Shown piece after piece: positions 1 to 45,808 of a stretch of DNA of 45,808 nucleotides. This stretch comes from Desulfotomaculaceae bacterium (GTDB lineage Bacteria; Bacillota; Desulfotomaculia; Desulfotomaculales; Pelotomaculaceae): the NCBI GenBank assembly GCA_028696455.1, contig JAQVGZ010000011.1, forward strand, positions 1 to 45,808. The letters are read 5' to 3'. Under the pieces are notes generated by a model, which did not search any database, was not told the DNA's origin, and saw only the letters and a program-made list of their open reading frames with translations. Numbering within the stretch: the stretch's first letter is position 1; every line of letters begins with the position of its first letter. The position numbers and the translations under genes were made by a program.

Positions 1-63
1 ATGCTCATCCTGCTCTAACAGCTTGCCCAAGGCCTGGTTTAAGCTTTGCAGATATGTTGTCAC
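1..63 (-). CDS. E1 beta subunit of a 2-oxoacid/acetoin-type dehydrogenase, N-terminal fragment cut by the window edge
   Basis: Only the first 21 codons are in the window. Reading leftward from a GTG at 63-61 gives residues such as LNQALGKLL followed by an acidic EQDEH stretch. That matches the usual opening helix of E1 beta subunits of thiamine-diphosphate dehydrogenases (a helix, then an acidic patch before the VxxxGEDV strand). An AGGGG ribosome binding site sits about 7 bases before the GTG, and an in-frame TGA lies just upstream, so no earlier start is possible. The gene begins 12 bases after the E1 alpha stop, the standard alpha-then-beta order, and both are probably translated from one mRNA. 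The identification rests on a short piece of sequence plus gene order. Confidence 0.7.
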   Translation of the reverse strand, partial: MTTYLQSLNQALGKLLEQDEH

Positions 64-75
64 GTAAAATCACCC

Positions 76-1026
76 CTAATGAAACAATGAAATATTCCCA
101 GTGGATGCCCGCATGGCCTCTTGAAAAGCCTCGTCCACTATTCCTTCTACTTCTTTTTCCATCTCAGAGACGAAGACCTGATCTAACTGGTTTTGTAACA
201 TTAATAATGGGTCTTTTCTACTATGCTCTGCAATTTCCGCAGGGTCTCTAAAGTCGTCACCTTTACTGTGCGGCGCCAGTCTATAAGTATGCAGCATGAG
301 AAAAAATGGCTTGCTGGCCTCACGTACATACTCAGTTGCCTTTTGCGCCAGTTCATATACATCTAAAACACAGCTCGCTGCAAGCGATGCAGTCTTGATA
401 TCAAAAGACACCGCCCGTCCGGCAAGGTTACCGGCATGCTGAAGCCGGGCAGGTGTACTTTGAGCATATTGATTATGCTCAACCACAAAAAAAATAGGCA
501 GAGACCAAAGGGCAGCCAGATTAAAGGCTTCATAGACAACACCCTGCCCCAAAGTCCCGTCCCCTAAAAAAGCAGTTACTATGGCCCCCGTATTTTTTAC
601 TTTTTCAGCAAAGGCCATGCCTGTTGCACAAGGTACAATGCCACCCTGGATACCGTTAGTGTAAAAGTTTGCTTTCTGTAAATGCTGACTTCCGCCAACA
701 CCGCGACATACACCTATTTCTTTGCCCATCAATTCACCAAATAAACCGACCACGTCTGCACTATAGGTTAGAAAATGACCGTGACACCGGTGGTTTGAGA
801 GGATAATATCACGCTCCAGGTTAAGCGCGTTAATAACACCTACAGCACAAGCCTCCTGCCCTATATAAGTATGCGTGGTCCCACTATATAGTCCTTTTTT
901 GTAACTATCCAGGATTTTTTCTTCGACTTTCCTGATTAGAAGCATTTGCTTAAAAAAGCGTTTTAAAAGCCTATCTTTATTTTCCAAATTGTCTTTTTTA
1001 TCTACATTCCCTGTGTCCAGCATCAT
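76..1026 (-). CDS. Thiamine-diphosphate-dependent dehydrogenase E1 alpha subunit (pyruvate/acetoin dehydrogenase type)
   Basis: This 316-residue protein has the normal length and layout of the E1 alpha family, which decarboxylates a 2-oxoacid or cleaves acetoin using thiamine diphosphate. The cofactor motif begins with GDGTLGQG near residue 155 and closes with the EHNQYAQST segment about 30 residues later. The early TYIGQEACAVG and RCHGHFL segments and the later HSKGDD segment are also typical. It starts at a double ATG with a poor ribosome binding site, so the exact first codon is uncertain. It follows a WbqC-like gene and an SDR gene and precedes an E1 beta gene. No E2 or E3 gene is visible. 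The cluster context suggests it may supply or transfer a two- or three-carbon unit for an unusual sugar, but that is inference; a catabolic acetoin dehydrogenase continuing off the left edge is the alternative. Confidence 0.88.
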   Translation of the reverse strand: MMLDTGNVDKKDNLENKDRLLKRFFKQMLLIRKVEEKILDSYKKGLYSGTTHTYIGQEACAVGVINALNLERDIILSNHRCHGHFLTYSADVVGLFGELMGKEIGVCRGVGGSQHLQKANFYTNGIQGGIVPCATGMAFAEKVKNTGAIVTAFLGDGTLGQGVVYEAFNLAALWSLPIFFVVEHNQYAQSTPARLQHAGNLAGRAVSFDIKTASLAASCVLDVYELAQKATEYVREASKPFFLMLHTYRLAPHSKGDDFRDPAEIAEHSRKDPLLMLQNQLDQVFVSEMEKEVEGIVDEAFQEAMRASTGNISLFH

Positions 1027-1083
1027 TTCAATTCAATTGCCGCCTTTCCAATACACTGTAATAAAACAATCTTTTGTCTGATC

Positions 1084-1785
1084 TCACTTCTTGTTAGCCA
1101 GGATTATATCCCTTGCCTGCATCCCGCTGTTAAAAAGAAGATCGACAACCGACAGGTTAGGAATGAAATCTCCCCAAAGCTGTGGGTAAGTAGGATGAAC
1201 AAACGACTGATAGAATACTTTTATACCTTCCCGTCTAAAAGCAGCCTCATCAATGTAACGCTGCGATCCTTTACCCGTACCGGTGAGATACTCCGTCCCA
1301 CCCACATGTTTTACAAGCTTGATCAGGTGGTTCGTCGAATCGGTATAATCCACATTCTTTAATTCTGACGCCCTAACCAGCCTGGCAGGCGCCGATAATG
1401 ATTTCGCCAGGTTTGTGATCAGGTTAATGTTGAAATTAGCCAGGTTTTGATCTTCTAACTGATAGGTCTCATAAATCAGCGGGTAGTACTCGGCAAAGTG
1501 AGGCGCTTTTTTATAATAACCTTCCAGGGTTTTTAAATGTTTACTTTTCCAATTCCGATCGTTGGCTAATGCTACGTCTTTAATGGGTAACAAATCTCCT
1601 TTCCCTTTTACGGGTACCGTTAACCAGGCTGAACCGGACGGTGACTTAATCGCTACCCTGCTTGTGAAACAACGGCCCCTGGGAAATTGGACGCTATCCA
1701 AAAAAATAAAAACATCACAATTTAATAGTTTATGAAAATATCCCAGCCAGGGAAGGAAATTAGGCTGGTGGATGGCTACTTTCAC
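1084..1785 (-). CDS. WbqC-like family protein
   Basis: The 233-residue protein opens with MKVAIHQPNFLPWLGYFHK and continues with VFIFLDSVQF, the hallmark start of the WbqC-like family often found in O-antigen and exopolysaccharide clusters. Near the middle it has YLTGTGKGSQRYI, also family-typical. The biochemical role of the family is not firmly established; it has been linked to modification of sugars or amino groups during glycan synthesis. The start is a GTG whose G is the last base of the upstream SDR stop codon (one-base overlap), so the two genes are probably translationally coupled. No signal peptide or membrane segment is seen, so it should be cytoplasmic. Confidence 0.85.
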   Translation of the reverse strand: MKVAIHQPNFLPWLGYFHKLLNCDVFIFLDSVQFPRGRCFTSRVAIKSPSGSAWLTVPVKGKGDLLPIKDVALANDRNWKSKHLKTLEGYYKKAPHFAEYYPLIYETYQLEDQNLANFNINLITNLAKSLSAPARLVRASELKNVDYTDSTNHLIKLVKHVGGTEYLTGTGKGSQRYIDEAAFRREGIKVFYQSFVHPTYPQLWGDFIPNLSVVDLLFNSGMQARDIILANKK

Positions 1786-2717
1786 TAGTTCTCACTCCTT
1801 TGAAGCCACTCCAGGGTCTGCCGCATACCGGCAACTATGCTAGTGATAGGTTTAAAGCCAGTATCTGCCGTAATCCTGGTTCCGTCAATAATATAACGGC
1901 GTGAGTCCGTATTACCCGGTTCATATATCAGGTGCACCTCCCGGCCGCAGACCCGGCCGGCGATTTCAGCTAATTCCCGCACAGTGACCGGTTCCGGCCC
2001 GTTAACATTGTATATCCTCCCTGGGTGGGGAAAATTATGCAATACGCTCCGCACCGCAGCAGCCGCATCACTAATGTACAGGTAACTGCGCACTTGTTGT
2101 CCATCACCCTGGATAATCAGGGGTTCGCCTTTTAATGTCCGTTGCAAAAAATTAACCGGCGCACTGTTTCTGCCGTTACGCGGCCCATAGAGGTCGGAAA
2201 AACGCAAGACGACCACCTTGGTATGATAATTCTGCGCCATCAACCGGCAGTAATTCTCTCCGGCAAGTTTGGTGGCGCCATATAGAAGGATGGGATCCGT
2301 GGGATGCGCCTCGTCCACAGGCACATAGCGCTGCACGCCGTATACAGAGATGGAGGAGGCGAACACCATCGGAATACTTTCAGAGGTACATGCCTTCAGC
2401 ACGTTAAATACCCCAGATGTGCCTACCGCCACATGCTGATTGGCGAGATCCCGGTTGCAACCGGAAGCCGGAAAGGCGGTTTCTACTACGGCGTCCATAC
2501 CCCGGACAGCAGCATCCACCTGTTTACTGTCGGTAATATCTCCCCTGATTACCCCGATTCGGTCACTCAGGTGGGATATGTTTTTCTCTCCCGCCGGACT
2601 CATCAAGTCAAAAATACTGACCTCGGCCCCTTCTTCAACAAGTGCATCAGCGATGTGGGAGCCGAGAAAACCGGCTCCCCCGGTAATCAATATTTTTTTA
2701 GCTAATAAATTACGCAC
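1785..2717 (-). CDS. NAD-dependent epimerase/dehydratase (extended SDR family)
   Basis: This is a 310-residue extended short-chain dehydrogenase of the nucleotide-sugar epimerase/dehydratase group. The NAD-binding glycine motif GGAGFLGS is at residues 13-20, followed by an acidic residue at the end of strand 2 (IFDL). The catalytic YxxxK is in YGATKLAGE, preceded by the serine-rich ASSISVYG strand, and the substrate-loop motif RFSDLYGPRN follows. The product sugar cannot be named from sequence. Translation begins at GTG with AGGTGAGG about 7 bases upstream, and the following WbqC-like gene overlaps its stop by one base. It heads the leftmost minus-strand operon and faces a divergent plus-strand gene across a 346-base spacer. 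Confidence 0.88.
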   Translation of the reverse strand: MRNLLAKKILITGGAGFLGSHIADALVEEGAEVSIFDLMSPAGEKNISHLSDRIGVIRGDITDSKQVDAAVRGMDAVVETAFPASGCNRDLANQHVAVGTSGVFNVLKACTSESIPMVFASSISVYGVQRYVPVDEAHPTDPILLYGATKLAGENYCRLMAQNYHTKVVVLRFSDLYGPRNGRNSAPVNFLQRTLKGEPLIIQGDGQQVRSYLYISDAAAAVRSVLHNFPHPGRIYNVNGPEPVTVRELAEIAGRVCGREVHLIYEPGNTDSRRYIIDGTRITADTGFKPITSIVAGMRQTLEWLQRSEN

Positions 2718-2834
2718 AGGAAAACCTCACCTTTAATAAAGAAGAATAAAATCAGGCTTAGTAAACTTTCAGACCCTACATCATTCTATGTAATGATTCA
2801 TAAAGGGTGAAGGTAAACTTCCTAAGAAATTTTC

Positions 2835-2966
2835 AGTACAGCTTCTTATAATTTCTCTAAAATATATCGACGTGGCTTAAAAGGGCCACGTTAACTAATT
2901 TATTCTGTTTTTGGTTATGTTATTGAAGTTTATCGGTCGCTAGCTGTACTTCAATTAATTTTTTTT
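2835..2966 (+). promoter_or_regulatory. Candidate attenuator or riboswitch-like leader upstream of the phosphodiester glycosidase gene
   Basis: The 346-base spacer 2718-3063 contains ordered inverted repeats on the plus strand. AGTACAGCT at 2835-2843 is exactly complementary to AGCTGTACT at 2942-2950. Between them is a hairpin with arms ACGTGGC (2870-2876) and GCCACGT (2885-2891). The 3' arm of the long pairing overlaps the 3' arm of a terminator-like hairpin (2922-2955, followed by U8), so the two folds are mutually exclusive. There is no plus-strand gene upstream for that terminator to serve, which favours a controlled leader or a small RNA. A further 6-base inverted repeat, ATCATT/AATGAT at 2780-2797, could be an operator. 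I recognise no known riboswitch class and no clear promoter. Confidence 0.4.
2922..2966 (+). terminator. Putative intrinsic terminator inside the 5' leader
   Basis: ATTGAAGT (2922-2929) pairs with ACTTCAAT (2948-2955) around an 18-base loop, followed directly by TAA and a run of eight T. The stem is AT-rich, so it may be weak. It lies about 100 bases before the start codon at 3064. Confidence 0.45.
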
Positions 2967-3063
2967 AAAATATTGGTAACTTTTTTAATGAGGCAGTTCA
3001 TATATTAATGGGGATATACAACCGAGTAGAAAAGGCAAGAAAATTTACAGGGGAATAAGCAAA

Positions 3064-3876
3064 ATGAAGATAAAGAACAATATTATTCTTATAACGTTAC
3101 TAGCAATTAACTTTTTTGCCGGATTCTATCTGTATACAATACTTCGTGAAGACAGTGATGAAATAAGTTACCAGGGCAAAAACATTAATATTACAATTCA
3201 AGATATTAGAGGAGATAACTACAGGGGCAAAGTGATGTATATACGCAGCGAGGTCCCTGATAGAATTAAAATTGCCCTCTCTGCCAGGGGACTCGGGACA
3301 ACAGAAACTACCAGTTCCATGGCCAAACGCACCGGAGCAATAGCCGCTGTGAACGGGGGAGGGTTTTATAACAATCCCGTCTCTGGTAAACCACTCAATT
3401 TCCCTGTTTATGTAACAATACATGAAGGGAAATTGATTTATTATGACCGGCCCATCTATCCCATGACGGCAGTAGGAATTAACCAATCTGGGAATCTGGT
3501 ATTTAGCAAAAAGGGCCCGCAGGATCTACTTAAGCATGGTGTGCAGGAGGCAGTATCTTTCACACCTGCCCTGATTATTAACGGTCGTCCGGTACCATAT
3601 TCTAGAGAGGAGGAAATAGCCCCAAGAACAGCTGTAGGCCAAACTAAAACGGGTGATTATATCTTTGTGGTTATAGATGAAAGAAACCCAAAATGGAGCG
3701 AAGGGGTTAACATCCGTCAATTAACAGATATAATGATGAGTTTAGGAGCCTATAACGCTTTTAACCTTGATGGAGGAGGCTCATCCACCATGGTCTTTCG
3801 GGGCAGGGTGATCAATAAGCCTTCGGATATTACCGGAGAAAGGGCCGTTGCTACATGCTGGGTTGTTTATGACTAA
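3064..3876 (+). CDS. Phosphodiester glycosidase (NAGPA domain) family protein, membrane-anchored or secreted
   Basis: The 270-residue protein has a hydrophobic N-terminal segment (about residues 6-25) that acts as an uncleaved anchor or signal peptide, so the rest lies outside the membrane. The remainder is the NAGPA phosphodiester glycosidase domain: AVNGGGFYNNP near residue 97, RTAVGQTKTGDYIFVVID in the middle, and the near C-terminal NLDGGGSSTM motif. Family members hydrolyse sugar-phosphate diester bonds, and bacterial relatives are common in exopolysaccharide regions. ATG is preceded by AGGGGAATAAGCAAA. With the FG-GAP gene 49 bases downstream it forms a two-gene plus-strand unit opposite to the surrounding cluster. 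The precise substrate, perhaps a phosphodiester-linked wall glycan, is inference. Confidence 0.85.
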   Translation: MKIKNNIILITLLAINFFAGFYLYTILREDSDEISYQGKNINITIQDIRGDNYRGKVMYIRSEVPDRIKIALSARGLGTTETTSSMAKRTGAIAAVNGGGFYNNPVSGKPLNFPVYVTIHEGKLIYYDRPIYPMTAVGINQSGNLVFSKKGPQDLLKHGVQEAVSFTPALIINGRPVPYSREEEIAPRTAVGQTKTGDYIFVVIDERNPKWSEGVNIRQLTDIMMSLGAYNAFNLDGGGSSTMVFRGRVINKPSDITGERAVATCWVVYD

Positions 3877-3925
3877 TTTGGAAGCACGTAGAAATGGTCA
3901 TTTTTTAAGGAGATGAGACTTAATC

Positions 3926-5164
3926 TTGCGTAAATTAGTGCTTTTAATAATTCTCGTTATGGTTCTTATTCTTACCTGGTGGATGCTTGCAGCAAACTAT
4001 AGTCATGGAGATATTACCGGAGATGGAAAAGACGATGTGTTAGTTGGAAATCCACAAGTTAATTGGGTTAAAGCTTATGCCCTGGAAGGAGAATCACTAA
4101 AGTGTATATTAGAAAAAACCAGCGACTCACTAGAATTTGGTATTAGCGTCGCCGGTATCGGAGATGTCAATAACGATAATAAGCCTGATTTTGCCGTAGG
4201 GGAAGCAAGAGGGGGGCCCTTTACAAATGATTTTGGCCAGGTAAGTATTTTTTCTTCCAATGGACAGTTAATCAGGGTTATCGAGGGGCAAGAGCCCGGC
4301 GGCCGGTTTGGCCTATGTATATCCTGTATAGGAAAGGTTAATGAAGATAGTATTTACGATTTTGCCGTAGTGGAAGTAGCCGGTGCCCCCGGCAGTACCG
4401 GTAAAGTCTATATTTTTTCCGGCGCTGACGGAAGTACATTGAAAACCTTAACCGGGGCAGGCTACGGGTTTTCTTTCTCAGGAGTGGGAGACCTGAACAG
4501 CAATGGCTTGTCCGATATTTTAATTAATGCAGGAGATTATATTGATATCCGTGACGGGAATACCGGTGAGCTTATAGATAACCTGGCAATTAAGGACGTG
4601 CAGTCCATATCGGGTATAGGAGATGTAAACGGGGACGGAGTGGCTGATTTCATTGCAGGGTTAAATAAAGCAAACTTTGGTCAGGTATTAGTATATTCCG
4701 GTGCAGACCGCCACGTTTTAAAAGTGTTTACGCAAAGTGCGCCCAGCTACGGCTGTACAGTTTCCGGTATAGGGGATGCAAATAGAGATGGTGTCCCGGA
4801 TTTTGCGGTAGGTTCAGCAGGTGCTCAGAGCTCGTCCGGCAAAATTTTTGTTTATTCCGGAGCTAGCTTTGAAGTCCTATTTGAACATGATAGTTTTCAA
4901 GAAGACTTTGGCAGGTCCCTGGCCGGAGCGGGTGATGTAAATGGAGATGGCTATAAGGATCTTATTGCGGCTGCACAAAACAACAACGGCTCCTCAAAAA
5001 AATCCTCTGCATTTATTTTTTCCGGTAAGGACGGTACTTTAATGAGTGAGATAGTCACCCCGGCACACAACGTTTTGCTTAAGGTTTCCGGAGTAATTAA
5101 TCATATTGACTTAACTCTACCCAAAAAAGAAGGGCTGAGAAAGTTCTCACCCTTCTTGAAGTAA
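3926..5164 (+). CDS. FG-GAP / integrin-alpha-like repeat protein, predicted seven-bladed propeller, exported
   Basis: The protein has 412 residues with a hydrophobic N-terminus (about residues 4-22) acting as signal or anchor. Seven calcium-loop sequences of the D-x-[DN]-x-[DN]-G type occur at roughly regular spacing: DITGDGKDD, DVNNDNKPD, a degenerate KVNEDSIYD, DLNSNGLSD, DVNGDGVAD, DANRDGVPD and DVNGDGYKD. Most are followed by VYSGA or IFSG strands. This is the FG-GAP repeat pattern of integrin alpha propellers; the role here is probably extracellular binding. The start is TTG at 3926, with AAGGAG about 13 bases upstream. The third repeat has lost key acidic positions. The last 15 codons contain a minus-strand terminator for the convergent gene, so that stretch is under double constraint. 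Confidence 0.85.
   Translation: MRKLVLLIILVMVLILTWWMLAANYSHGDITGDGKDDVLVGNPQVNWVKAYALEGESLKCILEKTSDSLEFGISVAGIGDVNNDNKPDFAVGEARGGPFTNDFGQVSIFSSNGQLIRVIEGQEPGGRFGLCISCIGKVNEDSIYDFAVVEVAGAPGSTGKVYIFSGADGSTLKTLTGAGYGFSFSGVGDLNSNGLSDILINAGDYIDIRDGNTGELIDNLAIKDVQSISGIGDVNGDGVADFIAGLNKANFGQVLVYSGADRHVLKVFTQSAPSYGCTVSGIGDANRDGVPDFAVGSAGAQSSSGKIFVYSGASFEVLFEHDSFQEDFGRSLAGAGDVNGDGYKDLIAAAQNNNGSSKKSSAFIFSGKDGTLMSEIVTPAHNVLLKVSGVINHIDLTLPKKEGLRKFSPFLK
5123..5155 (-). terminator. Intrinsic terminator for the minus-strand secreted-protein gene, embedded in the convergent coding sequence
   Basis: GAAGGG (5129-5134) and TGAGA (5136-5140) pair with TCTCA (5145-5149) and CCCTTC (5150-5155), leaving one bulged C and a 4-base loop. 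On the minus strand the hairpin is followed by TCTTTTTTGG (six T from 5128-5123). The plus strand lacks a U tract here, so the signal faces leftward. It lies within the last codons of the FG-GAP gene. Confidence 0.7.
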
Positions 5165-5223
5165 TTCCGTTTGCCTGGCTAAATCTGGATCCATTGCGAT
5201 TAACTCCAGGTATTAAGGTGTAA

Positions 5224-7434
5224 TTAATTAACTGGTTTAATGAAGATATTATCAAAGTGGTGGACTCCGCTGCCGCCGTTGATCAGCAGGTACACCCGCG
5301 TTTTGGCCGCACCGGCTGGTACGGTAAATTCTGTTGCCGGCATACTCTCCCAGCCGGCGCCCCTGTGTCTGTGCCTGATATCCGCGGTGTTGGCCGAAAT
5401 GGTCTGCCCCTTAGCATCCTGGCTCATGATCACCAGGCGGGCTTCAGTACTCGCGCTGCCCTTGCGTGTCTGCGCACTGGCCACATATTTGCCGGGCTTT
5501 AACACAAGGTCCTGGCACAAGTTCCAGTTGTAACCATTGGAGATGTACTTATTGCCGCTGGCCTCTACCCCGATTACGCCTGCTCTGCCTACATCCCAAC
5601 TAGTACGGTCATCGCTGAAGTCACCGTTTTTAATTAGTAATTCCTCCACAGTTAACGCTTTAACTTTGACGGAGATATTGTCAAAGTGGTGGACTCCGCT
5701 GCCGCCGTTAACCAGCAGGTACACCCGCGTCTTGGCTGCACCGGCCGGTACCGTAAATTCTGTTGCCGGCACACTCTCCCAGCCGGCGCCCCTGTGTCTG
5801 TGCCTGATATCCACGGTGTTGGCCGAAATGGTCTGCCCCTTAGCATCCAGGTTCATGATCACCAGGCGGGCTTCAGTACTCGCGCTGCCCTTGCGTGTCT
5901 GCGCACTGGCCACATATTTGCCGGGCTTTAACACAAGGTCCTGGCACAAGTTCCAGTTGTAACCATTGGAGATGTATTTGTTGCCGCTGGCCTCTACCCC
6001 GATTACGCCTGCTTTGCCTACATCCCAACCGGTGCGGCCATCGCTGAAGTCACCGTTCTTGATCAGTTGCGCCGGGTCAACCGACGGTGGAGTGCTGCCC
6101 CCGTCATTAGGATCTGATGGTTGTCCGCCGGTGGGCGGGTCGTCTTCATTACCACTCGGGTCTGTTGTCCCACCATTACCGGTCGGGTCGTCTTCATCAC
6201 CCGGTTCTGTTGTCCCACCGTCACCGGGCGGGTCAGTCACCCCGTCGTTCCAGTCATTTTCCACTGATAACGCCTTGCAATACAGGGATAATCCACACAT
6301 GCCCAAAGGACCGACATACTTGACCTGCCTGTCCACATCAAGTATACCCGGCGCCCAGGGATAAAGCATTGTCCAGCTCGTAATCCGCAAGGGGCTGTCA
6401 GCAGTCCCTGTGCCATCTACATTAAGAGCAACACTGGTAATGGTCTTGATTAATTTACTGGATATGGTTTTGCCAAAACGGGCCATATCCGTTTCGTTAA
6501 AGACAATACCGGCCCGGTAAGCTTTTTCCACAAAACGCATGTCCAGCACACCGTGGTTTACATCTTCTTTTACCCGGTATCCCTTGTAAGATGGGGTATT
6601 AACAGATGGCGAGTTTCCGGTTGTCCAACCGGTGTACGCAATACCCCACCAGTAATTCCATACATACGCTCCAGTCACCGGATCCAGAGTAAGGTTATCC
6701 TTAAAATGCCTGGCTATTTTCGTAGCCCGCTCCCGGTAAATTGATTCATTTGTAGCCTGATAGAGGTTGAGCAGAGCTTCCCCCATGATCAAGTTCATAT
6801 TAAAGGGTACGCCTACTCCGTCAGACCACACCGGCGCACCCTTTCTAATGATATAGTAACCATGGTTGCCATTATCCACCCATTCATCGTTATGAACGGC
6901 TACCGCTTCTTTAGCCGCTTGCAGGTAGACGTTAGCCTTGGTCTGGTATTCTGTCAAGTTATTTCTCTGCACAATCCCGGCAAAGTCTGCCATTGGTGAA
7001 ACAATCATCGCTGTATGTGCGGCAAAAATGTAATACTTGCCGTTCAGGGTATAACTCCCACCGGCACGCCAGGACGGCAGGCTTAGCCCGCGGTAATCCT
7101 TCACTCCTCTGACACTGTCCCTGGTCTTTAATACGCTATCCGCATGTACAATAAACTGATCCAGATAAGTTTTATCCCCGGTAGCCTCGTACATGCGCAA
7201 AAAAGAATACATTACCGGCGCCTCACTCCAGGCCAGGGCGCCCGAATCATTGGTGCTTGTACGATACCAGTTGCCATTGTTTACCGATTGATGCATCTCC
7301 TCAAAGGCCCGGACCATTTCATCCTGCCCGGTGCCTGTAACAGATACGGCCGCATAAGCAACCCCGATGGACCCAAATAACAACCCGGTAACCAGGAAAG
7401 TGATAACTAAAAACCCCCACTTACATTTGTGCAT
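5224..7434 (-). CDS. Secreted modular protein: all-helical catalytic-like domain, linker, and two near-identical C-terminal carbohydrate-binding-like modules
   Basis: The 736-residue protein has a clear signal peptide (residues 1-29, likely cleaved after AYA). Residues about 30-395 are helical and aromatic-rich with repeated W and Y motifs (NYWWGIAYTGW, WTMLYPWAPGILD), reminiscent of alpha/alpha-toroid glycoside hydrolases, lyases or epimerases. I cannot assign a family. A Pro/Gly/Asp/Thr-rich linker (about 400-455) leads to two modules at about 456-596 and 599-736, each starting IKNGDFSD and ending HHFDNI, typical of CBM4/9-like or jelly-roll modules. Two AAGGAGGTTTTT ribosome-binding-like copies lie upstream, the proximal one 6 bases from ATG. 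A TATAAT at 7528-7523 is a possible -10 element without a convincing -35. It probably acts on, or binds, the surface glycan made by this locus. Confidence 0.8.
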   Translation of the reverse strand: MHKCKWGFLVITFLVTGLLFGSIGVAYAAVSVTGTGQDEMVRAFEEMHQSVNNGNWYRTSTNDSGALAWSEAPVMYSFLRMYEATGDKTYLDQFIVHADSVLKTRDSVRGVKDYRGLSLPSWRAGGSYTLNGKYYIFAAHTAMIVSPMADFAGIVQRNNLTEYQTKANVYLQAAKEAVAVHNDEWVDNGNHGYYIIRKGAPVWSDGVGVPFNMNLIMGEALLNLYQATNESIYRERATKIARHFKDNLTLDPVTGAYVWNYWWGIAYTGWTTGNSPSVNTPSYKGYRVKEDVNHGVLDMRFVEKAYRAGIVFNETDMARFGKTISSKLIKTITSVALNVDGTGTADSPLRITSWTMLYPWAPGILDVDRQVKYVGPLGMCGLSLYCKALSVENDWNDGVTDPPGDGGTTEPGDEDDPTGNGGTTDPSGNEDDPPTGGQPSDPNDGGSTPPSVDPAQLIKNGDFSDGRTGWDVGKAGVIGVEASGNKYISNGYNWNLCQDLVLKPGKYVASAQTRKGSASTEARLVIMNLDAKGQTISANTVDIRHRHRGAGWESVPATEFTVPAGAAKTRVYLLVNGGSGVHHFDNISVKVKALTVEELLIKNGDFSDDRTSWDVGRAGVIGVEASGNKYISNGYNWNLCQDLVLKPGKYVASAQTRKGSASTEARLVIMSQDAKGQTISANTADIRHRHRGAGWESMPATEFTVPAGAAKTRVYLLINGGSGVHHFDNIFIKPVN
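5240..6067 (-). repeat. Tandem intragenic duplication with a period of about 429 bp
   Basis: Bases 5240-5638 and 5669-6067 are nearly identical copies offset by 429 bases (143 codons). Differences are scattered single bases, for example GATATTATC versus GATATTGTC. They encode the two C-terminal modules of the secreted protein. The in-frame period and high similarity point to a recent duplication or continuing gene conversion. Confidence 0.9.
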
Positions 7435-7570
7435 AAAAAACCTCCTTATGCAAATTTTTTAAAAACCTCCTTTTCAAGGGGATTGAAACAACATTCGACA
7501 GATTTCACAAAAATCCCTTCTTATTATACAATACAATAATTTACATTCCAGGTTATAAATTTATCACCAT

Positions 7571-7611
7571 AAAAAAAGCAACTACGGGTCACAAATACTT
7601 CGCAGTTGCTT
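7571..7611 (-). terminator. Intrinsic terminator after the PIG-L deacetylase operon
   Basis: AAGCAACT (7576-7583) pairs with AGTTGCTT (7604-7611), with extra C-G and G-C pairs inside after one mismatch. Reading leftward the hairpin is followed by a run of T from the A-tract at 7571-7577. It lies 36 bases after the stop of the deacetylase gene at 7647 and closes the long minus-strand glycan operon. The plus-strand side has a weaker CTTTTCTT tail. Confidence 0.7.
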
Positions 7612-7646
7612 CTTTTCTTATTGGACATTTAAATTTAGGTCATTTA

Positions 7647-8315
7647 TTAAGGGACCAATTCTCTAACCAGGGCAAAGGCCTCAGCATATTTCATACTGCA
7701 TGCTGCCCCCCGGCACTGATGGTGCAAACGCACGGCCTGTTCCGAACGGGGATGGGGAAAGGGACGCAGTTCACTGCTATACGCTTTAATGGCCGTGATT
7801 TTCCGCTCTATTACATTATTGATATCAAAATAGGTGTTCGGAATAAACCAGTTTTGCGCACCAACCGCCCATTCTGTACTCGATGGCACTTCATAGGTAT
7901 ACAGCTTTTTCACCGGACACCCGGCTACAGGACGGACCGCCACCAGGGTGGACTCATATACCAACCGGTGGTCTTTATTCACATCTCCGTGGTGATGGGT
8001 AAACACCACTGCCGGTTTAAGTGTCTTGATACAGTCCTCAATGATCCGGTTTATTTCCACGTGAGCAAGGGTATCCAGTTTCATATCCGGCAGTTCATAA
8101 AATATTACTTCCCTGGTACCAATAATTTGGTTGGCGGCCAGCGCCTCCAAACGCTTCCGTTCTTTCATGTCGTCCCGGTCCGGGTACTGGGTGGAACAAC
8201 CTTCAGTAAGGATAACTACATAAACCTCAGCCCCCATTTGGGCATACCTGGCAATTGTACCGCCGGCGCCATAAACCTCATCATCAGGGTGAGCCGCCAG
8301 CACTAAACATTTCAT
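7647..8315 (-). CDS. PIG-L/LmbE family deacetylase
   Basis: This cytoplasmic protein of about 222 residues has the LmbE/PIG-L signature AAHPDDEVYGAGG at its N-terminus and the second zinc-site motif HHHGDVNKDH in the middle. The family uses Zn to remove acetyl groups from N-acetylglucosamine-type sugars or small metabolites. In a glycan cluster it probably deacetylates an amino sugar or its acceptor. I favour the ATG at 8315, which has AGGTGG about 8 bases upstream; two in-frame GTG codons extend the frame to 8327 but overlap the likely ribosome binding site. It is the last gene of the operon, 3-15 bases after the GNAT gene, and is followed by an intrinsic terminator. Confidence 0.88.
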   Translation of the reverse strand: MKCLVLAAHPDDEVYGAGGTIARYAQMGAEVYVVILTEGCSTQYPDRDDMKERKRLEALAANQIIGTREVIFYELPDMKLDTLAHVEINRIIEDCIKTLKPAVVFTHHHGDVNKDHRLVYESTLVAVRPVAGCPVKKLYTYEVPSSTEWAVGAQNWFIPNTYFDINNVIERKITAIKAYSSELRPFPHPRSEQAVRLHHQCRGAACSMKYAEAFALVRELVP

Positions 8316-8330
8316 ACCTCTCACCACCTG

Positions 8331-9299
8331 CTAATAGACGTCCGAGTCGCCCATGGTTACATACCAGCGGTCATAATCACTAATTAGTTCCGGGACAATC
8401 TGCGGGTCATTGCTCATCGCTCCCAAGTGGGTTAATTCTTTCGTAGAACCAAAGCCGAATTCCTTGATCACTTCATAATGTCTTGCTGCCGGGTTCATCC
8501 AAAGGTTTATCCGGTCTGCCCCCTGTATGGCCAGGTTAATAACTGCATGGCTGATTAAAGAACGGGCTGTATCTTTATCTGTGGCCAACAGATCCAGAAT
8601 CTCCCCACTAATCCCATCATTGCGGGAATAAAGCTTCACGGCCGTATAACCTTTTATTTTATCGAAACCCGGCAGGGCAAAAACCTGATATTGATTAACC
8701 GGATTATCCATATAACGCCACTGCAAATATTTACTGCTCCGGACCACCATATTTACACCGCTCCGGTCCAGGCTTTGCCACAATTGATCAAACCGTTCAT
8801 CGATTTTCTTTACCTCGATAATTTCTGTGTTTCTATGGCCGGCAACCATATTTGGAAACCTGAAATCACTTGTAGCCAGTTTGGGCACTTGGGTCAGGGG
8901 AAACCAGCTTAGTTTATTCATGAATCCGTGATAAGAATTATTATTGGGAAAACCCCAAACCATGACCACACCCTGGTCCTGTAAACGCCGGTAGAGGGAC
9001 TGGGCCAGGGCTGTAAATATACCTTTGTTACGGTAATCCGGGTGCGTCATCGTGGTCATGGAAAGAGCGGTCAAATATTCCTTACCCCTGATGCTCATTA
9101 TTACCGGGGAAACGGCATAATGTCCCGCCAGGATCGGCCCATCCCAGCACAGGTCGATCATGTGTCTGCCGGCAGGATTGTCAACAAACCGCCAGCGCCA
9201 GTAATTCATGGACATATCCCTGCCGTATACCAGCTTAAATAGCTTGATTATTTCGTGCTCATCATCCGGTCGGTAAGGTGTAACTATTAAACTATTCAT
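8331..9299 (-). CDS. GNAT-family N-acetyltransferase
   Basis: The 322-residue protein carries the GNAT acetyl-CoA-binding fold in its N-terminal half: an early YRPDDEHEI strand-helix, the TMTHPDYRNKGIFTALAQSL motif-A region (R/Q-x-x-G-x-G/A type, here RNKGIF) and VMVWGFPNNNSYHGFMNKLSW. The C-terminal half (YLQWRYMDNPVNQYQVF onward) looks like a second, degenerate GNAT-like unit, as in two-domain acyltransferases of polysaccharide loci. It probably acylates an amino sugar or amino group using an acyl-CoA. The ATG has GGTGG 7 bases upstream. It sits between the NeuD-type acyltransferase (18 bases) and the PIG-L deacetylase (a few bases), suggesting a deacetylation/acylation module. The substrate is unknown. 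Confidence 0.8.
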   Translation of the reverse strand: MNSLIVTPYRPDDEHEIIKLFKLVYGRDMSMNYWRWRFVDNPAGRHMIDLCWDGPILAGHYAVSPVIMSIRGKEYLTALSMTTMTHPDYRNKGIFTALAQSLYRRLQDQGVVMVWGFPNNNSYHGFMNKLSWFPLTQVPKLATSDFRFPNMVAGHRNTEIIEVKKIDERFDQLWQSLDRSGVNMVVRSSKYLQWRYMDNPVNQYQVFALPGFDKIKGYTAVKLYSRNDGISGEILDLLATDKDTARSLISHAVINLAIQGADRINLWMNPAARHYEVIKEFGFGSTKELTHLGAMSNDPQIVPELISDYDRWYVTMGDSDVY

Positions 9300-9317
9300 A
9301 GCAAAACCACCAATTAA

Positions 9318-9980
9318 TTATTTAAATACTTTTTTTGTTTTGTTTTCCCGCACCACTTTGGCCGGACAGCCCAGGGCGACAACAGCACCGGGCAAGTCGC
9401 CTGTCACCACGGCCCCCAGGCCAATGATTGTGTGCGGGCCAACGGTCACTTCATCCCTGATGGTAACCCCGGCGGCCACATAGCATCCTTGCCCAATGGT
9501 TGCTGCCCCCATAACATTGACGTCGGGGGCGATGGTTACATATTCCCCCAGTGTTACATCATGGCCGATAACACTGTTGACATTGATGATTACATGTTTA
9601 CCGGTATTGATATTGACCGTTAATACCACCCCGGCAGCAATAATGGTTCCCGCACCAATGTTCACGAAATCACCAATGACTGCCGCCGGGTGGATTAAGG
9701 TAGCGTAACGTATTAAAGAATCCTTCAGTCTCTCTGCAACCTTTCTTTTTATTTCCGGTTCACCCAGGGCTAAAATTGCGTATTTACCTTCGGCATTGGC
9801 TGCCAGCCAGTCCAGGCCGCCCAGGACGGGAAACCCGTTTAGACGCTTGCCCTGCAAATCCCGGTTGTCATCTACAAAGCCAAGTATATCCCAAGTCGGC
9901 CGGGCCTGATTTTGGTGTACAGCCAGCTGTACAACTTCCCGGCCAAAGCCCCCAGCGCCTACCACCACCAGTTTTTTCAT
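9318..9980 (-). CDS. NeuD/PglD-type sugar acetyltransferase (left-handed beta-helix)
   Basis: The 220-residue protein has the two-part layout of the NeuD/PglD family. An N-terminal Rossmann-like nucleotide-sugar-binding domain (VVVGAGGFGREVVQLA, then GFVDDN) is followed by a left-handed parallel beta-helix of hexapeptide repeats from about residue 95 (VIGDFVNIGAGTIIAAGVV onward), with the conserved INVNSVIGHDV catalytic-histidine segment. PglD acetylates UDP-4-amino-sugars in bacillosamine synthesis; NeuD acetylates sialic acid. With the CapD-type dehydratase and DegT aminotransferase of the same operon, a UDP-diacetamido sugar is a reasonable inference. The start ATG overlaps the upstream stop as ATGA, and GGGGAGG precedes it, so it is translationally coupled to the fusion gene. 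Confidence 0.85.
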   Translation of the reverse strand: MKKLVVVGAGGFGREVVQLAVHQNQARPTWDILGFVDDNRDLQGKRLNGFPVLGGLDWLAANAEGKYAILALGEPEIKRKVAERLKDSLIRYATLIHPAAVIGDFVNIGAGTIIAAGVVLTVNINTGKHVIINVNSVIGHDVTLGEYVTIAPDVNVMGAATIGQGCYVAAGVTIRDEVTVGPHTIIGLGAVVTGDLPGAVVALGCPAKVVRENKTKKVFK

Positions 9981-11980
9981 CGTTGGTCCTCCCCGGGTTC
10001 GTGATCATGCACACCCGCATTGCCGGCAAGCGGATCCTGGGACTGCTCCACCCAGGCCACGCGTTTTTTAAAAATAACGCCCGCTGTTTGCCATAAAATT
10101 TTTAAATCCAGTGCCAGCGATTGATGCTCAAGGTACCACAGGTCCATTTCAATGCGCTTTTCCCAGGAAAAATGCTCACCCTTGTTTACCTGGGCCCAAC
10201 CCGTCATCCCCGGGCGCACCTCCAGGCGCTTCTTTTGCCGGTTGTTGTACCTTTCCACCTGATATAATAACGTCGGCCGCGGACCGACCAAGCTCATCTC
10301 ACCCTTTACTACGTTAAACAGCTGAGGCAATTCATCTAAACTTGTCGATCTTAATAATCTACCTAATCTGGTAATCCTTTTTTCCTCGTCTTTAATTTTC
10401 TGATCACCATTTAAAGGACCTGATAACATCGTTCGAAACTTAAAAATTCTAAAGGGTTTGCCGTTCAAGCCGGCCCGCTTTTGGATAAAAATTACGGGTG
10501 ATCCACTTTCAATTTTTATGGCCAGGCTGATTAATAACATCACCGGGAATAGAAAGACTATTAATAGCAGTGCCAGTACAAGATCAATAAATCTTTTTAA
10601 AAGTCTATATGTGGCTTTGTTGTTAATTTTTCTAATATCCTGTTTATGGTTACCAAAATTGCTTAATAGGTGCATCCCGCTTTGCAATAGTTTTAAATCA
10701 CTGCGATTAAAGAAAACAGCTTCCCACCATTTGTTGCCGCTGATCCGTACAAATAAAAATAAATTTACTACAGCATTGCAGGAATAAGCGATGGTTGTGG
10801 CAAGGGCTGCACCTTTAATGCCGATTTTAGGAATTAACAACATATTAGCCAGGACATTTACAATCACAATCAGCAAAGCTGTGTACATATTAAGCTCAGG
10901 CCTGCCCCGTGCAGCTAAATCATTGGCTAAAACCCTAGAAAAACTGAATAACACAATACCGGGTAAAAGCCATATAAAAGCTCCCGCCGCAGGCAAATAT
11001 TGTGAACCAAAGAGGATCTCTATCAAGGGGGTAATCAATAAGGCCACAATGCCTGCCGCGATAATTGTCACCAGGAAAACCCATCGTGCTACAATAGGTG
11101 TTAAGCGCTTCCGGCTATCTTCATCATGGTCCAACTCGGATAACCGGGGTAGAATGACCGTACTCACTGCCTGCGACAACATCCATAACCGCTCTGCAAG
11201 TTGTATGGCAATTACATAAATGCCTGTGTCAATTGGATTGAGTAGTAGATTAACCAGATAAAGATCAGCTCTATAGTTTATAAAAGTAAGAATATTGCTC
11301 AAATGGGCCTTCCAGCCATAACCCAGGCATTGTTTTACGTAATTTGCATCCTGCTTAGTCTGATCAGTCACGTAAAAGTGTGTCCGGACAGCACCTAAGG
11401 TAAATAACAGCCCCAGAAGATAACCCAGGCCAAAGGACAAGAGCGCCCCCGGCACCCCTAAATGAAACACCTGTACCGCAACCACAGCAAAAATTAGCGT
11501 GCCGGCCGGCGTCACCAGTGAAACCAAGTTAAACCGGCGAAAATCTTGTGCCCCTTGCAACAAACTTTTTAAAAAAAACTGTACTAGCTCCAGGGGAAAT
11601 AAAATTAGCGCCGCCCATAAAAAAACTTTGGGCACACCTGGGAAAAGGGACTCACCACTTACCTTTATAACCAGGAGAGCCAGCAATGCGCCCAGGACAC
11701 TTAAAATAAACCAAAGTCTAATATTTGTATCAAATGCGCTTTGTACCGAAATATTGCCCCGACCAATATAATAAGTATTTGCTGAAGGGATACCCAGGTT
11801 GAGCAGGTTGGCCAGCAGCGTCGGGAGCAAAATGGTCATGGCATAGGTACCATTACCCTGCGGCCCCAAAGTGCGCGCCAATAAAACTGCCAAGCCAATA
11901 CCCATTAAAGCGGCGACAATTTGACGCAGCATCGTGCCGCCGATATTGATGAACAATTTACGTAGACCTAAATCCGCCAT
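9977..11980 (-). CDS. Fusion of a Wzx-type flippase and an initiating sugar-phosphate transferase (polyprenyl-P sugar transferase)
   Basis: This is a single 667-codon open frame. Residues 1 to about 430 are a polytopic MOP/Wzx-type oligosaccharide flippase (LARTLGPQGNGTYAM, YYIGRGN, many hydrophobic segments). Residues about 461-655 are a complete bacterial sugar transferase: a hydrophobic hairpin after KRFIDLVLALLL, then [44 protein letters not shown] and RPGMTGWAQVN. The second half normally starts repeat-unit synthesis on undecaprenyl phosphate; the first half normally flips finished units. I know these as separate proteins. No stop or frameshift separates them, and the linker (about residues 431-460) is short and charged. 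The gene is translationally coupled to the downstream acetyltransferase. Confidence 0.88.
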   Translation of the reverse strand: MADLGLRKLFINIGGTMLRQIVAALMGIGLAVLLARTLGPQGNGTYAMTILLPTLLANLLNLGIPSANTYYIGRGNISVQSAFDTNIRLWFILSVLGALLALLVIKVSGESLFPGVPKVFLWAALILFPLELVQFFLKSLLQGAQDFRRFNLVSLVTPAGTLIFAVVAVQVFHLGVPGALLSFGLGYLLGLLFTLGAVRTHFYVTDQTKQDANYVKQCLGYGWKAHLSNILTFINYRADLYLVNLLLNPIDTGIYVIAIQLAERLWMLSQAVSTVILPRLSELDHDEDSRKRLTPIVARWVFLVTIIAAGIVALLITPLIEILFGSQYLPAAGAFIWLLPGIVLFSFSRVLANDLAARGRPELNMYTALLIVIVNVLANMLLIPKIGIKGAALATTIAYSCNAVVNLFLFVRISGNKWWEAVFFNRSDLKLLQSGMHLLSNFGNHKQDIRKINNKATYRLLKRFIDLVLALLLIVFLFPVMLLISLAIKIESGSPVIFIQKRAGLNGKPFRIFKFRTMLSGPLNGDQKIKDEEKRITRLGRLLRSTSLDELPQLFNVVKGEMSLVGPRPTLLYQVERYNNRQKKRLEVRPGMTGWAQVNKGEHFSWEKRIEMDLWYLEHQSLALDLKILWQTAGVIFKKRVAWVEQSQDPLAGNAGVHDHEPGEDQR

Positions 11981-12008
11981 ACCTGACTAAACCCCGCTCA
12001 TCATTGCA

Positions 12009-12638
12009 CTACGATATATAAAGTCTAATGGCATCAAATACTTCAGCGTAAACGACATTAGCCTGTGTACCGCGGGTACGGGCCAGGCTCCAGATAAAAT
12101 CCTCGCTGGCATACGGCCGGAATGCCTGGGATTCATAACATTTTAAAGCGGCTACCTTCTTTTGCACCTGGTCCTCATCGAGTGCTATAAAGCAATTGGT
12201 GCTGAAGCTAAGATTATTCCATGGTATTTCGTAACCAAGAATACTTATATTTTTAAACGCCCTGATCCCCTCCCGGGCCACCGTCAAATGGTCCTGGTGC
12301 AAATCATACATAGATGGTACAAGGACCAAATCAGGTTTTATTTCCTGGCGTAATTTAATCATTTTTTCTAAAATATCCTGACGCAGAGCCGGAAAATCCC
12401 GCACCGGAAAATTATCCAAAATTAAGCAACCAGGCTTTATACCCAAAACCGCGGTAGCCTTTTTTACTTCCCGCCTCAATACATCTCTATCCCAGGTGGG
12501 GGGAACAGACTTTTCTGCTGCTGAAAAGGCTACATAGTAGACTTCTTTACCTTCCCCGATCATCTTGGCGATAGTACCCCCGCAGCCAAATTCACCGTCA
12601 TCCGTGTGGGGGGCTAGCACTAATATCCTTTGAAACAC
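12009..12638 (-). CDS. PIG-L/LmbE family deacetylase, second copy
   Basis: This 209-residue PIG-L family protein has the first metal motif in a variant form, LAPHTDDGEFGCGG (H-x-D-D with a shifted Glu), and the second metal motif as LHQDHLTV. It is only distantly similar to the deacetylase at 7647. Zn-dependent removal of N-acetyl groups from a sugar intermediate is the family expectation. The start is GTG with AAGGGGTGG 5 bases upstream, better placed than any internal ATG. It lies between a GT4 and the Wzx-transferase fusion gene with gaps of about 30 bases, so it is part of the same transcript. The sugar cannot be specified. Confidence 0.85.
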   Translation of the reverse strand: MFQRILVLAPHTDDGEFGCGGTIAKMIGEGKEVYYVAFSAAEKSVPPTWDRDVLRREVKKATAVLGIKPGCLILDNFPVRDFPALRQDILEKMIKLRQEIKPDLVLVPSMYDLHQDHLTVAREGIRAFKNISILGYEIPWNNLSFSTNCFIALDEDQVQKKVAALKCYESQAFRPYASEDFIWSLARTRGTQANVVYAEVFDAIRLYIS

Positions 12639-12673
12639 CTATTCCACCCCTTGTTAACTGATCTGTCAATAAT

Positions 12674-13852
12674 CTAACTTACGTTGGTGTTTCGCAAATG
12701 GTGCTGTAACATATTACCATACAGGACACAGAGTTTTTCCCCTTGCATCTGCCAGTTGTATTCCTGCCGGGCCCATTTTTTGGCATTAATTTGCATACGG
12801 CCATAGAGCTCCCGGTCGGAGTAGAGCTTGTTGATCGCTGCGGCCAGTGACAGCGGATCGCTCTGGTCACAGGTAACCCCCACTTCAAGCTCCATGACCA
12901 GTTCCCGGCAAATAGCCCCTACAACAATGGGTGTGCCTGCTACCATGCATTCAAACAATTTGTTGGGTAAACCCAGGCGGTGGCTTTTTATGGCAGGGTT
13001 ACTCAAAAAAGTGCCTACATCGGCGGAAGCCACGTATTTGACCACATCTTCCACCGGCACCGCCCCGTGCAGGTACACCCGCTCCAGCACCTGTAACTTG
13101 CCGGCCAGACCTTTAAGAGACTCTTTATAGGCATTATGCGGCCCCAGTAATACCAGTTTGTATTCATCGTTCAAATGCAGGAGCGACTCGATCAGTACCT
13201 CGAGCCCCCGGTTAGGAGCAAATACACCCTGGTAGATAATAACAACATCCGCCCGGTCAATACCAAAATGATCGCGCAAAAGATTATGCCGCGGTACTTC
13301 TTCGTACGGCGGGCAATTCATAATTACCTGCGGCGGCTTGATGCCGTACATCCGGGCTAGTTCGGCAGCTATTTCCGGGCTGACGGTGATCACCAGGTGT
13401 GCTTTTCGGATCAAAAATCTTTCCAGGCAGCGCCAAAGAGTCATCTCTCCCCAAAGCCTGCGCCGCGGGATGTTCCGCTGCGTCGCCAGCTCATGACTGT
13501 CATAGATTAAATATGCTTTTAACAGCCGTGCGGCAATATAGGCCGGGACCAGGGCGTTGAGATCGTGGGCGTGGCAAATGTCCGCCCGCAGCCGGAGCGA
13601 TATTAAAACTGCCCGGATAATGAACTCCAGGTATTTCAAAATTTGAAAACCCGGTATTCTTGGCAGTGACCTGGTGTAAGCCCGCACCCGCTTTACCCGG
13701 AAATTATCGATTACCTCCTCGGCCGGTGTTTCGCTGTCTTTTAGGGCAATCACCGTCAACTGGTAACCTTTATCCGCCAGGGTGGCAGCCTCCCGTCTTA
13801 CCCGGGCGTCATTGGTAAAATTATTGATGACATACATAGCCACTTTAAACAT
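12674..13852 (-). CDS. GT4-family glycosyltransferase
   Basis: The 392-residue protein has the GT-B fold pattern. The N-terminal domain has VINNFTNDARVRREAATLADKGY and DICHAHDLNALVPAYIAAR; the C-terminal nucleotide-binding domain has IYQGVFAPNRGLEVLIESL, VYLHGAVPVEDVVKYVASADVGTFL split across two strands, and the E-x7-E-like FECMVAGTPIVV. It should transfer a sugar from a nucleotide donor to a lipid-linked acceptor on the cytoplasmic side of the membrane. Its start overlaps the end of the Wzy-GT4 fusion gene by 8 bases, with AGGG about 7 bases before ATG, so it is coupled to it. Donor and linkage are unknown. Confidence 0.88.
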   Translation of the reverse strand: MFKVAMYVINNFTNDARVRREAATLADKGYQLTVIALKDSETPAEEVIDNFRVKRVRAYTRSLPRIPGFQILKYLEFIIRAVLISLRLRADICHAHDLNALVPAYIAARLLKAYLIYDSHELATQRNIPRRRLWGEMTLWRCLERFLIRKAHLVITVSPEIAAELARMYGIKPPQVIMNCPPYEEVPRHNLLRDHFGIDRADVVIIYQGVFAPNRGLEVLIESLLHLNDEYKLVLLGPHNAYKESLKGLAGKLQVLERVYLHGAVPVEDVVKYVASADVGTFLSNPAIKSHRLGLPNKLFECMVAGTPIVVGAICRELVMELEVGVTCDQSDPLSLAAAINKLYSDRELYGRMQINAKKWARQEYNWQMQGEKLCVLYGNMLQHHLRNTNVS

Positions 13853-16364
13853 TTGGCTTCCCTACCTTTCCTTCAAGCACTTTTGCTCCTATTCCCTGCT
13901 GCCCCGCGGCAAGTGCGGCGTAAATGGCCGTCATGCGCTCCACTGCTTCCCGCCATGTGCCCAGAGAAGCCCCAGCCGCTGCATTTTTAGTCCTGGTTTC
14001 CCAGGAACAATTGCTCAAGGCTAAATTTACGGCGCCGGCCAAAGCTTTTGGTTCGGTAACATCAACGGTAGAGATCACTGCTCCGGTGTCATAAAAACAT
14101 TGATAATTCCGCAAATTTTTAAGCACCGGGATACTACCGCAAGCCAAGCCCTCCGCAATGGTTAACGCTGAACTATCGGTTTGAGGTATACTGATGAACA
14201 CATCTGCTGCCCGGTAAAGCCGGGCCATCTCTTCCGGAGTTTGGAATTCATGGATCCAGCGAATGGCATCCTGAACACCAAGTTCAGTGGCCCTTTGGAT
14301 CATTTCTGCTTCATACTCGGCGCTGCCGGCCCCCCTGAGCAAACAATAAGTAACATCTTTATTAAGCTCAAGGACCAGCGGAATAGAATCCAGGATCACG
14401 CTTATATTGTATAAAGGCGCCATGCTGCGCGGGCTTAAAACAACCTTATGTGCCGGCGGGATATTCAGCAGCTTTTTGGTATGCTCTTTTTCCGCCTCTG
14501 TCCCTAGATTAAAAATATGCTCATCAATTCCCCAGGATAAAACCAGGCTGTTCTTTACACCAAAGTTCTTTCTTATATAATCATTCATTTGATGGTTATG
14601 TGTGGTTACCAGCTCTGATTTGTTTAAAATGCTTCGCACAACTTTATTTTTGCTCCAGGATATACTTGCGTATTGATAGATATCACTGCCCCATGCGCTG
14701 GTGAGCACCGGTCCCCCGGTATATGAAGTCACAGAATAGCTAAATGGCACAGCACCGTGTATGTGCACCAGGTCCGGCGCAATTTTTTTCATCTTTTTTT
14801 CTACTTGCAACATTCTCCTACTCAAATCGAATATTCCCGATGGAGATAAAATGGGAGTTGCCCTACCGCTAATTTCATGTACAGTACAGCCTTTTATGGC
14901 CTGTGCTGCCGGGGACAATACATGAACCGACAAACCCTGCTCTGCCAAAGCTGTGCCCCAACGCTGCACATGAATGCTTTGAGCATTACCAACAAGTAAT
15001 ATTTTGAGCGGGCTATTTTTTCGTTGAGCCCCGGCTAAAAAACAACCCAGCAGTAATAGGTAAGGACCAGTAACTTTCGTATTGAATAAAAAATCTCCAC
15101 TCAGGTTGGCGATTAATAGCATGAATAGACCGCACCCGAGTCCTAAACCAATGTTCCTGGTCATAAAGTTAGTAGGATAAATTTTGATCAGTTGATTAGC
15201 AATGGTGAAGATAGTTAGCGTCAGTGCAAGCACACCAAGCAAACCATAGGAGGCTAAAATAGTTAGGTAAATATTATCAATGGGCATAATGGGCAAGTTA
15301 AATGCATCTCTGATATCCGGGGTTGGCCCTACGCCGCATAGCGGGGAGGACAGGAAACAATCCCAGGCCAGATCCCAGCGGATATAGCGGGCTTGGAGGG
15401 AACCGCTGTAATTAATCAATTTCTCCAGCCAGTTATGAGAAGGAATCACTACACCTAAAATCACAGTCAATGCTCCCAGAGCATATAAAAGGTTTTTAAT
15501 AATGTTTGCTCTCTTATTGAAAAAAATGATGAACATATAACCCATGGCCAGGCAGATAAAAGTTGTGCGGGAACGGGTTAAGATAATGGCGGTAATAATC
15601 ACTATCCCCCACACTATCCTCGTCCATCTTCTGTTAAAACCCCAGAAATTACTACTTAATGCTACCGCCAGAATAATTCCCAGATACAAGCCCAGGTTAT
15701 GGGGATTGCCGAAGGTGGAAATAACCCGGTCATAAATCCTGTTATAGTAGGCAGGTTCCATACCGACTTTGAGATATGCTTTGATATACCATTCATTAAA
15801 AAATATTTCATAGAACACGTATTGAACCAGGCCGAACAGGGCAACCACAAAAGCTGCTGCATAAAAAGTACGGCAAATCCTTCGAAAATTAAAGTGTTCG
15901 GGATTTGCGGCCGCTGTAATTACCAGCAAGGCAATAAAAAAGATAAAGCGGTTAATAGTAAACAATTCAAAAAGATTGTGACTGCCCGCATACAACCAGC
16001 TGATTATGGTCACTATACCAAAGAGTGCCCAGCACCCGGCAAGCAGCCATAAACCCTTAAACCGGTGTCGCTGCTTTAAAGCAGGAAATAAAAATACAGC
16101 GCCACAGATCAACATAATTGGTAAGTCTACTGTCATTGACGGTAACCTATCGCTGAATAACATTGTATGTGGGGCTAAAGGAATTAAAAACGCCGCGGCG
16201 ATAATGATATATTCTGCAGGCAGCAGGACACATAAAGGCACCAAAGTCAACATTAGCAGTAATCCGGTAACCCTTGGACCGGCTTCACTAAAAAAAGCGC
16301 CTGCAGTCAATAACAGTAGTATACTTAGTAATCCAATACAGATTTTTTTCTTAGGGTCAGACAT
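13845..16364 (-). CDS. Fusion of an O-antigen ligase/Wzy-like polymerase and a GT4 glycosyltransferase
   Basis: One open frame of 839 codons. Residues 1 to about 440 hold many hydrophobic segments and the Wzy/O-antigen ligase signature: RVISTFGNPHNLGLYLG in the middle and a large periplasmic loop with CGVGPTPDIRDAFN. Residues from about 451 (KILLVGNAQSIHVQRWG) to 830 form a GT4 glycosyltransferase, with LVHIHGAVPF, SWGIDEHIFN, LSPRSMAPLYN and IAEGLACGSIPVLKN. A polymerase works on the outer face and a GT4 on the inner face, so the fusion would link two steps across the membrane. GGAG sits about 9 bases before the ATG. The gene overlaps the next GT4 by 8 bases. I am confident of both halves but not of their substrates. 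Confidence 0.87.
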   Translation of the reverse strand: MSDPKKKICIGLLSILLLLTAGAFFSEAGPRVTGLLLMLTLVPLCVLLPAEYIIIAAAFLIPLAPHTMLFSDRLPSMTVDLPIMLICGAVFLFPALKQRHRFKGLWLLAGCWALFGIVTIISWLYAGSHNLFELFTINRFIFFIALLVITAAANPEHFNFRRICRTFYAAAFVVALFGLVQYVFYEIFFNEWYIKAYLKVGMEPAYYNRIYDRVISTFGNPHNLGLYLGIILAVALSSNFWGFNRRWTRIVWGIVIITAIILTRSRTTFICLAMGYMFIIFFNKRANIIKNLLYALGALTVILGVVIPSHNWLEKLINYSGSLQARYIRWDLAWDCFLSSPLCGVGPTPDIRDAFNLPIMPIDNIYLTILASYGLLGVLALTLTIFTIANQLIKIYPTNFMTRNIGLGLGCGLFMLLIANLSGDFLFNTKVTGPYLLLLGCFLAGAQRKNSPLKILLVGNAQSIHVQRWGTALAEQGLSVHVLSPAAQAIKGCTVHEISGRATPILSPSGIFDLSRRMLQVEKKMKKIAPDLVHIHGAVPFSYSVTSYTGGPVLTSAWGSDIYQYASISWSKNKVVRSILNKSELVTTHNHQMNDYIRKNFGVKNSLVLSWGIDEHIFNLGTEAEKEHTKKLLNIPPAHKVVLSPRSMAPLYNISVILDSIPLVLELNKDVTYCLLRGAGSAEYEAEMIQRATELGVQDAIRWIHEFQTPEEMARLYRAADVFISIPQTDSSALTIAEGLACGSIPVLKNLRNYQCFYDTGAVISTVDVTEPKALAGAVNLALSNCSWETRTKNAAAGASLGTWREAVERMTAIYAALAAGQQGIGAKVLEGKVGKPNV

Positions 16365-16387
16365 TATTTGTCACTCCGCTCACTTGG

Positions 16388-18745
16388 CTACAGTAAATTT
16401 TTATAAAGTAACCATAACTTCTTTTCTTCTATCCGCCAGTTATATTTATCAATAAAAACCTTGTACCCATTATGTCCCATCTCCTTGCCCATTCCCGGGG
16501 CATTTAAAAACCTTTCCATATTTTTTGCTATGGCAATTTCGTCCAGAGGGTCCACATTAAGCCCGCAGCAATTTTTTTGCACCAGTTCGGTCCAGGCGGG
16601 AAAATTCGAAGCCAAAACAGGTAAACCGGCAGCCATATATTCAAATATCTTAGTGGCCAGGGAATTAACATAATTTTTTTCCGGATGCAGCAGGCAAAGC
16701 CCCAGATCTGCCCCGGCATAATGACCATACACCGCTTCCAGGGGAAGCAATCCGGTAATAATCACTTTCTCCGCCAGCCCAATTGAAGTGGCTAAAGAAA
16801 TTAATTCTTCCCGCAGCACCGGCGGCCGGACAGGTCCGATTAAAAGTAAGCGGAAATCCCGGCCTTGCCAGTTTACCAGCGCCAGGGCGCGCACCATCTG
16901 CTCCGCCCCCCTGGGCTTGGAGATACCCCCGGCATAAATCAGTTTAAAGACATGGTCTTGCCCGGGTTCACTTGTCGCGGGAATTAAATCCGGCAGGGGG
17001 TAATTATAGATCCCCACTCTGGGTACTTCATTTTTTGGGAATAAATCCTCGTAGTATATTTCTGCCAGCACCAAGGCGTCTACCCGCCGGGCAAACCATT
17101 TCTCCACTCTCCCCAGCGCCGTGGCCAATGCGGGCCTGAGCAGAGGGGGCAGCCAGGGCTTGCTTTCCAGAGAGGCGGCAAAATCCTCATGCACATCGTA
17201 AACCAGTTTTTTGCGGCGCAACAACTTGATCAGCAACCCCACCGGGAGCAGTTCCGGATCGTGCAGGTGAATGACCTTTGCCCTGGTACTGAAACCCCGG
17301 ATTAAAAGCCGCCACCATTGCAGCGGCCGCAGGTAGCGGCTGGTGTACCGGGGCAAGGGGCATACCCTGACCCCTTGTCGCCTAAAAGCTTTTCCTTCCC
17401 CCGGCGCATGCAGTTCCACCCGGTATTTTTTGGCCAGGGAGCAGGCTTCCTTGTGAAAAATCCGGGGGTCATCCCACCGGTGCACAGTCATGACGAAAAC
17501 ATCGAGCGCCGGAGCCGGCTCACCTTCCAACTCAATGATTACCTGCTCCAACAGGTCGGTCATTATTTCCCGGCTGGCATGTTCGGCGACATAAGCGGGG
17601 CCGATCTCAGCTGCTCGGGCGCTAAGCTTTTCCCTGGCAGCATAAAGCCGGGCTACGGCGCAGGCCAGATCGGCAGGGTCCTCGGGGCGGGCACAAACCC
17701 CAACCCCCAGCTCCTCTACCAGCGTTCTGCTCTCACCGTAACCGGCGCAAATAATCGGGCGGCCCGCTGCCAGGTAATCAAATAGCTTATTAGGCCGCAC
17801 CCCCCGGGATATAGGCAAATTTTTAATGGACAGGACCGCTGCATCCGCCGCGTACAACACCTGCAACACCCTATTCTTGGGCACCGGATCTAAAAAGATC
17901 AAGTTGGTTAACTGCATCTCCCGGGCTTTGGCCTGCAGTTTTTTCTTTTCTGAACCATCGCCCAACAGTACAAACTGCATTTCCTCGTGTTTTTTCAGCA
18001 ACCCGGCGGCTTCGACGATCGTCTCTAATGCATTGTTCGGTCCGTGGGCACCGGCATAGAGACAGATGAACTTATTACCGAACCCCAACTCCCGCCTGGT
18101 TATTTCCCGGGCCTCGGCTCCGTTCAGGTAATCCATGGATATCCCGTTGGGTAAAAAAATTATTTTTTCCTGGTCAACTCCCTGTCTTACCAGGGCATCC
18201 CTTAATCCCTCGGTTAAAACTATGATCCGCGGGCTCCGGCGATAAAGAAAGTGGGCCAGGCGGTATAACACCTGATATACCGGCGAATTGACCCGCAGGC
18301 CGAGCACCACCATGCCATCCGGCCAGAGGTCCCTAATTTCCAGGATAAACCGGCTTCTTCTTATTTTACTGAGTACCCAGCCAGTCAGGGCGGCCGGCAG
18401 GTGGGGGCTTGAGGCAATAATGGTATCCGGCCTTGGCGCGAACAGTCCCCGGCAAAGCACGATCAGGGCAAATAAGAACATATTGATCACCCTGCGCCAG
18501 TTGTTGCCGCTGTAGGCAGATGACCAGATCCAGCGCAAGTACAGCCGCTCTGGCAGGCTGCCTTCAATATTATTAATTAATTTTTTGTCAATATATTGCC
18601 TTAAACCGTGGTGAAATACCGACAGCCAGATAATGACGGCATAGCCCCGGGCGGCAAGTTGCTTGGCAAATTCATAATGTCTGGTACCGCCCGGTAGTTG
18701 AGGGGGTACAGCATAATGATTTATCATCCAGATTTTTTGTTTCAT
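16388..18745 (-). CDS. Double GT4 glycosyltransferase (two GT-B units in one polypeptide)
   Basis: The 785-residue protein contains two complete GT4 enzymes. The first (about 1-405) resembles WbuB-type transferases: NHYAVPPQLPGGTRHYEFAK, EIRDLWPDGMVVLGL, LPNGISMDYL, LYAGAHGPNNALETIVEA and NKLFDYLAAGRPIICAG. The second (about 412-785) has VMTVHRWDDPRIFHKEACSL, KVIHLHDPELLPVGLLIKLL, YDVHEDFAASL, LIYAGGISKPRGAEQMV and KIFEYMAAGLPVLASN. Each has its own donor-binding C-terminal domain, so both halves look active. It probably adds two successive sugars to the growing lipid-linked repeat unit. It lies 26 bases after the DegT aminotransferase gene and 23 bases before the Wzy-GT4 fusion. Confidence 0.88.
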   Translation of the reverse strand: MKQKIWMINHYAVPPQLPGGTRHYEFAKQLAARGYAVIIWLSVFHHGLRQYIDKKLINNIEGSLPERLYLRWIWSSAYSGNNWRRVINMFLFALIVLCRGLFAPRPDTIIASSPHLPAALTGWVLSKIRRSRFILEIRDLWPDGMVVLGLRVNSPVYQVLYRLAHFLYRRSPRIIVLTEGLRDALVRQGVDQEKIIFLPNGISMDYLNGAEAREITRRELGFGNKFICLYAGAHGPNNALETIVEAAGLLKKHEEMQFVLLGDGSEKKKLQAKAREMQLTNLIFLDPVPKNRVLQVLYAADAAVLSIKNLPISRGVRPNKLFDYLAAGRPIICAGYGESRTLVEELGVGVCARPEDPADLACAVARLYAAREKLSARAAEIGPAYVAEHASREIMTDLLEQVIIELEGEPAPALDVFVMTVHRWDDPRIFHKEACSLAKKYRVELHAPGEGKAFRRQGVRVCPLPRYTSRYLRPLQWWRLLIRGFSTRAKVIHLHDPELLPVGLLIKLLRRKKLVYDVHEDFAASLESKPWLPPLLRPALATALGRVEKWFARRVDALVLAEIYYEDLFPKNEVPRVGIYNYPLPDLIPATSEPGQDHVFKLIYAGGISKPRGAEQMVRALALVNWQGRDFRLLLIGPVRPPVLREELISLATSIGLAEKVIITGLLPLEAVYGHYAGADLGLCLLHPEKNYVNSLATKIFEYMAAGLPVLASNFPAWTELVQKNCCGLNVDPLDEIAIAKNMERFLNAPGMGKEMGHNGYKVFIDKYNWRIEEKKLWLLYKNLL

Positions 18746-18771
18746 GATTCACCAGAGCCCCCCTGCTCAAC

Positions 18772-19872
18772 TCAAGCAACGCTTGCTAGTACCATACCGG
18801 CGATAAAGGCAATTTGTTCCGAACTAAGCTCCGGGTAGACCGGCAGCGCCAGCGTCTCCCGGGCGGCCAACTCTGCCATAGGAAAGGCGCCGGGCTGTAG
18901 GCCCAGCCCGCGGTAGACCTCCTGCAAGTGCAGGGGCAGCGGGTAGTAGACAGCACAGCCAATTTTGGACTGGTTGAGTTTCTCTATAATCCGGTCACGC
19001 CGGGGGTGCCGGATTACATACTGGTGATAAATGTGCTTGCTGCCGGGAACTTCAACTGGCAGCGCCAAACCAGAATCATTAAACAATTGGTTATATAGGG
19101 CTGCATTGGCCCTTCTTTGATTGTTCCATTGACCCAGTCGCTTTAGCTTCACCAGCAGGACGGCGGCCTGCATTTCATCCAGCCGGCTGTTATAGCCAAT
19201 TAACGAATGGTAATATTTCTGATCTGTACCGTGATGGCGCAGCTTTTTAATCCTGGCTGCTATTTCCCCATTGGAAGTTACTACCATGCCGCCATCGCCA
19301 TAACCCCCCAAATTTTTGGAAGGGAAAAAGCTGAAGCAACCGGCATCTCCCCAGGAACCGGCTTTTTTTTCATACTGTTCGGCGCCCATGGCCTGACAGG
19401 CGTCTTCTATTACATACAAGTTGCACCTGTGCGCCAGTTCCAAGATTTCCACCATGCCAGTCACCTGCCCGTACAGGTGTACCGGGATAATCGCCCTGGT
19501 GCTTGGGGTAATCAAAGATTCAAGCAAATTAGGATTAAGATTGTAAGTATCAATATCTATGTCACAAAAAACAGGCCTCGCCCCCAGCCGGGAGATAACC
19601 TCGGCAGTGGCAAAAAAGGTGTAGGGAGAAGTAATCACCTCATCTCCAGGCTTAATGCCGCAGGCATCTAGTGCCAGAAGCAGCGCATCAGTACCGCTGG
19701 CTACCCCAATCCCGTAGCTTGCACCGCACAGATCGGCAACGGCAGCTTCCAGTTCTATAACATTTTTACCGAGAATGTATTCGCCGCTTTCTAGAACCAA
19801 TTTAACGGCAGCGTTTATTTCTTCACTGATTAGGTTGTACTGTGCTTTTAGGTCTAACAATGGTATTGCCAC
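18772..19872 (-). CDS. DegT/DnrJ/EryC1/StrS family PLP-dependent sugar aminotransferase
   Basis: This sugar aminotransferase of about 366 residues has VASGTDALLLALDACGI (PLP phosphate contact), EDACQAMGAE and the Schiff-base lysine in SFFPSKNLGGYGDGG, the complete family signature. It transfers an amino group from glutamate to a keto nucleotide sugar. The ATG at 19878 directly abuts a perfect AGGAGGT with no spacing, so I place the start at the GTG at 19872, six bases from it. Neighbours are a CapD/PglF-type dehydratase (14 bases upstream) and a Gfo/Idh oxidoreductase; NeuD/PglD-type acetylation lies in the same operon. The FFPSKNLG form is common in 3-aminotransferases such as WbpE/WlbC, but a 4-aminotransferase (PglE-like) role is possible. 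Confidence 0.88.
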   Translation of the reverse strand: MAIPLLDLKAQYNLISEEINAAVKLVLESGEYILGKNVIELEAAVADLCGASYGIGVASGTDALLLALDACGIKPGDEVITSPYTFFATAEVISRLGARPVFCDIDIDTYNLNPNLLESLITPSTRAIIPVHLYGQVTGMVEILELAHRCNLYVIEDACQAMGAEQYEKKAGSWGDAGCFSFFPSKNLGGYGDGGMVVTSNGEIAARIKKLRHHGTDQKYYHSLIGYNSRLDEMQAAVLLVKLKRLGQWNNQRRANAALYNQLFNDSGLALPVEVPGSKHIYHQYVIRHPRRDRIIEKLNQSKIGCAVYYPLPLHLQEVYRGLGLQPGAFPMAELAARETLALPVYPELSSEQIAFIAGMVLASVA

Positions 19873-19892
19873 CTGCATACCTCCTGAATAAC

Positions 19893-21731
19893 TTAATCGT
19901 GTTTACCTCTTTCAACTGGCGCTGCAAAGTCAGGGATCAGTCTTTGCAGTAAATCCAGCGACTTTTTCTCATCCAATGGCCACCTACCAGGACAGGTTTG
20001 AAAAATCATTTTATCCAGGATCGCCGGGAAACAATTCTCTGATTCCACAACCATAATTCTCTCATGTCTGGTTTTTCGGATCCGCTCCCCGGATGTATAA
20101 AGGTCTTCAAAAAGCTTTTCACCGGGCCTGACTCCGGTAAAAACGATGGGTATGTCTATATCCGGCCGGAACCCGGATAACTTAATTAAGTCTCTGGCCA
20201 GGTCCACAATTCTGACCGGTTCCCCCATATCCAATAAAAAGATCTCTCCCCCCTGCACCATAGCGCCGGCTTGAATAACCAGTTGCACAGCCTCGGGGAT
20301 CGTCATAAAATACCTCACCATTCCGGGGTCAGTCACCGTAACTGGACCACCGGCAGCAATTTGCTTCTTAAAAAGAGGCACTACGCTTCCCCTGCTGCCG
20401 AGAACATTACCGAAACGGACTGAAACAAATTTAGTGCGGGATTGTTCACTGAGCCTTTGCATGATCATTTCAGCCACCCGTTTAGTGGCGCCCATGACGC
20501 TTTTGGGGTTTACAGCTTTATCCGTGGATATAAGTACAAAAACATGCGCCTGGTACTGCTTTGCCGCCCGCGCCACATTCAGAGTCCCAAGCACGTTGTT
20601 GCTGAAGGCTTCCTCAGGGCTTTTTTCCATTAACGGCACGTGCTTATGTGCTGCAGCATGGAAGATAACCTCAGGCCGGTAACGGCAGAAAATGCACTCC
20701 ACTCTGTTCTGGTCCCTTACATCCGCAATTTCAATGACCCGTTGCACATCGGGATACAAGCTTTGCAGACTGAGCTCGGCTTCGTAAACGCTATTCTCAC
20801 CACGGCCCAGAAGAATTATTAAACGAGGCTTAAATGCAGCAACCTGCCTGCACAGCTCCGAACCAACCGACCCTCCCGCTCCGGTGACGAGTACTGCCCG
20901 CCCTTTCAAATAGCCCGCTATTTTTTGTAAATTTACTTTAACCGGCTCACGGTGTAAAAGGTCTTCGACCTCAACATCCCTTATTTTACCAAGGTTAACT
21001 TTGCCTTCTATATAATCAAACACACTGGGGGTAATTTTTAACCGGACAGGTGTATTGCGGCTTATATTGACCAGTTCCCGGATCGTTTTACTAGACGCCG
21101 ACGGGATGGCGATAATAATTTCCTCCACTCCGTATCTATCTACTACAGCCGGTATGTCCTCACGTTTTCCCACTACCGGAAGGCCAAGCAACTTCATGTT
21201 TTGCTTAAAATCACTGTCATCGATAAAGCCAACCGGCCTCAGGTCCGTATTGTTATCCATGATCGCCCTGGCTACCATCGCTCCTGCAGCACCGGCGCCA
21301 ACAATCAAGACTGGTTTCTTTAACTGTTTTGGCTGCCAGACATGGTAAAAGTCCCGTGTGAGCCGCCAGCCATACCTTGAGCCGGCCAGTAAAAACAAGG
21401 TCATTAACCAGATTAAAAAGAAACCGGTATTGGGAAGGTAATCCTCAAAATAAAAATGATTTAAACCAAATTGGAGCAGGGCCGCCAGGGTTACAGACTT
21501 GATAACGGCATATATTTCCCCTGTACTGGCGTACTCCCAGATCCGGTTGTATAAACCGAGAAAATAAAAGGAACAAAGGGAGATAGTGGTCATGGCAGCG
21601 GCAAATTTTCCATACTCTTGCTCATAGAGAAGATTGGTATGGGCAATTAGAATGATCGACATCACAACTGCCACATTAACAAGCAAGGCATCTAATAACA
21701 TTAAAAAAAACATGCGAACATAATTTTGCAT
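19893..21731 (-). CDS. Membrane-bound NDP-sugar 4,6-dehydratase, CapD/PglF/WbpM family
   Basis: The 612-residue protein has an N-terminal membrane region of about four hydrophobic segments (residues 1-115), a Rossmann domain starting VLIVGAGAAGAMVAR, and a C-terminal extended SDR domain with VTGAGGSVGSELCRQ, STDKAVNPKSVMGATKR and RFGNVLGSRGSV. In the MxxxK active site (MGATK) methionine replaces the usual tyrosine, the arrangement described for the WbpM/PglF class of UDP-GlcNAc 4,6-dehydratases. It should make a UDP-4-keto-6-deoxy sugar at the membrane, feeding the DegT aminotransferase next to it. It begins with ATG; the ribosome binding site is weak (GGAAG about 11 bases upstream). Confidence 0.9.
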   Translation of the reverse strand: MQNYVRMFFLMLLDALLVNVAVVMSIILIAHTNLLYEQEYGKFAAAMTTISLCSFYFLGLYNRIWEYASTGEIYAVIKSVTLAALLQFGLNHFYFEDYLPNTGFFLIWLMTLFLLAGSRYGWRLTRDFYHVWQPKQLKKPVLIVGAGAAGAMVARAIMDNNTDLRPVGFIDDSDFKQNMKLLGLPVVGKREDIPAVVDRYGVEEIIIAIPSASSKTIRELVNISRNTPVRLKITPSVFDYIEGKVNLGKIRDVEVEDLLHREPVKVNLQKIAGYLKGRAVLVTGAGGSVGSELCRQVAAFKPRLIILLGRGENSVYEAELSLQSLYPDVQRVIEIADVRDQNRVECIFCRYRPEVIFHAAAHKHVPLMEKSPEEAFSNNVLGTLNVARAAKQYQAHVFVLISTDKAVNPKSVMGATKRVAEMIMQRLSEQSRTKFVSVRFGNVLGSRGSVVPLFKKQIAAGGPVTVTDPGMVRYFMTIPEAVQLVIQAGAMVQGGEIFLLDMGEPVRIVDLARDLIKLSGFRPDIDIPIVFTGVRPGEKLFEDLYTSGERIRKTRHERIMVVESENCFPAILDKMIFQTCPGRWPLDEKKSLDLLQRLIPDFAAPVERGKHD

Positions 21732-21753
21732 AATTCATCTTACTTCCGTTGAG

Positions 21754-22788
21754 TTAATTTTCAGTTACTCCCAGGGGCAGCGCTACCTCTTTGCCGGTAT
21801 CGCTGGACTGTTGAATAGCCAGGATTATTTCCAATGCTTTTCTTCCCTCTCTACCGTCAACCTTAGGCCTGCCTTGAGCACGGACCGCTTGCGCCATATC
21901 CCCAATGCAACAAACAAGAGGGGATTCACCGGAGCTGCCATTAACATCCTGACCTAAAACACCATCTCTTTCAGGACTGTTGAACTGCCAAATTTTAACT
22001 TCACCGACGCTGGCGCCACCGATTATTACCGTACCCTTTTCACCGAAGATGCTGATTGTTTCCTCAAGGCTTCTGGGGTAGATGGCGCTGGAGGCTTCCA
22101 CAATTCCCAGTGCCCCGTCTGCAAAACGTAAAACAGCAATGCCAACGTCCTCGCCTTCGCTCAGGCCCAGGTTTGATGCGGTATAACCAAAAACGGAAAC
22201 CACCCTGCCCATCATCCACTGTAATAAGTCGATATTGTGAATGGCCTGATTAAGCAGTACTCCGCCACCCATACTTTTTAATCGCCGCCAGGTCTTTTTT
22301 CCATAATAATCCTTATTTCTATTCCACCTCACCGTGGCATTGGCATGCATAACTCTACCGAAGCGCCCTTCCTCCATGGCCTTGCTCAGTCTAAGGATAG
22401 CCGGCTTGAAACGGTTTTGGTGAACAACCCCCAGGGTTACCCCGGCTTTTTCACAGGCCTCGATTAACATGTCGGCATCGCCCAGGCTTAAGGCCATGGG
22501 TTTTTCCATCAGGACGTTCTTGCCTGCCCCGGCCGCTGCAACACCCATGGAGGCATGAAGGCCACTGGGCGTACAAATGTTGATCACATCTAGATCAGGA
22601 TCCTCCAATAGCAGGAGGTAATCAGTATATGCCCTGGCCCCGTACTTTCCAGCCAATTGCTGAAGCGGTGCTTGATCAATATCGTAAACGGCAGCCAATT
22701 CACAATCAGGTAAAGCAGCTATAGCCTCTGCATGTTTTGCAGCCATGTCACCGCACCCCGCCAGGGCGAATTTGACTTTCTTCAACAA
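21754..22788 (-). CDS. Gfo/Idh/MocA family NAD(P)-dependent oxidoreductase
   Basis: The 344-residue protein has the Gfo/Idh/MocA N-terminal Rossmann motif (ALAGCGDMAAKHAEAI), the EKPMALSLGDADMLI motif carrying the conserved EKP lysine, and GGGVLLNQAIHNIDLLQWMMG, which includes the conserved catalytic-histidine helix. Such enzymes oxidise or reduce sugar carbons; WbpB/WlbA relatives oxidise C3 of UDP-GlcNAc uronic acid before a DegT aminotransferase acts. The same operon contains a DegT enzyme, and a UDP-HexNAc dehydrogenase lies at 43477, so a WbpA-B-E-like route is plausible but inferred. The start is TTG with AGAGGTGG 6 bases upstream. It is the first gene of the long minus-strand run ending at 7647. 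Confidence 0.88.
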   Translation of the reverse strand: MLKKVKFALAGCGDMAAKHAEAIAALPDCELAAVYDIDQAPLQQLAGKYGARAYTDYLLLLEDPDLDVINICTPSGLHASMGVAAAGAGKNVLMEKPMALSLGDADMLIEACEKAGVTLGVVHQNRFKPAILRLSKAMEEGRFGRVMHANATVRWNRNKDYYGKKTWRRLKSMGGGVLLNQAIHNIDLLQWMMGRVVSVFGYTASNLGLSEGEDVGIAVLRFADGALGIVEASSAIYPRSLEETISIFGEKGTVIIGGASVGEVKIWQFNSPERDGVLGQDVNGSSGESPLVCCIGDMAQAVRAQGRPKVDGREGRKALEIILAIQQSSDTGKEVALPLGVTEN

Positions 22789-22935
22789 AAACCACCTCTA
22801 ATAATGTTCAGGATCAACACTCTTTGTTAGTCTATTCCATTCCCATTTTCTCGGTGATTGTTTTGTATTCTTTTTGAATAAAGTAGCCATGATTATCAAG
22901 CCGGTCAGATGATGCCCATAACGGGCGTACAATAG

Positions 22936-22969
22936 AAAAAGCCTGCCGACATGAACTTAGTCGACAGGC
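22936..22969 (-). terminator. Intrinsic terminator after the DUF5658-like gene
   Basis: GCCTG-C-CGAC (22941-22950) pairs with GTCG-A-CAGGC (22960-22969) with one internal mismatch and a 9-base loop. Reading leftward it is followed by T5 (A-run 22936-22940). It isolates the operon starting at 22788 from the genes to its right. The stem start and tail match the terminator at 26053. Confidence 0.75.
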
Positions 22970-23017
22970 CTTAACCTTCTAAAAAGAAGTTTTATTTTTA
23001 ACTGATTATTCTCCTTA

Positions 23018-23329
23018 TCACTTGTACAATGGAACATTAAAGCATAAGGTTAATAGAGCTAGGTGATACACAACAACCAGTGAATATACCGAGACAACCA
23101 ATAATATGGAACGCCTGACCAGGACGGGCTTATACCGGGATAAGTACCACAGCAACAACAACAATGCTGCAATCCATAGAATACGAATTAAGAGGGAAAG
23201 GTTCGCCGGCAGGGTCATGATCCTTACCATCAGGGGATTTGCCTCTTTAGCAATACCTTGACCGATTTCCCAGCAGGTAAAAAAGTGGTCAATGATAGCA
23301 AACACCAGCACAGTTATATAAGGAAGCAC
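23018..23329 (-). CDS. Small membrane protein, DUF5658-like
   Basis: This 103-residue protein has three or four hydrophobic segments. The N-terminal helix contains DHFFTCWEIGQG followed by KEANPLMVRIM, matching the D-x3-T ... E-x-NP pattern of DUF5658-like integral membrane proteins, whose function is unknown. The start is GTG at 23329 with only a weak GGTGAT upstream. A clear intrinsic terminator lies about 50 bases downstream of its stop. It is not obviously part of the glycan pathway and sits in a small group of unrelated genes (TPR protein, DUF2062 protein) that interrupts the locus. No function can be assigned from sequence. Confidence 0.7.
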   Translation of the reverse strand: MLPYITVLVFAIIDHFFTCWEIGQGIAKEANPLMVRIMTLPANLSLLIRILWIAALLLLLWYLSRYKPVLVRRSILLVVSVYSLVVVYHLALLTLCFNVPLYK

Positions 23330-23454
23330 ATGATATCACCAGCAACATAATACCAGTATATACCATATAATACAAGATGTTCCTTACAGCTAATTTTAAT
23401 CTACCACTTCTTTTGCTCCGCCAATAAGATATATATAGCTTTTTGGATCAATTA

Positions 23455-25026
23455 CTAATTGGTTTTAGCCATCAATCTTTTTCTTATTTCCTTAACCTTA
23501 TTTACATATGGTACATACTTTGCCGGGTCTTTGTCCGCCAACCCGCCATAAATGATGATCGCTTCCCGGTAGGTTTTTTTTGCCTCGGCAATCTTCCCTG
23601 CATCACAATAAAAGTTGCCCAGGTTAACCCGGGTCCCAGCCAGGACAGGTAAATAGACCTCCGGGTTCTCATTCGCTAGCTTTTCAAAAAGCTGCAGGGC
23701 TGACTGAAAGGACTTTTCAGCCTCGTCAAATTTGCCTGTATTACCATATAAAACGGCTATATTATTGATGGTCCCGGCCAGGGCAGGCAGGAAGGAATCC
23801 GGCCTCTGTCCTGCCAGTTGATTATAAATGTTCAATGCTTCGTAATAAGCCCCTTCCGCCTCTGTGGGCCTGCCTATATCCCGGTAAAAGACCCCCATGG
23901 TGTTTTGAATCCTGGCCAGGGCCGGCAGGTAAACCTCCGGATTCAGCTCCGCTAGCTGTACAAAAATCCGCGAGGCAGCCTGAAAGGATGTTTCAGCATC
24001 CTCCAACTTGCCTGTATTGCGGTAAAAGATGCCCAGGTTGTGCTGGGTTGTAGCCAGGGCAGACAGGTACAGGTGGTCGTCCGGGTGCTTGTCTGCCAGT
24101 TGAATATAAATTGTCCGGGCTTCTAATAATGCCTGTTCAGCCTGTTTTAACTTGCCCTGGTTGAGATAAAGGATACCCAGGTTGTTTTGAGTCATGGCCA
24201 CAGGAGGCAGGTAGCTGTCTTCATCTATCTCCGCCATCTGGCTAAGGATGTCCAGGGCTTCCCGGTAGGCCCTTTCCGCACCCGCAAAGTTGCCTGAGGC
24301 TTTATAAAAGGCGCCCAGGTTATTCTGGGCCATCGCTATAGTCGGTAGATAGGCCTCCGGATTCTCTTCGGCCAGCCTACCGTAGATCGTTAAGGCTTCT
24401 CTGGCTATACTTTCCAGAATAACAGCGGTGTCTTCCGGGCCTTTTACCGTATAGCCTTTTCTGTCAGTGTTCTCAGGGGGCGGGGACAATTCTTGCTGCA
24501 GTTCACCGTTGATAAAAGGTAAGGCTGCGCCCGTAATATCATAGTAATGCTTAAAGTCCTTTTCGGTTAGCCATGGAAACTGCCTAAGGACCCGGACCTT
24601 GATCGCTTCAACCTTGTGTCCTTCGTTTTTCCAATAGTTAATGGCCTCAACAACACCATCATTAACCTTCAAATAAAAGGTTAGATGTGGTTTTCCCATT
24701 TTAATGGCTCTTATAAATTGACAGTGAAGATCAGAGATAAATTCTTCCGGCTGCTCTTTTTTATACATCGGGCAATTGTCTACCGGGCAATCCTCTGAGC
24801 ATTTAGCTTCAATTAAGGAGCCATAATATGGCGTTATTAAGAAGATCGCTAAATCGCTATCATTTAGGTTTTTTAAAGCCTCCTGCCGGGAGGTGTTTTC
24901 GTCTGGAATGAAAACATTTTGTCTCTCCACACCAATTCCGGCAAGAAATTGGTTTATAAAGTTCAGGATTTTCTCTTCTGACTCGCTATGCTCCCCGCAA
25001 GCCGAGCCCAGGAATATTTTAATCAT
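23455..25026 (-). CDS. TPR-repeat protein with an N-terminal TIR/DUF4062-like domain
   Basis: This is a 523-residue protein. Residues 1 to about 140 open with IKIFLGSACGEHSESEEKI, followed by SDLAIFLITPYYGSLI, the alternating strand-helix pattern of TIR, SEFIR or DUF4062-like domains found in signalling and immune proteins. A cysteine cluster (CSEDCPVDNC) sits near residue 80. From about residue 205 come about seven tetratricopeptide units with a period near 43-46 residues, each with NNLGxxYxxxGxxxxAExxxxEAL and a linker of the xLAExxPExYLP type, as in kinesin-light-chain-like TPR arrays. No nucleotide-binding domain is present. ATG has AGGGGTG about 4 bases upstream. It could be a stress or defence sensor; domain assignment by eye is moderately secure, function is not. 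Confidence 0.75.
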   Translation of the reverse strand: MIKIFLGSACGEHSESEEKILNFINQFLAGIGVERQNVFIPDENTSRQEALKNLNDSDLAIFLITPYYGSLIEAKCSEDCPVDNCPMYKKEQPEEFISDLHCQFIRAIKMGKPHLTFYLKVNDGVVEAINYWKNEGHKVEAIKVRVLRQFPWLTEKDFKHYYDITGAALPFINGELQQELSPPPENTDRKGYTVKGPEDTAVILESIAREALTIYGRLAEENPEAYLPTIAMAQNNLGAFYKASGNFAGAERAYREALDILSQMAEIDEDSYLPPVAMTQNNLGILYLNQGKLKQAEQALLEARTIYIQLADKHPDDHLYLSALATTQHNLGIFYRNTGKLEDAETSFQAASRIFVQLAELNPEVYLPALARIQNTMGVFYRDIGRPTEAEGAYYEALNIYNQLAGQRPDSFLPALAGTINNIAVLYGNTGKFDEAEKSFQSALQLFEKLANENPEVYLPVLAGTRVNLGNFYCDAGKIAEAKKTYREAIIIYGGLADKDPAKYVPYVNKVKEIRKRLMAKTN

Positions 25027-25340
25027 AAAGCACCCCTATCCACGAATTTTACCTAAAGCTTTTTTATAATATAATTTGGTCTGTCCCCGAAATAAAAAAA
25101 TTATACCAATGTAAGTAAGACCAGGCTTATTGCTTCATTTGAGCAGGGCCAACCGGGCCGAAAACAACTTTGTTTCATATAAAATATCAGGTATAGAGCG
25201 TCTGGGCAAATATAATTAATGGAATTTCGGCACTAAATATCCGGACATCCTTTTCATTCAGGGGTAGAAAATAAGTGAATCCTGGTATTTATATAACGCT
25301 AAGGATAAAGTGCGCTGAATAACAAGCAGGCAGTCCTTGA
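25027..25340. other. Intergenic region without a recognised gene
   Basis: These 314 bases between the TPR gene and the DUF2062 gene are AT-rich. The minus strand has a perfect TATAAT at 25105-25100 but no convincing -35 at 16-18 bases, so a promoter for the TPR gene is only possible. GGTCTGTCCCCG at 25078-25089 resembles short repeats that I associate with REP-like elements, but there is one copy only. I see no open frame with coding character. Confidence 0.5.
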
Positions 25341-25796
25341 TTATTTGTCGATCTTCAATCTATCGCTCCGGCGCCGTCTACGTGCTATTATAAATTTTAA
25401 GCTCAGATAAACCACCAGGCCGGCCAGAGTCGCGTTGATCACACTGCCTACCAGAAAGGGGTAGCCATACTGCAAGATCTCATCAAGAAAGCAATCCAAA
25501 TATACAATGCCGGTATCTTTCACATCCAAGCCGGGCTTCGTTCCCAAAAAACTAGTACCGGTAAGTACATTCAGAGTATAGAAAAAAGGAACGGCCAGCT
25601 TAAAAAAAACTACTGTGGTCGCTGCTGCGATGGGATTGCAGCGGGTTAGGTGGGCTACCAAATAAGAAAGCGGGATGCTGATCACTGGGATGGGCAGAAA
25701 GTCAAAGGCAAAACCAAGCGCCACTCCCCGTACCAACCTTTCCGGCGAATCAGCAATGCCGATTATCTTGTTGTAGAAGCGGTTAATAAGTTCCAT
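25341..25796 (-). CDS. DUF2062 domain-containing membrane protein
   Basis: The 151-residue protein has a short basic N-terminus followed by DSPERLVRGVALGFAFDFLPIPVISIPLSYLVAHLTRCNP, which here spans the typical DUF2062 start (a small amphipathic segment, then ALGFA and a Pro-containing turn). Three or four hydrophobic segments and a strongly basic C-terminal tail (ARRRRRSDR) follow. The family is widespread, membrane-embedded and of unknown function; in some genomes it occurs near glycosyltransferases. ATG is at 25796. I see no clear terminator after it. Confidence 0.75.
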   Translation of the reverse strand: MELINRFYNKIIGIADSPERLVRGVALGFAFDFLPIPVISIPLSYLVAHLTRCNPIAAATTVVFFKLAVPFFYTLNVLTGTSFLGTKPGLDVKDTGIVYLDCFLDEILQYGYPFLVGSVINATLAGLVVYLSLKFIIARRRRRSDRLKIDK

Positions 25797-26111
25797 TTAT
25801 GATTAAAACCTCATATAACTGTTTAAGTATTATACACACGAACCGGCAAAAAACCAAACAAAATTCTGGCAATACATATTGACATAATAACCGCAAGCTA
25901 CGGGGTAAAGATTGTATTACTGCCCAATTCCGCGTACGGGTCTGATATGTACCGAGATGGAGGGGGCTTTTCAAGTTCATACATAACGGTCTTTTTTGCC
26001 AGTGTTATCTCACCTCAGAAGAGTTTTCTATAGTAACTTCGCCATTTAAATGAAAAAGCCTGCCGAGTCGGCAGGCTGAGGCCACCCCTTAAGGGGTCCT
26101 TTTTTTAGATA
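25797..26111. other. Intergenic region with terminators and a possible group II intron 3' relic
   Basis: This 315-base spacer between the DUF2062 gene and a Wzy gene contains a strong back-to-back terminator at 26053-26106, described separately. On the plus strand, AATTCCGCGTACGGGTCTG (25926-25944) followed by GAGGGGGC near 25970 resembles the 3' half of a group II intron domain V and what follows it; the 5' half of the hairpin is absent. A 65-codon minus-strand open frame here (25783-25980) has no family features and I do not accept it. Confidence 0.3.
26053..26106. terminator. Back-to-back terminators, one for each direction
   Basis: GCCTGCCG (26058-26065) pairs with CGGCAGGC (26069-26076) around a 3-base loop and is followed on the minus strand by T5 (26057-26053): the terminator of the Wzy gene at 26112. 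Beside it, ACCCC (26084-26088) pairs with GGGGT (26093-26097) around TTAA and is followed on the plus strand by CCTTTTTTT, a plus-direction terminator with no plus-strand gene upstream. Confidence 0.8.
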
Positions 26112-27365
26112 TTATAAACGCTTCAGCTTGGAATAATCATTACTTAATTGGATGGTGACAGCAACGTATAAAATCCAAAACATAGAGTTGCGCACAAGGA
26201 TAAAACTTTCCGGTATATTGAGGATGATCATAAATACAAGCAATAACAGGGGAAATATTTCCTTAACAATTTTTTTATTGTGTAATACAATCAATGCCTT
26301 GAACAAATTAGAACATAACGAGCATAAAAAAGCTGCTACACCAACCGCACCAAGTTGCAACCACAAATCCAGGTAGCCATTATGGGCAGTTTTAGGTTCC
26401 CAGGAAATGCTCTGCCATATATAGCTGGAAGGTCCTTCCCAGCCCAGCCAGAAGGCGCCGTAACCATACCCCAGCCACGGGCGCTGCCGGATCATATCTC
26501 CAAGCGCTTGCCAGAGTCTGGTACGACCAGTTAAAGTTATATCCCGCCCGAACATAGCCAAAATAAGATCCAGGTTATTGATCAGCCAGGCCGCTAAACT
26601 TCCAAGCACCAGAATTATAAAGATAAAAAAATAGATCTGCCTAATTGAAAAACAGCACACCAAACGATAACTTAATAACAAAAGCAAGAGCAACAGCAAA
26701 GGCAGGGAAAAAACCACCAAAGCTGTTACTGACTTAGCTAAAAAAAACAAGGCTATAGATATACCGCAAAAGCCCAATCCCATCAAACGTTTTTTTACGT
26801 GACTGAACGAATACAATAGCCATATCAGAGCAGCCAAGGCCATGTAACAGCCGAGCCCATTTTTATGGCCGTAAATTCCACGCAAGGCGCCACTATCCTG
26901 ATGAATGCCATACGCAGGTAATAACAAGGCCAACCCGAGGCTGATAACGGCACTTAGACCAAATGTCCACACCAGCAATTTCAGTAACTCTTGCCGTGTA
27001 TAACGGATAGCCAGATACACTCCAAAGGCTGTGGTAGCTAAAATGAATATACTGCAACGCACGGTCACTAAAGGGACCTCCGTCCAAACGACGGAAAGGA
27101 AGGCCAATCCTACCAGCAAACAAAGAAGCCGGTCGTTTTTACCAGTTAAAATAATTTGCCGCCAATGTAAAAGCAGCAGAAGAAAGATAATTGCATAAAA
27201 ACAAAGCCATAAACCCTTTAAAATAACCTCTTGAGTAAAGCCTAGAAGCACTATACTTTCCCTGCCTAGTAGAGAAACAACCGCACCTGTTGAAAGAAAC
27301 AGGACCATGACTGTTGCTAATTGCTCCCACAAGGCTGGTTTTTGTTTTTGTTTGTTAATGTTCAT
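26112..27365 (-). CDS. O-antigen ligase/Wzy-like polymerase
   Basis: This polytopic protein of about 417 residues has roughly ten or more hydrophobic segments and the O-antigen ligase/polymerase signature: LRGIYGHKNGLGCYMALA in the middle, TGRTRLWQALGDMI, then PWLGYGYGAFWLGW and AHNGYLDLWLQLGAVG in the large outer loop. It should polymerise or ligate lipid-linked glycan units on the outer face of the membrane. The frame is open to 27524, but the ATG at 27365 has AAGGA a few bases upstream and overlaps the flippase stop by one base (TAATG), so I use it. It is clearly paralogous to the gene at 36048 over its whole length. A strong terminator follows. Confidence 0.87.
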   Translation of the reverse strand: MNINKQKQKPALWEQLATVMVLFLSTGAVVSLLGRESIVLLGFTQEVILKGLWLCFYAIIFLLLLLHWRQIILTGKNDRLLCLLVGLAFLSVVWTEVPLVTVRCSIFILATTAFGVYLAIRYTRQELLKLLVWTFGLSAVISLGLALLLPAYGIHQDSGALRGIYGHKNGLGCYMALAALIWLLYSFSHVKKRLMGLGFCGISIALFFLAKSVTALVVFSLPLLLLLLLLLSYRLVCCFSIRQIYFFIFIILVLGSLAAWLINNLDLILAMFGRDITLTGRTRLWQALGDMIRQRPWLGYGYGAFWLGWEGPSSYIWQSISWEPKTAHNGYLDLWLQLGAVGVAAFLCSLCSNLFKALIVLHNKKIVKEIFPLLLLVFMIILNIPESFILVRNSMFWILYVAVTIQLSNDYSKLKRL

Positions 27366-28753
27366 TAATTCCTTATTTTGACGACTCTGGTATATTCCAA
27401 TATCTCCTTTCTGGGTTTTGGCATAGACAGTACCACCCCGAACGCTACCCCAAGCAATAAGCCTGCCGGCAAGGTAAAAATGGAGGTAAAAAGTAGAGGT
27501 AGAAAGGAAATAAGCCATGGCCAAGCCCTCAGGTAAGAAACATGGAATAGCCTTCGGATCTGACAGTGTATGACAAGATAACTTAACAAAGCCAGCAATT
27601 CTGCCACACCATAACCAATCAGCCCTAATCGGGGTAAAAATAAAAGGGTACCACCGGCAAACAGCAAAACATGCGCAATATGAAACCAGGTTACCTCCCC
27701 ATTGCGCTGAAGAACGTAGAGTACCGAAGAGTGCATGCTAAACACCGCATTTAACAAATAACTAACGGCAATAAAGGGATAAATATAGAGAACGGCATTC
27801 CACCGTTCCCCAAATAGTACGGGCAGTACCCATGGAGTAATACAGGCAAAGCTTGCCAGTAAAGGTCCAAGGGCTAAAACCTGCAAGACCATGGCCTCTT
27901 CCAGGGCTTGCTTTAAACGAAAGTAATCCCCCTGTATTCTACCAAACGCAGCAATAGAAAGCCGCCAGGTAGCTCCCTTAATAAAGCTTAAAGCCTCCAC
28001 CAGACGGATCGCTAAAGCCACGTATCCCACCCCCTCCGGACCTGCGTACCGGCCAACAATTACCGGATTTACCAGTGTGCGAAGCTGCCACACCCAAATC
28101 GAAGCAGAATACCCGGCGCCGTACCCGATCATCTCCTTAATTAAAGCCATGGACCAGTATGGGCGGGGAGTCAAACGGGCCAGGATACAGGCGCCGGTAA
28201 GTAAAAAAAATTGGCCGGTTAAAAAGGCCATCACCGGCGCCCAAACCCCTTTGCCATGGTAGGCTAATGACAGGGCAATCCCATAGTAGATCAATTGCCC
28301 CGCCAGCTCTAATGCCGCCACCAACCGGTAATTCAGATCCCGTTCCAGCCGGGCCATGGCCGGGCCGGCCATAGCCGTCAAGGGTAAAGTCAGCAACATG
28401 ATTAACATGGGGGGGATAAAGGCCGGATTTTGCAACCACATCTGCAGCAGCGGCATGGCTGCAATCCCCAGCAGCAGCCCCGACACCCCCGTGATCAACA
28501 TCAGGGTAAAAGCCTGATGGTAGACATTAATGCCGGGTTCAGCCTCTCGCCTGACGATATATACGTTTATGCCCAGGCCGGTCAGGTTTCCCATATACCC
28601 AACTATGCCTAAAGCCGCGGAATAAAGGCCGTAATTTTCCGGGCCGATGATCCGGGTAAGAAGCAAGACGCCACCCAGGCCAATAATCAGACCAAGCCCC
28701 TGTCTGACTGCAAGGTATGCGCCACCCTGTAAAACCTTTTTTCGCAGGTTCAT
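27365..28753 (-). CDS. Wzx-type oligosaccharide flippase (MOP superfamily)
   Basis: This is a 462-residue polytopic protein. It has the N-terminal LTRIIGPENYGLYSAALGIVG motif of Wzx/RfbX flippases, and hydrophobic segments recur through the length with short polar loops (about 12-14 expected). It should move undecaprenyl-linked repeat units from the inner to the outer leaflet. It is coupled by a one-base stop/start overlap to a Wzy-type polymerase, the partner expected in the Wzx/Wzy pathway. The frame begins with ATG at 28753. It is more like a stand-alone flippase than the flippase half of the fusion protein at 9977, so the window encodes two Wzx domains. Confidence 0.87.
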   Translation of the reverse strand: MNLRKKVLQGGAYLAVRQGLGLIIGLGGVLLLTRIIGPENYGLYSAALGIVGYMGNLTGLGINVYIVRREAEPGINVYHQAFTLMLITGVSGLLLGIAAMPLLQMWLQNPAFIPPMLIMLLTLPLTAMAGPAMARLERDLNYRLVAALELAGQLIYYGIALSLAYHGKGVWAPVMAFLTGQFFLLTGACILARLTPRPYWSMALIKEMIGYGAGYSASIWVWQLRTLVNPVIVGRYAGPEGVGYVALAIRLVEALSFIKGATWRLSIAAFGRIQGDYFRLKQALEEAMVLQVLALGPLLASFACITPWVLPVLFGERWNAVLYIYPFIAVSYLLNAVFSMHSSVLYVLQRNGEVTWFHIAHVLLFAGGTLLFLPRLGLIGYGVAELLALLSYLVIHCQIRRLFHVSYLRAWPWLISFLPLLFTSIFTLPAGLLLGVAFGVVLSMPKPRKEILEYTRVVKIRN

Positions 28754-28788
28754 CTCAACAGCAACCCTTAAACGGCTAAAGTGATTTC

Positions 28789-28947
28789 CTAGACTTTCCC
28801 CGGACGAAAATTGATTTCGTCTCTAACAACGTCATAATCAGGAAATAACCCATTGATTATGTCGGCATAAGAAATTGAATTTTGTATATTTTCAGGGAAA
28901 GTCTTTATGTTTTTATCAAGCGTAAACCCTTTATCAACAAACTCAGA
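28789..28947 (-). pseudogene. Possible 3' remnant of an unidentified gene
   Basis: A 53-codon stop-to-stop open stretch (TAA at 28950-28948, TAG at 28791-28789) has no usable start codon but reads as plausible protein: it contains KGFTLDKNIKTFPENI, SYADIINGLFPDYD and RDEINFRPGK. The composition and regular residue pattern suggest the tail of a real protein rather than chance. I do not recognise the family. It lies between the radical SAM gene and the Wzx gene, next to a region with other signs of gene loss. Confidence 0.35.
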
Positions 28948-28993
28948 TTATACATTCAATATTTCAGCGCATTGTTAATATTAATTGATTCAT

Positions 28994-30148
28994 TCACTTA
29001 ATTCTAAGATAAATTAATATTTTGTCCAGCAAGGGTTGCTTCCTGGTACATGAAAGATTACAAAAACGCAAACATTTCCTGGTTTTTTCACGAACCATCA
29101 TAGCTTTTTTGCTGAACCATATCTCTTCCAGCATCTTTCCTTCACTAAATTGTCCAATGGAATGCATATATGGACACAACCAATAGGTTAGATCACCATT
29201 ATCAGAATAAATAAAAATGGTTGAATAGCCAATAGTACAGTCATTATATATTAGTTTATCTTTCATAGATTGCTTTAATAAATCCCGGCGATAAACCCCA
29301 TGTTCATCCAAACCAGATTCAAAGTAAGTAATAAAACCCTTTAATGTATCTAAATCAGCATTTATTGAATACCCCTGTTCTTTCAATAAAATAAGTTCAT
29401 TGATCACTTCTCTAAACTTACCAGTATCCTTCACCCAAAGTTTTTCGGCCACTTCAGGTACATCAAATTCATTATAAGGCTGGGGAGTAATAAAAACGCC
29501 CTTTATCTTTCCATATTTTTTTACTAAATCCGGTATAGTACTGTAATTCAGTTGGGTTATTACACATTTTAAATTTATGGACAAATCCGATTTAGACTTT
29601 TCCCTTTCAATAATAAGTTTGTCAATTCCCTTTAGAGTCTTTTTTGTACCATTAGGAACAGGTCTCATTTTCTCATTTATTTCCGGATTAAGAGATTCAA
29701 TAGAAATCCCAATATTGAACAGCTTGGAGTCAATTATTTTTTTTATATTGCAATCATTAAGCAAATATCCATTAGTAGTAAAAGAGAATTTTATTTTTTC
29801 TTTCCTGCAAAGCTCTAGTATCTCAAAAAGAGGCTTATATAATAATGGCTCTCCTCCAGTAAAAGATACAAGTAAGCCTTTGCCTGAGAGTTTTTTCAGC
29901 TGCTTAATTAACTGTGCAAATTTTTCCCCGGAGATAGGTTCTGTCGAAGCATTTCTCTTTATGCCTTTTTTCTTGGCAATACCAGCGCTGCACATAATAC
30001 ACAAACCATCACAAACCAGGTCATAAAAAGAAATATACACAGACCTTGGCCTCGCAATAAAAAACGGCGTAAATTTAGAAATTAAATATGAGATTTCTTT
30101 TAGGAAAAAGGGGAATCCTGACCATAACCTTTTAACAAAATTCCTCAT
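28994..30148 (-). CDS. Radical SAM protein with C-terminal cysteine motif
   Basis: The protein has about 384 residues. The radical SAM cluster motif C-x3-C-x2-C appears as CDGLCIMC near residue 50. It is followed by the VSFTGGEPLLYKPL (GGEP) SAM-binding strand, FSFTTNGYLL and ISIESLNPEIN. The C-terminal part has C-x-n cysteines (DCTIGYST, YWLCPYMHS, CLRFCNLSC) resembling SPASM or twitch auxiliary-cluster domains. It should perform SAM-radical chemistry on an unknown substrate; some relatives in glycan clusters modify sugars. Its base composition is visibly more AT-rich than its neighbours, with many AAA, ATA and TTA codons, suggesting acquisition by transfer. I prefer the ATG at 30148 (AGGTG about 6 bases upstream); GTG codons allow extension to 30157. 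Confidence 0.85.
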   Translation of the reverse strand: MRNFVKRLWSGFPFFLKEISYLISKFTPFFIARPRSVYISFYDLVCDGLCIMCSAGIAKKKGIKRNASTEPISGEKFAQLIKQLKKLSGKGLLVSFTGGEPLLYKPLFEILELCRKEKIKFSFTTNGYLLNDCNIKKIIDSKLFNIGISIESLNPEINEKMRPVPNGTKKTLKGIDKLIIEREKSKSDLSINLKCVITQLNYSTIPDLVKKYGKIKGVFITPQPYNEFDVPEVAEKLWVKDTGKFREVINELILLKEQGYSINADLDTLKGFITYFESGLDEHGVYRRDLLKQSMKDKLIYNDCTIGYSTIFIYSDNGDLTYWLCPYMHSIGQFSEGKMLEEIWFSKKAMMVREKTRKCLRFCNLSCTRKQPLLDKILIYLRIK

Positions 30149-30161
30149 CACAAACACCTAA

Positions 30162-31822
30162 TTAATTTATTATTTTTACTTTTTGCTCCTTATCCAACCA
30201 GGCCTGAAACATTAAAACGTCCCATAGATAGTACCACCGGTCTCTTTTCCCCGACAGGTGTTCTTTCCACAATTTCCGGATCGGCTCAGGTTGAAAATAA
30301 CCCTCCCGCGACAGGCGTGCCTCACTTAACAAATCCTCCGCCCAATCCTTTAATGCTCCCCTCAGCCAGTTGCCGATCGGCACCTCAAACCCCATTTTAG
30401 GCCGTTTTGTCAAATACCCGGGTACATATTGCTCCAACACCCGTTGCAGCAGCCACTTCCCCTGCCCGTTTTTCACCTTCATCCCCAGGGGCACCCGCCA
30501 GGTAAACTCCACCACCCGGTGGTCTAGAAGAGGCACCCGGACTTCCAGGCTTACCCCCATGCTGGCCCGGTCTACTTTGGTAAGGATATCGTCAGGTAAA
30601 TACGTCACAGTATCCAGATACATAACCCGCCGGGTGAAATCCGGTAAATCCACCCAGGCATCACGCTCCGTGAATAACGTCGGAGGCTCAGTGGCGTTAA
30701 TCACTACTTCAACCGGGTTTCTCCATTGGGACAGCAGGCAGAGGTACATAGCCTCGGGGCTATCCACCGCCATAATTCCGGCCAGTTTTTGCATCCTTTC
30801 AAAAAATAGTGATTCCCGCGCCAGGGGGCTAAAAGTTGTCATAGCACCGGCCAATACCCACCTCAGTCCCGCGGGAATTCTTACAATATTCCTCCAAATG
30901 TTCCAACCCTTAAAATAACGGTTATATCCCCCGAAAAGCTCGTCCCCTCCGTCACCTGATAGACTCACGGTCACATAGCGACGGGCCAACTCTGAGACCA
31001 GAAAGGTCGGAATCTGTGAGCAGTCGGAAAATGGCTCATCGTATAGAGCCGGCATTTTAGGGATTACCGCCATCGCCTGCTCGGATGTGACATATAACTC
31101 GTTATGTTCGGTGCCTAAATAATCGGCTACCGCCCTGGCATATCCTGCCTCGTTATAGCCCTGCTCATAAAAGCCAATGGAGAAAGTCTTAACCGGCCGC
31201 TCTGACTGAGCCTGCATCAGCGCCACAATTGTGGAGGAATCGACACCGCCTGAAAGAAACGCGCCAAGGGGTACATCAGATACCGTATGAAGTTTGACGG
31301 CATCCCGTAAGAGTGCATCCAAATGGCTTATGGCTTCATCCTCTGATCCGCTAAAGAATTCGGCAGAACCCCGCTCGGCGACCTGTTTGACTGACCAGTA
31401 CGGGTCTGGTGTTGAGGCGTTGCCCGGGTCTGCTGTGTCAATGCTCAGAATTGTCCCTGGCAGGAGCTTATAGGTGGACTCATAAATGGAATAAGGGGCG
31501 GGAATATAGTTATGGCGTAACATCAAGGCAACAGCATCCCGGTTAACTTCAGCCATGAATTCCGGATGAGCTTTCAGGGCCCGTTAAATACCATGACATA
31601 ACGGCCATGTGCGGAGAGCATCGGCTGGTGGCCCTCCGGGGAAAGATCTACGATAGACAGACGCCGGTGTCCCAAAGCAATACCAGCCTTTTCATCCACC
31701 CACGCTCCTTCGTCATCAGGGCCGCGATGCCGAATAGTGTCGGACATCTGTCTCACCATAGCCCGCAGCTGATCATTTCCGGTTTGCCTGGTGAAATCAA
31801 CAAAACCCGTTATGCCGCACAT
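30162..31822 (-). pseudogene. asnB: Asparagine synthetase (glutamine-hydrolysing), disrupted by an internal deletion and frameshift
   Basis: The gene starts normally at the ATG at 31822 (MCGITGFVDF, with the nucleophile Cys2) and continues through DTIRHRGPDDEG and GHRRLSIVDLSPEGHQPM to VMVFNG, then stops at a TGA (31574-31576). The expected continuation (EIYN..., the SDTE region and the following strands, roughly 90 residues in family members) is absent. The sequence resumes in another frame as LKAHPEF-MAEVNRDAVALMLRHNY and runs intact through the synthetase domain (LSGGVDSST PP-loop, SGDGGDELFGGYNRYF) to 30162. The glutaminase domain cannot fold normally. The C-terminal 464 codons remain open from an internal ATG at 31556, so ammonia-dependent synthetase activity is conceivable. 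AAGGGG precedes the true start. Confidence 0.88.
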
Positions 31823-31835
31823 TAAGCTAAACCCC

Positions 31836-32987
31836 TTATTTGTTTTTGCTATTGACTTTAAGCGGCCGTAAATCCAAAAGGGCTTGGAACGTTTTTTTAT
31901 AAAGCACATCAAGATTATAGTTGTTGATAATGTGCTGGCGAGAAGCTTTAGTTATGGTCAGGTAGTCTTTATACGGTAAATTCAGCAAGGTTGACCACGC
32001 TTTCATCAGTTTTACGGGATTGCTGGGTGGAACAACCATGCCGTTTTCCCTGACTATCCAAGCCGAATCGCCTACGTCCGTCACCACGCAGGGCACACCG
32101 CAGGCCATTGCTTCACCTACCACGTTAGGAAACCCCTCACCAAAAGAAGAAGAGGAAGTAGCTAGATCCAAGGCATTGTAAACAGCAGACATATCCTCCC
32201 GTGCCCCTGCCCAGATGAGATACTTCGTTAAATCTAAAGCTTTACCTAACGCGTAAAGTTCCTGCCGGTAATCAGCAGGGCCGTCTCCTACACAGACAAA
32301 ACGCACATCCTTCCTCTCCCGCACCAGTAAGGCAGCCGCCTCAAGAAAGGTTGGGTGGGCCTTCATCGGGTCCAGCCGCCCGACCAGACCAATCAGCTTT
32401 TCGTCGTTGGATAGACCCCACTCCGCCCGCACTGGTTTCCCTGACTCCGGATCGGGCCGGAAGCGCTCAGTATCAATGCCGTTGGGGATAACCACCGTTT
32501 TTTCCTGCGGAAATCCTCGAGAAATGGCATAATTACTACCCGCATGGGAATTCACAATGATCCGGTCGGCAAAACGGGAAAGTCTGCACTCCACCGGATG
32601 AGTCAGGCGCATGTACCGGTTGTAACGCGTAAAATCCAGATTGGAGACGCGTACTCCCCAGACCATACGGATGTCCGGGAATAGCGGCTTGAGCAGCACC
32701 GTAAGGATATTTGCCGTAACGAGGTAACCGTGCAGAATATCCGGCCTCTCCCGGCGTAAAAATCGTATCAGGCGCCCGAGGAAACCAAGGACATCCCAGC
32801 GCCCGCGTTTTTCAAGAGAAATTACGGGAACCCCGGCTTTTTCCAGGTCCTGCTGCAGGGGGCCACCCGAGTAAAAGATAAGCACCGCGACAGAATGCCC
32901 GTACCGGTGAAGTTCCCGGGCCAGGGCGACAAGCTGGCGTTCCGCACCACCGTAGTCAAGGGAGCGGATTAGGAAAGTAATTTTCAT
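31836..32987 (-). CDS. GT4-family glycosyltransferase
   Basis: This 383-residue GT-B enzyme has an N-terminal ITFLIRSLDYGGAERQLVALA motif and RPDILHGYLVTANI. Its C-terminal donor domain has VIPNGIDTERFRPDP, LIGLVGRLDPMKAHPTFLEA, FVCVGDGPAD and SSFGEGFPNVVGEAMACGVP with the E-x7-E pair. The GYGG-type GGAE loop and GRLDPMK are classic for GT4 transferases of exopolysaccharide operons. It acts on lipid-linked acceptors at the cytoplasmic face. ATG follows a weak GGTGA. It lies 13 bases before the broken asparagine synthetase gene and so is probably co-transcribed with it. Donor sugar unknown. Confidence 0.9.
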   Translation of the reverse strand: MKITFLIRSLDYGGAERQLVALARELHRYGHSVAVLIFYSGGPLQQDLEKAGVPVISLEKRGRWDVLGFLGRLIRFLRRERPDILHGYLVTANILTVLLKPLFPDIRMVWGVRVSNLDFTRYNRYMRLTHPVECRLSRFADRIIVNSHAGSNYAISRGFPQEKTVVIPNGIDTERFRPDPESGKPVRAEWGLSNDEKLIGLVGRLDPMKAHPTFLEAAALLVRERKDVRFVCVGDGPADYRQELYALGKALDLTKYLIWAGAREDMSAVYNALDLATSSSSFGEGFPNVVGEAMACGVPCVVTDVGDSAWIVRENGMVVPPSNPVKLMKAWSTLLNLPYKDYLTITKASRQHIINNYNLDVLYKKTFQALLDLRPLKVNSKNK

Positions 32988-33044
32988 GCATTCACCATCT
33001 TTAATACAGATTCAGGCAATCTTATTTGCCGTAACTTGGTCCGT

Positions 33045-34022
33045 TTAAAACTCCAATTTCCCAACCCATTCCCAATTCTCCTTACTCCACTCCACAGTCC
33101 GGCTGATCCCCTCTTCCAGGCTTGTCAGTGGTTGCCAGCCCAGAATTGCCAGCGCCTTCCTGATATCCGCCCGGGTTGCTGTCATATCGGCCTTTTGGAA
33201 ATTTTTATATTGAAATTTAGCCTTCCGGCCAGTATATCTTTCAATTAGTTGGATCATTTCAGAAAGTAAATGGGGGTTGTTGTTCCCAAGGTTGATGATC
33301 TCATACCCAACCGGTTTAAGCCCCATAATCGTTCCCCTGGCAATATCATCGATATAGGTAAAATCTCTAATCTGCTTGCCGTCCCCAAAGACTTCCAGCG
33401 AGGTTCCGTCCATGATCCACCTGATGAACCTGAAATAGCTCATGTCCGGTCTTCCCGCCGGACCGTAGACCGTAAAATAGCGAAATATTGTCACGTCAAG
33501 CCCGTATAGATAATGATAGGTATAGGCCATGGCTTCGGCTGCCTTTTTTGAAGCAGCATATGGTGAAATAGGTGTATTCACGGGTAAATCCTCATGAAAA
33601 GGTAATTCCTGCCCGGCATAAAGGGAGGAGGTTGAAGCCAGGACAAATTTGGGCACATCATATTTCCGGCATAACTCCAGTAAGTTCAGGTTACCCCCGG
33701 CATTGGTCGAGAAGTAAATAAAGGGGTTCGCGAGACTGGCACGCACCCCGGCACGGGCACCCTCGTTGATTACCGCATTAGGACGGCACAATTGAAATAT
33801 GACGTTCAATGCAGCAAAATCCTCGATATCAACTTGATAGAATCTGAAATTGCTGTGTTTCCTTAGATTGTTAAGACGCCACATTTTAATATTTACATCA
33901 TAATAGTCATTGAGATTATCTATACCTACGACCTCATAGCCTTTTTCCAGAAGCATTTGTGAGACTTTGCTTCCAATAAAACCTGCCGCGCCCGTAATCA
34001 GGACAATATTTATTTTTATCAT
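33045..34022 (-). CDS. NAD-dependent nucleotide-sugar epimerase, probable UDP-glucuronate 4-epimerase
   Basis: This extended SDR enzyme of about 325 residues has LITGAAGFIGSKVSQMLLEKGYEVVGIDNLNDYYDV, which here spans the NAD motif and the NLNDYYDV segment typical of UDP-glucuronate 4-epimerases. ASTSSLYAG, then SPYAASKKAAEAMAY (YxxxK) and RYFTVYGPAGRPDMSYFRF, also family-typical, follow. It should convert UDP-GlcA to UDP-GalA, fitting the UDP-glucose dehydrogenase gene at 39470. The ATG at 34022 has AGAGGTGG 7 bases upstream; the in-frame TTG at 34043 is unlikely. It lies downstream of the WecG-like gene with a gap of about 90 bases. Confidence 0.88.
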   Translation of the reverse strand: MIKINIVLITGAAGFIGSKVSQMLLEKGYEVVGIDNLNDYYDVNIKMWRLNNLRKHSNFRFYQVDIEDFAALNVIFQLCRPNAVINEGARAGVRASLANPFIYFSTNAGGNLNLLELCRKYDVPKFVLASTSSLYAGQELPFHEDLPVNTPISPYAASKKAAEAMAYTYHYLYGLDVTIFRYFTVYGPAGRPDMSYFRFIRWIMDGTSLEVFGDGKQIRDFTYIDDIARGTIMGLKPVGYEIINLGNNNPHLLSEMIQLIERYTGRKAKFQYKNFQKADMTATRADIRKALAILGWQPLTSLEEGISRTVEWSKENWEWVGKLEF

Positions 34023-34109
34023 GAGGAAGCCACCTCTTAACAACAGGGTAATTCTTTACCGGAGCCCGAGCCCTTACTCAACACATATAAGCCTCAACAG
34101 CCCACTTTT

Positions 34110-34862
34110 TTAGTTCATCTTACTACGGGCCAAAAGTTTTAGAACAAAACAAGGCTCTAGTAAATACCTGCGCCAAAGGCGCTCTGGTTCGCTCACCAGC
34201 CGGGACAACCACTCCAGCCCCAGCTGACCCATCCAGCGGGGCGGTGTGGGCACCGCTCCCGATACGTAGTCCATTGTCGCCCCAACCGCGATAACAACGT
34301 TGGCATGAAGCTCAGGCAAATTATCAAGTATCCAGCACTCTTGCCTGGGCATGCCCATACCCACCATAAGAATCTTGGGCTGATACACTTCTATACGTTG
34401 CAGAACTTGATGATTTTCTTCATTTCCAGGGGAAGCATTAAAATATCCGTGCAGAGTCTCCAGTTGAAGTCCATGTATCTCATTTTTTAGGATCTCTGCA
34501 GCTCTGGCGGCCACGCCGGGCTTTGACCCCAAAAAAAACACCCTCCACCCCTGCCGGGCCGCTTGCTGCATCAGTGGACGGACCCAGTCTACAGAGGTAA
34601 ACCGGTTTTTGCGTTGCAGCGGGTGCCCCAAAAACCGTCCTAAAAATACGATCGGCATCCCATCTATATAAATAAATTTGGAGCAAGCGTAAAAATCACG
34701 CATTTTAGGATCATGGTGGTAGGTATACAAGCTGTGCAAATTATGGTGGGCAATAATATACTGCTCATTCCTTGTAATTGCTTCTTCAATCAGGCAAAAA
34801 AGGTCATCCATGGTCAGAGCGTGTACAGTAATTCCCAAAAACGAGTATACTTCAGGCTTCAT
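34110..34862 (-). CDS. WecG/TagA/CpsF family glycosyltransferase
   Basis: The 250-residue protein matches the size and motifs of the GT26 family: YIIAHHNLHSLYTYHHDPKM (variant of the AT-N motif), YIDGMPIVFLGRFLG, the RVFFLGSKPGVAARAAEIL segment, ILMVGMGMPRQECWI and GATMDYVSGAVPTPPRWM, with the TPPRWM signature near the end. WecG transfers ManNAcA and TagA transfers ManNAc to undecaprenyl-linked GlcNAc, so it would add an early sugar of the repeat unit. A UDP-HexNAc dehydrogenase at 43477 could supply an N-acetyl uronic acid donor. The ATG overlaps the upstream GT4 gene by 11 bases, indicating coupling. Confidence 0.9.
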   Translation of the reverse strand: MKPEVYSFLGITVHALTMDDLFCLIEEAITRNEQYIIAHHNLHSLYTYHHDPKMRDFYACSKFIYIDGMPIVFLGRFLGHPLQRKNRFTSVDWVRPLMQQAARQGWRVFFLGSKPGVAARAAEILKNEIHGLQLETLHGYFNASPGNEENHQVLQRIEVYQPKILMVGMGMPRQECWILDNLPELHANVVIAVGATMDYVSGAVPTPPRWMGQLGLEWLSRLVSEPERLWRRYLLEPCFVLKLLARSKMN

Positions 34863-36051
34863 GACTGGTGCCTACCCCAAGAATTTCCTCAGTTTGGGAA
34901 ACCATTTCACGAATGCGGGCAACCCAGCTGTGGTTTTTGACAATCTCCTGCCGGGCCATCTCCCCTATTTCCACGAGGTTAGGCCGGGCCTGATAAGCTT
35001 CACGCAGGGCCCGCTTTAAATCCTGCACATCACCGGGATGATAAAGAAAGCCCGTCCGCTTGCCTTCTACCAACCTGCAGGCATCATCGTGGGCCGAAGC
35101 CAGGACAGGCTTGCCCATGGCCATGTATTCATACAATTTTAAAGGTGAGTGGTACATCGAGCCGATCTTTAGAGGCAGATGCCCGGAATAGCCCAGATCA
35201 AAACCGGCAATGTAAGCGGGCACCTCATCCAGGGAGATCCGGCCGGTAAAACGCACACATTCGGTTAAATCCAAATCATTTGCCAGGCATTCCCACTCGC
35301 GCCGGGCCGGGCCGTCACCAACCACAACCACATTAATTGAGAGTCCCTCCTTTTTAAGCTCGCTTACAGCTTGGAAAAGAATATCCAGGCCTTGCCAGGC
35401 AATCAGGAAGCCCACATACCCCACGGTGAAGTTCTCAAAGATCCGGTGTGGGGGGTACAAACTCGCATCAAAAAAAGCAGTATCTACTCCGCAGGGTGCT
35501 ACAATTATCTTTTTCGCATCAATGCCACACTCCCGGATAACGAACTCCTTCAGCGCCTGGCTTACACACACCAGCACATCACATTGCCTATAAGCCTCCA
35601 CCTCCAAACGGCGGGCAAGACCAGTCAGCAGCAGGCTTTTACGCTCTTCTTTGGCCTCGTGATAGAAAGGGCCGCTTGTCTCTAAAATCCAGGGCACACC
35701 CTTGCGCTGAAAAATCCAGCCCAGTGATTGTAAAGTGGCAAACCGTTCGTACACCCAATCCACCTGTCCACCCAATTCACGCCGGCAGCGCCGTGCATTA
35801 ATCACTCCCAACCCGATGCGGGTCAGGTCCGTCATCAGCGTAATGACCGGATTAGCGGTCATTAGCTTATCCGTGCCCTTACCGGCGATAACAGGAGGCA
35901 AGCGATCCCCCAACACAAATGGTTTTACTTCCCAGCCAAGCGCCTTAAAGCCCCCAATAACCCCGAGGGCCTGGGTGCGGGGACCCCCGGCCTCAGCATC
36001 CGGTCGGGTAGATACCCGGGGCGCCCCGCATAAATAGCCAAGTCTTTTCAT
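34852..36051 (-). CDS. GT4-family glycosyltransferase
   Basis: This 399-residue GT-B protein has an N-terminal domain with LGYLCGAPRVSTRPDAEAGG and WVYERFATLQSLGWI. The C-terminal donor-binding domain has VAPCGVDTAFFDASLYPP, VGYVGFLIAWQGLDILFQAV, VVVGDGPARREWE and LKLYEYMAMGKPVLASAHDD (E-x7-E region). It should add one sugar of the repeat unit. GGAG sits about 9 bases before ATG, and its start overlaps the Wzy gene stop as ATGA, so the two are translationally coupled. At the 3' end it overlaps the WecG-like gene by 11 bases. Donor and linkage cannot be read from sequence. Confidence 0.88.
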   Translation of the reverse strand: MKRLGYLCGAPRVSTRPDAEAGGPRTQALGVIGGFKALGWEVKPFVLGDRLPPVIAGKGTDKLMTANPVITLMTDLTRIGLGVINARRCRRELGGQVDWVYERFATLQSLGWIFQRKGVPWILETSGPFYHEAKEERKSLLLTGLARRLEVEAYRQCDVLVCVSQALKEFVIRECGIDAKKIIVAPCGVDTAFFDASLYPPHRIFENFTVGYVGFLIAWQGLDILFQAVSELKKEGLSINVVVVGDGPARREWECLANDLDLTECVRFTGRISLDEVPAYIAGFDLGYSGHLPLKIGSMYHSPLKLYEYMAMGKPVLASAHDDACRLVEGKRTGFLYHPGDVQDLKRALREAYQARPNLVEIGEMARQEIVKNHSWVARIREMVSQTEEILGVGTSHEA

Positions 36052-37331
36052 GCTTTTTCTCCTTCGCCTTCCCCATGCTTAGTTCGAAGCCTGAGGGAGA
36101 TAACCACATACAAAATCCAGTAAATAGAGTTTTGAATCAGTATGGAGCTATCTGTTATCCCATACATAATTATGCTGGTCAAAAGTAGCAGAAGAAACAT
36201 TCCATTCAAACCGTTCTTCCTGCGCGCCATGGCTATGGCTTCTAAAAAGTTTCTAGAGATAGATAATGCAAGTATTACTAAACCCATCAAGCCTAGCTGC
36301 AGCCACATATCCAGGTAGAAGTTATGAGCGTCCGGGGGGTTCCATCCAATCACGTTCCATATATAACCGGAAGGACCAGTCCAGTTCAGCCAAAAGGCAC
36401 TATAACCGTAACCAAACCACGGCCGCTGTTGAATCATATCCCAAACCAACTGCCAGAGTTGTGTTCGCCCGGAGAGAGTTGTATCCAATCCAGTATGGTG
36501 TAAGGGAATTGTCGCTGCCGGATTAAGGTTATTGGCTAACATGAAACCCGAACTCCCGGCTACCAGAATAATCAATAGCACAGGTAAGATGTTGCGCCTG
36601 CTCCCTGTGCGGTAAAGATATATCAGAAACACAAACAGTAGCACAAAAAAGACTGCCAGGGCTGTTTTTGATGTGGATAAAAACATGATCTCCGCTGAGA
36701 GCCCCAAAAATACCAGCCGGCTCATACGCCGTTCCGGATTACTGTGAGCATACATTAACCACACCAGAACGGCTAAAGCCATTAAGCGCCCCAGGACATT
36801 TTTATTAATATAAATACCCCGCCAGGCGCCAAAGTGGGGGATATTATGATGAATCCCCAGGGACGGCAGCAGCAAGGCAAAGCTAAGGCTCAAGACAGCG
36901 CTCAAACCTAGTGTCCAAATTAGCAACTTCAGCAGTTCTTGCATTGAATATCGGGAGGTCAGATAAATACCGAAAAGCGTAGTGCCTAAGAGTGCTACAC
37001 TGCGGCGCAGGGTTAATCCAGGAGCATCGGACCAGATAACAGAAACTAGAGCCAATCCCACCAGGAGCCAAAGCAACTTATCTTTAAAAGCAATAGATAC
37101 AACCTGCCGAAAGCGAACAAACAATAGTAAGACGGTTACTAAGTAAATAACTGACCACAATCCTTGCATGATTATGTCTCCCTGGACAGGGTTAAAGGCT
37201 GCTCCACAGTCTTCACGCAGCAGGGGAAATAAGGCTCCAGTGGAAAGGAGCAGTCCGGCTACTGCAAATGCTTTCTCCCACCTGGAAATTGTTTTCTGTT
37301 TAACTCCAGTTACAACAGCAATACTTCGCAT
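36048..37331 (-). CDS. O-antigen ligase/Wzy-like polymerase (paralogue of 26112)
   Basis: This 427-residue polytopic protein has the same signature blocks as the gene at 26112: WRGIYINKNVLGRLMALA, TTLSGRTQLWQLVWDMI, RPWFGYGYSAFWLNW and DAHNFYLDMWLQLGLMG. The two align along their whole length with clear block identity, so they derive from a duplication or repeated acquisition within this locus. It should polymerise or ligate lipid-linked units outside the membrane. ATG is preceded by GGAGG with a 4-base spacer. The GT4 gene downstream starts within its stop (ATGA). A third Wzy-like domain is in the fusion at 13845. Confidence 0.88.
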   Translation of the reverse strand: MRSIAVVTGVKQKTISRWEKAFAVAGLLLSTGALFPLLREDCGAAFNPVQGDIIMQGLWSVIYLVTVLLLFVRFRQVVSIAFKDKLLWLLVGLALVSVIWSDAPGLTLRRSVALLGTTLFGIYLTSRYSMQELLKLLIWTLGLSAVLSLSFALLLPSLGIHHNIPHFGAWRGIYINKNVLGRLMALAVLVWLMYAHSNPERRMSRLVFLGLSAEIMFLSTSKTALAVFFVLLFVFLIYLYRTGSRRNILPVLLIILVAGSSGFMLANNLNPAATIPLHHTGLDTTLSGRTQLWQLVWDMIQQRPWFGYGYSAFWLNWTGPSGYIWNVIGWNPPDAHNFYLDMWLQLGLMGLVILALSISRNFLEAIAMARRKNGLNGMFLLLLLTSIIMYGITDSSILIQNSIYWILYVVISLRLRTKHGEGEGEKA

Positions 37332-37374
37332 AAAACCTCCATACCCACATGCCTTTGTGTCCTATGTGCCACGC

Positions 37375-38292
37375 TTAAAACCGCTTCATAACTAGTTTTG
37401 CAAGCTGATATATCCGACTTGCACAACTTAACGAAGGATAAGATATGACCAGTAATGCTATTTTCCAGAGCGAAGGTTTTTGTTCTAAGGCATGTTTAGT
37501 CATTAAATAAGGCAAGTGGCGATCTAATGAAATGGAAGTTTTTATTCCCATTATTGATAACGTTTCTTTTAGTTGGTCATGCTGAAAAGTAAAATGTTTC
37601 GCTATTCTCCGGATACTATTATTATCTTTAGAAATAAGACTACTCCAGTGGTTCTGACCATGTTTTCTATACATGGTCAGCGCCTTTGGCACACCTACGA
37701 TCATGCCTAAAAAAGGGGCTAAATCTCCTACGTATGCATCTGCGCAAAGTTGGAAACCATCTACCGGCATAGGAAGCACCCTTTCTAAATATTGACGGGA
37801 AAAGCACAGTGCACTTGTAGGCGGTCTTGGCCACCAACCACCAGACTGTTCCACTCTCTCCCTGATCAAACCAACCCACAAATCAAAAGGCCATGACCGG
37901 TATATTTGGACACCTTGAGAATCCACTACCAGTATTCGGTGATAATAAAGCACTGCATCCGGATGTCGCTGTCGTGCCTTGATTATTTCCTCAACTTTGT
38001 TTGGAAAAAAGACATCATCTGAGTCAAGAAAACAAATAATATCCCCCCGGCTAACCGCAAAACCGGCATTAAACGCTGACGCCTGTCCCCCGTTCTTTTT
38101 TAACACCGGAACAATCCGGTCGCCGTACGAAGCAATTACGTCGCGGGAGTTATCGGTGGAACCGTCATCCACTACAATCACTTCCACCCCCGGGTATGTT
38201 TGGTTTATTGCGCTGTCAATAGCTTCGCTTAAAAAGCGGCCGTAATTGTAATTGTTTATTACTACGCTAACCAAAGGTCCGTCCATCAACAA
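37375..38292 (-). CDS. GT2-family glycosyltransferase
   Basis: The protein has about 303-305 residues with the GT-A fold pattern of family 2: [20 protein letters not shown] at the N-terminus, [36 protein letters not shown] and the metal-binding FLDSDDVF (DxD-like). The C-terminal part is less conserved and carries HGQNHWSSL, seen in capsular GT2 enzymes. It should add a sugar by an inverting mechanism. Start choice is open: TTG at 38292 has GGAAGG six bases upstream, while ATG at 38286 overlaps the stop of a galE remnant (TGATG) and may be translationally coupled to it. Confidence 0.88.
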
Positions 38293-38432
38293 CCAAAACC
38301 TTCCGGATGTCTATTGTACCAGCGCCAGGCTGTCTCTATGATCGTCGCCAGGCCGGTAAAGCGCGGGCGCCAGCCAAATTCTTTTCTTGCTTTTTCAGAA
38401 AAAGCCACCAGTTGATAAGCACAGATCCCATA
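38286..38432 (-). pseudogene. galE: 3' remnant of UDP-glucose 4-epimerase
   Basis: Between the UDP-xylose synthase stop and the GT2 start the minus strand reads, without a start codon, [19 protein letters not shown] followed by [27 protein letters not shown] and a TGA (38288-38286). The blocks SEKA-x-K-E-x-GW, a TIIETAW helix and W-Y-N-x-HP-x-G match the C-terminal end of GalE epimerases. About 46 codons remain. The 5' part has been replaced by the upstream UDP-xylose synthase gene, which suggests a recombination junction near 38433. The fragment still supplies the ribosome binding site region of the GT2 gene. Confidence 0.75.
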
Positions 38433-39419
38433 TTACCTTGTTAATTTATGGACAAAGCTATCAATCGTTGCCGCTAAACCTAGCTCTAAAGAAATAGCGG
38501 GCTCCCAACCAAGCAACACTCTGGCCTTGCTGATATCAGGGCACCGTTTGGCGGGGTCGTCGGGCGGCAGCGGCTTATAGACAACATTCAGTTCTACTTT
38601 GCACAGGCGGGCAATGATTCCGGCAAATTCCAATATGGTATATTCGTCCGGATTACCGATATTTATAACTTCCCCGCTGGTGTTCTCATAAAACATGGCC
38701 CGCAGGAGACCCTCAACTTCATCTGCTACATAGACAAAGCTGCGTGTCTGGGCGCCGTCCCCATACACAGTCAAGGGTTCACCCCGGAGAGCCTGGCAGA
38801 TAAAATTGGGCACCACCCGGCCGTCATTGATTTGCATGCGTGGGCCGTAGGTATTAAAGATCCGTATAATTCTGGTGTCGAGACAATAGCAGCGGTGATA
38901 CTCACAAGTCAGCGCCTCAGCGAAACGCTTGCTTTCATCGTAGCAAGCGCGCTCACCTAAGGGATTTACATTTCCCCAGTAAGTTTCCGGTTGGGGGTGC
39001 ACCTGGGGATCACCGTAGGCTTCCGAAGTGCTGGCAAGCAAAAATTTTGCATTATGCTCTACCGCCATGTCCAGCATATTCTTCGTTCCAATACTATTTA
39101 CCAACATGGTTTCAATGCTGAGACGCCGGTAATCGACCGGGCTGGCAGGGCTGGCCAGATGCCAGATGAAGTCGCACTTTAAATCCGGAAGTATAAAGGC
39201 TGCTGTAATATCGGTTTGGAAATATTTAAATTTTTTGTTAGAGGACATAGCATTATCCAAGTTTTCCAGACTGCCGGTGCAAAGGTTGTCCAGGCCAATC
39301 ACCTGGTGCCCTTCTAAAAGCAATCGATCTACCAGGTGGCTTCCTAAGAAGCCACCTGCACCTGTTACCAGTGAAACCGGAGCATTTATTTGAGAGGATA
39401 TCTGTTCTACTTCGGGCAT
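38433..39419 (-). CDS. UDP-glucuronate decarboxylase (UDP-xylose synthase), SDR family
   Basis: The protein has about 328 residues with [17 protein letters not shown], then the UXS-specific [13 protein letters not shown] block, [20 protein letters not shown], a catalytic [11 protein letters not shown] (YxxxK) and [17 protein letters not shown]. These match UDP-glucuronate decarboxylases, which turn UDP-GlcA into UDP-xylose. The gene lies directly downstream of UDP-glucose dehydrogenase, so the pair makes UDP-Xyl from UDP-Glc. I start at the ATG at 39419, which has a GGGGGAG ribosome binding site 6 bases upstream, rather than at the frame's upstream limit at 39473, which overlaps the previous gene. 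Its 3' end abuts a galE remnant. Confidence 0.9.
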
Positions 39420-39469
39420 AATTATCTCCCCCATAACTCTTATTGTCAGACTCAGATATCGTATTGATA

Positions 39470-40795
39470 TCAACTTTTCCGATTTTCCCTGTGACAGCCA
39501 ATCCCACTATACCAGAATCCTAATTTTTCTATTTCTATGGCCTGGAGCATGTTTCTGCCGTCAATAATCACCGGTGTCCTCATTAACTTTTTCACTCTGG
39601 AATAGTCTAACTGAACAAATTCCGGCCATTCGGTCATTAATACAAGAGCGTCTGCCTCATTTACAGCAATGTAAGGAGTTTCAGCAAAGCTCAATCCATC
39701 ACCCAGGCTTTTTAACTCACTTTTAGCATTATCCATCGCCTTCGGGTCGTAACAGGCAACTATGCTCCCCTTCCTGACCAGTTCGCGAACCAACTTAATT
39801 CCCGGCGACTCTCTGATATCATCGGTGTTGCACTTAAAGGCCAGCCCTAATAAAGCAATTCTTTTGTTTTTGCAAATCCACAAGGCATCTTCTATTTTTT
39901 TTACGATAGAACAAATTCTATCTTCATTAATCCGGTCGACTTCTTTTAAAAGAGTGTTATTTATGCCCAATGCACCGGCCATGGCTGCAAAAGCCTTAAC
40001 GTCTTTAGGAAAACAGCTGCCGCCGTAGCCGGTGCCGGCGTTTAAAAACTCTCTACCGATGCGCCTGTCGAAGCCCAGGCCGTCTACAACCAAGTTAATG
40101 TTAGCCCCTACCTTTTCGCATATATCGGCAACCAAATTTGCAAACGAAATTTTTGTTGCTAAAAATGCATTGCTGGCATGTTTAATTAATTCTGCTGTCG
40201 CTACATCGGTTATCAATACCGGACAATCGAAATCCCGGTACAATTCCTTTAACATTATCCGGGCTCTCCTGGTATCAACACCCAGGACAATGCGATCCGG
40301 GCATAAAAAGTCGGCAATAGCCGAACCCTCCCGTAAGAATTCCGGATTACTTGCAACATCAAACAGGACGTCTTCCCCACCGCTCAGCTTGATCGTTTGC
40401 TTAACCCTCTCCGCAGTGCCCGCCGGTACAGTGCTTTTTTCAACAATGAGCTTATAACTATTCAGGTTACCTGCTATGCTCCGGGCAACTTCTTCAACCT
40501 GGGATAGATCAGGCTGACCGTTTTCACCAGGGGGAGTGCCAACACATATAAAAATAATATCTGATTGATCAATGGACCAGTTAAGATCATTGGTAAAAGA
40601 AAGCATACTTTTATCCAGCCCATCTCTGAGCAGTTCATCCAGACCGGGCTCATAGAATGTCGGACTGCCTTCCGACAAGAGCTTAAGTTTTTCTGTATCT
40701 TTATCCATACCAATTACATCATTGCCAAGTTTAGCAAAACATAATGCCGTAACTAGGCCAACATACCCCATACCTACCACGCATAATCTAGCCAC
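39470..40795 (-). CDS. ugd: UDP-glucose 6-dehydrogenase
   Basis: The protein has about 441 residues, typical of the UDP-glucose/GDP-mannose dehydrogenase family. The N-terminal NAD motif is CVVGMGYVGLVTALCFAKLG, with an aspartate at IGMDKD. Further blocks are KSTVPAGTAERV, SNPEFLREGSAI, the catalytic cysteine in GTGYGGSCFPKDVKA, and LLGLAFKCNTDDIRESP. It oxidises UDP-Glc twice to UDP-GlcA, feeding the adjacent UDP-xylose synthase and the UDP-GlcA epimerase at 33045. The frame extends to 40825, but the GTG at 40795 sits six bases from a perfect AAGGAGG, so I use it. It is 32 bases downstream of the initiating sugar transferase gene. Confidence 0.92.
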   Translation of the reverse strand: MARLCVVGMGYVGLVTALCFAKLGNDVIGMDKDTEKLKLLSEGSPTFYEPGLDELLRDGLDKSMLSFTNDLNWSIDQSDIIFICVGTPPGENGQPDLSQVEEVARSIAGNLNSYKLIVEKSTVPAGTAERVKQTIKLSGGEDVLFDVASNPEFLREGSAIADFLCPDRIVLGVDTRRARIMLKELYRDFDCPVLITDVATAELIKHASNAFLATKISFANLVADICEKVGANINLVVDGLGFDRRIGREFLNAGTGYGGSCFPKDVKAFAAMAGALGINNTLLKEVDRINEDRICSIVKKIEDALWICKNKRIALLGLAFKCNTDDIRESPGIKLVRELVRKGSIVACYDPKAMDNAKSELKSLGDGLSFAETPYIAVNEADALVLMTEWPEFVQLDYSRVKKLMRTPVIIDGRNMLQAIEIEKLGFWYSGIGCHRENRKS

Positions 40796-40827
40796 TTCGT
40801 GCTCCTCCTTATAAAAAGGCATCATAG

Positions 40828-41502
40828 TTAATAAGCGCCTTTTTGACGTAACACAATACTAATGGTCCTGAATAACAAAGAGATATCAAACCACAAGGAT
40901 CTTTTTTGAACATAAACTGCATCCAGCCAAATCCTGTGATGAAAATCCAGCTCATTTCTACCGGAAACCTGCCAGAGCCCGGTTATACCCGGACGTAAGC
41001 ACAGGCCAAGCTGAAAGATTTCGTCGTTTTCACGTCCTGCCAGCTCATAAAGAGGCCTCGGTCTGGGCCCTACCAAGCTCATTTCCCCCCGGATCACGTT
41101 AAGCATTTGCGGCAGTTCATCCAGGCTGGTCTTTCGTAAGAAACTGCCGATGCGGGTAATACGCTGATCATTTTTCAGTTTAAAATTATATTGCCATTCA
41201 TTTTTTAAAACCGGATCATTTTCTAATGATCGCTTCAGTGCTGTTTCAGCATCCTGTACCATCGTCCTGAATTTGTAACAGTTAAATATTTTTCCGTTTT
41301 TTCCAAGTCTTTTCTGGATAAAAAGAATTGGACCTTTGGAATCCAGTGGTATCCAAACAGCAAACGTCAATAGTAACGGCAGGCAGATGATAAATAATAT
41401 TAAGCTGAATATTAAATCCAACAGGTGCTTGATATACAGGTCACACTTGCTTAACAAACTCTTATTAACTGTAAACTCCTGTAACTTGGACGAAGCAGAC
41501 AT
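40828..41502 (-). CDS. Undecaprenyl-phosphate sugar-1-phosphate transferase (initiating transferase)
   Basis: This bacterial sugar transferase of about 224 residues has one N-terminal hydrophobic hairpin ([19 protein letters not shown]), then [41 protein letters not shown] with VGPRPRP, and [16 protein letters not shown]. It starts glycan synthesis by moving a sugar-1-phosphate from a nucleotide sugar to undecaprenyl phosphate. The size fits the short, monotopic PglC/WbaP-C-domain form. The ATG at 41502 has ACGGGG about 10 bases upstream; the frame is open to a TTG at 41583 without a ribosome binding site. It is the second initiating domain in the window, the other being fused to a flippase at 9977. 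Confidence 0.87.
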
Positions 41503-41617
41503 AGCTAAGCAACCCCGTAAGTAATAAAAGTACTCCGTAAGGTTTTTTAAAGAATTCAAAAGAATCGCAGTCCTAGAAAGCAATATCTGTTTTTTATCAT
41601 TTACATGTTAATATGAT

Positions 41618-42247
41618 TTAATCTTTAAGCTGCGACTTAAGTATATGTTTCATATTTTCCAGTTCACTAATTGTCACCTGGTAAACAGCACTGCCATCGT
41701 CCCAGTATGATTGGAGCGGTCGGATTTGTTCCTTTATTAAGTATTCACGAAGCATCTGGCGGGCTCTTTTATCAATCTTTATGACAACCTTATCATGACT
41801 TGAACAACTACCGGATGCCACAATCGCTTTTATTTGTTTAACTCTGGTGTTAAATAGCAGCGCCGGGTCCTGGGTGGCGGATGCAAGCATATATTTATTT
41901 TTATTAAGTGATTCATCTTCTGTAGCATACTTTTGAAACATTAATTTAAAAAACCCGGGGTCATCCCGGATTTTTTTCTTTAATTGGTCCGCCGGTGAAT
42001 TCCGCATAGCCGGATTTTGGGCATACTCCGTCCTCGGTTCAATTTTGTATGTATGCTTAAGTTTGGCAGCTTTTTTTCGTATGCGTGATAGTTGGGTTGC
42101 TACGGCCCTAGGTTCAATATTTAAGTTTTCAGCAACTTTTTTATTAGAAAGTCCCTGGCTATGCATTATATATATTTGTTTTTGTTGAGTGCTTAATATT
42201 TCCTGTGGAATCAATAAATCTGTTACACTTTTCTTTTTTATAAGCAA
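41618..42247 (-). CDS. HTH-containing probable transcriptional regulator (sigma-70 region 4 / LuxR-like helix-turn-helix)
   Basis: The 209-residue protein has near residues 18-60 LSTQQKQIYIMHSQGLSNKK followed by VAENLNIEPRAVATQLSRIRKKA, a helix-turn-helix of the sigma-70 region 4/LuxR type. The C-terminal 140 residues are polar and basic and match nothing I recognise, with a GSCSSHDKVVIKI segment and an IRPLQSYWDDGSAVYQVTIS end. The start is TTG with GGAGG only three bases before it, an unusually tight spacing that may limit expression. Its position near the head of the glycan operon, between the LCP ligase and the initiating transferase, suggests a local regulator. The target is unknown. Confidence 0.65.
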   Translation of the reverse strand: MLIKKKSVTDLLIPQEILSTQQKQIYIMHSQGLSNKKVAENLNIEPRAVATQLSRIRKKAAKLKHTYKIEPRTEYAQNPAMRNSPADQLKKKIRDDPGFFKLMFQKYATEDESLNKNKYMLASATQDPALLFNTRVKQIKAIVASGSCSSHDKVVIKIDKRARQMLREYLIKEQIRPLQSYWDDGSAVYQVTISELENMKHILKSQLKD

Positions 42248-42378
42248 CTACCTCCAAAAGCAGCTATTAGATTAGTGCATTTATCCTAACTTATGAATTA
42301 TTATAAATAGATGTGTCTATTCTTTTATTCGGACACAAAAGCAATTTTTCCCACGCAATATAAAAACTAACATCAAAC

Positions 42379-42413
42379 AAAAAAATACAGGACCCATATA
42401 CAGAGGCTCCTGT
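42379..42413 (-). terminator. Intrinsic terminator after the LCP-family gene
   Basis: ACAGGA (42387-42392) pairs with TCCTGT (42408-42413), with two further CC/GG pairs inside. Leftward it is followed by ATTTTTTTG (A-run 42379-42385). It separates the dehydrogenase/LCP pair from the regulator and glycan genes to the left. Confidence 0.7.
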
Positions 42414-42501
42414 TATTACCCTTTATTGAAAGAATCCACCTACAAACTAAAACAATTCGGGGTATAGATTACGCTTAATTAAAAACAATGGACATTTTTT
42501 A

Positions 42502-43422
42502 TTAAAAATTACTTGTGATGAGAAATTCTTTTTTCACTTCCTGGAAATTATCCCAGTCCGGTATCCAATAGCTGATGCCGCGAATGTACTGGGGGCTGCC
42601 AGGAAAAGTCCGAAAAGTGATGTTTTCTGACTGTATTTTTCTTGACAAAAGGGCCAATTTGATTGTATCGCCAAGTGACAGTGAAGTATCGGTATTATTA
42701 CGCGCTTGCCAGCACAATCTGGCCAAGTCCAAAGGTGCTTCGTGGTTCCTCACCTTTTCCAGTAATGCCGTGAAAAATTGATGTTGTCTCGACACCCTGC
42801 CGATATCTGCCATGGGATCTTCCCGGTTAACAACATAGATATAAGCCTGTTGCCCATTCATATGCTGTTTGCCAGGTAAAAAGTGAAAATGAGGACTCTT
42901 AATTTCTTTATCCACATTTATTTCAACACCGCCAATAGCGTCTACCAACTGAGTAAAACCCACACGATCGACTTCTATAAACCGGTCCACTTTGATTTCA
43001 GTTAGATTCTCAACTGTCGCTATGGTAAGCGGCAGTCCACCATAAGCATAGGCGTGAGCAATTTTTTCCAGACCATGGTTTTCTATTTCCGCCCGGGTAT
43101 CCCGGGGAATGGACAGAAAATAAATCCGGCCGGACGGTTCGATCCGGACCAGAATGATCACATCCGAGCGCCAGGGCCCGGGCCTGGCAGGATGCCCGGG
43201 CATACTGTATTTATCTGTACCGACTATAAGCACGTTCATGGGGGAATCTAGAGTAATTAAATTATAATCGCTATCCTGAATTTGCCACTCAGCACCCGGG
43301 TAACTGGAACCTGGTCTCTCAGCAGCCGGTGCCTTTAGGTATAGAAAAAGGCAAACAAAAGCTACAAAAAACAAAACCATTAGAAACAGAAAATAATTAA
43401 ACAACTTTTTTTTCAAGCGCAT
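42502..43422 (-). CDS. LytR-CpsA-Psr (LCP) family cell-wall glycopolymer ligase
   Basis: The 306-residue protein has a cytoplasmic Lys-rich start, one membrane segment (about residues 10-29) and an extracellular LCP domain. LCP motifs in order are MNVLIVGTDKYS, WRSDVIILVRI, FLSIPRDTRAEI, KIAHAYAYGG and the RxDPxxDxGRxxRQ-like REDPMADIGRVSRQ. LCP enzymes transfer undecaprenyl-linked glycopolymers such as capsule or teichoic acid to peptidoglycan, releasing undecaprenyl phosphate. This implies that at least one product of the locus is anchored to a Gram-positive-type wall. ATG has AGAGGATGTT upstream. It follows the UDP-HexNAc dehydrogenase gene by 54 bases and ends at an intrinsic terminator. 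Confidence 0.9.
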   Translation of the reverse strand: MRLKKKLFNYFLFLMVLFFVAFVCLFLYLKAPAAERPGSSYPGAEWQIQDSDYNLITLDSPMNVLIVGTDKYSMPGHPARPGPWRSDVIILVRIEPSGRIYFLSIPRDTRAEIENHGLEKIAHAYAYGGLPLTIATVENLTEIKVDRFIEVDRVGFTQLVDAIGGVEINVDKEIKSPHFHFLPGKQHMNGQQAYIYVVNREDPMADIGRVSRQHQFFTALLEKVRNHEAPLDLARLCWQARNNTDTSLSLGDTIKLALLSRKIQSENITFRTFPGSPQYIRGISYWIPDWDNFQEVKKEFLITSNF

Positions 43423-43476
43423 AACATCCTCTGTACTATACTGATTTTTTTACTTGCTAACTGGTTAATATGTGGT

Positions 43477-44823
43477 TTAAATTTTTATAATTTTGTCTTT
43501 CCCCCTTTGTACATTCTTTGTTGCATTGCGCGTGTCCAGAATAAGCCTGGCATGATCGGCAATCCATTGATAGTCAAAACAAGAATGATCGGTGATAATT
43601 AAAATACAATCTGCCCTGGCTAGTTCTTCTTCGTTAAGATCAATGGATTTAATGCAGCTTCCGTGCTCTCCTGCAACTTGAAATTCAGGTACATAAGGGT
43701 CATGGTAGACAACCTCAGCCTGGTTTTTTTGAAGATTATTGATAATTTTTAACGCCGGAGTTTCTCTTACATCGTTGATGTCTTTTTTATAAGCAACACC
43801 AAGGACAAGGATCCTTGATCCATTCAAACATTTCTTGTGTTTATTAAGGATGGAAATTAATTTTGTAACCACGTATTCTGACACCTTTATGTTCATTTCA
43901 ACGGCAAGGTCAATAAAACGGGTGCAAAAATCATAATCTTTGGCCTTCCAGGCCAGGTAAACAGGATCAACAGGTATACAGTGGCCACCCACCCCAGGTC
44001 CGGGGTAGAAGGTTTGTATACCGAACGGCTTGGTAGCTGCCGCATCAACAATTTCCCATATGTCAAGGCTCATCCTGTCACAGAGAATCATAAATTCATT
44101 AACCAGCGCGATGTTTACCGAACGATAAGTGTTTTCAAAAATTTTGGTCATTTCTGCGGTAGCCGGGGAAGAAACCGGTATCACCTGCTGTAGACTCTGG
44201 CGATAGAAAGCGCAGGCGACTTCCCGGCAAAGGGGAGTGACACCACCAACTATTTTTGAGATATCCCTGGTTGTAAAATTTTTGTTGCCAGGGTCAACCC
44301 TTTCCGGGGAAAAAGCCAAAAAGAAGTCCCTCCCTGCAGTGAGGCCGGTTGACTCCAAAATAGGCAGGACAACTTCCTGGGTTGTTCCCGGGAAAGTGGT
44401 ACTTTCCAGGCAAATAAGCTGACCTTTTTTAATTTTTTCTGCAATTTGTTTAGTTGCCGACGTAACAAAGGAAAGATCGGGCTGATTCATCGATATTAAC
44501 GGTGTCGGAACACAAATAATAATAATATCTGCTTCCTTAAGTAGATCAAAACGATGAACGGCGCTTAAGTTGCCAGCTTCCACAAGGGCTCGCAGCATAT
44601 CTTCAGGAACATCCCGAATATAGCTCTGCCCGTTGTTTATTTGCCCAACCTTTATAAGATCCTGATCTACTCCTACGACTGTAAAACCAATTCTAGCCTG
44701 TTCAACAGCCAGAGGTAGTCCAACGTAGCCAAGGCCGATTACAGCTACTCTTGCCAAACGGCTGTATATCTTTTCCGTAAGTATTTTTGCGAATTTTTCC
44801 CCTTGCTCTTCTAATACTTTCAT
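43477..44823 (-). CDS. UDP-N-acetyl-hexosamine 6-dehydrogenase (WbpA/WecC/TviB type)
   Basis: The 448-residue protein belongs to the UDP-sugar 6-dehydrogenase superfamily. It has VAVIGLGYVGLPLAVEQARI, CVPTPLISMNQPDLSFV, LESTTFPGTTQEVV, FSPERVDPGNKNF and the catalytic cysteine in GPGVGGHCIPVDPVYL. The SPERVDPG and GGHCIPVDP blocks mark the N-acetylhexosamine branch (WbpA, TviB, WecC) rather than the UDP-glucose branch. It should make a UDP-HexNAc uronic acid, for direct use or for the Gfo/Idh plus DegT route encoded at 18.8-22.8 kb. ATG at 44823 has AGGATGG about 10 bases upstream. It is divergent from the selenoprotein gene across 252 bases. Confidence 0.9.
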   Translation of the reverse strand: MKVLEEQGEKFAKILTEKIYSRLARVAVIGLGYVGLPLAVEQARIGFTVVGVDQDLIKVGQINNGQSYIRDVPEDMLRALVEAGNLSAVHRFDLLKEADIIIICVPTPLISMNQPDLSFVTSATKQIAEKIKKGQLICLESTTFPGTTQEVVLPILESTGLTAGRDFFLAFSPERVDPGNKNFTTRDISKIVGGVTPLCREVACAFYRQSLQQVIPVSSPATAEMTKIFENTYRSVNIALVNEFMILCDRMSLDIWEIVDAAATKPFGIQTFYPGPGVGGHCIPVDPVYLAWKAKDYDFCTRFIDLAVEMNIKVSEYVVTKLISILNKHKKCLNGSRILVLGVAYKKDINDVRETPALKIINNLQKNQAEVVYHDPYVPEFQVAGEHGSCIKSIDLNEEELARADCILIITDHSCFDYQWIADHARLILDTRNATKNVQRGKDKIIKI

Positions 44824-44869
44824 ACAAAGACACCATCCTGATGTTTTTTTACGAATTAGATGTTAATTT

Positions 44870-44898
44870 TTGTCACGATTCTTGAAGCATAATATGAT
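44870..44898 (+). promoter_or_regulatory. Sigma-A/sigma-70-type promoter for the selenoprotein gene
   Basis: TTGTCA (44870-44875) and TATGAT (44893-44898) are separated by exactly 17 bases on the plus strand, each differing from consensus (TTGACA, TATAAT) at one position. Transcription would start near 44905, giving a leader of about 170 bases before the ATG at 45076. The only plus-strand gene downstream is the selenoprotein. Confidence 0.6.
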
Positions 44899-44989
44899 AC
44901 AACGATAGAAAAGGTTACTTGGTTCCCGACTTATAAAAAAACCGGCGCCATGTGCATCTATTATCTAGAAGCTCATAACGTCGGATAAA

Positions 44990-45012
44990 TCTTGAAAAAC
45001 ATATAGTCAAGA
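44990..45012 (+). repeat. Inverted repeat in the selenoprotein leader
   Basis: TCTTGA (44990-44995) and TCAAGA (45007-45012) are exact inverted repeats around 11 bases, and T7 begins 17 bases further on, near 45027. It could be an operator or a weak attenuator hairpin. The AT-rich stem makes a strong terminator unlikely. Confidence 0.35.
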
Positions 45013-45075
45013 ATCCTGTTGGTATATTTTTTTGCGCATTACCTAAAACTATAAGAAAATTAAGGGGGATATGTA

Positions 45076-45309
45076 ATGGCACAAAACATCACACTTTACA
45101 CAACACCCACTTGACCGCATTGCGACCACGTGAAGGAGTATCTTTCACAAAAGGGTGTACAGTACAAGGAAATCAACGTGGCTGGCGATGCACGCGCCCG
45201 AGACGACATGATCAAGAAAACCGGGCGCATGGCCGTACCAACAATAACCGCTGGTGACCAGGTCGTTGTGGGTTTTAACCGGAGTGAACTGGATAAGCTG
45301 CTCTCCTAG
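45076..45309 (+). CDS. Glutaredoxin-like selenoprotein (UXX-star type), UGA decoded as selenocysteine
   Basis: An ATG at 45076 with AGGGGG about 8 bases upstream opens a frame of 77 codons if the UGA at 45112-45114 is read as selenocysteine. The product starts AQNITLYTTPT-U-PHCDHV, so U takes the place of the first cysteine of a CxxC redox motif. It continues with LSQKGVQYKEINVAG, the cis-proline loop MAVPTI and VVVGFNRSELDKLL, all typical of a glutaredoxin fold. Coding character continues unbroken after the UGA and ends at TAG (45307-45309). Sequences of this kind are known as glutaredoxin-like UXX-star selenoproteins in anaerobes. A SECIS-like hairpin follows the UGA. It should act as a cytoplasmic thiol/selenol oxidoreductase. 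The sel genes needed for decoding are not in the window. Confidence 0.9.
45130..45148 (+). promoter_or_regulatory. Bacterial SECIS-like hairpin for selenocysteine insertion
   Basis: Starting 15 bases after the UGA, GTGAAGG pairs with CTTTCAC (seven pairs including one G-U) around the loop AGTAT. The loop has a G at its second position, 23 bases after the UGA, which fits the usual bacterial SECIS layout of a short stem at this distance with a G early in the apical loop. It lies inside the coding sequence, as bacterial SECIS elements must. Confidence 0.75.
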
Positions 45310-45808
45310 TCCAATTGTAAGATCTGCTCCATAATTACCCGGAAGACAGGCGCAGCTGTCTGCCCGCCACTTACTCCGTCTCCGATCATTACAGTAACAA
45401 TATAGCGAGGGTTGGACCGGGGAGCATACCCGGTAAACCAGGCGTTAACCGTTTTTTTATTTAAACCAACCTGTGCCGAACCGGTTTTGCCGGCGCTACC
45501 GAAAACCGGTACAAAGGCCTTACTGCCGGCGCCCTCATCAATTACCGACTCCATGAGTTTGCGCAACTCAGCCGCAGTATCCGTTTGAATGACCACCCGG
45601 CCAGGGTCTACAAAAAATTCCCTGGCCACTTCTCCGTTTCTTTTGCGCACTTCTTTCACGAGGCGCGGTTCCCGAAAAATACCATCGTTAACAATTGCGT
45701 TTACCATTGAGGTCACCTGCACAGGAGTGGCCAGCACAGGTCCCTGTCCAACACTGCTGTTTACCAGATTATTAGGCGCTGCGATCAATGTAAGGTCCTG
45801 GCGCCGAT
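45306..45808 (-). CDS. Penicillin-binding protein transpeptidase domain, C-terminal part (N-terminus beyond the window)
   Basis: The frame is open from the right edge to the TAG at 45306-45308, giving about 166 residues. It holds the end of a class B-type transpeptidase domain: NLVNSSVGQGPVLATPVQVTSMVNAI spans the SxGQG and following helix, and the KTG triad is in GSAGKTGSAQVGLNKK. AWFTGYAP and YIVTVMIGDG are strands typical of PBP2/FtsI/SpoVD-like proteins. The SxxK and SxN motifs lie off the window. It cross-links peptidoglycan outside the membrane. The stop overlaps the selenoprotein stop by four bases in convergent orientation. Which PBP class it is cannot be decided from this part. Confidence 0.88.
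   Translation of the reverse strand, partial: RRQDLTLIAAPNNLVNSSVGQGPVLATPVQVTSMVNAIVNDGIFREPRLVKEVRKRNGEVAREFFVDPGRVVIQTDTAAELRKLMESVIDEGAGSKAFVPVFGSAGKTGSAQVGLNKKTVNAWFTGYAPRSNPRYIVTVMIGDGVSGGQTAAPVFRVIMEQILQLD

Follow-up and report, generated by a model that had tools for sequence, protein, structure and literature searches.

Does the in-frame TGA at positions 45112-45114 of this contig end a reading frame, or is it decoded as an amino acid of a longer protein, and what would that protein do? The window, that is, the whole stretch of 45,808 nucleotides analyzed, corresponds to contig 37 in full, from a draft genome of 2.69 Mb that is 96% complete. Under translation table 11 no ORF spans 45076-45309, and mechanical calling yields only a 59-amino-acid ORF starting at the GTG at 45130. 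The first-pass annotation had proposed a selenocysteine-containing glutaredoxin that standard gene calling misses, and every check of this proposal that could be run was passed. The active-site residue of a 77-residue glutaredoxin is very probably selenocysteine, decoded from the in-frame UGA. A single-gene selenoprotein, in which SelB and Sec-tRNA decode the UGA at 45112 as Sec13 of a UPHC glutaredoxin, is regarded as almost certain. The frame, the family, the conserved UGA, the SECIS fit, the decoding genes and the predicted fold were each read from sequence and comparison. A gene broken by table 11 ORF calling is thereby restored.

Gene structure and neighborhood

Provided that the TGA counts as a residue, 45076-45309 on the forward strand is one glutaredoxin gene of 77 residues plus stop, running from the ATG at 45076 to the TAG at 45307-45309. 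Its translation is MAQNITLYTTPTUPHCDHVKEYLSQKGVQYKEINVAGDARARDDMIKKTGRMAVPTITAGDQVVVGFNRSELDKLLS, with selenocysteine as residue 13 and YTTPT-U-PHC as the active site. The predicted resolving Cys16 of the UxxC motif (codon TGC, 45121-45123, forward strand) is invariant in alignment A2. The same alignment bears out the cis-proline loop named in the first-pass annotation, MAVPTI at 45229-45246 (forward strand), a feature of the thioredoxin/glutaredoxin fold in which V54 and P55 are invariant. The ribosome binding site reported earlier is likewise present as AAGGGGG at 45062-45068 (forward strand), 7 nt 5' of the ATG, and orthologues carry GGAGG-type sites at the same place. The consensus promoter claimed alongside it is not supported: the search for sigma-70-like promoters returned 2 sites, against 1.5 +/- 1.4 in shuffled sequences, which is chance level, and the forward site is some 180 nt 5' of the ATG. 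Neither the gene nor its leader matched any Rfam family.

Both flanking genes lie on the reverse strand and outside the unit. The divergent neighbor (43477-44823) encodes a UDP-sugar dehydrogenase (Pfam PF03721, PF00984 and PF03720), beyond which, upstream, a LytR-CpsA-Psr protein is encoded. The convergent neighbor (45306-45808) encodes a penicillin-binding protein (PBP) transpeptidase (PF00905); this gene is cut by the contig end and has a 4-bp overlap with the glutaredoxin stop. The earlier description of a cell-envelope locus thus stands as far as envelope genes adjoin the glutaredoxin gene; a functional link does not follow, both flanking genes being on the opposite strand.

A glutaredoxin specific to cell-envelope assembly, as the neighbors suggest, would be in keeping with the presence of a PBP gene downstream in 21 of the 23 loci compared and of polysaccharide genes upstream in about half of them. 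In those 21 loci the PBP belongs to the same cluster and lies nearby, on the downstream side of the glutaredoxin gene, and this synteny is old. Against such a role, the convergent PBP gene and the divergent sugar dehydrogenase gene have no common transcript with the glutaredoxin gene, other genes stand in between in several relatives, and inspection by eye revealed no evident signal peptide. The selenoglutaredoxin gene stands alone, and since gene orientation gives no operon, an envelope function is not inferred. An envelope-specific function is accordingly rejected as very improbable, on the ground that the flanking genes share no transcript with the glutaredoxin gene.

Decoding of the UGA codon

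Matches to the selenoglutaredoxin were found in 48 of the 60 genomes examined. The host is related to Pelotomaculum; of the named relatives among the loci, Pelotomaculum sp. PtaB.Bin104 is nearest, with 87% identity in this protein. Codon 13 is TGA in 29 of 30 distinct close orthologues and TGT (Cys) in the remaining one (L032). More distant homologues (L057-L061) have Cys aligned with the UGA position, the outcome of an alignment check proposed in the first-pass annotation. Downstream of the TGA, Ka/Ks was 0.058 and 0.063 against two relatives of the same genus; Ks against more distant relatives was saturated and was left out. These ratios show strong purifying selection on the frame that follows the TGA. 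The same data bear on a pseudogene or a sequencing error, that is, a Cys glutaredoxin with a nonsense change from TGC or TGT to TGA. The TGA is one base away from either Cys codon and one orthologue does carry TGT, but the same TGA recurs family- and order-wide in 29 of 30 orthologues, the frame 3' of it is under purifying selection, and the genome holds the selenocysteine machinery. A TGA common to the orthologues, followed by a frame of low Ka/Ks, refutes the pseudogene reading, whose probability is negligible.

The TGT sequence is nested among TGA sequences and grouped with one of them (support 0.855); it keeps the SECIS-like hairpin sequence, and its genome (G010) retains selB. Because it is nested in the TGA set, with hairpin and selB kept, it looks like a Sec-to-Cys replacement in these sequence comparisons, and it offers a tidy case for studies of such replacements.

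A start downstream of the TGA, at the GTG at 45130, corresponds to the 59-amino-acid ORF of mechanical calling; its truncated product would have neither strand 1 nor the UPHC motif, and this start can be dismissed as having next to no probability, given that the first 12 codons are conserved glutaredoxin sequence in orthologues, that the ribosome binding site precedes the ATG at 45076, and that the GTG is merely the codon at which the SECIS stem begins.

The bacterial SECIS element lies at 45130-45148 on the forward strand, with an 8-bp stem (GUGAAGGA/UCUUUCAC), a GUA loop and a loop start 23 nt after the UGA. It satisfies all constraints of the published bacterial SECIS model and folds at -10.2 kcal/mol within a 39-nt element (z -2.2). 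Longer folded stretches (49-61 nt) were unremarkable (z -0.3 to -1.1), the signal being confined to the 39-nt element. When the peptide was recoded synonymously 3,000 times, 21 of the variants fit the SECIS model and 11 folded as well as the native sequence. The model is fully satisfied in 19 of 31 orthologue rows, and 12 of 31 miss at least one limit, as judged by a plain 40-nt fold; in most of the failing rows the loop is still at 23 nt and the stem is weaker. Synonymous choice is frozen at the hairpin (Val19 GTG in 30/30, Glu21 GAG in 29/29 and Leu23 CTT in 27/30), with a mean excess synonymous conservation of 0.255 over codons 18-27 versus 0.055 elsewhere (permutation p 0.002). Base pairing holds in 93.8% of the stem's cells, compared with 40-74% for slid versions. 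No compensatory changes were found in the stem because it hardly varies, and covariation is uninformative. The SECIS-like hairpin of the first-pass annotation is thus upheld by the model constraints, by the recodings (21/3,000) and by synonymous conservation.

The host genome was searched family by family. As the first-pass annotation had advised checking, selA, selB, selC and selD are all present: tRNA-Sec scores 66.7 bits, above the cut-off, with anticodon tca (UCA); selA (600 bits) directly adjoins one of two selB genes (365 and 349 bits); and selD (399 bits) has its own frame with one in-frame TGA. Across the 60 genomes examined, host included, selB was found in 59, and none of the 46 good-quality genomes lacks it.

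The two selB genes (L084:6898-8820, minus strand; L085:3781-5703, plus strand) are full-length and 67% identical, one beside selA and the other beside a formate-dehydrogenase-like frame; most relatives have one selB, and three occur in G002, a genome of the same genus, where one of them approximates the second host selB in score and frame length. The selD match (L018, G000:C40:5303-6229, minus strand) has its in-frame TGA as expected for a Sec-containing SelD. A second glutaredoxin-like frame with an in-frame TGA occurs in the same genome (L052, G000:C159:51522-51740, minus strand; FTSKTUPHCKTAKEFL); it is 38% identical to the selenoglutaredoxin and lies near a formate-dehydrogenase-like gene.

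Proposed mechanism and electron source

The hairpin 23 nt downstream of the UGA would recruit SelB with Sec-tRNA (anticodon UCA), which would decode the UGA at 45112 as Sec13. The product is expected to adopt the fold of a small glutaredoxin of the dithiol type, its active site being UPHC. By analogy with the glutaredoxin cGrx1 of Clostridium oremlandii, the attacking group would be the selenolate of Sec13, acting on disulfides or sulfenic acids of the targets, and the mixed selenosulfide would be resolved by Cys16.

Searches of the 96% complete draft for gamma-glutamylcysteine synthesis genes gave no match to TIGR01435, PF04262 or PF04107, and thioredoxin reductase is present in the host genome. 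Given this lack of a gamma-glutamylcysteine ligase match, electrons appear more likely to come from thioredoxin reductase or another thiol than from home-made glutathione. The wider proposal, that in hosts free of glutathione synthesis a thioredoxin-reductase-type or other thiol system reduces the selenoglutaredoxin, which would serve a conserved target, is tentative, with chances put somewhat below even. Of some interest is the reduction of glutaredoxin-type selenoproteins in bacteria apparently devoid of glutathione synthesis.

Family assignment and comparison with known systems

Family scores were computed with Cys substituted for the TGA. The best match was TIGR02196 (GlrX_YruB, NCBIfam), with 96.7 bits against a curated cut-off of 88.55 (E 8.6e-28). 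This and the Pfam Glutaredoxin match (E 4.2e-19) far exceed chance expectation and agree with the earlier statement that the frames before and after the UGA form one glutaredoxin. Its designation as a glutaredoxin-like UXX protein holds narrowly, NF041212 (Uxx_star, Uxx-star family glutaredoxin-like (seleno)protein) scoring 68.9 bits against a cut-off of 66. UXX-star families 1, 2 and 3 (NF041114, NF041211 and NF047338) stayed below their cut-offs at 37.5/72, 47.4/100 and 45.4/97 bits, as did the classical glutathione-dependent glutaredoxin 3 (TIGR02181 equivalog; 62.5 vs 90 bits). TIGR02196 also includes Cys forms; a Sec form with UxxT is given for it in a review (PMC9312934), whereas the present protein has UxxC.

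Sec-containing glutaredoxins were reported from Geobacter, Alkaliphilus and Moorella in the bacterial selenoprotein surveys of 2006 (PMC1794560). The present gene is a new orthologue of an already catalogued kind of selenoprotein (NF041212, TIGR02196) and not a new kind, and a well-conserved, family-wide orthologue set is added to that family. The suggestion of an uncharacterized redox function in the first-pass annotation carries less weight, the family being catalogued and a close relative, cGrx1, having been characterized biochemically and structurally.

This closest characterized relative is cGrx1 of Clostridium (Alkaliphilus) oremlandii (PDB 7c10, 7c12 and 7c13), which occurs naturally as a selenoprotein and has the motif U(or C)PXC (PMC7642778). 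It is proposed as reductant of a Sec-type MsrA (PMC7642778, PMC4479559); the single MsrA-domain match of the present host, by contrast, reads Cys at the active site and lies, with no in-frame stop, in a 328-amino-acid frame that by eye also holds an MsrB-like part. Together with the Pfam match, the AF2 model of the selenoglutaredoxin (pLDDT 89.7) and its structure match indicate a thioredoxin fold, with UxxC where helix 1 begins and with a cis-Pro loop, as in glutaredoxins; the best PDB match of the model is cGrx1 itself (7c10, TM 0.90, rmsd 1.0 A). About half of the residues differ between the two proteins, and the positions of U13 and C16, the UPHC motif and the fold are common to both (47% identity in the structural alignment).
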